From positions 1 to 42,184 of the forward strand of contig JBCDKT010000034.1 in the NCBI GenBank assembly GCA_038746285.1: a stretch of DNA of 42,184 bases. Reading direction: 5' to 3'. The translations under genes and the position numbers were made by a program. The notes under the pieces were generated by a model, which saw nothing but the letters and a program-made list of their open reading frames with translations, was not told the origin of the DNA and ran no database searches. This document shows, piece after piece, positions 1 to 42,184 of the stretch (position 1 is the first letter of the stretch; every line of letters starts with the position of its first letter). The stretch is from Bacteroidota bacterium. GTDB lineage: Bacteria; Bacteroidota; Rhodothermia; Rhodothermales; JANQRZ01.

Positions 1-369
1 CACGACGCGGGGTCCCTGCTTGAGCAAGTACGGCAAGTGCCAAAACTGCGAAGCGTACGGTCCTTCGAGGATGCCCGGGTAGTTGGTGCCGAAGACGTAG
101 GTGAGCGGGGTGAACTGCGTGCCGTTGTTGGTGTCGACGCGTGACTTGAGGCAGAAGAAGAGGTCGTCGCCTTGGTTTTCCTGAACAAAGGCATCGATGA
201 GCGCGATCTCGTCGGCGAACAAGGTGCCATCAATAATTTGCGCAAAGGGCGCGTCGAGAGTCAGCGTGTTCAACAGCAGCTCCATCAATTCCAACGAAGA
301 GCACGCCGACGTTTGGAACTGCGGCAACGGCAAGTCGATCTTCTGGTCGATCTCGAGGAAGCGCGGCTG
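1..369 (-). CDS. unidentified protein, 3' end cut by the window edge
   Basis: Read on the minus strand, this stretch is open from just after an in-frame TAG (370-372) to the left edge. Its codon third positions are mostly G/C, as in neighbouring genes, especially over 1-215, where the product contains segments such as LTYVFGTNYPG and ASQFWHLPYLL. The start is uncertain. The only ATG seen in frame is at 285, yet the reading frame looks protein-like on both sides of the TAG, so this may be a broken gene rather than one starting at 285. I recognise no family. It follows the small exported protein at 440-1000 on the same strand and may be co-transcribed with it. A plus-strand reading over the same bases looks like a shadow. 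Confidence 0.42.
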
Positions 370-439
370 CTAGTCGGTGAGAAGGCGCACGCCCCTGTCA
401 GGTGGCGTGCCGCGGCGGAAGGGGTAGAAGGCAGGACCA

Positions 440-1000
440 TCAGCGCGGTGCCGTTCGCCAGAAGAGGTCGTTGTAGTCCGAGGCGCCGAAGCCCGCCCGG
501 ACCTGCGTGCCCCCGTAGGGGCTGTAGTAACCGTACGGGCTGGCATACCCGCCGAACGGACTCTGCTGCACCTGGAACTGGATCAGCGAGTTCTCGGTCG
601 GGCGGTACGCGATCTGCGCGTTGCGAATGAAGACCCGGGCCGGCGTGTCCTGCCCGAAGCCAAGCTGCTGCTGCAGGCCGTCCGAGCCGAACGGCGAGTG
701 GGCAACGCCCACGTCGACGCGCGCGGCGAGCCGGTTTGTCGGCTGGAATCGGAGGCTCGTCGTTAGCACGCCGAGGCCGAGGCTCTGGCCGCCGAAGCTC
801 GAGAACGACATCTCGTACGAGTTGCTGATCTTGAAGTGCTCCGGGTTGACGAGCGAGCCGAGCGAGAAGCCCGTCGGGGCCTGGTAGACCGCGACCGGGG
901 CCGCGCCGGTTTGCGGCAGGTCGGCGCGAAGCTGGGCGTGGGCGGGAGCGGCCAGGTAGAGCAGCGCCGCGAGGACGAGGACCGAGGAAGCGTAGCGCAT
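440..1000 (-). CDS. small exported barrel-like protein, function unknown
   Basis: The product has 186 residues. It starts with a clear signal peptide (basic MRY, hydrophobic core, cleavage after AHA near residue 22). The mature part has alternating hydrophobic/polar strands (for example LGLGVLTTSLRFQ and RLAARVDVGVAHS) and a Gly/Tyr/Pro-rich stretch near the C-terminus, suggesting a small outer-membrane or periplasmic beta protein. A longer open frame continues upstream, but the ATG at 1000 gives the proper signal peptide and lies about 18 nt from the likely transcription start of a strong promoter (1025-1053). No family is recognised. It is the last complete gene of the minus-strand series that includes the glyoxylate genes, though its own promoter suggests separate expression. 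Confidence 0.7.
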   Translation of the reverse strand: MRYASSVLVLAALLYLAAPAHAQLRADLPQTGAAPVAVYQAPTGFSLGSLVNPEHFKISNSYEMSFSSFGGQSLGLGVLTTSLRFQPTNRLAARVDVGVAHSPFGSDGLQQQLGFGQDTPARVFIRNAQIAYRPTENSLIQFQVQQSPFGGYASPYGYYSPYGGTQVRAGFGASDYNDLFWRTAPR

Positions 1001-1024
1001 CAGCGAAGCGATGGGGTTTGGGGC

Positions 1025-1053
1025 ATGATAGACCGCACAGCGGGATTTGTCAA
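1025..1053 (-). promoter_or_regulatory. sigma70-like promoter, near consensus
   Basis: On the minus strand a TTGACA box (1053-1048) is separated by exactly 17 bp from TATCAT (1030-1025). The predicted transcription start is near 1018, giving a leader of about 18 nt to the ATG at 1000. The same bases also fit TTG-N20-TAnn spacing of the Bacteroidota type, although the -7 box is not TAnnTTTG. Confidence 0.6.
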
Positions 1054-1107
1054 TAACGAACGCTGCCCGCCGAGGTTCTGGTATTTCTGCCTGCCCCATC
1101 GCAGGCG

Positions 1108-2277
1108 CTACGCGACGGCGGCACCGAGAGCCTGCTCGGCTGCGTCCAGCCCGCCGCTGCGGTCCAGGACGGCTTCGAGGGCGTCGACGCACAGCCGGAC
1201 GTTCTCGGGCCGGCAGGCGTAGCCCATCAGCCCGATCCGCCACACCTGCCCGGCGAGGGCGCCGAGGCCCGCGCCGATCTCGAGGTCGTACTCGTCGAGC
1301 AGCCGGCGGCGCACGGCGGCTTCGTCCACGCCCTCCGGCACGCGGACCATGTTGAGCTGCGGCGTCCGCTCCGCCTCGGGGACGACGTATTCCAGCCCGA
1401 GCGCTTCGAGGCCGGCCTTGAGTGCCTCGTGCGTCCGGCGGTGCCGCGCCCACGACGCCTCGATACCCTCCTCGCGCAGCATCAGAAGCGCCTCGTGGAG
1501 CGCGTAGACGCTGTTGACCGGCGCCGTGTGGTGGTAGGCCCGCGTCCGCCCTTCGCCCCAGTAGCCGACGACGAGCGAGAGGTCCATGAACCAGCTCTGC
1601 ACTGGCGTCTCGCGCTGCTGCACGCGCTCGACCACGCGCTCGGAGAACGTCACCGGCGAGAGGCCCGGCACGCACGAGAGGCACTTCTGTGTACCAGAGT
1701 AGACCGCGTCGAGGCCCCAGGCGTCGACCTCCAGCGGCGAGCCGGCGAGCGAGGTGACCGTGTCGGCGACGATGAGGCAGGCGTGCTCGCGCCCGATCCG
1801 CGCCAGCGTCTCGGCGTCTGAGAGCACCCCGGTCGAGGTCTCGGCGTGGACGAACATCAGCACCTCGGCGTCGGGATGGGCCTGTAGCGCGGCCTCGACT
1901 TTCTCTGGCGAGACGGCCCGGCCCCACGCGTCCTCGACGAGCACGACCTCGCCGCCTGCGCGCTCGGCCATCGCCTTCAGCCGCCCGCCGAAGACACCGT
2001 TCTGGCACACGACCGCCTTCGTCCCCGGCTCGACGAGGTTGGCGACGCAGCTCTCCATCCCAGTCGTCCCGGGTCCCGAGACGGGCATCGTGAGCGCGTT
2101 CTCGGTGCGGAAGGCGTACTGGAGGAGTTGCTTCGTCTCGTCCATCACGTCGATGAAGCGCGGGTCGAGGTGGCCGAGCGTAGGCCGGGCGAGGGCGGCG
2201 AGCACGCGGGGAGACACGTCGGACGGGCCAGGCCCCATGAGCGTGCGTTGGGGCGGGACGAAGGACTGGAGTTCCAT
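1108..2277 (-). CDS. alanine-glyoxylate / serine-pyruvate aminotransferase (class V)
   Basis: A 389-residue PLP-dependent class V aminotransferase of the AGXT/SPT type. It carries the N-terminal GPGPSDVSPRV motif, the cofactor loop SGPGTTGME (68-75), an Asp that holds the pyridine ring (AD at 171-172), and the Schiff-base lysine K198 in SGTQKCLS. Family members convert glyoxylate plus alanine or serine to glycine plus pyruvate or hydroxypyruvate. I chose the ATG at 2277 because the product then begins at the usual family start; an upstream extension is Pro/Ala-rich and unlikely. The gene follows isocitrate lyase by 80 nt on the same strand, so removal of glyoxylate made by AceA is a plausible role. 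A box resembling TAnnTTTG (TACCTTTC, 2349-2342) lies in the gap and may give it its own promoter. Confidence 0.88.
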   Translation of the reverse strand: MELQSFVPPQRTLMGPGPSDVSPRVLAALARPTLGHLDPRFIDVMDETKQLLQYAFRTENALTMPVSGPGTTGMESCVANLVEPGTKAVVCQNGVFGGRLKAMAERAGGEVVLVEDAWGRAVSPEKVEAALQAHPDAEVLMFVHAETSTGVLSDAETLARIGREHACLIVADTVTSLAGSPLEVDAWGLDAVYSGTQKCLSCVPGLSPVTFSERVVERVQQRETPVQSWFMDLSLVVGYWGEGRTRAYHHTAPVNSVYALHEALLMLREEGIEASWARHRRTHEALKAGLEALGLEYVVPEAERTPQLNMVRVPEGVDEAAVRRRLLDEYDLEIGAGLGALAGQVWRIGLMGYACRPENVRLCVDALEAVLDRSGGLDAAEQALGAAVA

Positions 2278-2357
2278 AGGGCGAGGCGGCTGAAACGGTG
2301 CAGGGGCGACGCGGTGCGCCGCCCCCACGGGTGTGATGCCGGAAAGGTAAGACCGGT

Positions 2358-3650
<1,293 letters not shown>

Positions 3651-3719
3651 GGGTTGTGAAGGTGAAGCGTTCGGAGGATGGAGGCAGGGGAGGAGCCTGC
3701 CCGTGCGTGTAGAAAGACG

Positions 3720-5444
3720 TCAGTGGCAGGTGCCGGTTTCCTTGACCCGGCGCTGCTGCTCGGCGTCGCCGACGCGGTCGGAGACGCAGGCGAGGAAGGG
3801 GCGCATCGTCTCCTCGGTGAAGACGAGCGACGCGTCGGCGGCGGCTTGGCGGTAGCGGTCGAGTTCTTTTCCGACGGCCTCGCTGGCCGCGCCGTTCATC
3901 GCCTCGCGGATCTCGCCGAGGATATTGTCCAACTCCTCCTCGAAGACTCGCCCAACGAGGTCGCGCGTGACCTGGGTGCCGCCGTCGAGCGTGATGCCGT
4001 GGTGGAGCCACTGCCACGTCTGGGCGCGCGAGATCTCGAGCGTCGCGAGGTCCTCCATCAGGTTGTCCCACGCCACGCAGCCGATGTCCTGGTTCCAGCC
4101 CTTCATGTAGGCGATCCCGACGCGGACGTTTGTGCGGAGGCCGTCCATCGTGCGCGGGCCGCCGCCCTCCGGGAGGAGGTCCGGCTGCATCTCGATGTCC
4201 GGGTCCACGCCGAGTTGGTTGCGCTTGCCGCCGAGCGCGTCGAGGAAGGGCTGCAGCGCGTGCTCGATAAAGTACGGGTGCGAGACCCAGCAGCCGTCGT
4301 GCCCGATGCCGGCCTCGAACTCCTTGTCGGCGACGACCTTCGCGGTCTGCTCGGCGCGGAGTTCGGGCGTGCGGCCGGGGGTGAACGCCGCCATCCCGCC
4401 CATCCCGAAGGCACCGTGCTTGTGGCAGACCTTGATGAGGCGCTTGGCGTAGTTCGACATCCACGGCCGGTTCATCCCGATTGAAGCCCGGTCGGCCATG
4501 ACGCGGTCGGCGTGCTCGCGGAGAACCTTTATGTCGGAGAAGATCTTGTCCCACCGGCCGCCGTTGAGGCCGGCGGCGTGGGTGCGGTACTCGTAGAGGA
4601 TCTCCTCCATCTGGAACGCCGCCGGCAGGGTCTCGATGAGGAACGTCGCCTTGACGGTCCCCTCGGGGAGGCCGAGGTGCTCCTCGGTGAGTGAGAAGAG
4701 GCGGTTCCACCAGCGCGCTTCGAGGTAGTGCTCGCACTTGGGGACGTAGTAGGTCGGCGTCTTGCCTTTGGCGATGAGCGTCTTGGCTGTGTGGACCATG
4801 CAGAGCGCGAAGTCGAGCAGGCCGCCCGAGACCGGCTCGCCGTCGACGCGGAGGTTCGACTCGTCGAGGTGGAGGCCGCGGACACGGACCATCAGGAGCG
4901 GCATGTCGTCCGGGTCGAGCGTGTACTCCTTGAGGACGTTGCCCTCGGCGTCGCGCTTGGCGAAGTGAAGCGTGCCCTCGGCCGCGCCGATGACGTTCTC
5001 TACCCCTTGCATGACGTTGGCCCACGAGGGCTTCATCGAGTCCTCGAAGTCGAGCATCGCGGCGTCGGCGCGGTGGCCGTCGGCGGTGCGGCTGAGCATG
5101 TTGATGACCATCTTTGGGTCCGAGACCGGCCCGGTGATCTCGACGCGGCGCGTGAGGAGGTCGTCAGGGAGGTCGGCCACCTGCCAGTCTCCGCGCGCCT
5201 CGGGGTGCTCGTCGGCGGGGAGGTAGCCGGGGAGCGCGCCGGCGTCCCACCGGGCCTGGCGCTCGCGGCGGGCGAAGAGGAGGCGCTGGCGCTCGCTCTC
5301 GAGCGCGCGGTGGAGCGCAGCGACTACTGGAAGCGCTTCCGAAGACAGCACACGTTCAGCCTGCGCGGTGTAGGCGGTATCGTTGATCGAGACGCCGTGC
5401 GTAAGGAGCCGGCTGGGCGTTGAGGTGAGCGGTTCGACGTTCAT
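3720..5444 (-). CDS. aceB: malate synthase, AceB type
   Basis: A 574-residue malate synthase of the A isoform, condensing glyoxylate with acetyl-CoA to malate. The family signature is present as HAAGLNGGRWDKIF (289-302). Other catalytic segments are MVRVRGLHL (185-193, with the conserved Arg), FLIETLPA (268-275) and, further on, GHDGCWVSHP. It is slightly longer than typical AceB (about 530 residues), mostly at the N-terminus. A GTG at 5489 would add 15 residues; I prefer the ATG at 5444. It is the first gene of the shunt operon aceB-aceA, followed by an aminotransferase that can use glyoxylate. An inverted repeat lies just upstream (5462-5496). Confidence 0.95.
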   Translation of the reverse strand: MNVEPLTSTPSRLLTHGVSINDTAYTAQAERVLSSEALPVVAALHRALESERQRLLFARRERQARWDAGALPGYLPADEHPEARGDWQVADLPDDLLTRRVEITGPVSDPKMVINMLSRTADGHRADAAMLDFEDSMKPSWANVMQGVENVIGAAEGTLHFAKRDAEGNVLKEYTLDPDDMPLLMVRVRGLHLDESNLRVDGEPVSGGLLDFALCMVHTAKTLIAKGKTPTYYVPKCEHYLEARWWNRLFSLTEEHLGLPEGTVKATFLIETLPAAFQMEEILYEYRTHAAGLNGGRWDKIFSDIKVLREHADRVMADRASIGMNRPWMSNYAKRLIKVCHKHGAFGMGGMAAFTPGRTPELRAEQTAKVVADKEFEAGIGHDGCWVSHPYFIEHALQPFLDALGGKRNQLGVDPDIEMQPDLLPEGGGPRTMDGLRTNVRVGIAYMKGWNQDIGCVAWDNLMEDLATLEISRAQTWQWLHHGITLDGGTQVTRDLVGRVFEEELDNILGEIREAMNGAASEAVGKELDRYRQAAADASLVFTEETMRPFLACVSDRVGDAEQQRRVKETGTCH

Positions 5445-5461
5445 GGGACTGGAGGTAGAGG

Positions 5462-5496
5462 GGAGATCGGAGCCGGGAGGATACGACACGATCTCC
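5462..5496 (-). promoter_or_regulatory. inverted repeat upstream of aceB
   Basis: GGAGATCG (5462-5469) and CGATCTCC (5489-5496) are perfect 8-bp inverted arms, 19 bp apart, 18 nt or more upstream of the aceB ATG. It could be an operator for a glyoxylate-shunt regulator or a leader hairpin; the sequence does not decide. Nothing else is recognised between 5445 and 5666 apart from GC-rich, weakly palindromic DNA. Confidence 0.35.
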
Positions 5497-5666
5497 AGGA
5501 CACCGTGGAAATATTTCGGCGCGCGCTGCTTCCCGCGTCTCGCGGTGCACGCCGACCGCGGAACGGTCGCCTCTGCGGGTATCCTGCCGGAGTCCCGCGC
5601 GCCCCGATACCCGGCCTCGATGGAACCGCGCGTTGACCGTCCGCGCGGCAGTAGCAGAGGCCGCGC

Positions 5667-6686
5667 CTACAGGTCGAGGTGGAGCGCGACGAAGTGCATC
5701 ACACCGAGACCGTAGGGTTCGAGCACGGCGGTGTAGTCGATCCGGGCGGCGATGTCGCCGAGCGGCTGGCGCACGGCGAACCCGGCGGCGGGCGAGGCAG
5801 CCTCGAAGGCTCCCGCCCCGAGCCGGTCCACGCCCGCGCGGATCCCGAACGGCTGGACGAGCCAGTACTCCCCGCCGAGGTGAAAGCGCGTATCGGTCAG
5901 GCCGACGGTCTCGTTCTCGGTAAAGACGGTCGGGATGCCGTTGAGCTCGCTCACGCGCTCGGTGCGCCGCTCGGCCGTCTGGAACTGCGTCTCGATCTCG
6001 GCGGTGATCGTGCCGCGCCCGCCGCCGAGGCGGTAGGCCCCGCCGAGGCGCACGCGGACCGGGAACTGGTCGGTCGTGGTCGTCCCGCCCGCGCCGAAGG
6101 CGTCGGACGTGTCCCACCGGTAGCGCCCGATGAGGTCGTCCACGGCGAGGCCGAGGGCGAGGTTCTCGGAGACCTGCGCCGCGAGCCCAAGCGAGAGCGC
6201 GATGCCCACCGCGGGGTCGACCGTGTCGAAGAGGTCGGCGTGGTAGAACCGCAGGCCGAGGCCGGCCGAGACGCGCTGGCTCACCTGGGCCCCGAAGGCG
6301 GCGAAGATGACGTACTCATTCGTCGAGAGGTCGTCGGTGTGGAAGCCGGAGTTGTCGCGCCCGTCGATGTTCTCGACGCCGGCCCGGATCACCCCGAGGG
6401 CCGCCCCGGCACGCGGCGGGAGCGGGAACGCGAACTGGAGGTACTGCAGGCTGCGGTCGAACGACAGGAAGCCCGCCGCCGCGTCGAGGCCCTGGCGCTG
6501 GACGCGCGGGGCGAGCGCGGGGTGGTAGTAGGGGCTGGACTCGGAAAACACGTCGGCCACGAGCCCGCCGCCCATCGCGATGCCGCGCGCGCCGAACCCG
6601 ATGCGTGCGTACGACCCGGCGTACTGCGCCGAGACCGGGGCCGCGGCGAGGAGCAGGAGGAGAATAGGGAGAAGACGTTTCGTCAT
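5667..6686 (-). CDS. PorV/PorQ-like outer-membrane beta-barrel protein
   Basis: A 339-residue exported protein with a signal peptide (MTKRLLPILLLLL... cut after VSA, about residue 20). The mature N-terminus, with an FGARGIAMGG segment and then repeated amphipathic strands, resembles PorV/PorQ and FadL-like barrels of Bacteroidota and relatives. Family members sit in the outer membrane, and some serve type IX secretion as shuttles or sorting partners. The ATG at 6686 is preferred: a longer open frame upstream runs through a dispersed inverted repeat (6727-6795), and that extension is repeat-encoded. It is the third gene of a minus-strand trio with a lipoprotein and a secreted protein with a T9SS-like C-terminus, which fits an export role. 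Specific assignment to PorQ is uncertain. Confidence 0.65.
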   Translation of the reverse strand: MTKRLLPILLLLLAAAPVSAQYAGSYARIGFGARGIAMGGGLVADVFSESSPYYHPALAPRVQRQGLDAAAGFLSFDRSLQYLQFAFPLPPRAGAALGVIRAGVENIDGRDNSGFHTDDLSTNEYVIFAAFGAQVSQRVSAGLGLRFYHADLFDTVDPAVGIALSLGLAAQVSENLALGLAVDDLIGRYRWDTSDAFGAGGTTTTDQFPVRVRLGGAYRLGGGRGTITAEIETQFQTAERRTERVSELNGIPTVFTENETVGLTDTRFHLGGEYWLVQPFGIRAGVDRLGAGAFEAASPAAGFAVRQPLGDIAARIDYTAVLEPYGLGVMHFVALHLDL

Positions 6687-6726
6687 GGCGTAGGCTGCGA
6701 GGTTGCTCGCCGCTACCGTCTCAGCA

Positions 6727-6795
6727 GTCATCTCCGCGCAGGCGGGGACCCACTGGGTTGCAATCCCTCTGGACTCCCGCCTGCGCGGGAGCGAC
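6727..6795. repeat. dispersed inverted repeat (CGCGCAGGCGGG family)
   Basis: Two arms of about 26 bp (6727-6752 and 6770-6795) are inverted copies with roughly three quarters identity. The shared core is CCGCGCAGGCGGG, beginning GTC and ending CCA, around a 17-bp centre. It resembles the widespread intergenic repeat whose translation reads like PAQAG...RLRGSD. It sits between the BNR protein and the PorV-like gene. A cut-off relative lies at 42119-42184. Confidence 0.6.
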
Positions 6796-6822
6796 GTCGT
6801 GTTTGTTTGGGAGCGCATCTCT

Positions 6823-8562
6823 TTATTCCAAAACCAGAATCTTACCCCGCAGCGACTCGCCGGCGGCGTCCACCTCGTAGAAGTAGACCCCGTTGGCGAC
6901 GCGGTTGCCGCTGTCGTCGAAGCCGTCCCACACCTGCTCGTTCGGCGTCGCGCTCGAGATCGTGCGGACGAGGTTCATGGCGAAGTCGAAGATGCGGATC
7001 CGCGCCGTCGGCCGGTCGTAGCGGATGCGGACGAACGTGTCGGCGTTCGGCGAGAAGGGGTTGGGGTAGGCGTAGGTCTCGACCTCGGGCGCGCGCTCGG
7101 TCGGCGCGGCGGGACTCGTGGGCACGTCGACGCGGAAGACGGTCCAGGTCACTCCCCCGTCCTCGCTCTTGAGCAGCCCGTCGCCGGTGCCGACCCACAG
7201 CGCGCTCGGCGTCGCGGCGACGGCGAACACGCGGGCGTCGCGGCTGACGAAGCGGCCCGGCACGTCGCGGTCGCGGAAGTCGCGGACGCTGCGCCACGTC
7301 CGGCCCTCGTCGTCGGAGATGAACAGCCCGTCGTCGCCCGCGGCGTAGACCGTGCCGGGCGTGCAGCCGGAGGTCGCACCGTCCGGGCAGAAGGCGAGGT
7401 CGTAGAACCGCCGCCCGCCGACGAGTACCGGCTCGAACGTCTCGCCGCCGTCCTTCGTCACGACGAGGGCAAAGCGCTCCGACGGCTCGCTCGCCCGCCA
7501 CACCGACAGCCACACTGGGTTGCGCGGGTTCTCCGGCGTCCCCACCGCGAACGTCTCGTCGCCGACCGGCTGCTCCTCAATCGCAATCACCCAGTCGCCC
7601 GGCAGCCCCTGGCTCGTCCCGTCGAAGCTGGTGCGCTGCCAGCCTCGCTCCACGAGCGTGTCGATGGGCACCGTCCCCGTCGTGTCGAAGACCACCAACT
7701 CGACGACATCCTCGGGCCGCGAGCGGTTGACCCCGGCAACGGTTCCGGCCCAGACCGTCCCGGTCTCGTCCACGAGGACCGAGAAGCCCAGGAAGTTGAG
7801 CGCCTCCTCGTTTTCGTTGACCTCGGGCGCGAGGGGGAAGAAGTAGGGCTGGGTCGGCGAAATCGCGTCGAGGGTATCGGGCGGGAGGACAATACGCTCG
7901 AAGGACGGGGCGTAGGCGTTCGAGTCCGGGAGGAGCGAGAGACGCCGGATGCCGCTGGCGAAGCCCGCCACCCACACGTCGCCCGTGGTAGGGTCGAAGT
8001 CGATGTCGAATGGCGGGCTCTGCTGCGGGACGATGACGGGCAGCGCTGGGAGTTGGGGCGCTAGAAAATCACACCCGAGGATCGGATTGAGCGCACCGGT
8101 CTCCAGCGCCTCGGGCGTGAGGGCGTTGCAGCCGTAGACCTGGAGCGTGTCCTCGGGCTGGTCGAGTTGGGGGAACTCGTAGGTCCAGGTCTGGCCGCCG
8201 TCTTCGGAGTGGGCGAACCCGGCGGCGCTCTGCGGGCGGCTTGCGATCGCCGGGTCCTGGAAGCCGAGGCCGACCCAGATGTTCGGCCCCTCGATGTCGA
8301 GCGAGTAGACGATCGCCGACGGCGCAATCGGCGGCGTCAGCACGTCGTCGTCGACCAGGAACCACGATGCGCCGCCGTCGGCGGTGAAGGTGAGCTGCTG
8401 CCCGGCCCAGAGCGTGTCGCCCTCGGCGTCGAGGTTGTCGACGATGTTGCGCTGCGGGCCGCTGACCGGCCGCAGGTCCTGCGCGCGCGCCGCGTCGAAC
8501 TGCGCGAGCGCCGGTGCGGCGACGGCCATCGAAAAGAGCAGGAGGAAGAGCGGCCGCGTCAT
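6823..8562 (-). CDS. secreted BNR/Asp-box protein with FlgD-like T9SS-type C-terminus
   Basis: A 579-residue exported protein with a signal peptide ending at ALA (about residue 20). The body has several sialidase-like Asp-box/BNR segments, for example FTADGGASW, SEDGGQTW, SDDEGRTW and SEDGGVTW, which suggest a beta-propeller. The last ~90 residues begin with the linker AYPNPFSPNAD and form an Ig-like fold of the FlgD/T9SS sorting type, with NGVYFYEVDA and a terminal basic/hydrophobic strand (GKILVLE). Such proteins are usually moved across the outer membrane by type IX secretion and anchored or released. No enzymatic residues are evident. The start overlaps the end of the upstream lipoprotein gene by ATGA, indicating translational coupling. 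Confidence 0.75.
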   Translation of the reverse strand: MTRPLFLLLFSMAVAAPALAQFDAARAQDLRPVSGPQRNIVDNLDAEGDTLWAGQQLTFTADGGASWFLVDDDVLTPPIAPSAIVYSLDIEGPNIWVGLGFQDPAIASRPQSAAGFAHSEDGGQTWTYEFPQLDQPEDTLQVYGCNALTPEALETGALNPILGCDFLAPQLPALPVIVPQQSPPFDIDFDPTTGDVWVAGFASGIRRLSLLPDSNAYAPSFERIVLPPDTLDAISPTQPYFFPLAPEVNENEEALNFLGFSVLVDETGTVWAGTVAGVNRSRPEDVVELVVFDTTGTVPIDTLVERGWQRTSFDGTSQGLPGDWVIAIEEQPVGDETFAVGTPENPRNPVWLSVWRASEPSERFALVVTKDGGETFEPVLVGGRRFYDLAFCPDGATSGCTPGTVYAAGDDGLFISDDEGRTWRSVRDFRDRDVPGRFVSRDARVFAVAATPSALWVGTGDGLLKSEDGGVTWTVFRVDVPTSPAAPTERAPEVETYAYPNPFSPNADTFVRIRYDRPTARIRIFDFAMNLVRTISSATPNEQVWDGFDDSGNRVANGVYFYEVDAAGESLRGKILVLE

Positions 8563-9347
8563 CCGGGGTCAGGGCTCGTGAGCGGTTCGAGGATCGTGAT
8601 CGTGAAGGGCACGTCGTCACTCACGAGCCCGTCGCGGTCGAAGGCGCGGAAGACGAAGGTCTGCGGCCCCGGCGTGGCCTCGGGCACGTCGAACGAGGCG
8701 GTGTAACGCCCGTCACCTGCCGTCTCGTCGCCGGACGTCTGCCCGTCGTCGAAGAGTTGGAAGATGGCCCCCGTGGCCCCGGTCACTTCCACGCGGGCGA
8801 TGTCCGAGAGCCCGTCGGGGTCGGAGACGACGGCAACGAGCACGAGCAGCCCCGGCGGCTGGAACTCTGCCGGCGCGTCGATGGCCTCGACAACCGGCGG
8901 CCCGAGGCCCCGGCCCGCGAGTTCGAACTGGCCGCGCACCTGGTTGCTCAGCAGCCCGTCGTCGTCCACGGCGTAGACGAGCAGCGAGTAGAGGCCGCGC
9001 TGCCCCCGCCCGAGCAGAAGCGGTGCCGTCGCCGCGTACCGTCCGTCGTCGCCGAGCGCGAGCGCGCCCGAGGCAATGGTCCCCTCGAACTGACCCTGGA
9101 CTGAGAACTGGACGCGGTCGACGGTCCCGTCGGGGTCGGCCGCGCGGACGCTGAGCGTGAGCTCGATGCCGGCCGAATCGCCGGAGACGAGGGCGTCGTC
9201 GAAGAAGACGCTGTCCGGGGAGAAGGCGAAGTCCGAGACCTCGGGGGGGCGCCCGCCGAGCGGCTGCGGGTCGGTGGCGGAATCGCAGCCGGCGAGCGCA
9301 AAAAGCGCGGCCAGCGACGCGCCGAGAAACAGACGGAGACCGTGCAT
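8559..9347 (-). CDS. lipoprotein with Ig-like repeats, function unknown
   Basis: A 262-residue predicted lipoprotein: the signal peptide ends in the lipobox LAGC with the lipidated cysteine at 21. After a short Pro-rich linker come two beta-sandwich-like domains with phrases typical of cadherin/Ig-type extracellular modules (ADPDGTVDRV, DDGRYAA, SDPDGLSDIARVEV, GDGRYTA). This suggests a surface or periplasmic adhesion-like or scaffold protein. It is the first gene of the trio with the BNR protein (4-nt overlap) and the PorV-like protein. A weak -7 box (TATCTTCC, 9390-9383) lies upstream. I recognise no enzyme motif. Confidence 0.7.
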   Translation of the reverse strand: MHGLRLFLGASLAALFALAGCDSATDPQPLGGRPPEVSDFAFSPDSVFFDDALVSGDSAGIELTLSVRAADPDGTVDRVQFSVQGQFEGTIASGALALGDDGRYAATAPLLLGRGQRGLYSLLVYAVDDDGLLSNQVRGQFELAGRGLGPPVVEAIDAPAEFQPPGLLVLVAVVSDPDGLSDIARVEVTGATGAIFQLFDDGQTSGDETAGDGRYTASFDVPEATPGPQTFVFRAFDRDGLVSDDVPFTITILEPLTSPDPG

Positions 9348-9544
9348 CGAGAGCAGAAGGTGGAGCCGCGAGCAGAGCGGCGGGAAGATAGCGTCTCTCG
9401 TAGCGAAAGGTCCGGGCGGCGCGGGGTCAGGTCGAAGAAGGTTGGACTAGAAACGGCTGCGAACCTACGAACGGCAGTGGCCTGGAACAAGCGCAGGGCC
9501 GGGGTTTTACCCTACCCCACAGACTGGGCACGGCCCTCATTTTC

Positions 9545-9658
9545 CTGTCAGCCTGAGCGAAGGTCCACAGGGGCTAGAGTCGAATGGGTCTCTACCGGCA
9601 CGTCACCAAAGACCTGTTCGACCGCGCTCGCTGGCGCTCGCTCCGCTCAGGGTGACAG
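9545..9658. repeat. dispersed inverted repeat (CCTGAGCG family)
   Basis: CTGTCAGCCTGAGCG at 9545-9559 and CGCTCAGGGTGACAG at 9644-9658 match as inverted arms in 14 of 15 positions, 84 bp apart. The arm resembles a dispersed intergenic element (GTCA...CTGAGCGAAG) seen in many Bacteroidota genomes. The 346-bp gap 9348-9693 between the lipoprotein and the M50 protease contains no gene I can support; this repeat and the lipoprotein promoter region fill it. Confidence 0.55.
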
Positions 9659-9693
9659 AGGGGAAACGGCGCGCCTCCCTTTTCATTGCCCGC

Positions 9694-10944
9694 TCACGCG
9701 ATGTAGAGCGGCTTGAAGCTGAAGCACAGCACGAACAGCAGGAGCGCCAGGATGCCGAGCACCCGGCGGCCCCGCGTCAGCGTCTCGGGGTGCGTCACCG
9801 GCGGGTGGTCCACCCGGATCAGGAGCAGGATCAGCAGGCACCAGAAGAACCAGCCGGTGTAGCCCACCGCCTCGGCCACGCCCTCGATCCGCAGCGCGAA
9901 GGCCGCCGCTGCGACGAGGCCGAACAGCCCGCCGACGCGGGCGCGCAGGTCGTCGAAGAGGCGCCCGAGGAAGAAGTAGAGCAGCGTCGCCGCGATCACC
10001 CACACCCCGACCCCGCCGAGGGCCTCGGCGTAGCGGTAGCTCCGCGCGAGTTGCCGCAGCAGCGGCTCCGCGTCCAGCACCAGCCCGAGCGTCGCCGAGA
10101 ACAGGAGCACGATCACGAACGCCCGCGCGATCCGCCCGTGCCAGCGCGGCCCGACGAGCGCGTAGACGATGTGCCCGCCGTCGAGCTGCCCGACCGGGAG
10201 CATGTTGAGCGCCGTGAAGAACAGCCCGAGCCACCCGGCGAAGAGCACCGGGTAGTGGTACATCTCGTACATCGGCGGGACGTTCGGGAAGAACTGCGTG
10301 AGCACCCAGTAGAGCGGGGTCTGCCCGATCGTGAGGCGGCCCACCCCGGTCACATCGGGGAGCGGAAAGTCGGGAAACGCTCCGAAGCGGTCCACGAACA
10401 GCTTGAGCGGCTCGTGCCCGCCGAGGTCGAAGATGTACGCCGGCGGCGGCAGCGTGGCGAGGGCGTAGAGCAGCACGCCCAGCGCCGCGACGAACCCTGC
10501 CAGCGGACCCGCTGCCCCCACGTCGAACAGTTGCCGCGTCGTCCTGAGCGGCTCCCGAATCCGGATCACCGCCCCGAACGTCCCGATGTTGGGCTGGAGC
10601 ATCGGGGCCGGAAACGGGACGTAGTACGGCAGCGACACGTCGAGGCGGCTGCGCCGGGCGGCGATGTAGTGGCCGAACTCGTGGACCGTCAGGAAAAAAA
10701 GCAGCGGCACCGCGTAGCGCAGCCCGTCCCACACGAACATGCCCCGCCCGAACTCCTCGTAGAGCAGGTCGCGCCCGACGAGCGAGCCCCCGGCCCAGGT
10801 CGTCGTCACCGCTGTCAGCAGGAAGAGGAGCGCGTGCAGCCAGTACCGGTCCTTCGCCGGCGGGGTCGCGCCGACGAGCACGCTCTCCGCCTCGGACGGA
10901 AACGGGGGGCGCGCCGGGGGCTGCGACGGAAGAGAAGGCTCCAA
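9694..10944 (-). CDS. site-2-type (M50) membrane metalloprotease
   Basis: A 416-residue polytopic membrane protein with the zinc motif HEFGH (88-92) in a membrane segment and the second motif NMLPVGQLDGGH, the Asp-bearing LDG typical of S2P proteases. About eight hydrophobic segments are visible, and the first 30 residues are a Pro-rich cytoplasmic-looking tail. Members cut transmembrane segments of regulatory or signal peptides. The start is uncertain: the longest frame begins at a TTG (10944), a GTG at 10881 would remove 21 residues, and no suitable ATG exists. It lies downstream of aspartate aminotransferase on the same strand, separated by a large tandem-array element (11031-11226). Confidence 0.85.
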   Translation of the reverse strand: MEPSLPSQPPARPPFPSEAESVLVGATPPAKDRYWLHALLFLLTAVTTTWAGGSLVGRDLLYEEFGRGMFVWDGLRYAVPLLFFLTVHEFGHYIAARRSRLDVSLPYYVPFPAPMLQPNIGTFGAVIRIREPLRTTRQLFDVGAAGPLAGFVAALGVLLYALATLPPPAYIFDLGGHEPLKLFVDRFGAFPDFPLPDVTGVGRLTIGQTPLYWVLTQFFPNVPPMYEMYHYPVLFAGWLGLFFTALNMLPVGQLDGGHIVYALVGPRWHGRIARAFVIVLLFSATLGLVLDAEPLLRQLARSYRYAEALGGVGVWVIAATLLYFFLGRLFDDLRARVGGLFGLVAAAAFALRIEGVAEAVGYTGWFFWCLLILLLIRVDHPPVTHPETLTRGRRVLGILALLLFVLCFSFKPLYIA

Positions 10945-11030
10945 CGAATCGGCTGAGGTCGAGGCGGAAAAGGAGGAGCGCCTACGCCCACTTCTTGGTG
11001 ATGTTCGGCGGGGAGAGATTTGCCGGCGTG

Positions 11031-11226
11031 GGGGGAAAGGGCGGGTGGGCGAAAGGGAGAAAGGGGGAACGGGCGAAAGGGGGAACTTTTACAGCGTCGC
11101 CTTTCAACACTCGCCCACTCGCCCACTCGCCCACTCGCCCACTCGCCCACTCGCCCACTCGCCCACTCGCCCACTCGCCCACTCGCCCACTCGCCCACTC
11201 GCCCACTCGCCCACTCGCCCACTCGC
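11031..11226. repeat. paired inverted tandem arrays (8-bp units)
   Basis: Left array: seven degenerate 8-mers of the type GGGCGAAA (11031-11086). Spacer: about 22 bp (11087-11107). Right array: 14 perfect copies of CACTCGCC plus a partial copy (11108-11226), ending at the aspartate aminotransferase stop codon. The reverse complement of the right unit (GGGCGAGT in another phase) resembles the left unit, so the arms are inverted. The unit length is not a multiple of three, yet both strands stay open and give eight-residue peptide repeats; these are not genes. Confidence 0.85.
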
Positions 11227-12441
11227 TCAGCGCAGCGCGGCCAGCCCCGTCTCGATCCGCTGCATCGCCGCCCGCAGGTCGCCTGCCGAGGCGGCGTAGG
11301 AGAGCCGCACGCCAGACGGCGCGCCGAACGCGTCGCCGGGGACGAGCGCCACGTCGTGCTCTTCCAGCAGGTAGAAGCACAGGTCCGTGCTCGTCTCGAT
11401 GGAGCGGCCGCTCGGTGCCGTCGTCCCGAGGTAGTGCGAGATGTCGGGGAACAGGTAGAACGCCCCCTCCGGCCTGGGACACGCGACGCCGGGCATCCGG
11501 TCAAGGGCGGCGAGGACGAAGGCGCGGCGCTCGCGGAAGGCGCGGACCATCTGGCGCACCGGCTCGGGGTCCATCTCCAGCGCAGCGATCCCAGCCTGCT
11601 GGGTGACCGCGCTCGGCGCGCTCGTGAACTGGCTCTGCACCTTCGCCGTAGCCTCGGCGATCCAGCGCGGCGCGGCGAGGTAGCCCAGCCGCCAGCCCGT
11701 CATCGCGTAGGCCTTCGAGAACCCGTTGATCGTCACCGTCCGCTCCTTCATCCCCGGCCGGGAGGCAAACGACACATGCTCGGCGTCGTAGATGACGTGC
11801 TCGTAGATCTCGTCCGCGATCACGATCACGTCTTCGTACCCGCGCAGCACCTCAGCGAAGGCGTCGAGTTCAGCAGCCGAGTAAACGGCCCCGGTCGGGT
11901 TGGAGGGCGAGTTGAGCATGAGGAGGCGGGAACGCCCGGAGAGCGCAGCCTCCAGGGCTTCGGGCTGCATCTTGTAGCCCTGCGCTGCCGAGGTTTCGAC
12001 CGTGACCGGCTCGGCCCCGGCGAGGCGCGTCATCTCGGGGTAGGAGACCCAGTACGGTGCCGGGATCACCACCTCGTCGCCGGGCCGGCAGAGCACGACG
12101 ACGGCCTGCGCCACCGACTGCTTGGCCCCGTTCGAGCACACGATGTCGCCCGGCTCGTAGGCCAGTCCGTTGTCGGCCTCGAGCTTGCGGGCGATGGCGG
12201 CGCGCAGCTCCGGCGTGCCGGGGTTGGCGGTGTAGTGCGTGTGCCCCTCCTGGATGGCGCGCTGGCCGGCCTCGCGGATCGGCTCCGGCGTGTCGAAGTC
12301 CGGCTCGCCCGCCGAGAGCGCGATCACCGGACGCCCCTCCCGCTTCAGCGCCTTCGCGCGGGCCGACATCGCGAGCGTCGCCGACGGCTGCATCGCCTCG
12401 ACGCGCGGGTTCAGATCGTGGTCCATCGTCGGAGATTCCAT
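11227..12441 (-). CDS. aspC: pyridoxal-phosphate aspartate aminotransferase, class I
   Basis: A 404-residue class I aminotransferase. It shows the substrate loop SAGEPDFDTP (43-52), the cofactor segment NSPSNPTG (177-184), the ring-binding Asp and Tyr (ADEIYEH, 209-215), the Schiff-base lysine K243 in NGFSKAYAMTGWRLGY, and the substrate carboxylate Arg in GVRLSYA near the C-terminus. Family enzymes exchange amino groups between aspartate and oxaloacetate with 2-oxoglutarate; some also act on prephenate. A -7-like TACCTTCG box lies at 12478-12471, upstream of the ATG. The stop codon sits directly at the end of a tandem array. The gene is probably transcribed alone or with the downstream M50 protease. 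Confidence 0.92.
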   Translation of the reverse strand: MESPTMDHDLNPRVEAMQPSATLAMSARAKALKREGRPVIALSAGEPDFDTPEPIREAGQRAIQEGHTHYTANPGTPELRAAIARKLEADNGLAYEPGDIVCSNGAKQSVAQAVVVLCRPGDEVVIPAPYWVSYPEMTRLAGAEPVTVETSAAQGYKMQPEALEAALSGRSRLLMLNSPSNPTGAVYSAAELDAFAEVLRGYEDVIVIADEIYEHVIYDAEHVSFASRPGMKERTVTINGFSKAYAMTGWRLGYLAAPRWIAEATAKVQSQFTSAPSAVTQQAGIAALEMDPEPVRQMVRAFRERRAFVLAALDRMPGVACPRPEGAFYLFPDISHYLGTTAPSGRSIETSTDLCFYLLEEHDVALVPGDAFGAPSGVRLSYAASAGDLRAAMQRIETGLAALR

Positions 12442-12572
12442 AGCGGGCGCGGGCGGGGTGAGCGACGGTCCGAAGGTACGACCGTATGAGAAAGAGAGAC
12501 CGGGCGCAGGGGAGACGGGGCAAGGGAGGACCGAGAAACCTTTCCGGCGATAGGTTTGCCCTCTCGCCCCCG

Positions 12573-13064
12573 TCAGCCGCGCTCGCGCAGCCGCGCCAGC
12601 ACAGGCGGCGGCACGAACGACGACACATCGCCGCCGAAGCGGTGGATCTCGCGGACGAGCGAGGCGCTCGTAAAGGCCTGCTCCGGCTCCGGCGTCAGAA
12701 ACAGCGTCACGACCTCGCCGGCCATCCGGCGGTTGGCGACGGCCATCCGCATCTCGTAGTCGAAGTCCGACACCTGCCGCAGCCCGCGCACGAGGGCGAC
12801 CGCCCCGCGCGCCTTCGCCCGGTCCGCGATCAGCCCGCCGAAGGTCTCGATGCGGAGGCGCGCACGCTCGTCCTCGGTCCAGTCCGCCGTCGAAGCCTCG
12901 ATCAGCTCGACCCGCTCCTCGGCGCTGAAGAGGCCGCGCTTGGCCGTGTTCACGCCGACCGTCACCTCGACCCGGTCGAAGAGGCGGAGGGCGCGGCGGA
13001 GCACGTCGAGGTGCCCGTTCGTGACGGGGTCGAACGAGCCGGGGTAGAGCGCGAGGCGGGACAT
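12573..13064 (-). CDS. coaD: phosphopantetheine adenylyltransferase
   Basis: A 163-residue enzyme of coenzyme A synthesis that transfers AMP from ATP to 4'-phosphopantetheine. The nucleotidyltransferase motif is at 10-18 (SFDPVTNGH, with TxGH at 15-18). The substrate/ATP segment VRGLRQVSDFDYE and the C-terminal motif SSSxVRE (here TSASLVREI) are also present. Length and start match the family. It is divergent from infC, whose promoter region lies in the 172-bp gap. The 131-bp gap to aspartate aminotransferase holds only that gene's promoter region. Confidence 0.95.
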   Translation of the reverse strand: MSRLALYPGSFDPVTNGHLDVLRRALRLFDRVEVTVGVNTAKRGLFSAEERVELIEASTADWTEDERARLRIETFGGLIADRAKARGAVALVRGLRQVSDFDYEMRMAVANRRMAGEVVTLFLTPEPEQAFTSASLVREIHRFGGDVSSFVPPPVLARLRERG

Positions 13065-13236
13065 GGGCAGGCGAGGGCAGCGAAAGGGCTATGAAAATAG
13101 GGAACGCGCGTATCTTTACCCACCCTTTACCTACGGGGATACGCAGCGGGAAACCTCAGCGTCGGCCCCGGCTTTACCTACCACGCCGAGCACGCACCCC
13201 CGCTCGGGTTCTGATTACCAGCACGGAGACAACGCC

Positions 13237-13791
13237 ATCGCCAGACGCTACTCCCGGCCGCAGAAGCAGCGCGGCCCCAAGACTCGCATCAACGACCAGA
13301 TCCGCGCCAGCCGCGTCCGCGTCGTAGACCCCGCAGGCGAGCACGGCATCTACGAGATCGACAAGGCGCTCGAGCTCGCCCAGCGCCGCGGCCTCGACCT
13401 CGTCGAGGTGGCCCCCGACGCCGACCCGCCCGTAGCCAAGATCATGGACTACGGGAAGTACCGCTACGAGCAGCAGAAGAAGGAGAAGGAGCAGCGCAAG
13501 CGCGCCCACAAGGTCGAGCTCAAGGAGATCCGCTTCCGCCCCAACACCGACGACCACGACTTCGACTTCAAGACGAAGCACGCCCGCGAGTTCTTGGAGG
13601 AGGGCAACCAGGTCAAGGCGTGGGTCCAGTTCCGCGGGCGCGACATCATCTACAAGGAGCGCGGGGCCAACCTCCTCTCGCGGTTCATCGAGACGCTCTC
13701 GGACATCTCCCGCGTCGAGCAGCTTCCCAAGATGGAAGGCCGCCGCATGACGGTCATGCTCACGCCGGACAAGTCAGCGAAGAAGGGTTGA
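13237..13791 (+). CDS. infC: translation initiation factor IF-3, probable ATC start
   Basis: A 184-residue IF-3: the N-terminal domain includes TRINDQIRA and the EHGIYEIDKALELAQRRGLDL segment, then a lysine/glutamate-rich linker, then the C-terminal domain with KEIRFRP, HDFDFK and the MEGRRMTVM end. IF-3 binds the 30S subunit and checks start codons. The protein family starts about here, yet no ATG, GTG or TTG lies in frame nearby. The codon is ATC at 13237, with GGAG about 8-10 nt upstream. Rare starts are known in infC and allow IF-3 to repress itself. An ATG at 13063 would add 58 unrelated residues and overlap the coaD start. A -7-like TATCTTTA is at 13111. Confidence 0.88.
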   Translation: MARRYSRPQKQRGPKTRINDQIRASRVRVVDPAGEHGIYEIDKALELAQRRGLDLVEVAPDADPPVAKIMDYGKYRYEQQKKEKEQRKRAHKVELKEIRFRPNTDDHDFDFKTKHAREFLEEGNQVKAWVQFRGRDIIYKERGANLLSRFIETLSDISRVEQLPKMEGRRMTVMLTPDKSAKKG

Positions 13792-13918
13792 GCTTCCATC
13801 CTCCTGCGAGTTGCTATCCTGCCTCTTGTGGCTTAGTTTGCTGACATGATTTCCACCCTCTCCGTTTTCTTTGCCCTACAATCCCGAAGTTCCCGGTGAA
13901 CTCGGGGGTCTGCACGTT

Positions 13919-14004
13919 GGAGAGGTGGCAGAGTGGTAATGCAGCGGCTTGCTAAGCCGTACACCGCGTCAAGCGGTGCGAGGGTTCGAGTCCCTCCCTC
14001 TCCG
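13919..14004 (+). tRNA. tRNA-Ser (GCT)
   Basis: A class II cloverleaf: acceptor GGAGAGG pairs with CCTCTCC (13997-14003), with discriminator G at 14004 and no encoded CCA. The D arm contains GGCAGAGTGGTAATGC. The anticodon stem-loop is GCGGC-TTGCTAA-GCCGT with anticodon GCT. The long variable arm has an ACCGC/GCGGT stem, and the T arm is GAGGG-TTCGAGT-CCCTC. It lies between infC and rpmI, which are usually adjacent. An upstream hairpin (CCCGA/TCGGG with GTTC/GAAC) may be part of the leader. Confidence 0.93.
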
Positions 14005-14029
14005 CAGGTTAAGCTCAATTTGCACCAAC

Positions 14030-14146
14030 GGAGGAAGTGACTGAGAGGCTTAAGGTGGGCGGCGGCTCCCTCGGGAGCACCGCCCGTCCGCGTGCCGGAC
14101 GTACGGGCCGGTTGGCGGCACGCAGATTCGAATCCTGTCTTCCTCC
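14030..14146 (+). tRNA. tRNA-like element, class II type, aberrant anticodon region
   Basis: Both ends are clearly tRNA-like. GGAGGAAG (14030-14037) pairs over 8 bp with CTTCCTCC (14139-14146). A serine-type D arm follows (ACTGAGAGGCTTAAGGT), and a T loop TTCGAAT lies between GCAGA and CCTGT. The anticodon stem GGCGG/CCGCC can form, but its loop is 17 nt and itself folds into a GCTCCC/GGGAGC hairpin. About 37 nt, including a CGTCCG/CGGACG hairpin, then precede the T arm. Total length is 117 nt instead of about 90. No usual anticodon is visible, and the closing T-stem pair is A-C. It may be a degenerate tRNA-Ser or an unusual tRNA-like RNA. It begins 25 nt after tRNA-Ser(GCT). Confidence 0.4.
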
Positions 14147-14220
14147 CTCTCCTCGTAGGTAGATCAACCGTGCTGCTACCGTAGTGAGTGACGGGGCAAC
14201 CCGAAGGCTCGGCGAAGACA

Positions 14221-14282
14221 GTCTCCTCCGATCTGCTAAAGTCGGGAGATTGCCACGTCGCCTCCGGCTCCTCGCAACGACA
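14221..14282. repeat. dispersed intergenic repeat (GATTGCCACGTCGCC type)
   Basis: The stretch around GGAGATTGCCACGTCGCC and GGCTCCTCGCAACGAC matches a pattern I know as a common dispersed repeat of bacterial intergenic DNA (GATTGC..CGTCG...CTCCTCGCAATGAC). This is from memory, not from a second copy inside the window. It occupies part of the 320-bp gap between the tRNA-like element and rpmI; the rest is pyrimidine-rich DNA and the rpmI promoter region. Confidence 0.4.
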
Positions 14283-14359
14283 GCTTTCGGAGAACGTCTC
14301 CCTCCCCACCCTCCTTCCCCTCCACGCCCTTTTTTACTCCCCCTCTTCAAACTCCGGCG

Positions 14360-14390
14360 TTGCGGCGGTAGGAGTGGCCCCGTATTTTAG
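14360..14390 (+). promoter_or_regulatory. Bacteroidota-type promoter of rpmI-rplT
   Basis: TTG at 14360-14362, a 20-bp spacer, then TATTTTAG at 14383-14390 fit the TTG-N20-TAnnTTTG layout. The predicted start near 14396-14400 would put the hairpin at 14406-14432 almost at the 5' end of the transcript. Confidence 0.5.
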
Positions 14391-14405
14391 TCGGTCTGAA
14401 CGCGC

Positions 14406-14438
14406 GGAGGCGACGCCCGGTGGCTCGCCTCCTTCTTT
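14406..14438 (+). terminator. attenuator-like hairpin before rpmI
   Basis: GGAGGCGA (14406-14413) and TCGCCTCC (14425-14432) form a perfect 8-bp stem with an 11-nt loop, followed by TTCTTTA. The T-run is interrupted, so it may be a partial terminator. It lies 24 nt before the rpmI ATG and so could act as an attenuator, as expected for operons controlled by ribosomal protein L20. Confidence 0.55.
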
Positions 14439-14462
14439 ATCGCACCACGCTCGGAGCACGCC

Positions 14463-14657
14463 ATGCCGAAGATGAAGACCAACAGCGGAGCCAAGAAGCG
14501 CTTCGGGCGGACCGCCAGCGGTCGGCTCAAGCGGAAGAAGGCGTTCGCCAGCCACATCCTCACGAAGAAGTCCCCCAAGCGGAAGCGCAACCTCCGCAAG
14601 GACACCCTCGTGCACAAGGCCGACGAGAAGCGCGTCAAGCGCCTCCTCGGCGGCTGA
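14463..14657 (+). CDS. rpmI: 50S ribosomal protein L35
   Basis: A 64-residue, strongly basic protein with the family start [14 protein letters not shown] and the motif [20 protein letters not shown], ending in the usual KRLLGG. It is part of the large ribosomal subunit. It is transcribed with rplT 59 nt downstream. In most bacteria infC-rpmI-rplT form one operon; here two tRNA-type elements and about 320 bp separate infC from rpmI, and rpmI has its own promoter and a hairpin just upstream. Confidence 0.97.
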
Positions 14658-14716
14658 CCCACTAGGTCAGAACTGACCTGCTCACTGTCTCTCTCACGAC
14701 CTAACCTCGCCATCAA

Positions 14717-15064
14717 ATGCCACGCGCACGCAACACCGTGGCTTCCCGTCGCCGCCGCCGCAAGCTCCTGAAGCAGGCGAAAGGCTACTGGGGTCGCCGG
14801 AGCAACGTCTACACCGTTGCCAAGCACTCGGTCGAGAAGGCCATGCAGTACCAGTACCGGGACCGCCGCCAGCGTAAGCGGCAGTTCCGGCGCCTGTGGA
14901 TCGCCCGGATCAACGCCGCCGCGCGGCTCAACGGGACCACGTACTCGCGCCTGATCGCCGACCTCCGCCGAGCGGACATCCCGCTCAACCGGAAGGTGCT
15001 CGCCGACCTCGCCATGCACGACGCGGACGCCTTTACCAAAGTCGTCGAACGAGCCGCAGCCTAG
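14717..15064 (+). CDS. rplT: 50S ribosomal protein L20
   Basis: A 115-residue L20 with the family start [24 protein letters not shown] split into its basic N-terminal extension and the globular C-terminal part ([16 protein letters not shown]). L20 is needed early in 50S assembly and in several bacteria binds its own operon leader to repress rpmI-rplT. Length and start are normal. It is the last gene of this transcript; the next gene, pheS, lies beyond a tandem-array element. Confidence 0.97.
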
Positions 15065-15124
15065 CCTGCCTCTCTCGTTCGACTCCCTTTCCCGTCCAGC
15101 CCCAGGCTCGGCGGGAATCTTTGT

Positions 15125-15240
15125 TATTGGAGGATTGAGCGATTTCATGATTGAGGGATTGGGACTTCGGCCCTCAGCGTGACCTTTGCCTCAGCACGTT
15201 CCAATCTCCCGATCCCTCAACCATCCGACCCCCCGACACC
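15125..15240. repeat. paired inverted tandem arrays (8-bp units) before pheS
   Basis: Left array: five 8-mers of the GATTGAGN type (15125-15164). Spacer: 36 bp (15165-15200), which contains a half-copy of the CTGAGCG-type dispersed repeat (ggccctcagcgtgac). Right array: five 8-mers of the CCGATCCC type (15201-15240), ending 2 nt before the pheS ATG. The right units are degenerate inverted relatives of the left ones. The array therefore forms the leader next to the pheS start. Confidence 0.7.
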
Positions 15241-15242
15241 CC

Positions 15243-16268
15243 ATGTCCCTTCACCGAGCGATCGACGCCCTCCGCGAAGAGATCGACGCGGCCGAACTGG
15301 CGAGCGCCGACGCCATCGAGGCGTTCCGCATCCGCACGCTCGGGCGCAAGAGCGGCGCGATCACCGCGCTCTTCGGACGTATCACCGAGGTCGAGCCGGC
15401 GGAGCGTGGCAAAACGGGCCAGGCGCTGAACGCGCTCAAGCAGCACGCCGAGGCCCGGATCGACGAGGCCCAGGCGGCGCTTGTAAGCACAGACGGGGCC
15501 GAGGGGACCGACCTCGACCTGACGCTGCCGGGCCGCGTGCCCGCGCCGGTGGAGCCGGGAAGTCTCCATCCGCTCACGCAGACGCTGGACGAGATCAAGG
15601 CCATCTTTCGCCACTTCGGGTTCGAAGTCGCCGAGGGGCCGGAGATCGAGGACGACTGGCACAACTTCACCGCGCTCAACTTCCCGCCCGAGCACCCGGC
15701 GCGCGACATGCAGGACACGCTCTTCGTCGAGCCGCCGCCGCCCGCGGGCCGTGGGATCGTGATGCGGACCCACACCTCGCCCGCGCAGATCCGCGTCATG
15801 GAGCGGCAGGCCCCGCCGATCCGCGTGATCGTGCCCGGCCGCGTCTACCGCAACGAGGCGATCTCGTACAAGAGCTACTGCCTCTTCCACCAGGTCGAGG
15901 GCCTCGTGGTCGACGAGCACGCGACGTTCGCCGACCTCAAGGAGATGCTGCACGTCTTCGCCCAGGCGCTCTTCGGGGACGACGTCAGGATGCGCTTCCG
16001 CCCGAGCTTCTTCCCCTTCACCGAGCCGTCGGCCGAGGTCGACATCTGGTGGCAGGACGACAACCTCGGCGGCGGTGGGCGCTGGATGGAGATCCTCGGC
16101 TGCGGGATGGTCGACCCGAACGTCCTCGAAGCCGTCGACATCGACCCCGAGCGCTACACCGGCTACGCGTGGGGCATGGGCGTCGAGCGCCTCGCGATGC
16201 TGAAGTACGGCGTCGACGACATCCGCCTGTTCTACGAAAACGACACCCGCTTCCTGAAGCAGTTCTGA
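15243..16268 (+). CDS. pheS: phenylalanyl-tRNA synthetase alpha subunit
   Basis: A 341-residue alpha subunit of PheRS, a class II synthetase that charges tRNA-Phe as an alpha2-beta2 enzyme. An N-terminal coiled coil (about 1-85) is followed by the catalytic domain: motif 1 region ([41 protein letters not shown]), motif 2 (GRVYRNE and the downstream [11 protein letters not shown]) and motif 3 ([17 protein letters not shown]). I chose the ATG at 15243 because the upstream extension would be translated from the tandem arrays. It is followed after 2 nt by a small gene and then pheT. Confidence 0.96.
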
Positions 16269-16270
16269 CG

Positions 16271-16663
16271 ATGCCTTTCATCGAGACACAACTGGCAACG
16301 GACTGGACCCCTGCTACCGTTCCCTCGAAATGGGCGCGGCTCGTGGAGCGCTTCCTGGCGAGGCTGCTCCCGGCCGGCAGCCCGGACTTCAGTGCCCGCG
16401 ACTACGAGCGTGTGCAGCGGTGGTGGATCGAACTTGACCCAAAGCACCACCGTCCCGAGCGCGAGATCGGCCTCGACGATCAGGGACAGCCTGTCGTCGT
16501 TGGGCCGCTGGGAGACAACCTCGGCTTCTGGACTGACTCGGACATGCAGTTCGACCCAGCCGCCCACGACCGCATCTCCAAGAACGATTTCGAGACGATG
16601 TGGACGCAAGCCGTTCAACAAATAGTCCGCGACAAGGGACTCGTGACCAAGGACCCATCATGA
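16271..16663 (+). CDS. small unknown protein between pheS and pheT
   Basis: A 130-residue soluble protein starting 2 nt after the pheS stop and ending in an ATGA overlap with pheT, so it is very likely translated as part of the pheS-pheT message. It contains many charged and aromatic residues (RVQRWWIELDPKHHRPEREIGLD, split by polar turns) and a segment GFWTDSDMQFDP. No signal peptide, membrane span or known motif is seen. I do not recognise a family. Codon use resembles the neighbours, though slightly less GC-biased. Confidence 0.7.
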   Translation: MPFIETQLATDWTPATVPSKWARLVERFLARLLPAGSPDFSARDYERVQRWWIELDPKHHRPEREIGLDDQGQPVVVGPLGDNLGFWTDSDMQFDPAAHDRISKNDFETMWTQAVQQIVRDKGLVTKDPS

Positions 16664-19143
16664 ACATCTCCACCAACTGGCTCGCGGACTACGTCGAGCA
16701 CGACCTCGCGCCCGACGACCTCGCCGAGGCGCTGACGATGCTCGGCCTGGAGGTCGAGTCCGTCGAGACGCACGGGCGCGATCTAGGGGGCGTCGTCGTC
16801 GGGCACGTCCTCTACACGCAGCAGCACCCGAACGCCGACCGGCTGCGGTTGTGCGAGGTGGACCTCGGCCCGGAACACAGTGCCGACGGGTCGCCCGTGC
16901 AGATCGTCTGCGGCGCGCCGAACGTGGCGACCGGGCAGAAGGTGCCCGTGGCGACGGTCGGGACGACGCTGATGCTGCCGTCGCGGAAGACGGGCGAGCT
17001 GGAGCCGGTGACGCTCAAAAAAGCCAAGCTGCGCGGCGAAGAGTCCAACGGCATGATCTGCGCCGAGGACGAACTCGGCCTCGGGACCGACCACGACGGG
17101 ATCCTGGTGCTCGACGCCGACGCACCCGCTGGGCAGCCCTTCGCCGACTACCTCGCCGAGCGAGGCCGGACGGCGAGCGACGCGGTACTCGACGTTGCCA
17201 TCACCCCGAACCGGCCCGATGCCGTCAGTCACATCGGCGTGGCACGCGACGTGGCGGCGGTGACCGAGGGCAGCCTGACTAAGCCCGAGGTCGAGATTCC
17301 GGCACCGGGCGGCGAGGCGGCCGAGGCGTTCGCGGTCGAGATCGAGGCCCCAGAGGTGTGCCACCGCTACGTCGGGATGCTGGTGCGCGGGGTGACGGTC
17401 GACGAGTCGTCGGACTGGCTCAAGGCGCGGCTCGAAGCCGTCGGCCTCCGCCCGCGCAACAACGTGGTCGACGCCACCAACTACGTCATGCACGAGGTCG
17501 GGCAGCCGCTCCACGCCTTCGACTTCCAGACCCTCGCCGGGGCGAAGATCGTCGTCCGGCAGACCGAGGGCGAGGCGACGTTCACCACGCTCGACGACGC
17601 CGAGCGCACGCTCCCCGCCGGGACGCTGATGATCTGCGACGCCGAGCGGCCGGTCGCGATCGCGGGCGTGATGGGCGGCCAGAACTCCGAGGTCTCGGAC
17701 GCCACGACCGACGTGCTGATCGAGAGCGCCTACTTCGACCCGACCTCGGTCCGCACGACGGCGAAAGCGCTCGGGATGCAGACCGACGCGTCGTACCGCT
17801 TCGAGCGCGGCGTGGACCCGGCCGGGCAAGCGTGGGCCGCCGCCCGCGCCGCTGAACTGATCCGCGACCTTGCGGGCGGCACGATTGTCCCCGGCAGCGT
17901 GGACGCGCACCCGGTTCCGCCCGAGCCGCGCGAGGTGACGCTACGCCCGTCGCGCCTCACCCGCCTCCTCGGGGTCGAGATTCCGACCGGCGAGGTCAAG
18001 CGCCTCCTCACCGCCATCGGGTTCCAGATCGAAGACGCCGGCGCCAACCTCAAGGCGACCGTGCCGACCTTCCGCCCGGACGTGGAGCGCGAGATTGACG
18101 TGATCGAGGAGGTAGCCCGGCTGTGGGGCTTCGACCGGGTGCCGACGCCGGGCGGTGCCGTCGTACCCTACGCTCCGCCCCGCCCGGACCGGGCGGCGCA
18201 GCTCCGCGAGCGCGTCCGGCAGCACCTTGTCGGGCTCGGCTTCCGCGAGGTCTACACCAACAGCCTCATCCCCGCCCCGACGGCCGCGGCGTTCGCCGAT
18301 GTCGAACTCGTAGGCGTCGAGATGGACCCGGTGGAGACGGTCAACGCGATCAGCCGAGAGATGAACGCGCTCCGCCCGAGCCTCCTCCCCGGCCTGCTCG
18401 GGGCGATGGCCTACAACCAGAACCGCGACGCGGGCGCGCTCCGCTTCTTCGAGTTCGGGCACGTCTACGGTCGCACCGATAGTCCGGCGAACGTGATCGA
18501 AGGCTACCACGAGCACACGGCGCTGATCCTCGGGATGAGCGGTCCCGCCCAGGTCAGCGGGGCGGACCAGGACGAGCGCGGCGTCGACTTCTTCGACCTC
18601 AAGGGGGTGGTGCAGCACCTGCTCCGCTCGCTCGGGATCGAGGACACAGGCGAGGTCGCCGGGCCCGAGGCCAACGAGCGGACGGCCTACCGGCTGTTTC
18701 TCGACTACGCCGGGCAGCGCCTCGGCGTGCTCGCCCGTACGTCGGACGCGCTCGGCGAGGCCTCGGACCTGCAGGAGACGGTCTACTTCGCCGAACTAAA
18801 CTGGAATGCCCTCGCCGGGCTTCTCACCGCCAGACCTGCGACGCGCTACGCGCCGATCTCCCGCGCGCCCGCCGTGGACCGCGACCTCGCCGTGATCGTC
18901 GAGCAGTCCGCGCCGGTCGGCCCCCTCCTCGCGACGATCCGCACGGCCGGCGGCGACCTCCTCCAGAGCGTCCGCGTCTTCGATCTCTACGAAGGCGACC
19001 GCATCGAGGCTGGCAAAAAGAGCGTCGCCTTCGCGCTCCGCTTCGGGGCCGACAAGACGCTGACAGACAAGGTGGTCGACAAGCGCGTCCGGGCTATCGT
19101 CGACCGCCTCGGGCGCGAGCACGGCGCGGAGCTACGTGGGTAG
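16660..19143 (+). CDS. pheT: phenylalanyl-tRNA synthetase beta subunit
   Basis: An 827-residue beta subunit of PheRS. It begins with the tRNA-binding/EMAP-like domain (NISTNWLADYV, then about 40-155 with GAPN and KKAKLRGEESNGMICAEDE, the latter being two typical segments), then the B3/B4 editing domain (RPDAVSHIGVARDVAA; NNVVDATNYVMHE; GQPLHAFD), the B5 domain, the catalytic-like fold (EVYTNSLI, LRPSLLPGLL) and the C-terminal anticodon-binding domain (FDLYEGDRIEAGKKSVAF). Full length for the family. The ATG overlaps the stop of the preceding small gene by 4 nt. Confidence 0.96.
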   Translation: MNISTNWLADYVEHDLAPDDLAEALTMLGLEVESVETHGRDLGGVVVGHVLYTQQHPNADRLRLCEVDLGPEHSADGSPVQIVCGAPNVATGQKVPVATVGTTLMLPSRKTGELEPVTLKKAKLRGEESNGMICAEDELGLGTDHDGILVLDADAPAGQPFADYLAERGRTASDAVLDVAITPNRPDAVSHIGVARDVAAVTEGSLTKPEVEIPAPGGEAAEAFAVEIEAPEVCHRYVGMLVRGVTVDESSDWLKARLEAVGLRPRNNVVDATNYVMHEVGQPLHAFDFQTLAGAKIVVRQTEGEATFTTLDDAERTLPAGTLMICDAERPVAIAGVMGGQNSEVSDATTDVLIESAYFDPTSVRTTAKALGMQTDASYRFERGVDPAGQAWAAARAAELIRDLAGGTIVPGSVDAHPVPPEPREVTLRPSRLTRLLGVEIPTGEVKRLLTAIGFQIEDAGANLKATVPTFRPDVEREIDVIEEVARLWGFDRVPTPGGAVVPYAPPRPDRAAQLRERVRQHLVGLGFREVYTNSLIPAPTAAAFADVELVGVEMDPVETVNAISREMNALRPSLLPGLLGAMAYNQNRDAGALRFFEFGHVYGRTDSPANVIEGYHEHTALILGMSGPAQVSGADQDERGVDFFDLKGVVQHLLRSLGIEDTGEVAGPEANERTAYRLFLDYAGQRLGVLARTSDALGEASDLQETVYFAELNWNALAGLLTARPATRYAPISRAPAVDRDLAVIVEQSAPVGPLLATIRTAGGDLLQSVRVFDLYEGDRIEAGKKSVAFALRFGADKTLTDKVVDKRVRAIVDRLGREHGAELRG

Positions 19144-19162
19144 GGCCGGGAGTTTTTCGGCG

Positions 19163-19295
19163 TGGATGGGAAGGAGGGCGAGGAGGGAATAAGCGTTGGT
19201 GCGAAGCGCGATGGCCTCGGTAGCTTTCTTGGCTTTGCATTCCACACCCTCCACACCCTCCACACCCTCCACACCCTCCACACCCTCCACACCCT
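19163..19295. repeat. paired inverted tandem arrays (9-bp units)
   Basis: Left array: three 9-mers of type AGGAGGGNN (19163-19189). Spacer: 52 bp (19190-19241). Right array: six perfect CCACACCCT copies (19242-19295). The right unit read on the other strand (GGAGGGTGT in another phase) resembles the left unit. The spacer stretch 19201-19243, containing CTCGGTAG, TTTCT and ATTCCA, is clearly related to the spacer of the element at 38 kb. It lies between pheT and the coiled-coil gene. Confidence 0.8.
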
Positions 19296-19324
19296 ATATT
19301 CCTGCCCCACCCTTTCCTGCCCCA

Positions 19325-19633
19325 ATGAGCACGCCTCCGCCTCCACCCGACGCCCCGAACCACGGCATCCGCGCCCTCGAAACCTTGCGCGAGCGGGTCA
19401 AGCGCGCAGCCGCCGAAATCGCGCGGCTGCGCAGCGAGAACGCCCGGCTCGCCAGCCGAGTTGGGGAGCTAGCCGACCTCGCGGGCGAAGCGGGCGGTGT
19501 CACGATCGAGGGCGAGCCGGCCGCGCTCCGCGAGCAGGTCGAGGACTTCATCGAGGCCATCGACCGGATGCTCGCCGAGCCGTCGCCCGGCGAGGCTGTG
19601 TCCGACCGTGCTCCCGGCGGCTCGCCCGACTAA
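19325..19633 (+). CDS. small coiled-coil protein next to zapA (ZapB-like by context)
   Basis: A 102-residue protein with a Pro-rich start and a predicted coiled coil at about 16-55 (LETLRERVKRAAAEIARLRS, ENARLASRVGELADL), followed by an acidic tail. The ATG at 19325 is preferred; a longer frame upstream would be encoded by the 9-bp tandem array (Ser-Thr-Pro repeats). It precedes zapA by 12 nt on the same strand. Size, coiled coil and position suggest a ZapB-like divisome partner, but this rests on context; the sequence alone shows only a coiled coil. Confidence 0.7.
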   Translation: MSTPPPPPDAPNHGIRALETLRERVKRAAAEIARLRSENARLASRVGELADLAGEAGGVTIEGEPAALREQVEDFIEAIDRMLAEPSPGEAVSDRAPGGSPD

Positions 19634-19645
19634 CTACATCGCTCC

Positions 19646-19936
19646 ATGTCCCAGACCTCGCTCCGCGTCGAAATCCTCGGGCACGAGTACCCGCTGCGCG
19701 TCGACGAAGCCGACGCGGCCCTCACCCGCGAGGTCGCCGCCTACGTCGACGAGCGGATGCACGCTTTCCGCAACGAGGTCCCCGGCGTCTCCGACATGAC
19801 CCACGCCGTGCTGAGCGCCCTCGCGATTGCCGAGGAACTGCACCTCGCCTGGGGCGAGCTCGAGCGGCTCCGCACCGCTGTCGGTGCCGACGCCGACGCG
19901 CTCGCAGAACGTCTCGACGAAGCGCTGGCCGGCTAG
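19646..19936 (+). CDS. zapA: cell division protein ZapA
   Basis: A 96-residue ZapA: N-terminal beta-strand domain (LRVEILGHEYPLRV), the helical segment with YVDERMHAFRNEV, and a C-terminal coiled coil (ALAIAEELHLAWGELERLR). ZapA crosslinks FtsZ filaments at the division ring. It follows the coiled-coil gene closely and precedes a structured non-coding stretch and rny, an order that elsewhere includes the 6S RNA gene. Confidence 0.88.
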   Translation: MSQTSLRVEILGHEYPLRVDEADAALTREVAAYVDERMHAFRNEVPGVSDMTHAVLSALAIAEELHLAWGELERLRTAVGADADALAERLDEALAG

Positions 19937-20086
19937 GCGGCTTTCAACGAATCCAAAAAGAGGTGCCGGAACTCAGGGGCGCGCTTGCTCGATATAAGGC
20001 CCGTGCTTCTCGCTGCGCAGGCCGAGGATTCGGAGCGTGGCGAGGCGACACCCCATCACCGGTCTGCAGCTCCTGTTAAAGAAGCC

Positions 20087-20117
20087 TTACACCGCGTAAA
20101 ATGGGAGCCTATCTTCG
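20087..20117 (+). promoter_or_regulatory. promoter of the zapA-rny intergenic ncRNA
   Basis: TTA at 20087-20089, a 20-bp spacer and TATCTTCG at 20110-20117 give a Bacteroidota-like layout with start near 20123. The upstream part of the gap (19937-20083) has no gene or motif I recognise. Confidence 0.4.
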
Positions 20118-20122
20118 GGTTT

Positions 20123-20327
20123 GACCTCCAGGCCTCACACCGGCACCCGCCGGTGCTTCGGCGCTCAGCGCCGGAGCGGTGGAAGGAGCGAGAGTCCGAG
20201 CGGCACCCACTGTGTCATGAAGAGGCTTCTTCATACACCGCGCTGTAGGCTGGTGTCCTTTTTCGGCGCGGTGCCCCTGCAGCGCCTGCGCTAGCGCCCC
20301 GGAAGTCAATGCATCCGGGGCGCTTTT
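20123..20327 (+). ncRNA. ssrS: structured RNA, 6S RNA candidate
   Basis: About 205 nt between zapA and rny, bounded by a predicted promoter and a strong terminator. It contains hairpins CACCGGC/GCCGGTG and CGGCGC/GCGCCG near 20140-20175, and a long-range pairing ACACCGG with CTGGTGT. No convincing protein is encoded. The size and the position next to zapA match 6S RNA, which binds housekeeping RNA polymerase and mimics an open promoter. The 6S secondary structure, with its central bubble, was not demonstrated by me, so the name rests on synteny; another ncRNA is possible. Confidence 0.4.
20293..20327 (+). terminator. strong intrinsic terminator before rny
   Basis: AGCGCCCCGG (20293-20302) pairs perfectly with CCGGGGCGCT (20315-20324), a 10-bp GC-rich stem with a 12-nt loop, followed by TTTTG. 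It ends 15 nt before the rny ATG, so it either ends the upstream ncRNA or also controls read-through into rny. Confidence 0.8.
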
Positions 20328-20342
20328 GTAGGTAACGCCCCC

Positions 20343-22037
20343 ATGCTCCCCTCTGCCCTCCTCCTGATTGTCGCCGTCCTCGTCGCCCTCAGCGTCGGGG
20401 TGGTGCTGGGGCGATGGGCGCGTGCGGGGTGGGTGGGGAAACGGCTCGACGAGGCGACGCGCGAGGCCGAAGCGCTCATCGAGAAGGCGCGGCAGGAAGC
20501 CGACGCGTTCCGGCAGCAGCACGTCGTGGTAGTCCGCGAGGCGCTGGAGGCCGAGCGGCAGCGGCTCGACGCGGAGACGGCGGAGCAGCAGGCCAGGCAC
20601 CAGCGCCTCCGCCACAAGCTGGACGTCCGGCAGGAGAAGCTGGCGCGCCGGGCCAAGCGTAGTGCCAAGCGCGAGGCAGCAGCCAAAAAAGCCCTCGACG
20701 CCGCGGAGGCTCTCCAGGCCGAGGCCGAGCGCCGCCGGGCCGAGGCCGAGGAGCTGCGCGCGAGCGTGCAGAAGCTCGCCGGCTCGATTGGCAGCCGGCA
20801 GCAGGCCCTCGCGGCGCGCGAGCAGGACGTGGACGAGCTCGAAGAAACCCTCGCCGCGAAGCACAACCGCCTCGACCGGCTCATCGGCGAGCACGTCCGC
20901 AAGCTCGAGAGCGTCACCGGCATCTCGAAGCAAGAAGCCCTCGACCGGCTCGTCGAGGAGCTGGAGAACGAAGCCAAGCTCGAAGCCTCCGCCGCCATCA
21001 AGGAGATCCGCGACGAGGCCCGGATGACGGCCAACCGCGAGGCGCGCAAGGTCGTCCTGACGGCGATCCAGCGGACCGCCGCCAACCACGCCGTCGAGCA
21101 CACCGTCTCGCTCGTCCAGATCCAGAGCGACGACATGAAGGGGCGCATCATCGGGCGCGAGGGGCGCAACATCCGGGCGTTCGAGGCCGCCACCGGCATC
21201 GAGGTGATCGTGGACGAGACGCCCGAGGCCGTGCTCCTCTCCGGGTTCGACCCCGTCCGCCGCGAGGTCGCCCGGCTCTCGATGGTCCGGCTCGTGCAGG
21301 ACGGCCGCATCCACCCGGCGCGCATCGAGGAGGTCGTGGACAAAGCGCGGAGCGAGATCGAGGACGAGGTCATCGAGGCAGGCGAAAAAGCAGCCATCGA
21401 ACTCGGGCTCCACGGCCTCCACGCCGAGCTCGTCCGGCTCGTCGGGCGGATGAAGTACCGCTTCAGCTACGGCCAGAACCTGCTCGCGCACTCGGTCGAG
21501 GTCGCCCAGCTCGCCTCGCTCATGGCGGCCGAGCTCGACCTCGACCCGCGCAAGGCGCGCCGCGCCGGGCTGCTCCACGACATCGGCAAGGTGATCGACG
21601 GCGAACTCGAGAGTCCGCACGCGATCGTCGGGATGGAGCTGGCGCAGCGCTACAAGGAGCACCCCGAGGTCTGCAACGCCGTCGGGGCGCACCACGACGA
21701 GATCGAGATGACGACGCCGCTCGCCCCGATTGTGCAGGCCGCCGACGCCATCAGCGGGGCGCGGCCCGGGGCGCGGCGCGAAGGGCTCGACCACTACATC
21801 CAGCGGATCAACGCGCTCGAAGACCTCGCCGCTGGCTTCGACGGCGTCCAGCGGACCTACGCCATCCAGGCCGGACGTGAAGTCCGCGTCATCGTCAACC
21901 ACGACGTCGTCTCCGACGCCCGAGCTAGCCAGCTCGCGCGCGACATCTCGAAGAAGATCGAGCACGACCTGCACTACCCGGGCCAGGTCAAGGTGACCGT
22001 GATCCGCGAGGTCCGCAGCATCGCCTACGCGAAGTAG
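20343..22037 (+). CDS. rny: ribonuclease Y
   Basis: A 564-residue membrane-anchored endoribonuclease that begins mRNA decay. Domains in order: one N-terminal membrane segment (about 4-23); a long charged coiled coil (about 30-235); a KH RNA-binding domain with [10 protein letters not shown] (267-276); and an HD phosphohydrolase domain with the metal-binding HD at 412-413 (AGLLHDIGK) and HHDE further on. The C-terminal region has the conserved REVRxIAYAK end. Length and architecture are normal for RNase Y. Confidence 0.96.
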
Positions 22038-22136
22038 GCTGCATCGGGCGTCCAGAGCAAAAAACGGTGAACCCGGGTCTCCAGCGCCGCTTACGTGTAT
22101 GCTAAACGTCCTCTGTTTCACTAGCCCCTGCCGAGC

Positions 22137-24644
22137 ATGATTGGGACCGTTGGGAGCCTGCTGATTCTGATTGCCCTCGTCGCGACGATCGTCTCCGGCG
22201 TGGCCTACGTCCAGGCTATGCGCGTGCCGGACGAGGCCGCCTGGTGGAAGCGGATCGGGCGCGGCGCGTGGTTCGTGATGGTCGGCGGCAGCCTCACCGC
22301 GTTCGGGCTGCTGGTGTACCTCTTCGCGACGCACCAGTACCAGTACGCCTACGTCTACTCGAACTCCGGCAACGACCTCCCGACCTACTTCACGATTGCA
22401 GCGACATGGGCCGGGCAGGAGGGCTCGTTCCTGCTCTGGATCGCTTTCAACGCGCTCCTCGGGGTCGCCCTCGTCCGGTGGGGGTCGCGCGCGTCGACGG
22501 GCCGCGACGCAGAGCTGAGGCGGACGTTCGAGCCGCCGGTGCTTGCCGTGTTCGCGCTCGGGCAGGCATTCCTGCTCTCGATGGTGGTCGGCCTCAAGCT
22601 CGGCGGACTCGAGATCGGGGCCTCGCCGTTCCAGACGCTCGCGGCGAAGTTCCCCGAGGCGCCCGTGCTCCAGGTCGCGGGCTACGTCCCGCCCGACGGC
22701 AACGGCCTCAACGACCTCCTCCAGAACTACTGGATGACGATCCACCCGCCGACGCTCTTCGTCGGGTTCGCGTCGATGATGGTGCCGTTCGCCTTCGCCG
22801 TGGCGGCGCTCTGGACGCGGCAGTACACGCAGTGGGTCAAGCCCGCGCTGCCGTGGACGCTCTTCGCCAACCTCGTGCTCGGCGTCGGGATCGTGATGGG
22901 GGGCTACTGGGCGTACGTTACACTTTCGTTCGGCGGCTACTGGGCGTGGGACCCGGTCGAGAACTCGAGCCTCGTCCCGTGGCTCTTCGGGATCGCCGCG
23001 ATCCACTCGATGATCGTGCAGAAGCGGAGCGCGGCCGGGCACAAGAGCGCGCTCATCCTGAGCATCGCCGCGTTCATGTTCGTCGTCTACTCGACCTTCC
23101 TCACGCGCTCCGGCATTCTGGGCGACGTGAGCGTCCACTCGTTCGTCGACCTCGGGCTCTACAACCAACTGCTGATCTGGATCGTGACGATGGGGGTGGT
23201 CGGGTTCGGCCTCTTCGCCTACCGCTACCGCGAACTGCCCGCGCCGCAGCGACCGCCGGCCACGCTCAGCCGCGAGTCGATGATCTTCACCGGCGCGCTG
23301 ACGCTATGCCTGATGGGCCTCGTCATCATCGTCGGGACGAGCGCGCCGATCCTGGGGCGCATCTTCCGCGACAACCCGGCCGGCGTGGCGATCTCGTTTT
23401 ACAACAACTGGACGCTCCCGCTCGCGGTCATCACGGCGAGCCTCGCCGGGCTGGGGCAGCTCTTCTGGTGGAAGAAGATGACGGTCGAGAACGTGAACCG
23501 GGCCCTCCTCCGGCCCCTCGCGCTGACGGTCGTCTCGACGGCCGCCGTGATCGTCCTGACCCCGTTCGTCCCGGTGACGACGAGCGCGCCTCCGCTCATG
23601 GCGGCGGAGTCGGTGGAGGCCATCGAGGCCGGCCTCGGCGGCGGCCTGGAGGCGTTCTGGGCGAGCTACGGGCAGAGCCTGATGCTGCTGCTCCTGCTCT
23701 TCGCGTCGTTCTTCGCCTTCTACGGCAACGGGTCCGTGCTGTGGCGCATCGCGCGCGGCAACCTCAAGCTCGCCGGCGGCTCGGTCACCCACGTCGGCTT
23801 CGCCCTCATGCTGCTCGGCATCTTCTCGTCCTCCATCTTTAACAACCCGCTCACCGACGGCCATGGGGCCGACCTCCGCGGCGACCGCGACAACTTCATC
23901 CTCCAGCTCGGCCAGGAGAAGACCGTCGAGGGCTGGACCGTCGGCTACGAGGGCAAGTACTTCAACGACCGGGGCCGCATGGTCTACGCGCTCGACGTGG
24001 CCGCGCCGACTGGGCGGACGTTCACGACCGCGAACGTAGTCTACCAGTCCGACTCCGAGCAGTGGATCCAGCAGCCGCACGTCGAGAAGTTTGTCGACGA
24101 GGACCTCTACATCGCCATCTACCCGAGCGCGATGATGGGCGGCGGGCAGAACCAGAGCGCCCCCGGCGAACTCCTCCTCCGCCGGGGCGAGACCGCCCCG
24201 CTCGACGGCGGCGCCTACACCGTCGAGTTCACCGAGTACCAGCTCGACCCCGAGGTCACCGACCTCCCCGCCGACTCGCTCGACCTCGCGGTCGGGGCGG
24301 TCCTGAGCGTCACCAACACCGCGACGGGCGAGACCGAGACCGTGCGCCCGGTCTACGTGATCCGCACGGACCGGAGCCAGACGTTTGCCCCCGTCCGCAT
24401 TCCGGACTGGAACCTCGGCTTCGCCTTCACCGGCATGCAGGTCGACAACGACGCGGTGCAGATCGTCGTCGAAGGCGCGCGAACGGTGCCGGAGGACTGG
24501 GTGGTGGTGCAGGCCTACCGCAAGCCGTTCATCAGCCTCCTCTGGCTCGGGACGATCGTCCTCGGCGTCGGCTTCGTGCTCTCGATCGTCCGCCGCGTCC
24601 GGGAGCAGAAGTCTACCGCCTCTCAACAGCGCGAGGCGAGCTAG
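22137..24644 (+). CDS. ccmF: CcmF-type cytochrome c haem lyase
   Basis: An 835-residue polytopic membrane protein of the CcmF/NrfE family, which attaches haem to apocytochrome c on the periplasmic side. The haem-handling WWD motif is present as GGYWAWDPVENSSLVPWL, and further conserved stretches include WAGQEGSFLLW and THPPTLFxG-like (here IHPPTLFVGF). About a dozen or more membrane segments are visible, and the last ~230 residues form a periplasmic domain before a final membrane span. It is longer than proteobacterial CcmF (about 650) because of that domain. Its 99-bp upstream gap has a weak promoter-like stretch. No other ccm genes are next to it. Confidence 0.88.
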   Translation: MIGTVGSLLILIALVATIVSGVAYVQAMRVPDEAAWWKRIGRGAWFVMVGGSLTAFGLLVYLFATHQYQYAYVYSNSGNDLPTYFTIAATWAGQEGSFLLWIAFNALLGVALVRWGSRASTGRDAELRRTFEPPVLAVFALGQAFLLSMVVGLKLGGLEIGASPFQTLAAKFPEAPVLQVAGYVPPDGNGLNDLLQNYWMTIHPPTLFVGFASMMVPFAFAVAALWTRQYTQWVKPALPWTLFANLVLGVGIVMGGYWAYVTLSFGGYWAWDPVENSSLVPWLFGIAAIHSMIVQKRSAAGHKSALILSIAAFMFVVYSTFLTRSGILGDVSVHSFVDLGLYNQLLIWIVTMGVVGFGLFAYRYRELPAPQRPPATLSRESMIFTGALTLCLMGLVIIVGTSAPILGRIFRDNPAGVAISFYNNWTLPLAVITASLAGLGQLFWWKKMTVENVNRALLRPLALTVVSTAAVIVLTPFVPVTTSAPPLMAAESVEAIEAGLGGGLEAFWASYGQSLMLLLLLFASFFAFYGNGSVLWRIARGNLKLAGGSVTHVGFALMLLGIFSSSIFNNPLTDGHGADLRGDRDNFILQLGQEKTVEGWTVGYEGKYFNDRGRMVYALDVAAPTGRTFTTANVVYQSDSEQWIQQPHVEKFVDEDLYIAIYPSAMMGGGQNQSAPGELLLRRGETAPLDGGAYTVEFTEYQLDPEVTDLPADSLDLAVGAVLSVTNTATGETETVRPVYVIRTDRSQTFAPVRIPDWNLGFAFTGMQVDNDAVQIVVEGARTVPEDWVVVQAYRKPFISLLWLGTIVLGVGFVLSIVRRVREQKSTASQQREAS

Positions 24645-24665
24645 TCCAACCCTCTCCAGCTTTCC

Positions 24666-24845
24666 ATGTCCGACCCTGTATTCTCCAGCGGCGCACTCAA
24701 GCAGGCGCTCAACGAGGCGCTGAGTGAAGCTATCGTCGCGGACGTGCTGGAAGACCTCGCCTTCGGCGAGGCAATGCGCGAGGGCGAGACGACCGACGAG
24801 GTCAGCCGAGAGCGGATCTTCGACCTGCTGGAGGGACGCTCTTGA
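24666..24845 (+). CDS. small antitoxin-like protein of a RelE/ParE-type pair
   Basis: A 59-residue acidic, helix-rich protein beginning MSDPVFSSGALKQALNE and ending in IFDLLEGRS. The length, acidity and position directly before a RelE-like gene suggest an antitoxin that binds and masks the toxin. No DNA-binding motif is evident, so autoregulation is not shown. It starts 21 nt after ccmF, and its stop (24843-24845) overlaps the toxin start by 3 nt, so the two were made as a coupled pair. Confidence 0.7.
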   Translation: MSDPVFSSGALKQALNEALSEAIVADVLEDLAFGEAMREGETTDEVSRERIFDLLEGRS

Positions 24846-25128
24846 ACGTCGTCTTCCGCGAGAGCTTCGAGCGCGACCTGAAGAAGCTCAAGGGCGACGC
24901 AAGGCTACTCGGCCGACTCCAGAAAGCTCTCGAGCAGATTGAGGATGCTGAAGCGCTCGGTACACTGGCGAACGTGGAGCGAATGCAGGGCTGGAGCGAA
25001 TGCAGGGCTGGAGCGACTACTATCGTCTCCGCATCGGTGACTACCGCCTTGGGCTGAAGCTGGAAGAGGAGACGGTGATCGTTCTATGCTTCCTCCACCA
25101 ACGCGACATCTACCGACGGTTCCGGTAG
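24842..25128 (+). pseudogene. RelE/ParE-type toxin, frameshifted by a 17-bp duplication
   Basis: The frame starts at TTG 24842 (FRESFERDLKKLKGDARLLG), typical of RelE/ParE mRNA interferase or gyrase toxins. At 24976-25009 a 17-bp unit (GGAGCGAATGCAGGGCT) is repeated exactly twice, followed by a 7-bp partial copy. The extra 17 bp shifts the frame and gives an early stop at 25055-25057 (71 residues). Removing one copy restores an 89-residue protein whose last part reads WSDYYRLRIGDYRLGLKLEE and then VIVLCFLHQRDIYRRFR, a proper RelE C-terminus, ending at 25126-25128. The toxin is thus inactivated, perhaps reversibly. Confidence 0.85.
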
Positions 25129-25145
25129 TCGGCAAGACGTGCCTG

Positions 25146-26255
25146 CTAGTCCACCATCGACTCCTGCGCCCAGGCGCGGCCGGGATCGGTGAGGCGGAGG
25201 CGGTCGGCGTCGCGCAGGACATAGCCGTCGCGCACGGCGGCGTCGACGGCGAGGCGGGCGAAGTCGGGCGACCAGCGGAGGTGCTCCTGGAGGTGCGGCA
25301 CGCGGCACTCGCGCGCCTCCTGCGGCGTGTGCTCGTGGTGGAGCAGGTGAACCGTCAGCATGGTCGAGGCGAAGGTCCGGCGCTGGCTGCGCCGCCGCTG
25401 CGCCTGGGCGACGAGGCCGCGCTCCGGCGCGAACGCGAACGCGAGCGCAAACGCGACGCCCGCCATCGTCGCCATCGCTCCGGCGATCGAGGTGTCGAAG
25501 AGGTTAGCTGTCCAGTAGCCGGTGATCGCCGCGAGCACCCCGATGCCCGCGCTGAGGCCGAGCATCACGGTCAGCCGGTCGGTCAGGAGGTAGGCCGTCG
25601 CCGGCGGCGCAATCATCAGCGCGACCACGAGAATCGATCCGACCGCGTCGAAGGCACCGACGGCCGTCACTGAGACGAGCGTCATGAGGGCGTAGTGCAG
25701 CGCGCCCGGCGCGAACCCGAGCGCCGCAGCCAGCCCCGCGTCGAAGGTCGAGAGCTTTAGTTCTTTGAAGAAGACCGCGAGGAAGACGAGGTTGAGCGCG
25801 AGGACCGGTCCCATCACCCAGAGCGCCTGCGGGCCGAGGTCGACGCCGCCGACCTCGAACCGGTTGAACGGTGCAAACGCGAGTTCGCCGAGCAGCACGG
25901 CGTCCACGTCGAGGTGGATGTCCGAGGCGAAGCGGGCGATCAGGATAACGCCGACCGAGAAAAGGACCGGGAAGACGATGCCAATCGCGGCGTCCTCCTT
26001 CACGCGCTCGGTCCGGCTGAGCGCTTCGATGAGGACGACCGTCAGGATGCCCGTCGCGGCTGCCGCGACGATCAGGAGGGGGCTAGCGAGGTTCTCGGTT
26101 GCGAAGAACGCGAGCACGAGGCCGGGGAGGATCGCGTGGCTGATGGCATCGCTCATGAGGGAGATACGGCGGAGGACGAGGAACGCGCCGGGGAGCGCGC
26201 ACGCCGCCGCCGTCACGGCCGCGATGAGCTGAATTTCGAGTTGTGTAGAGGTCAC
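25146..26255 (-). CDS. troD: metal ABC transporter permease with winged-helix tail (TroD-like)
   Basis: A 369-residue permease of the zinc/manganese/iron (ABC-3) family, with eight or so membrane segments and the family phrases RRISLMSDAISHAILPGL, DAVGSILVVALMIAPPATAYLL. The GTG start at 26255 overlaps the TGA of the preceding permease by 4 nt (GTGA), so it is translationally coupled. After about residue 280 comes a soluble tail resembling a winged helix (HTPQEARECRVPHLQE, AVRDGYVLRDADRLRLTDPGR). Such tails are seen in this family in related bacteria and may sense metal, but that is inference. It converges on the toxin remnant. Confidence 0.82.
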   Translation of the reverse strand: MTSTQLEIQLIAAVTAAACALPGAFLVLRRISLMSDAISHAILPGLVLAFFATENLASPLLIVAAAATGILTVVLIEALSRTERVKEDAAIGIVFPVLFSVGVILIARFASDIHLDVDAVLLGELAFAPFNRFEVGGVDLGPQALWVMGPVLALNLVFLAVFFKELKLSTFDAGLAAALGFAPGALHYALMTLVSVTAVGAFDAVGSILVVALMIAPPATAYLLTDRLTVMLGLSAGIGVLAAITGYWTANLFDTSIAGAMATMAGVAFALAFAFAPERGLVAQAQRRRSQRRTFASTMLTVHLLHHEHTPQEARECRVPHLQEHLRWSPDFARLAVDAAVRDGYVLRDADRLRLTDPGRAWAQESMVD

Positions 26256-27445
26256 GCTCCCGGTTTCTCGCTTCTGGTTTCCCATTTCTGGTTTCTCGTC
26301 CTCTGCCCTCGGTCTGCTGTCCTCTGTCCTCCGTTCGCTGGAACACGGGCGAAGGCTTGCGCCGCCGCGAGGCCCCGGTCCGTCAGCGTCCAGCCGTCGT
26401 CCACCGGTTTGGCAAGTCCGCGGGCCGCGAGCGCGTCGAGGCCGGCGGCGACGCTCTCGGGCCGCGCTGTCATCGTCTCGAGGGTGGCGACGGGGTGTGG
26501 ACGCTGCGGCTCGGCCGGGTGCTGGAGGGCAAGGGTGTAGAGGTCTTCGAGGACGCCGATCTCGCGGAGGTTCGTCCGGTTGCGCCGGGCGCGGAGCCAC
26601 GCCGCCACCAGCCCCCGGCCGGGCGCGAAGAGCAGCGAGACGACGACGAGGGCACCGGCGAAGAGGACAATCGTCGGGCCGGTCGGGAGGCGGGCGGTCG
26701 TCGCGCTGAGGATGGCACCGCCGGCACCGGCGAGGGCACCGAAGAAGGCAGCGAGCGCCATCACCCCGCTGAGCCGGTCGGTCCACTGCCGGGCCGCGGC
26801 GGCGGGCGCGACGAGGATCGCGCTCATCAGCACCACGCCGACCGTCTGCAACCCGATCACGATTGCGACGACCAACAGCGTCGTCAGGACGATGTCGAGC
26901 CGCCGCATCGGAAAGCCGAGGGCCGCGCCAAATTGCTCATCGAAAGCGAGCAGCTTGAACTCTTTCCAGCACACGAGCGCAACGCCGAGCGCAACCACAC
27001 CGAGCGTCGCCATCACCACGAGATCGCTCGCGACGAGCGCCGCCGCCTGCCCGAACAAGAATGTATCGAGGCCTGCCTGATTCCCGCCCGGCAGCCGCTG
27101 CACCGAGACGAGAAGTACAAGCCCGAACCCGAAGAACACCGAGAGCACGAGGCCGAGCGCCGCGTCGTACGGAATCCGCGACCGGCGCACAACTGTCATC
27201 ACGGCGAGCGTCCCGACCCACCCCGCAAGCGCCGCCCCTACGACGAGCACGAGCGGGGCCTTGCTCCCGGTCAGCAGAAACGCGAGCGCGATTCCTGGCA
27301 GCGCCGCGTGGCTGATCGCGTCGCCGAGGAGCGACTGCCCCCGCAGCACGGCGTACGTCCCGAGCGACCCGCTCACGATCCCGAGCGTCGCCGCGCCGAG
27401 CGCGACGGTGCGGAGCGTGTAGTCGAAGAGGAGGTCGTGGAGCAC
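26252..27445 (-). CDS. troC: metal ABC transporter permease with winged-helix tail (TroC-like)
   Basis: A 397-residue ABC-3 family permease starting at a GTG (27445). It has the family segment QSLLGDAISHAALPGIALAF and conserved VGVVLMSAILVAPAAAARQW. The membrane part ends near residue 275. A soluble winged-helix-like tail follows (LREIGVLEDLYTLALQHP; LDALAARGLAKPVDDGW; TLTDRGLAAA). The final ~25 residues (about GGQRTADRGQRTRNQKWE onward) are encoded by a heptamer array (26263-26332) and look like accidental extension. It is the first permease of the Tro-like importer; together with TroD it probably forms the membrane channel. Confidence 0.8.
   Translation of the reverse strand: MLHDLLFDYTLRTVALGAATLGIVSGSLGTYAVLRGQSLLGDAISHAALPGIALAFLLTGSKAPLVLVVGAALAGWVGTLAVMTVVRRSRIPYDAALGLVLSVFFGFGLVLLVSVQRLPGGNQAGLDTFLFGQAAALVASDLVVMATLGVVALGVALVCWKEFKLLAFDEQFGAALGFPMRRLDIVLTTLLVVAIVIGLQTVGVVLMSAILVAPAAAARQWTDRLSGVMALAAFFGALAGAGGAILSATTARLPTGPTIVLFAGALVVVSLLFAPGRGLVAAWLRARRNRTNLREIGVLEDLYTLALQHPAEPQRPHPVATLETMTARPESVAAGLDALAARGLAKPVDDGWTLTDRGLAAAQAFARVPANGGQRTADRGQRTRNQKWETRSEKPGA
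26263..26332. repeat. single heptamer array inside the troC 3' end
   Basis: Ten imperfect 7-bp units of types GTTTCTC, GCTTCTG and GTCCTCT (26263-26332) on the plus strand. The troC frame reads through them in the other direction and stops at 26252-26254. No matching inverted arm is evident nearby, so this may be a one-sided relative of the paired elements elsewhere in the window. Confidence 0.75.
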
Positions 27446-27452
27446 GGGGGGC

Positions 27453-27487
27453 CGTGGTCAGTGGTGGGTGGTCAGTGGTTCTTGGTT
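27453..27487. repeat. heptamer array, left arm of the S23 cassette
   Basis: Five 7-bp units (cgtggtc, agtggtg, ggtggtc, agtggtt, cttggtt). The stop codon of the four-helix-bundle gene (27472-27474) lies inside the array, and the troC start codon is 8 nt to its left. It is the inverted counterpart of 27868-27902. Confidence 0.75.
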
Positions 27488-27843
27488 CGACCGATAGAGC
27501 GGAGGTAGGCGTTGAGCGTTGGGGCGAGGTCTTCGATGAGCGGGCGCAATGCCTCAACCTGATCCTTGGTGAGCAGGCTGCGCTTGTAGGCGCGGCGGAG
27601 GAAGAACTTGGTTTCGTAGAGCGAGCCGCGGGCGATCCGAACGAATCGCTTGTTGTCGGCGTAGGTGCCACGTCCGGCCCCTTCTGCGATGTTAGCCCCC
27701 ACGCTGTCGGCTGCCCGCACGATCTGCTGGCCCACGGTGCGCTTCGCAAATCCATCCCACGGTTTTACGACTTCCCACACCTCGTCCGCAAGCTGTTCTG
27801 CCATCTGAAACACCCGCAGATTCTCGAAGTCACTTTTAGCCAT
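27472..27843 (-). CDS. four-helix-bundle protein, S23/IVP family
   Basis: A 123-residue protein matching the four-helix-bundle family first known as S23, encoded in intervening sequences of 23S rRNA genes of some bacteria. It has the family features FENLRVFQMAEQLADEVW at the start, QIVRAADSVGANIAEGAG in the middle and ETKFFLRRAYKRSLL later. There is no rRNA gene here. Its biochemical role is not established; related four-helix bundles accompany retroelements (Avd). The gene sits between the ATPase and permease genes of a metal importer and is bordered on both sides by inverted heptamer arrays, which makes it look like an inserted cassette. Confidence 0.88.
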   Translation of the reverse strand: MAKSDFENLRVFQMAEQLADEVWEVVKPWDGFAKRTVGQQIVRAADSVGANIAEGAGRGTYADNKRFVRIARGSLYETKFFLRRAYKRSLLTKDQVEALRPLIEDLAPTLNAYLRSIGRTKNH

Positions 27844-27867
27844 AGCACAACTCTCGTCGGTGAAAAG

Positions 27868-27902
27868 CCACGGACAACTAACTACGGACCACAGACGAAC
27901 TC
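27868..27902. repeat. heptamer array, right arm of the S23 cassette
   Basis: Five 7-bp units (ccacgga, caactaa, ctacgga, ccacaga, cgaactc), about 24 bp upstream of the four-helix-bundle ATG. The stop codon of the importer ATPase (27878-27880) lies inside. Read on the opposite strand the units are of TCCGTGG/GTGGTCC type, hence inverted relative to the left arm (CGTGGTC). Confidence 0.7.
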
Positions 27903-28621
27903 ACAAACGGAATCCGCCCGCCGTAGGTTAGCCGCAGGTTGTCCTCGGTGAACACCTCATCCACCGGTCCGGCGGCGATGCGGCGGACGTTGAGGAGCAG
28001 CACCCAGTCGAAGTATTCGGGCACGGTCTGGAGGTCGTGGTGGACGACGACGAGCGTCTTGCCCGCCTGCCGAAGCTCTTGCAACAGGGTGACAATCGCG
28101 CGCTCGGTCGTGGCATCGACGCCCTGGAACGGCTCGTCCATCAGGTAGACCTGAGCATCCTGGACGAGCGCACGGGCGAGGAAAACGCGCTGCTGCTGCC
28201 CGCCCGAGAGCTGCGAGATCTGCCGGTCCGCGAGGTCCCGCATCCCGACTTTGTCGAGGGCTTCGAGCGCCGCCTGCTTCTCTTTCTTGCCGGGTCGCCG
28301 GATCCAGCCGAGCCGACCGTACAGCCCCATCATCACGACATCGAGCACGCTCGTCGGGAAGTCCCAGTCGACCGAGCCGCGCTGCGGGACGTAGGCGACG
28401 AGCGAGCGCTGCCGGGCGTAGGGTTCGCCGTAGATCAGCGTCTGCCCGGCGGCCACGTCCACGAGGCCGAGCATCGCCTTGATGAGCGTCGTCTTCCCCG
28501 CCCCGTTCGGCCCAACGATCGCCATCAGCACGCCCTCGGGCACGGCGAGATCGATGTCCCACAGCACGGGCCGGTCGCGGTAGGCGACCGTGAGGTCGGT
28601 GACGTCGATGGCGTTCGGCAT
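27878..28621 (-). CDS. troB: metal ABC transporter ATP-binding protein (TroB-like)
   Basis: A 247-residue ABC ATPase with Walker A GPNGAGKT (37-44), the signature LSGGQQQR (138-145), Walker B YLMDEP (159-164) and the switch HH (VVVHHD). It energises uptake of Mn, Zn or Fe through the two permeases. Its last residues (SSSVVRS) are encoded by the heptamer array, so the original C-terminus may have been slightly different. It starts 4 nt after the binding-protein gene. Confidence 0.9.
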
Positions 28622-28625
28622 CGCG

Positions 28626-29567
28626 CTACCGCCCGGCGACCGGCTCGCCCGCGAGCGCTCCGACGATCGTGTCCACGTTGTGGCGGATCATGCCGACGTA
28701 GGTGTCTGCACCCGACCCCTCGCCGCCGAGCGCGTCGGAGTACAGATTGCCGCCGATCTCGACCTCGAAGCCCCGCGCCCGGACGGCCTCGCGGACGGCC
28801 CGGATGGAGCGCTCCGACACCGACGACTCGACGAACAGCGCCAGAATCTGCCGCTCGGCGACGAAACGGGCGAGGTTCTGCACGTCGGCGGTCCCGGCCT
28901 CGGCCGTGGTCGAGAGGCCCTGCAGGCCGCGCACCTCGAAGCCGTAGGCACGGCCGAAGTAGCCGAAGGCGTCGTGGGCGGTGACGAGCACGCGCTGACC
29001 TTCGGGGACGCGCGCAGCCTCCGCCCGCACGTAGGCATCGAGGCTGTCGAGCTGTGCCGCGTACGCCCCAACACGCTGACCGTATGCTTCGGCGTGCGCC
29101 GAGTCGAGCGCGGCGAGGCGGCCGCCGACCGCCGCCGCAGCTGTCTTCCACATTGAGACGTCCATCCAGACGTGCGGGTCGAAGCTGCCCTCGTACTCGG
29201 GCGGCGTGTCCAAGAGCGCCCGGTCGATCTGGTCGGTCACAGCCGTCGCCCGGTCCTCCATCCGGTCGAGGAGGTCGGCCATCTTGCCTTCGAGATCGAG
29301 GCCGTTGTAGAAGATCAGGTCGGCATCGGTCATGCGGCGCACGTCGCCCTCGCTGGCGTTGTAGAGGTGCGGGTCCACGCCCGGCCCCATCAGGCCCTCG
29401 ACCTCGACGCGGTCGCCGCCGATCTGCCGGGCGAGGTCGGCGATCATGCTCGTTGTGACCACGACGCGGACGGGCCGCTCGCTGAGATCGTCCTGCGGAG
29501 GACCGGCGTCGGGTCCACAGCCAGCGAGCGGGAGAAGAAGCAGAGCGCAGCAAAGAAGTCGAGGCAT
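28626..29567 (-). CDS. troA: metal-binding lipoprotein of ABC importer (TroA-like)
   Basis: A 313-residue solute-binding protein of cluster A-I. It has a lipobox LAGC with Cys at 17. Metal ligands expected for the family can be seen as His in VDPHLYN, His in FDPHVWMD, a third in [17 protein letters not shown], and Asp in LYSDALG. The segment with [17 protein letters not shown] is close to Treponema TroA, which binds Zn or Mn; there is no long His-rich loop typical of ZnuA. It overlaps the upstream regulator gene by one base (TGATG). Confidence 0.9.
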
Positions 29568-30232
29568 CAGGCGTCCTGGATATCAGTGATAAGAACGAAG
29601 CGGGCGGCGGTGCGGCCGACGGTCTGCTCGGTACCGCCGACGTCGAGCGTGAGCGGCCCGTCGAAGGGGGCGACCTCGACGACCGCGACCGGGGTCTGTG
29701 GGTAGAGGCCGAGACCGCCGACGTAGCGCAGCAGGTCGGCGTCGTGGTCCGAGACCTCGGCGACCGTCCCCCGCTGCCCAGCTTCCAGGTCGGCGAGCGG
29801 CGTCACGTCGCGCTCCTCGATTTCGAGCGCGAGCGTCGGGATCGGCGCGCCGTGCGGATCGACAGTCGGGTTGCCGAGGGCGTCGGCCATGCGGGCCTCG
29901 AGGTCTTCGGAAAGGACGTGCTCGATCCGCTCGGCCTCGGCGTGAACGCGGTCCCAGGGGACGCCGAGCGCTTCGTGGAGGTAGGCCTCGATGAGCCGGT
30001 GGTGGCGGATGACTTCGAGCGCAATCTTCCGTCCGGCCTCGCTCAGCCTCACCCCGCGGTAAGGCTCATGCGTCACGAGGTTCATCTCGGCCAGCTTCTT
30101 GACCATCCCGGTGACCGACGCCGCGGTCACGCCGAGCCGCTCGGCGAGGGCCGAGGTGGCGACGGCCGCGCCGCGCCCGAGGTCGTAGATCGCCTTGAGG
30201 TAGTCCTCGACGGCCTGGGTGTGTGGAGACAT
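29567..30232 (-). CDS. mntR: DtxR/MntR-type metal-dependent repressor
   Basis: A 221-residue regulator: winged-helix DNA-binding domain (about 5-65; LAERLGVTAASVTGMVKKL is the recognition region), metal-binding/dimer domain (about 65-140; RHHRLIEAYLHEALGV and EAERIEHVLSEDLE hold the likely ligands), and a C-terminal FeoA/SH3-like domain. With bound Mn or Fe it should repress uptake genes. It heads the importer operon, as TroR-like regulators do with troABCD. A -7-like TATCTTGG (30261-30254) lies upstream, and a DtxR-like palindrome lies at 30285-30302. Confidence 0.9.
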   Translation of the reverse strand: MSPHTQAVEDYLKAIYDLGRGAAVATSALAERLGVTAASVTGMVKKLAEMNLVTHEPYRGVRLSEAGRKIALEVIRHHRLIEAYLHEALGVPWDRVHAEAERIEHVLSEDLEARMADALGNPTVDPHGAPIPTLALEIEERDVTPLADLEAGQRGTVAEVSDHDADLLRYVGGLGLYPQTPVAVVEVAPFDGPLTLDVGGTEQTVGRTAARFVLITDIQDA

Positions 30233-30264
30233 GACAGATAATTAGGATGCACACCAAGATACTC

Positions 30265-30295
30265 TTGACAGGAACCAGAGTTTGTTTTAGGTTGT
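30265..30295 (+). promoter_or_regulatory. putative promoter of the thioredoxin-receptor operon
   Basis: TTG (30265-30267, within TTGACA), 20 bp, then TAGGTTGT (30288-30295) fits the Bacteroidota layout moderately. The -7 box lies inside the palindrome, and the transcript would start just before the ATG at 30305, implying a nearly leaderless message. Confidence 0.35.
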
Positions 30296-30302
30296 CCTAA
30301 AA
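30285..30302. promoter_or_regulatory. DtxR-family operator palindrome
   Basis: TTTTAGG-TTGT-CCTAAAA is a perfect 7-bp inverted repeat around 4 bp. Its core TTAGGTTGTCCTAA agrees in 12 of 14 positions with the first part of the DtxR consensus (TTAGGTTAGCCTAA). It lies between the divergent mntR-tro operon and the thioredoxin/TonB-receptor operon, 2 bp from the latter's ATG. Confidence 0.65.
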
Positions 30303-30304
30303 TC

Positions 30305-30754
30305 ATGATTCGCCGAACACTCATACTGCTCCTGCTCGCCGTAGCGGCTTCGGCCCAGCCCGAACCGCAGGCCGACCTGCCGTGGACGACTCTGCCGGGG
30401 GCGTTCGCGGACGCCGCCGCGACCGACCGCCCCATCGTGGTCTACGCGCACGCCGACTGGTGCGCGCCGTGCCACCGGATCGAGCAGACCACGTTCGCCG
30501 CTGCCGCCGTGCGCGCGCGCTTCGAGCGGTTCGTACTCGCCCGGCTTGACCTCGACGACCGCGACAGCAAGCAGCAGGTAGGCCCCTACCGGCTCAGCCC
30601 GGCCGCGTGGGCTGGGCGGCTCGGCGTCGAGGCCCCGCCGTCGCTCGTCCTGCTCGCGCCCGACGGGGCCGTGCTCGGCCGCGTCACGGGCTTCCTCGAA
30701 CCCGACGCTCTCCTACCTATTCTCGACGCGGCCCTCTCGGACGCGCAATCGTAG
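30305..30754 (+). CDS. periplasmic thioredoxin-like protein
   Basis: A 149-residue exported thioredoxin-fold protein: signal peptide to ASA (about residue 17), active-site motif WCAPC with cysteines 53 and 56, and the cis-Pro region VEAPPSLVLLAPDG. It probably reduces or moves disulfides in the periplasm. It starts 2 bp after the DtxR-like palindrome and is followed after 18 nt by a TonB-dependent receptor whose plug carries a CxxC motif, a possible substrate. Confidence 0.88.
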   Translation: MIRRTLILLLLAVAASAQPEPQADLPWTTLPGAFADAAATDRPIVVYAHADWCAPCHRIEQTTFAAAAVRARFERFVLARLDLDDRDSKQQVGPYRLSPAAWAGRLGVEAPPSLVLLAPDGAVLGRVTGFLEPDALLPILDAALSDAQS

Positions 30755-30772
30755 CCCAGACGGCACCCAGCC

Positions 30773-33055
30773 ATGCTCCATAGACACCTCCCGGCTCTCC
30801 TGTTTCTCCTCGCCGTCCCGCTCGCTGCGCAGCCGGCCGTCGAAGGCCGCGTCACGTCGGGTGGCGAGCCAGTGGTGCTCGCCACGGTTCAGGTCGCTGG
30901 CACGGTCCTCGGCACCGCCGCCGACGCCGATGGGCGCTTCCGGCTTACCCTCCCTGCGGCCGGAACGTACACACTCTCCGTTTCTGCTGTCGGGTTCGAG
31001 CCTGCCGAGGAAGCGGTGACCGTCGTCACCGGCGATACGGCGCAGCTCGACGTCGTGCTGGAGGCGGCGACGTACGAGGCGGGCGCAGTCGTGGTGACCG
31101 GGACGATGCAGGAGGTCGGCCTGCGCGAGTCGCCGGTGCGCGTCGAGGTGCTGCCGGCGCGCTTTCTGGAGACGGTCCCGTCGGCCAACGTGATGGACGC
31201 CGTCGAGCGCGTCAACGGGCTCTACCAGCAGATCGACTGCGGCGTCTGCTACACCAACAACATCCGCATCAACGGCATCGAGGGGCCGAACACGGCGGTC
31301 CTGATCGACGGGATGCCGGTCATGTCGAGCCTCGCGACGGTCTACGGGCTGAACGGGATTTCGCCGATGCTCATCAGGCAGGTCGAGGTCGTCAAGGGGC
31401 CGATGTCCACGCTCTACGGCTCCGAGGCGCTCGGCGGCGTGATCAACATCATCACGAAGGACCCGCGCACCGCACCGCGGCTCTCCGTCAATGCCTTCGG
31501 GACGACCCACACCGAGCTGGCTGGCGAGTTCGCGGTCGTCCCGACGCGGGGCCGCCTCGCGACGCTCGTCAGCGGCACCGTCCAGCACGCGCCCGAGTTC
31601 CACGACAACAACGGCGATGGCTTCTCCGACCGCGTGCTCGACACCCGTCTCGCACTGTTCGGCAAGGCGAACCTCGCCGACGCCAGCGGCTTCGAGAAGG
31701 CCAGCCTCGCGGCGAAGGTGTACTACGAGGACCGCGCGAACGGCGTCGAGGCGTTCCTTGCCGATCCCGACGGGCTGCGCGGCTCCTCCGATATCTACGG
31801 CGAGAGCATTCGCACAAACCGGTTCGAGGTCCTCGGCCTCGTCAAGCTCCGCCCGGACCTCACGCTCCAGGCCGCGACGAGCGGGCACTGGCAGGACTCG
31901 TTCTACGGCGACGAGGGGTACAGGGCGCGCCAGTTCAACGCGTTCTCCCAGGCGCTCTGGACGCCCGACCTGTCCAGCACTGTCTTCGGCAGCCACGACG
32001 TCCTCGCCGGGGCTACGCTCCGCTTCGACCGCTACGACGACGAGTCCGGCGCGACGGGCGTCTTCGACGACGCCGGCATCCTCCTCGAAAACCAGCCGGA
32101 CGACCGGTTCATCCCCGGCGTGTTCGTGCAGGACGAGGTGCCCGTCGGGGCCAACGTCCGCGTCCTCGGCGGGCTGCGCGTAGACTACCAGAGCGAGCAC
32201 GGCTTCATCCCGTCGCCGCGGGCTGCGATGAAATGGTCGCCCGGGCGCTACACGACGGCGCGGCTCAACGCCGGCACCGGCTTCCGGGTGGTCAACCTCT
32301 TCACCGAGGACCACGCCGCCTACACCGGCGGACGGGCAACGGTCATCCTCGAAAACCTCGACCCGGAGCGGAGTGTCAGCGCGACAGCGAGCCTCCAGCA
32401 GATTCTCCCGCTCGGCACCAGCCCGCTCACGCTCGACCTCGACGCGTTCTGGACGCAGTTCTCGAACAAGATCGAGCCGGACTACTCGGTGCCGGGCGAG
32501 ATCCGCTACGCCAACCTCGACGGCAGCGCGACGACGCGCGGCCTCGCACTTCAGGCGCAGCAGGCGCTCTTCGGCACGCGTCTCCGCTACACGCTCGGCC
32601 TGACGCTCCTCGACGTGTTCGTGGAGGAGGGCGGCACCACCCGCCCGCTGGAGTTTGCCGCCGAGGTCCAGGGCACGGCAACGCTGACGTGGGACGCGCC
32701 CGCCGCCTTCACCGTCGACTACACCGCCCGCCTCACGGGTCCGATGCGCCTGCCGGACTACGCCCCGGAGACGCGCATCGCCTACGAAGCCGCCACCGGC
32801 GAGCCGCTACGCTCCGAGTCGCCGACCTACACCGTCCACGACCTCCAGCTCACCCGCGACCTCACACTCTCCAACGGCACACTCGGGCAACTCTACGTCG
32901 CCGTGCGCAACGTCTTCGACTACCGGCAGCCCAGCCCGCTCGTCGGCTACTACGACGGCACCCCCGGCTTCGGCGACACCTTCGACACGGCCTACGTCTA
33001 CGGCCCCATCGAGGGCCGCCACCTCGGTGCCGGCCTCCGCATCACCCTACCCTGA
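30773..33055 (+). CDS. TonB-dependent receptor with CxxC plug, probable metal uptake
   Basis: A 760-residue outer-membrane receptor: signal peptide (to about 20), a carboxypeptidase-regulatory-like domain (about 22-98: VEGRVTSGGEPVVLATVQVA), then a plug domain (about 118-230: NVMDAVERVNGLYQQ, IRINGIEGPNTAVLIDG, VEVVKGPMSTLYGSEALGGV) and a 22-strand-type barrel. The plug has C156-G-V-C159, unusual for such receptors. Its position beside a DtxR-type operator and a Mn/Zn-type importer suggests transport of a metal or metal chelate (inference). It is in an operon with the thioredoxin-like protein and a methyltransferase. Confidence 0.88.
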   Translation: MLHRHLPALLFLLAVPLAAQPAVEGRVTSGGEPVVLATVQVAGTVLGTAADADGRFRLTLPAAGTYTLSVSAVGFEPAEEAVTVVTGDTAQLDVVLEAATYEAGAVVVTGTMQEVGLRESPVRVEVLPARFLETVPSANVMDAVERVNGLYQQIDCGVCYTNNIRINGIEGPNTAVLIDGMPVMSSLATVYGLNGISPMLIRQVEVVKGPMSTLYGSEALGGVINIITKDPRTAPRLSVNAFGTTHTELAGEFAVVPTRGRLATLVSGTVQHAPEFHDNNGDGFSDRVLDTRLALFGKANLADASGFEKASLAAKVYYEDRANGVEAFLADPDGLRGSSDIYGESIRTNRFEVLGLVKLRPDLTLQAATSGHWQDSFYGDEGYRARQFNAFSQALWTPDLSSTVFGSHDVLAGATLRFDRYDDESGATGVFDDAGILLENQPDDRFIPGVFVQDEVPVGANVRVLGGLRVDYQSEHGFIPSPRAAMKWSPGRYTTARLNAGTGFRVVNLFTEDHAAYTGGRATVILENLDPERSVSATASLQQILPLGTSPLTLDLDAFWTQFSNKIEPDYSVPGEIRYANLDGSATTRGLALQAQQALFGTRLRYTLGLTLLDVFVEEGGTTRPLEFAAEVQGTATLTWDAPAAFTVDYTARLTGPMRLPDYAPETRIAYEAATGEPLRSESPTYTVHDLQLTRDLTLSNGTLGQLYVAVRNVFDYRQPSPLVGYYDGTPGFGDTFDTAYVYGPIEGRHLGAGLRITLP

Positions 33056-33056
33056 G

Positions 33057-33917
33057 ATGCCTGCCGATCCTGCCTCGGCCTCGCGGGTCCCGACCGGCCA
33101 CCTCGGCGCGGTCGAGGAGACGCTGATGATCCCGCTCGTCGGGCGGGCGATGGAGATGGATCGCTCCCGGCCGGTCCTGCGCGACCCGAAGGCGCAGGCC
33201 ATCGTCGCCGCGCTCGACTACGACTTCGCCAAGTTCGACGGGCCGAGCGCACGGGGGGCCGTCCTGCGGACGCGGATCTACGACCGGATCGTCGAGCGCT
33301 GGATGGCGGCGCACCCCGGCGGAACGGTCGTCGAGATCGGGTGTGGGCTCAACACGCGCTTCGAGCGGGTCGACGACGGGCGCGTCCGCTGGCGCGACCT
33401 CGACGTGCCCGACGTGATCGCGCTCTGGCACCGGTTCTTCGACGAGACCGAGCGGCGGCGGGCGATTGCCTCGTCGGCGTTCGAGACCGAATGGATGGAC
33501 GCGCTCGCAGCCGAGACCGACGGGCCGGTGCTGTTCGCGAGCGAGGCGAGCACGCTCTTCGTCCCCGCCGAGACCAACCAAAAACTCTACGCGGACCTCG
33601 CCGCGCGCTTCCCCGGCGCGCACGTCTTCTTCGACACGGCAACGCGCTATTTCGCCGAACGCCAGGACGGGCGCGACGCGTTCCGCCACTGCACCGCACG
33701 CGTCACATGGACGGTCGAGGAGGTGTCCGAACTCGAAGCGTGGGGGCTGCAGGTCGAGGAGTCGTTCCCGCTGTTCCGGCCGAGCCGGTGGCTGCGCGGC
33801 GAGGTCCCGCGCCTCTACCGCGTGATGGGGGCCGTGGCGTCCGTCGTGAAGCCCGCGTTCGTCCGGCAGTACCGCCTCACGCTCGCGCAGCTTCCCGGCA
33901 CCGTCACCGTTCGATGA
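33057..33917 (+). CDS. LCM-family SAM-dependent methyltransferase
   Basis: A 286-residue methyltransferase similar to the leucine carboxyl methyltransferase / TcmP-like family. The SAM-binding motif VVEIGCGLNTRFER is followed by WRDLDVPDVIALW and later SEASTLFVPAE-type segments. The substrate is unknown; family members methylate carboxyl or hydroxyl groups of small molecules. The ATG lies 1 nt after the receptor stop, so it is likely translated from the same message and may process the receptor's ligand. Its end overlaps the convergent WD40 gene by 14 nt. Confidence 0.8.
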   Translation: MPADPASASRVPTGHLGAVEETLMIPLVGRAMEMDRSRPVLRDPKAQAIVAALDYDFAKFDGPSARGAVLRTRIYDRIVERWMAAHPGGTVVEIGCGLNTRFERVDDGRVRWRDLDVPDVIALWHRFFDETERRRAIASSAFETEWMDALAAETDGPVLFASEASTLFVPAETNQKLYADLAARFPGAHVFFDTATRYFAERQDGRDAFRHCTARVTWTVEEVSELEAWGLQVEESFPLFRPSRWLRGEVPRLYRVMGAVASVVKPAFVRQYRLTLAQLPGTVTVR

Positions 33918-34857
33918 CGCGCAGGCGCTCGCCGGTGGCGGCGTCCCAGAGCCGGATGCGTGTGTCCTGGCCGACCGTCGCGAGCGTCCCGCCGTCCGGC
34001 GAGGCGGCGACGAAGAAGGCGATCTCGGGGTCGGCCTGCACCTCGTAGTCGAGCGCGCCCGTGTCGGCGTTCCACACGCGGAGCCGGCCGTCGCCGTAGG
34101 CGCCCGCGATGCGCGTCCCACCGCGTGCGAACGTGAGCGAGTTGACGAACACATCGGTCTCCAACCGGGTGCCCTCTCCCGTCGTGCGGTCGTAGACGTG
34201 GATCGTCCCGCTGCTGCCACCACCTGCCACGCGGCGACCCTCGGGACCAAAGACGCCCGTCGTGAAGGTCAGCCCAGGCGGCGACCACGCCTGCTGCAAG
34301 GTGGCGTCGCCGACGTGCCAGAGCCGCAGGAGCGTTCCGCGGCCGGCTGTGAGGAGCGTACGCCCGTCGGGCGAGAAGTTCGCCGAGGCGGTGACCTCCT
34401 CGTGCGCCGTGAACTGACGCTTGGTCTCGCCGCTCGCCGTATCCCAGAGGATCACTTCACCTTCGGTGGCTGCGCTGGCGAGGTGGCGCCCGTCGGGCGA
34501 GAACGCGGCGTAGAACAGCGTCCCCTCGTGCCCGCGGAGCGTCATGCGCTCGGCGCCTGTGGCAGCGTCCCACAGCTTGACCGTCCCGTCGTAGCTGGCG
34601 CTGGCGAGCGTCTCCCCGTCAGGCGACCACGCGGCGAAGACGACGTACTCGTCGTGCCCGGGTAGCGTGCGCGCGAGGTCGCCGGTAGCCACGTCCCAGA
34701 TGCGGAGCGTGCGGTCCGAGGCAGCCGTGACGAGTTGCGTCCCGTCGGGCGAGAACTGCACGGAGTTGACCGCGACGCCCTGCGCCTGCGCGGCCGGTGC
34801 GACGCCAAGTGAGGCCACGGTGAGGATGAAGAGAGGAAGGCAGATGCCACGTAGCAT
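33904..34857 (-). CDS. exported WD40-repeat protein
   Basis: A 317-residue protein with a signal peptide ending at AQA (about 25) and then seven WD40-type blades, recognisable by repeated FSPDG and LRIWD/VKLWD/VILWD motifs. It should form a seven-bladed propeller in the periplasm or on the surface and probably serves as a binding platform; no enzymatic residues are seen. The 3' end overlaps the convergent methyltransferase gene by 14 nt. The 65-bp upstream gap to the Dph6-like gene has no clear signal. Confidence 0.82.
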   Translation of the reverse strand: MLRGICLPLFILTVASLGVAPAAQAQGVAVNSVQFSPDGTQLVTAASDRTLRIWDVATGDLARTLPGHDEYVVFAAWSPDGETLASASYDGTVKLWDAATGAERMTLRGHEGTLFYAAFSPDGRHLASAATEGEVILWDTASGETKRQFTAHEEVTASANFSPDGRTLLTAGRGTLLRLWHVGDATLQQAWSPPGLTFTTGVFGPEGRRVAGGGSSGTIHVYDRTTGEGTRLETDVFVNSLTFARGGTRIAGAYGDGRLRVWNADTGALDYEVQADPEIAFFVAASPDGGTLATVGQDTRIRLWDAATGERLRVIER

Positions 34858-34922
34858 GACAGAGTCTCCAGATGATAGACGGAGGGCGCCGGAGAGTGTG
34901 GCACTCCGCTCGCCTCCCTAAT

Positions 34923-35609
34923 CTACACAGCCCGAGTGTGCCGAGGTCGGACGTCGGCGAACCAGAAGCCGCTGCGCTCGACGGTCTCCCCTGTCTCGAT
35001 GGGGATCGGACGGACGAACATCGGCCCGGCGTGACAGAGGGTATGGAACTCGCCGTGCTCGCCGCAGGGGTCGATGCCTTCGGGGAGCGCCGCTAAGAGG
35101 TCCGCGTCGTACGGACGCCCGGCAAAGCTCGGGTCGAGGCGGGCCGGGTCGATGCAAGTCAGCACGGCTCGGAGCCCAGCACCCAGCATCTCGCGGGCGA
35201 GGAGATGCGTGTCACGGCCCCAGAGCGGGAAGAGCGGGTCGAGGCCGGTCGGTTCGAGCTGGCGCTCCCTGTAGGCGCGAACGTCGTCCAGGAAGAGATC
35301 GCCGAAGGCGACGTGCGTCACGCCGTCGGTACGAGCAGCAGCGAAGGCGTCGGCTAGGCGCGCTTCGTAGGCCTCGTTCGAGCACGGCCACGGCAGGCCG
35401 ACTGTCCGAAGCGGGAGCCCCGCGGCCTCGGCCTGCACTTCGACGAGCGAGCGGCGCACGCCGTGCATCGCCACGCGGTCGGCGGCCTCGTTCAGCGTCG
35501 TCAGCAGCCCGACCACCTCCACGTCGGCGCGTTGCCGGAGGACGTGGAGCGCCCACGCCGCGTCCTTCCCCGAACTCCACGAGAGGAGCACGCGCATCGG
35601 CCTACTCAT
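34923..35609 (-). CDS. Dph6-like ATP-pyrophosphatase family protein
   Basis: A 228-residue protein of the adenine-nucleotide alpha-hydrolase/PP-loop family. It has the ATP loop SWSSGKDAAWAL at the N-terminus and the family's conserved VAFGDLFLDDVRAYRE, GLDPLFPLWGRDT and DPCGEHGEFHT motifs. Eukaryotic Dph6 is a diphthine-ammonia ligase; bacteria lack diphthamide, so the substrate here is unknown. Its start overlaps the end of prmC by 4 nt (ATGA), implying translational coupling. Confidence 0.88.
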   Translation of the reverse strand: MSRPMRVLLSWSSGKDAAWALHVLRQRADVEVVGLLTTLNEAADRVAMHGVRRSLVEVQAEAAGLPLRTVGLPWPCSNEAYEARLADAFAAARTDGVTHVAFGDLFLDDVRAYRERQLEPTGLDPLFPLWGRDTHLLAREMLGAGLRAVLTCIDPARLDPSFAGRPYDADLLAALPEGIDPCGEHGEFHTLCHAGPMFVRPIPIETGETVERSGFWFADVRPRHTRAV

Positions 35610-36463
35610 GACCTGAAGTGTCCCCAGGCGATGCGAGGCCGGCCCGCGAGGTCGTCCTTGACGCCGGCGTCGGCAAAGCCACTCTCGGCGAGGAGGTCGC
35701 GGACGGCGTCGGCGTAGTCCGCGTGCGTTTCGACGACGACGAGGCCGCCGGGCTTGAGCACGCGCGCGGCGTGGCCGGCGATGGCGCGGTAGTGCACGAG
35801 CGGGTCGTCGCCGGTGAAAAGGGCGGCCGGCGGCTCGAAGTCGCGCACCTCGGGTTCGAGCATGGCCGCCTCAGCATCGGGGACGTAGGGCGGGTTGGAG
35901 ACCAGCAGGTCGAAGCACGGGGGGACGCCCTCAGCGAAGACCGGCGCGAGGATGTCGGCGCGGATGAACGACACGTCGAGCGCAAGCCGGTCGGCGTTTT
36001 CGGCCGCGACGGCGAGGGCGTCTTCGGAGAGGTCGCAGGCGAAGACCTCGGCGTCGGGCCGCTCGTGCTTGAGGGCGAGGGCGATGGCTCCGCTACCGGT
36101 CCCGAGGTCCAGCACCCACGGCTTCGGCACGTCTTCGAGCCGCTCGAGCGCGGCCTCGACGAGTTCTTCCGTCTCGGGGCGCGGGATGAGCACGGCGGGC
36201 GTGACCCGGAGCCGGATACCGTAGAAGTCGGCGTGGCCGATGACGTACTGGAGCGGCTCGCGCTTCAGCCGACGGCTCATCATCGTCTCGAAGACCTCGG
36301 CCTCTTCGGCAGTCACCGGCTCGTCGAGGCGTGTTAGCAGCGAGGTCCGGTCGAGCCCGAGCGCACCTTCGAGCATCCACTCTGCGTTGCGCCGCACGTT
36401 CTCGATCCCGGCCTCGCCGAGCCGCTCGGTCGCTGCGTCGAGCAGGGTGCGCCGGGTTTTCAT
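35606..36463 (-). CDS. prmC: release-factor glutamine methyltransferase
   Basis: A 285-residue N5-glutamine methyltransferase that modifies the GGQ glutamine of peptide-chain release factors. The N-terminal helical domain is followed by the conserved VLIPRPETEELVE (91-103), the SAM motif VLDLGTGSGAIAL (117-129) and the catalytic NPPY (190-193). The ATG at 36463 gives the usual start. A perfect TAnnTTTG -7 box lies 37-44 bp upstream. It is translationally coupled to the Dph6-like gene downstream. Confidence 0.93.
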   Translation of the reverse strand: MKTRRTLLDAATERLGEAGIENVRRNAEWMLEGALGLDRTSLLTRLDEPVTAEEAEVFETMMSRRLKREPLQYVIGHADFYGIRLRVTPAVLIPRPETEELVEAALERLEDVPKPWVLDLGTGSGAIALALKHERPDAEVFACDLSEDALAVAAENADRLALDVSFIRADILAPVFAEGVPPCFDLLVSNPPYVPDAEAAMLEPEVRDFEPPAALFTGDDPLVHYRAIAGHAARVLKPGGLVVVETHADYADAVRDLLAESGFADAGVKDDLAGRPRIAWGHFRS

Positions 36464-36499
36464 GGGATCAACCCTTCTGGGGTGCGATACAATCTCCCT

Positions 36500-36507
36500 C
36501 AAACATA
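36500..36507 (-). promoter_or_regulatory. TAnnTTTG -7 box of prmC
   Basis: TATGTTTG on the minus strand matches the Bacteroidota -7 consensus exactly. No matching -33 TTG is found at the usual spacing. A start near 36493 would give a leader of about 30 nt to the prmC ATG. Confidence 0.45.
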
Positions 36508-36530
36508 CGCCGCCCACGCTCCCCTCTCCC

Positions 36531-37313
36531 ATGCGCTCCTACCACAGCCGTACCGTCCTCGTCACCGGTGCCTCCGGCGGCATCGGCGAGGCGATGGCCC
36601 GCCAGCTCGCCCGCGACGGAGCCCGCCTGCTGCTCACCGCCCGCTCCGAAGACACCCTCCACCGGCTCGCCGACGAGTTGCGCGTCCAGGGTGCCGAGGC
36701 TGAGGTGTTTGCCCATGACCTCGGCACGCCCGGGGCCGCCCAGGGGCTGTTCGACCGGATCACCGAGGCGGGGCACGCCCTCGACGTGCTCGTCAACAAC
36801 GCCGGGTTCGGCAAGATCGGGACGTTCATGGAGTACGAGGCCGGCGTCTACGAGGGCATGGTGACGCTCAACGTCACGAACCTCGTCACGCTCACGCGGC
36901 TCGCCCTCCCGGGCATGTTGCAGCGCGGCACCGGCGGTGTCCTCAACGTCGCCTCGACCGCTGCCTTCCAGCCCGTCCCCTACTTCGCCGTCTACGCCGC
37001 TACGAAGGCGTTCGTCAAGTCGTTCACCGAAGCGCTCCACGCCGAGGTCGGGGGCACAGGTGTCGCCGTGACCTGCCTCTGCCCCGGTCCGACAGATACG
37101 GGATTCTTCGAGCGCGCCGACATGGACGGCGTCCCCGGCGGGCGGGCCGCGGAGACGCCCGAAAAAGTCGCCCGCGTCGGCCTCGAAGCCCTGCTGGAGA
37201 ACGAGCACACCGTCATCAGCGGCCTCAACAACAAGGTGATGGCTGCCGCCGCCCGCTTCGCCCCGACGAAAGCTGTGCTCGCCGTCGGCAAGAAGATGAT
37301 GCAGGAATTCTAG
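36531..37313 (+). CDS. short-chain dehydrogenase/reductase
   Basis: A 260-residue classical SDR. It has the cofactor motif TGASGGIGEA (12-21), NNAG (89-92) and the catalytic S142, Y155 and K159 (YAATK). An Arg after the glycine motif region (TARSE) suggests NADP(H). The substrate cannot be told. The ATG at 36531 is used because the longer upstream frame crosses the prmC promoter region. Its end overlaps the convergent PHP-domain gene by 4 nt. Confidence 0.9.
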   Translation: MRSYHSRTVLVTGASGGIGEAMARQLARDGARLLLTARSEDTLHRLADELRVQGAEAEVFAHDLGTPGAAQGLFDRITEAGHALDVLVNNAGFGKIGTFMEYEAGVYEGMVTLNVTNLVTLTRLALPGMLQRGTGGVLNVASTAAFQPVPYFAVYAATKAFVKSFTEALHAEVGGTGVAVTCLCPGPTDTGFFERADMDGVPGGRAAETPEKVARVGLEALLENEHTVISGLNNKVMAAAARFAPTKAVLAVGKKMMQEF

Positions 37314-37933
37314 GGCGCGAAGAACCGCTCTACGTCCTCGATCCGGTGCGCGTCAATGCCCCGGACGAGACACTCCGGCCGGACGAGCGGCAGCACGTCG
37401 TCAGGCACGAGCCGGTAGCGGGCGTTCTGCTCGACGAGCAACCCAGCGTCTTGCGCGGCGTCGAGGAGCGACGCGTAGCGCGCCTGCTCCGCGTCGAGCC
37501 GGTGCCACTTCTGCAGGCGAAGGCCCGGATGAACCCATACGGCCGGAACGTCCAGGGACCCGGCAAAAGCAAAAGCGGCTCGGAGCGACGCGTCCCACAG
37601 GGTGATGTCCTCGGGAAACGCGTGCTCGGCGACGCCGATGACAGCGGCGAGGGCAAGGTGCTCGTCGGCGATGTCGAGTGCGCCGCCCGGCAGCACCTTC
37701 GCCTCGAAGCCAAGCACGACAGGGACCTCGTGCCGCTTCCCCGCTTCCTGGACTTCCTCGGCGAAGGTACCGACATCGTACGTCGGCGCGCGGCGGATGT
37801 GTTCGAGGAAGACGACGCGGTCGAGGTCGCGCGCCGCGGCCCAGCGCACGTAGTCGTCGGCCGTCGGCGTGCCGTCGGTGTAGTGGGTGTGGCAGTGGAA
37901 GAGCACGCGGCCCTGGAAGAGGTCAGGCAGCAT
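37310..37933 (-). CDS. PHP-domain metal-dependent hydrolase
   Basis: A 207-residue PHP-domain protein with the N-terminal metal motif HCHTHYTDG (13-21), an FLEH segment, GFEAKVLPGG, a His in VWVHPG, and a terminal GIDAHR. PHP enzymes are phosphoesterases of small molecules or DNA; the substrate here is unknown. Its ATG is immediately followed upstream by the (GGAAGAGC)n array. It is likely the third gene of a cluster with PIG-L deacetylase and ATP-grasp ligase, separated from the latter by the array element. Confidence 0.8.
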   Translation of the reverse strand: MLPDLFQGRVLFHCHTHYTDGTPTADDYVRWAAARDLDRVVFLEHIRRAPTYDVGTFAEEVQEAGKRHEVPVVLGFEAKVLPGGALDIADEHLALAAVIGVAEHAFPEDITLWDASLRAAFAFAGSLDVPAVWVHPGLRLQKWHRLDAEQARYASLLDAAQDAGLLVEQNARYRLVPDDVLPLVRPECLVRGIDAHRIEDVERFFAP

Positions 37934-38079
37934 GGAAGAGCGGAAGAGCGGAAGAGCGGAAGAGCGGAAGAGCGGAAGAGCGGAAGCTAGGCGCGGAGCG
38001 CAACAGTCTCGGTAGTTTTCTCGGTTTTTATTCCATTCCCCCCATTCCCCCCATTCCCCCCATTCCCCCCATTCCTCCC
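37934..38079. repeat. paired tandem arrays (8- and 9-bp units)
   Basis: Left array: six perfect copies of GGAAGAGC (37934-37981) plus a partial one, touching the PHP-gene start codon. Spacer to about 38034, including the stretch 37990-38034 with CTCGGTAG, TTTTCTCGG and ATTCCA, which is closely related to the spacer at 19201-19243. Right array: four perfect ATTCCCCCC copies and one degenerate copy (38035-38079), ending 4 nt before the ATP-grasp stop codon. Purine-left, pyrimidine-right layout as at the other loci, although the two arms differ in unit length. Confidence 0.85.
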
Positions 38080-38083
38080 ATCC

Positions 38084-39148
38084 TCAAACCTCAGTCACCT
38101 CGTCGTCCACAATCCCGAGGCCACCCCAGTAGCGGCGGAAGGTTGCGGTGCGGAGGGAGTCCGGCAACGCACGGGGCGTCTCGCCGAGGCACTCCTGGAC
38201 GCCGAGCCAGACGGCGTTGAGGCCGCCGAAAACGCTCGCTACCATCGTCCCCTGCACGCGGGGGTTGCACTCGAGCACGCGCGGCACGCCGTCTGCGTCC
38301 TCCTTGAACTGGAACCCGAAGGCGTAGCGGAGCCCGAGGTGCTGTGCGGCTCGTAGCGTCGGCTCGGTCAGGTCGGCGCGGTCCGGCAGGAGCGTAGTCT
38401 CGAACGAGATGCCGCTGCGGATCGCGTCCCGGCGGCGCGGCATCGCTGCGGCGAGGCGGTCACCCGCGAACGCATCGACGGAGTATTCCGGGCCGGGCAG
38501 ATAGTCCGTCACGAGGAGGTCGGGCCACGCGTCGCCGCGCCGGAGGACGGCGAGGAGGTCGCCGAGCGAGACCTCGACCCCGTTCGGCTTTTCGGTGAGG
38601 AAGCGGCGGGCGTCCCACGCGGCCTCGCGCAGAATGCGGAGCCCGCGCATCCCGTTCGAGACCGGCGGCTTGACCGCGACCGGCACGTCGGGATACCCGA
38701 GCGCTTCGGCAGCCTCGACGAGGCCGGCTTCGCTCCGGGCGAGGTGCCACGCGGGAGCCGGCAGGCCGAGGCCGTCGAACGCACGCAGCACGGCCCCTTT
38801 GTCGTTGGCGGCCTCGACCGCCTCGGCTCCGCTCACCATCACCCGCGCCTCGCTGAACGCGTTGCGGTGGCGCGAGAGGACGGCAGTCTCCCGGGTCGTC
38901 TGGGGGAGGACGAGGTCGACCCGCTCGGCGCGGCAGACGGCGCGGAGGGCGTCGAGATAGCCTGGCGACTCCGGCGGCGGGACGGGGTGAAAGGCATCGA
39001 CGAGGTACCGCCCGACCGCCTGCTCGCTCAGGTCTACCCCAACGGTGACGAGCGGCCGGTCGCCGGCTCCGGCGCGTAGCGCGTAGAGCGTCCCCCGGAT
39101 GCCGGGGGCCCCGGCCCCGGTGACGAGCACCCGGAGCGCGGCTACCAC
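38084..39148 (-). CDS. ATP-grasp ligase, carbamoyl-phosphate-synthase-like
   Basis: A 354-residue ATP-grasp enzyme: an N-terminal Rossmann-type part (VLVTGAGAPGIRGTLYAL), a central ATP-binding part (VAVKPPVSNGMRGLRIL; LLVTDYLPGPEYSVDAF), and the C-terminal metal/ATP residues in FGFQFKEDADGVPRVLECNPRVQG. It should join a carboxylate to an amine or thiol using ATP. The start is a GTG at 39148, overlapping the PIG-L gene end by 7 nt. With PIG-L deacetylase and PHP protein it may act on a sugar or peptide-like molecule (inference). Confidence 0.85.
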   Translation of the reverse strand: MVAALRVLVTGAGAPGIRGTLYALRAGAGDRPLVTVGVDLSEQAVGRYLVDAFHPVPPPESPGYLDALRAVCRAERVDLVLPQTTRETAVLSRHRNAFSEARVMVSGAEAVEAANDKGAVLRAFDGLGLPAPAWHLARSEAGLVEAAEALGYPDVPVAVKPPVSNGMRGLRILREAAWDARRFLTEKPNGVEVSLGDLLAVLRRGDAWPDLLVTDYLPGPEYSVDAFAGDRLAAAMPRRRDAIRSGISFETTLLPDRADLTEPTLRAAQHLGLRYAFGFQFKEDADGVPRVLECNPRVQGTMVASVFGGLNAVWLGVQECLGETPRALPDSLRTATFRRYWGGLGIVDDEVTEV

Positions 39149-39777
39149 TTGACCCGGACGACCTCGAACGCCTCCGCGATCTCGACCTTGACCTGGGTGC
39201 CGCGCACGCGGGCAAGGCCGTCGACGAAGTCCCGCGAGAAATACGGTCGCTGCAATTCAAACTGCGACCGGTAGGCCTGAAGCGCCGCCCACTTGGCGTC
39301 GAGGTGGCGCGGGGCGAGGGTGACGAACGCCTGGGCGTCGAACGTGACGTGGTTCCAGGGCAGTTCGTAGCCCAGCGCCGTCACGTCCTTGAACGCCCGC
39401 AGCCCCTCGGCGTGGACGACCTGGTGGTCCTGGTGAAGGTCGTGCCCCGAAGGCAGCAGCACGAGGTCCGGCTCGACCTGGTGCCGCACGCTGACCATCT
39501 CTTCGAGCACCTCCTGGCGCGAGTACGAGAGCCGGCGGACCTGGTAGTCGTAGACGTGGCGGTGCGCCTCGGGTATGCCGAGCGTCTCGGCAGCCTGGGC
39601 GAACTCGCGGCGGAGCGTGTCCGGCGGCTCGTCGGCCGGGAGCGAGTCACTGGCGGTCGAGAAGACCATCACATGGACCTCGGTGCCGGCCTCGAGGAGG
39701 CGGGCGAGCGTGCCGCCGCAGCCGAGTTCCGCGTCGTCGGTGTGGGGGGCGAGGACGAGCGCGCGGCGGTAGTCCAT
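39142..39777 (-). CDS. PIG-L/LmbE-family deacetylase
   Basis: A 211-residue zinc-dependent deacetylase of the PIG-L/LmbE family. It has the N-terminal motif APHTDDAELGCGG with H12, D14 and D15, and the second motif GHDLHQDHQ with H112, H115 and H118. Such enzymes remove acetyl groups from GlcNAc-containing lipids, thiols or antibiotics. It heads the PIG-L/ATP-grasp cluster and lies 7 nt downstream of acylphosphatase. Confidence 0.88.
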   Translation of the reverse strand: MDYRRALVLAPHTDDAELGCGGTLARLLEAGTEVHVMVFSTASDSLPADEPPDTLRREFAQAAETLGIPEAHRHVYDYQVRRLSYSRQEVLEEMVSVRHQVEPDLVLLPSGHDLHQDHQVVHAEGLRAFKDVTALGYELPWNHVTFDAQAFVTLAPRHLDAKWAALQAYRSQFELQRPYFSRDFVDGLARVRGTQVKVEIAEAFEVVRVKW

Positions 39778-39784
39778 GCGGTGC

Positions 39785-40093
39785 CTAGTAGTACTCGATG
39801 GAGAACCCGTCGAACCGGCCGCGGGCGGCCTCCCAGGACTCGTCGACCTCGTCGACCTCGGCGAGGTCCGGCCCCTGGTGGAGCGCGCTCAGGAACTCGT
39901 TCAGGGCCTCGCTCGGCCCCTCGGCGACGACCGTGACGATGCCGTTGGGGTCGTTGCGGACGAGGCCGCGAATGTTGAGCTTGCGGGCGACGCCGCGCGT
40001 GAAGTACCGGAAGCCGACACCTTGCACGTGACCGTGGACCTCGACGACGAGGCGTTCCTGATCGTCAGGCGTGTGAGATGGAGTGGTAGTCAT
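39785..40093 (-). CDS. acyP: acylphosphatase
   Basis: A 102-residue acylphosphatase. The catalytic loop VHGHVQGVGFRYF (Arg binding the phosphate) and the conserved Asn in GLVRNDPNGIVTVVAEG are both present. It hydrolyses acyl-phosphates such as carbamoyl- or acetyl-phosphate. The ATG at 40093 fits the family after a short flexible N-terminus. The upstream gap 40094-40216 (123 bp) shows no gene. Confidence 0.93.
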   Translation of the reverse strand: MTTTPSHTPDDQERLVVEVHGHVQGVGFRYFTRGVARKLNIRGLVRNDPNGIVTVVAEGPSEALNEFLSALHQGPDLAEVDEVDESWEAARGRFDGFSIEYY

Positions 40094-40216
40094 AGCAGAG
40101 ATGGGATGGGCTATGCCGTAGAGTAATAACGCGCTCACGACATAAACAAGGGCGGCGGCCTGATATTGCCGTAGCCTTCGCAGAAAACAGCGCAGGCATG
40201 CGGAAGTGCCTCCGTC

Positions 40217-40606
40217 CTATCCCGGCGTAAAAAGCGTGCGCCACGGAATCGCAAACGGAAGGACTACCACCCAGAGTGCAAAGCTGACCGCGACGCCGCT
40301 GGGCACGGCCGCCTCGCCGGCACGCCACGCAGGCATAGCGAAGGCGAGGAGCCAGAGCGCCTTGTAGACCAACTGTACGACGAGCAGGACGGCCATCTGC
40401 TCGGGCAAAAACAGTCCGACCGCCGAGAGAATCGCCACGGTGCACCAGAAAGCCCCCACCACGCCGAGCGCTGCATCCGGTGACGCGGTTCCTGCAAACA
40501 CGCTGTTCTGTGCCTGGTCCGGCGCGAAGAGGCTGGACCAGCCTACGCTGCCCGCCAGCAGGATATTGGCAGCGTAAACGAACCGGAGCAGCGGGGCCTC
40601 CATCAC
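40217..40606 (-). CDS. small membrane protein, unknown
   Basis: A 129-residue protein with four predicted membrane segments (about 8-25, 45-65, 70-90, 100-120). No family motif is recognised. It starts directly after the phenylalanine hydroxylase stop (0-nt gap), so it is translated from the same message. Start at 40606, or at the next codon, also ATG. Confidence 0.65.
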   Translation of the reverse strand: MMEAPLLRFVYAANILLAGSVGWSSLFAPDQAQNSVFAGTASPDAALGVVGAFWCTVAILSAVGLFLPEQMAVLLVVQLVYKALWLLAFAMPAWRAGEAAVPSGVAVSFALWVVVLPFAIPWRTLFTPG

Positions 40607-41449
40607 TCAGAGCAGCTTGCGGCTTTTGGCCCAACCCTCGAACTCCTCAACGAGTTGCTCGAAGCTCTCCAGGACGAACAGGATGGGCTGGAGGTGCCAC
40701 ACGTCGTAGTCCTGGCTGACGACGCCCTCCGGCGAGAACGGCCGGTGCTCCACGTTGTCCGAGAGCGCGTTGAGCACCTCGCCCTTCGACGACATGATGC
40801 CGGCCCCGAAGAGGCGGTACCCCGACGGGTCCTGGACGAGACCGAACTCGACCGTGAACCAGTGGAAGCGCTCCAGGCTCTGCCGGTCCACGCCCTTCGC
40901 ATCGAGCGCCGCCTGGCCGAAGAGCTGGTAGAAGTCGGCAAACGCCGGCTGGGTCAGCGTCGGCATGTGCCCGAAGATGTCGTGGAACATGTCGGGCGCG
41001 GGGGTATAGTCGAGCTCTTCTTTGCCGCGAATGTAGTCGGTGGAGGGGAACTTGCGCTCGGAGAGGAGGCGGAAGAAGTCGCGCTCGTGGAGGAGGCCGG
41101 GGATGCGGGCGATGGTCCAGTCGGTCGCGCGCGTCAGGACGCGGCTGAGGTCGCGCAGCGCGGGGATGCCGGTGGCTCCGAGGCCGAGACGCTCGACGCC
41201 GTCGAGGTAGGTCTCGCTGGCCCGCCCGGGCAGGAGGTCCAGCTGCCGGCTGAAGAGGAAGTTCCACGTCTCGTGGTCGCCCTCGGGGTAGGTCGGCGGG
41301 GCGATGGCGTCGCCGAGCGGCGGGTCGCCGTCGAGGTCGTGCGGGATGCAGCGCGGGTCGAGGCCGGCCTCGTCGCCTTTCTCGTAGGCCGACTTGTACT
41401 CGGCGAGATCGCTGGGACGAGCTTCGAGCGTAGTCTGGTCGTCAGTCAT
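40607..41449 (-). CDS. phhA: phenylalanine 4-monooxygenase
   Basis: A 280-residue pterin-dependent aromatic amino acid hydroxylase that makes tyrosine from phenylalanine. The iron ligands are H156 and H161 in FHDIFGHMP and E201 in FTVEFGL. The family segments RIPGLLHERDFF and PSTDYIRGKEELDYTPAPDMFHD, here split by a short turn, are also present. The ATG at 41449 matches the family length; a longer frame upstream is not supported. The upstream region has a TATACT-like box. It is followed without gap by a small membrane protein. Confidence 0.93.
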   Translation of the reverse strand: MTDDQTTLEARPSDLAEYKSAYEKGDEAGLDPRCIPHDLDGDPPLGDAIAPPTYPEGDHETWNFLFSRQLDLLPGRASETYLDGVERLGLGATGIPALRDLSRVLTRATDWTIARIPGLLHERDFFRLLSERKFPSTDYIRGKEELDYTPAPDMFHDIFGHMPTLTQPAFADFYQLFGQAALDAKGVDRQSLERFHWFTVEFGLVQDPSGYRLFGAGIMSSKGEVLNALSDNVEHRPFSPEGVVSQDYDVWHLQPILFVLESFEQLVEEFEGWAKSRKLL

Positions 41450-41523
41450 CAGTCCGGGTCGGTAGGTGTAGAAAGCGCTTCCGAGCAGAGCGCAGTATAA
41501 CCCCTGAACGGACTGCCGGGTCC

Positions 41524-41736
41524 CTATTCGTCTGGCTGGTCGCCGTGCGTTTCGGTAGAATCCCGCTTCGCATACCCGAGCACGGTGACGGCTAGCCCTA
41601 TCGCCACCCCCACGGCCACCGTCACCCACCAGCTCAGTGCGTCGAGCGCGAACAGGCGCGGGGCCAGCACCACCAGAACCACCCCCGCGAGGCCGAGTGC
41701 CACGAGCCGAACCGAACCAGACGAGCCAGGCAGCAT
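41524..41736 (-). CDS. small membrane protein, two spans
   Basis: A 70-residue protein with two hydrophobic segments (about 10-28 and 35-54) and a charged, hydrophilic C-terminal tail (KRDSTETHGDQPDE). No family is recognised. It lies 12 nt downstream of another small membrane protein on the same strand, and the two may be one unit. Confidence 0.55.
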   Translation of the reverse strand: MLPGSSGSVRLVALGLAGVVLVVLAPRLFALDALSWWVTVAVGVAIGLAVTVLGYAKRDSTETHGDQPDE

Positions 41737-41748
41737 CGGTGCGCGACT

Positions 41749-41976
41749 TCAGGGTTTGACCGTGTCCTGGTGCGTCACGAGGAGCGCGAGGCGGAGCACG
41801 ATGTAGAGCGCGAGCACGGCGCAGAGCACGAACACCGCCCGCTCGATGCCGGTCGTAGTCCACTCGCCGTAGCGCATCCAGTCCGCCATCGTCCAGCCGA
41901 CGAGGTTGGCGGCAGCAACGAGCGCGCCGAAGAGCAGCAGCAGCCGGCGCGGCGCACGGAGATCAGAGGCAGACAT
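41749..41976 (-). CDS. small membrane protein, two spans
   Basis: A 75-residue protein starting at MSASDLRAPRR, with two hydrophobic segments (about 12-30 and 45-68) joined by WMRYGEWTTTGIER. A longer frame upstream exists, but this ATG gives a natural membrane protein. No family is recognised. It precedes the 70-residue membrane protein. Confidence 0.55.
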   Translation of the reverse strand: MSASDLRAPRRLLLLFGALVAAANLVGWTMADWMRYGEWTTTGIERAVFVLCAVLALYIVLRLALLVTHQDTVKP

Positions 41977-42118
41977 AGACGCGGAACCAGAGAAGTCTGG
42001 CGTGGGACGGGTCGGGACGACGCGAGGTTTCTCCCTGACCTCGCTAGAGCTTGTTAGCAACTTGACCTCCTCAGACAGCGCAGAAACGCCGTTCTGATGT
42101 CACAAGCCCCGAAACCGA

Positions 42119-42184
42119 GTCATTCCCGACCCAGATCGGGAATCCATGCAGCGTCGGCACGCGGTGCCATCGTGGCGTGGATTC
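42119..42184. repeat. dispersed inverted repeat, right arm cut by window end
   Basis: GTCATTCCCGACCCAGATC with GGGAATCCA (42119-42146) is one arm. TGGATTC at the window end (42178-42184) begins the expected inverted arm. The outline GTCATTCCCG...GGGAATCCA matches the family at 6727-6795 apart from a changed core. The gap 41977-42118 shows no gene I can support. Confidence 0.5.

Follow-up and report, generated by a model that had tools for sequence, protein, structure and literature searches.

A small intergenic repeat with a strand-polar core and variable arms in a Rhodothermales genome

Results

The window analysed here, a single stretch of 42,184 nt, comes from a Rhodothermales bacterium related to Rubrivirga (its best named PheT matches share 59-60% identity) and carries on its + strand two copies of a short repeat that we call R1. 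Element 1 lies between pheT and the zapA region; a sequence-only reading of the same DNA had placed this stretch before the pheT-zapA arrays, a position that we correct here. Its core (19192..19241; 68.4 bits with the R1 model, and placed by the core alignment) follows a degenerate G-rich repeat of TTCGGCGTGGATGGGAAGGAGGGCGAGGAGGGAA (19156..19191), an arm type that recurs at other R1 copies, and precedes 6.1 units of TCCACACCC (19241..19295; TRF, 100% matches), the only strict array of its two arms. In element 2, the core (37984..38033; 60.5 bits) is set between 6.6 units of GGAAGAGC (37934..37986; TRF) and 5.4 units of CCATTCCCC (38033..38081; TRF). The claim that arrays flank both stretches is accordingly accurate for the copy at 38.0 kb, with strict arrays on both sides, and has to be qualified for the left arm at 19.2 kb.

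Two further features of the window have a similar architecture. An element with a second core family occupies 11031..11226 on the + strand, comprising a G-rich arm (11031-11085), the 'core 2' sequence GGAACTTTTACAGCGTCGCCTTTC (11082-11105) and a right array of 14.9 units of CACTCGCC (11108-11226). On the - strand, 27446..27900 holds an S23/IVP four-helix-bundle gene with its arms (locus L034; gene 27472-27843; PF05635 match 27511-27825, 95 bits). The short-repeat arms flanking this gene are complementary, an architecture related to that of R1 in something that is not itself an R1 copy. Degenerate arrays alike in style, GGTTTCTCGCTTCT then GTCCTCTGCCCTC, are also found at 26262-26340, with no recognised core.

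The two R1 stretches align without gaps over 19197-19235 and 37989-38027, with 30 of 39 positions identical (77%), in agreement with the earlier estimate by eye of about three quarters, and the sequence blocks that had been listed for them occur in order in both. The alignment score of 33 exceeds every one of 2,000 dinucleotide-preserving shuffles (mean 14.4, maximum 26), so the resemblance is not due to chance; no other stretch in the remainder of the window scores above 23.

Searching the 4.08 Mb genome revealed a dispersed family. The inner motif CTCGGTAGNTTTCT, allowing at most one mismatch, occurs at 27 sites, of which 25 are clearly R1 cores; the reversed control gave 6. A 50-column R1 model built from 20 copies matched 115 sites at 20 bits or more, approximately 90 of them at 33 bits or more. 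The lowest-scoring of these matches are doubtful, because noise in other genomes reached 23 bits in one search and 30 bits in a larger one. Where the sequence-only reading had allowed for no further matches, or for matches without arrays, the profile search that it proposed returned some 90 strong matches, the majority adjoining tandem arrays. A contig end is no more than 200 bp away from 13 of 114 copies; the assembly seems to break at the arrays, which makes the array lengths and the copy number underestimates.

The amplification is specific to this species: R1 found no convincing copy in 113 further genomes of the order, and its few weak matches there fall in apparent coding stretches. Likewise, a covariance model search of 400 kb each from the congener G001 and from G002 returned only noise, a degenerate exact core pattern had no match in other GTDB genomes or viral contigs, and Rfam holds no family for the R1 core.

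The R1 copies are intergenic, with a G-rich left arm (48% G) and a C-rich right arm (53% C). The units vary among copies, with GGACGGA, GGGCGGAT, GGAATGGG, GGCGTGGAGGG and GGAAGAGC found on the left and CACTCCTCC, TCCCACAC, CACGCCCTC, GACCTCCC and CAACAGC on the right. A strict array, defined as at least 3.5 units, touches 79 of 111 copies, compared with 3.3% of sites picked at random from the same DNA. Strict arrays number 180 per Mb in the sampled regions of this genome, a figure raised by the picking of those regions around elements, against 22 in sampled G001 and 65 in sampled G002 DNA. The arms of a copy are not specifically complementary to each other and differ between copies; co-adaptation of the two arms as a hairpin was rejected, with a pairing of 15.5 for own arms and 14.8 for other pairings.

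Arm units are common to 83% (right) and 54% (left) of core pairs with at least 46 of 50 positions identical, and to 9% (right) and 6% (left) of pairs with fewer than 37. This tracking of core identity indicates that arms and core are copied together and that the arms change afterwards. Array length also drops with core decay, through 76, 64, 48 and 40 nt. As a lead, with weaker support from copy pairs that are not independent of each other, the right arm seems to be retained for longer than the left. The earlier inference of a common origin is thus supported by some 90 strong copies of one conserved core with variable arms. Its corollary of later array growth captures the subsequent change in the arms and is incomplete in that the arms travel with the core.

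Comparison with G001 and G002 revealed both empty and persisting sites. Element 2 with its arms (~37929-38083, ~155 bp) is absent from G001, where the adjacent genes lie 1-2 bp apart. Among the empty sites in G001 and G002, element 2 is gone together with its arms and the element at C4:5388 is nearly cleanly gone, 6 bp standing in place of 92; the empty sites seen had no recognisable target-site duplication. The empty site and the confinement of the amplification to one species are signs of recent R1 mobility. Elsewhere, G001 has a core-like motif at the sites corresponding to C66:3054 and C3:100095, on the same strand and with different arms (p = 0.0016-0.005), and at C4:75275, without arrays (p of ~0.02). 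As these p values are per region and come from 11 sites tested, persistence of the core at orthologous G001 sites is likely rather than proven.

R1 copies are strikingly uniform in their orientation. Across the 31 contigs with at least two copies, 92 of 94 share the prevailing strand of their contig; the highest number reached in 20,000 permutations was 83. The only two copies against the majority are at C13:261 (L121) and C28:45834 (L146). An origin of replication at C28 was considered for the reversed copy and rejected, as the genes of the region resemble, by eye, a type VI secretion cluster rather than origin genes. Gene direction was similarly rejected as the cause of the polarity, as the coding DNA beside the copies falls about equally on the two strands; the neighbouring gene orientations are ++ 22, -- 20, +- 10 and -+ 6. 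Polarity is equal in the youngest copies (25 of 25, above 60 bits) and the oldest (17 of 18), which argues that it arises at insertion. Core 2, with 6 genome copies within 3 mismatches and a seventh in the sampled DNA, shares the polarity of R1 in seven cases out of seven.

The 11 elements, from six contigs of this genome, that map to 400 kb of a single G001 contig (C16:1-400000; L303-L322) all fall on its + strand. In this DNA the canonical KOPS motif GGGNAGGG occurs 10 times on + and 50 times on -, and TCCCCT 95 times on + and 23 on - (AGGGGA 23:95), while the GC skew is weak. In the R1 genome itself, with the elements masked, GGGNAGGG is found 100 times on the element strand versus 183 on the other, and the skew of TCCCCT is present within genes whichever way they run. 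These skews put R1 on the C-rich strand, with KOPS-like motifs pointing the other way. On the strength of those motifs, and by analogy to other bacteria, the R1 core strand is probably the lagging strand, an assignment with weaker support than the polarity itself. GC skew in the R1 genome is near zero, the dnaA region of G002 showed no clean strand switch, and marker proteins and tRNAs were too few and too mixed to identify the leading strand. The G001 strand skews also indicate that KOPS-like polar motifs are present in the Rhodothermales.

The R1 genome encodes eleven S23/IVP genes, including the one inside the window. At 23 S23 loci in six Rhodothermales genomes (L028-L037, L329-L345), the flanks are complementary within a locus and differ between loci. 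Complementarity averages 29.8 within loci and 16.1 in other pairings, with 21.3 as the highest value under permutation, the own flank is the best partner in 20 of 23 cases, and no complementarity was found in the flanks 500 bp away. At one apparently orthologous site in the R1 genome, G001 and G002 (L032, L337, L339), with orthology judged by eye from a shared upstream coding end, the gene is kept and the arms differ. Moreover, the end of the S23 gene on C21 is the 3' half of an R1 core, and a C-rich arm comes next (p of 3e-4 per region, with 11 regions tested). This suggests, rather than shows, that R1 and S23 elements are related.

Discussion

Taken together, we consider it reasonably probable that R1 is the core of a small non-autonomous mobile element with fast-changing arms, whose insertion follows the direction of replication. 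In this model, an element of ~90-250 bp would consist of a G-rich short-repeat arm, the 50-nt core and a C-rich short-repeat arm, and each new copy would bring both arms and the core to a position between genes. At the replication fork, an RNA or single-stranded DNA intermediate would be copied in one orientation, both the intermediate and the fork as insertion site being our inference, with copying starting from the right (3') arm and the machinery supplied in trans. Following insertion, the arms would change quickly in length and unit, through slippage and replacement, and the core slowly. The greater constancy of the right arm would fit copying that starts there, and the core is consistent with being the functional part, as the sequence-only reading suggested. 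Counting against the model are the two copies that run counter to the majority and the lack of a recognised target-site duplication at the empty sites seen. The search for an enzyme also gave no candidate: no Y1 transposase was found, and the only PF00078 match in the genome is an ORF adjoining a Cas1-like sequence read by eye (RT-Cas1; C77:2632-3231, L039), and this fusion was all that was found when looking for a reverse transcriptase matching a group II intron or DGR.

An alternative explanation for the polarity is that selection maintains the core as a polar signal of the chromosome, similar to KOPS or Chi but longer, read one way by a translocase or the fork, with its orientation imposed by function and the arrays as incidental slippage products. 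The almost complete polarity of R1, shared by both core families, parallels that of real polar motifs, and like KOPS and Chi signals R1 is strongly co-oriented with the chromosome axis, yet opposite to GGGNAGGG. Known signals of this kind are short and widespread in relatives, whereas R1 is 50 nt long and amplified in one species only. Furthermore, many R1 copies have decayed, and selective loss of wrong-way copies predicts a polarity that rises with age, where no rise is seen. Because the polarity is already complete in the youngest copies, we favour an insertion bias over later selection and consider a polar signal unlikely.

Slightly less likely again, in our view, is a MITE- or REP-like derivative of an ordinary DNA transposon, mobilised by an unrecognised transposase and oriented by single-stranded targets at the fork. 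IS200/IS605 elements, which favour the lagging-strand template, provide a precedent for such an orientation, and R1 is small, intergenic, present in high copy number and cleanly absent from a site in a congener. Against this, its ends are variable arrays in place of conserved terminal repeats, the stems in the core lack covariation support, and the assembly yielded no match to Y1 transposase (PF01797), although at 97% completeness this absence is not proof. The GCGC-nnn-GCGC stem, the T-rich tracts and the intergenic position of R1 could also be read as a structured regulatory RNA or a transcription terminator spread by duplication. We regard this as very improbable: the fractions of cells that pair, 0.94 and 0.87, are the same as the means after shuffling of columns, 0.935 and 0.869, the structured RNA core being rejected on this pairing and on the lack of covariation, the orientations of neighbouring genes are balanced, and Rfam has no matching family.

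Within the mobile-element model, the nearest known kind to R1 is that of the small dispersed repeats (SDRs) of Nostoc, reportedly described by Elhai and colleagues in 2008 as very small, apparently mobile sequences with cores of 21-27 nt, and said to be often embedded in tandem arrays of ~7 nt units. The secondary structure of SDR4-6 is supported by compensatory changes. R1 resembles the SDRs in its very small size, many dispersed copies, apparent mobility and setting in short arrays, but differs in its 50-nt core, its G-rich left and C-rich right arms, its strict chromosome orientation and its host phylum, and unlike SDR4-6 it has no supported secondary structure. The SDRs have been mentioned as an unexplained case (PMC3116915).

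Many bacteria carry intergenic arrays of 7-9 nt units whose origin is unexplained, and the GGGAATC arrays of Xanthomonas show no leading/lagging preference (PMC4692102). R1 arrays are like these and the cyanobacterial STRR arrays in being intergenic, built of 7-9 nt units and variable site by site between close relatives, and unlike them in that most flank a conserved core and that the cores are strand-polar. As with MITEs and with REP/REPIN sequences and their RAYT (PMC3116915), R1 is short, intergenic, non-autonomous and abundant. It differs from REP/REPIN in the variable array ends, the lack of a conserved terminal palindrome and the failure to find a Y1/RAYT gene in the assembly, and from MITEs in having no conserved terminal inverted repeats and no target duplication recognised at the sites seen. 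The S23 or IVS elements, known as 23S rRNA intervening sequences, for example in Coxiella (PMC4990558), have genes in this order with R1-style arms that are complementary; R1 itself has no ORF, its arms are not specifically complementary, and it occupies intergenic rather than rRNA sites.

That arms can be seen to travel with a core and afterwards to disappear or give way to others offers a concrete, testable model for intergenic arrays, and a strand polarity this close to complete strongly hints that insertion involves the replication fork. The locus-specific complementary arms around S23 genes point to a possible role for an orphan protein family. More tentatively, R1 and the S23 loci may belong to an undescribed class of mobile elements, in which a core or an S23 gene sits between inverted arms that are remade over time, with the non-coding members inserting in a single orientation relative to the fork. 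If true, S23 proteins, unexplained heptamer-type arrays and fork-polar insertion would be joined in one system. Core 2 is possibly a diverged relative of R1; members of its family (GGAACTTTTCCAGCGTCGCCTTTC) are set between G-rich and C-rich arms at C66:19814, C13:84012, C19:20988, C37:2417 and C53:14240.
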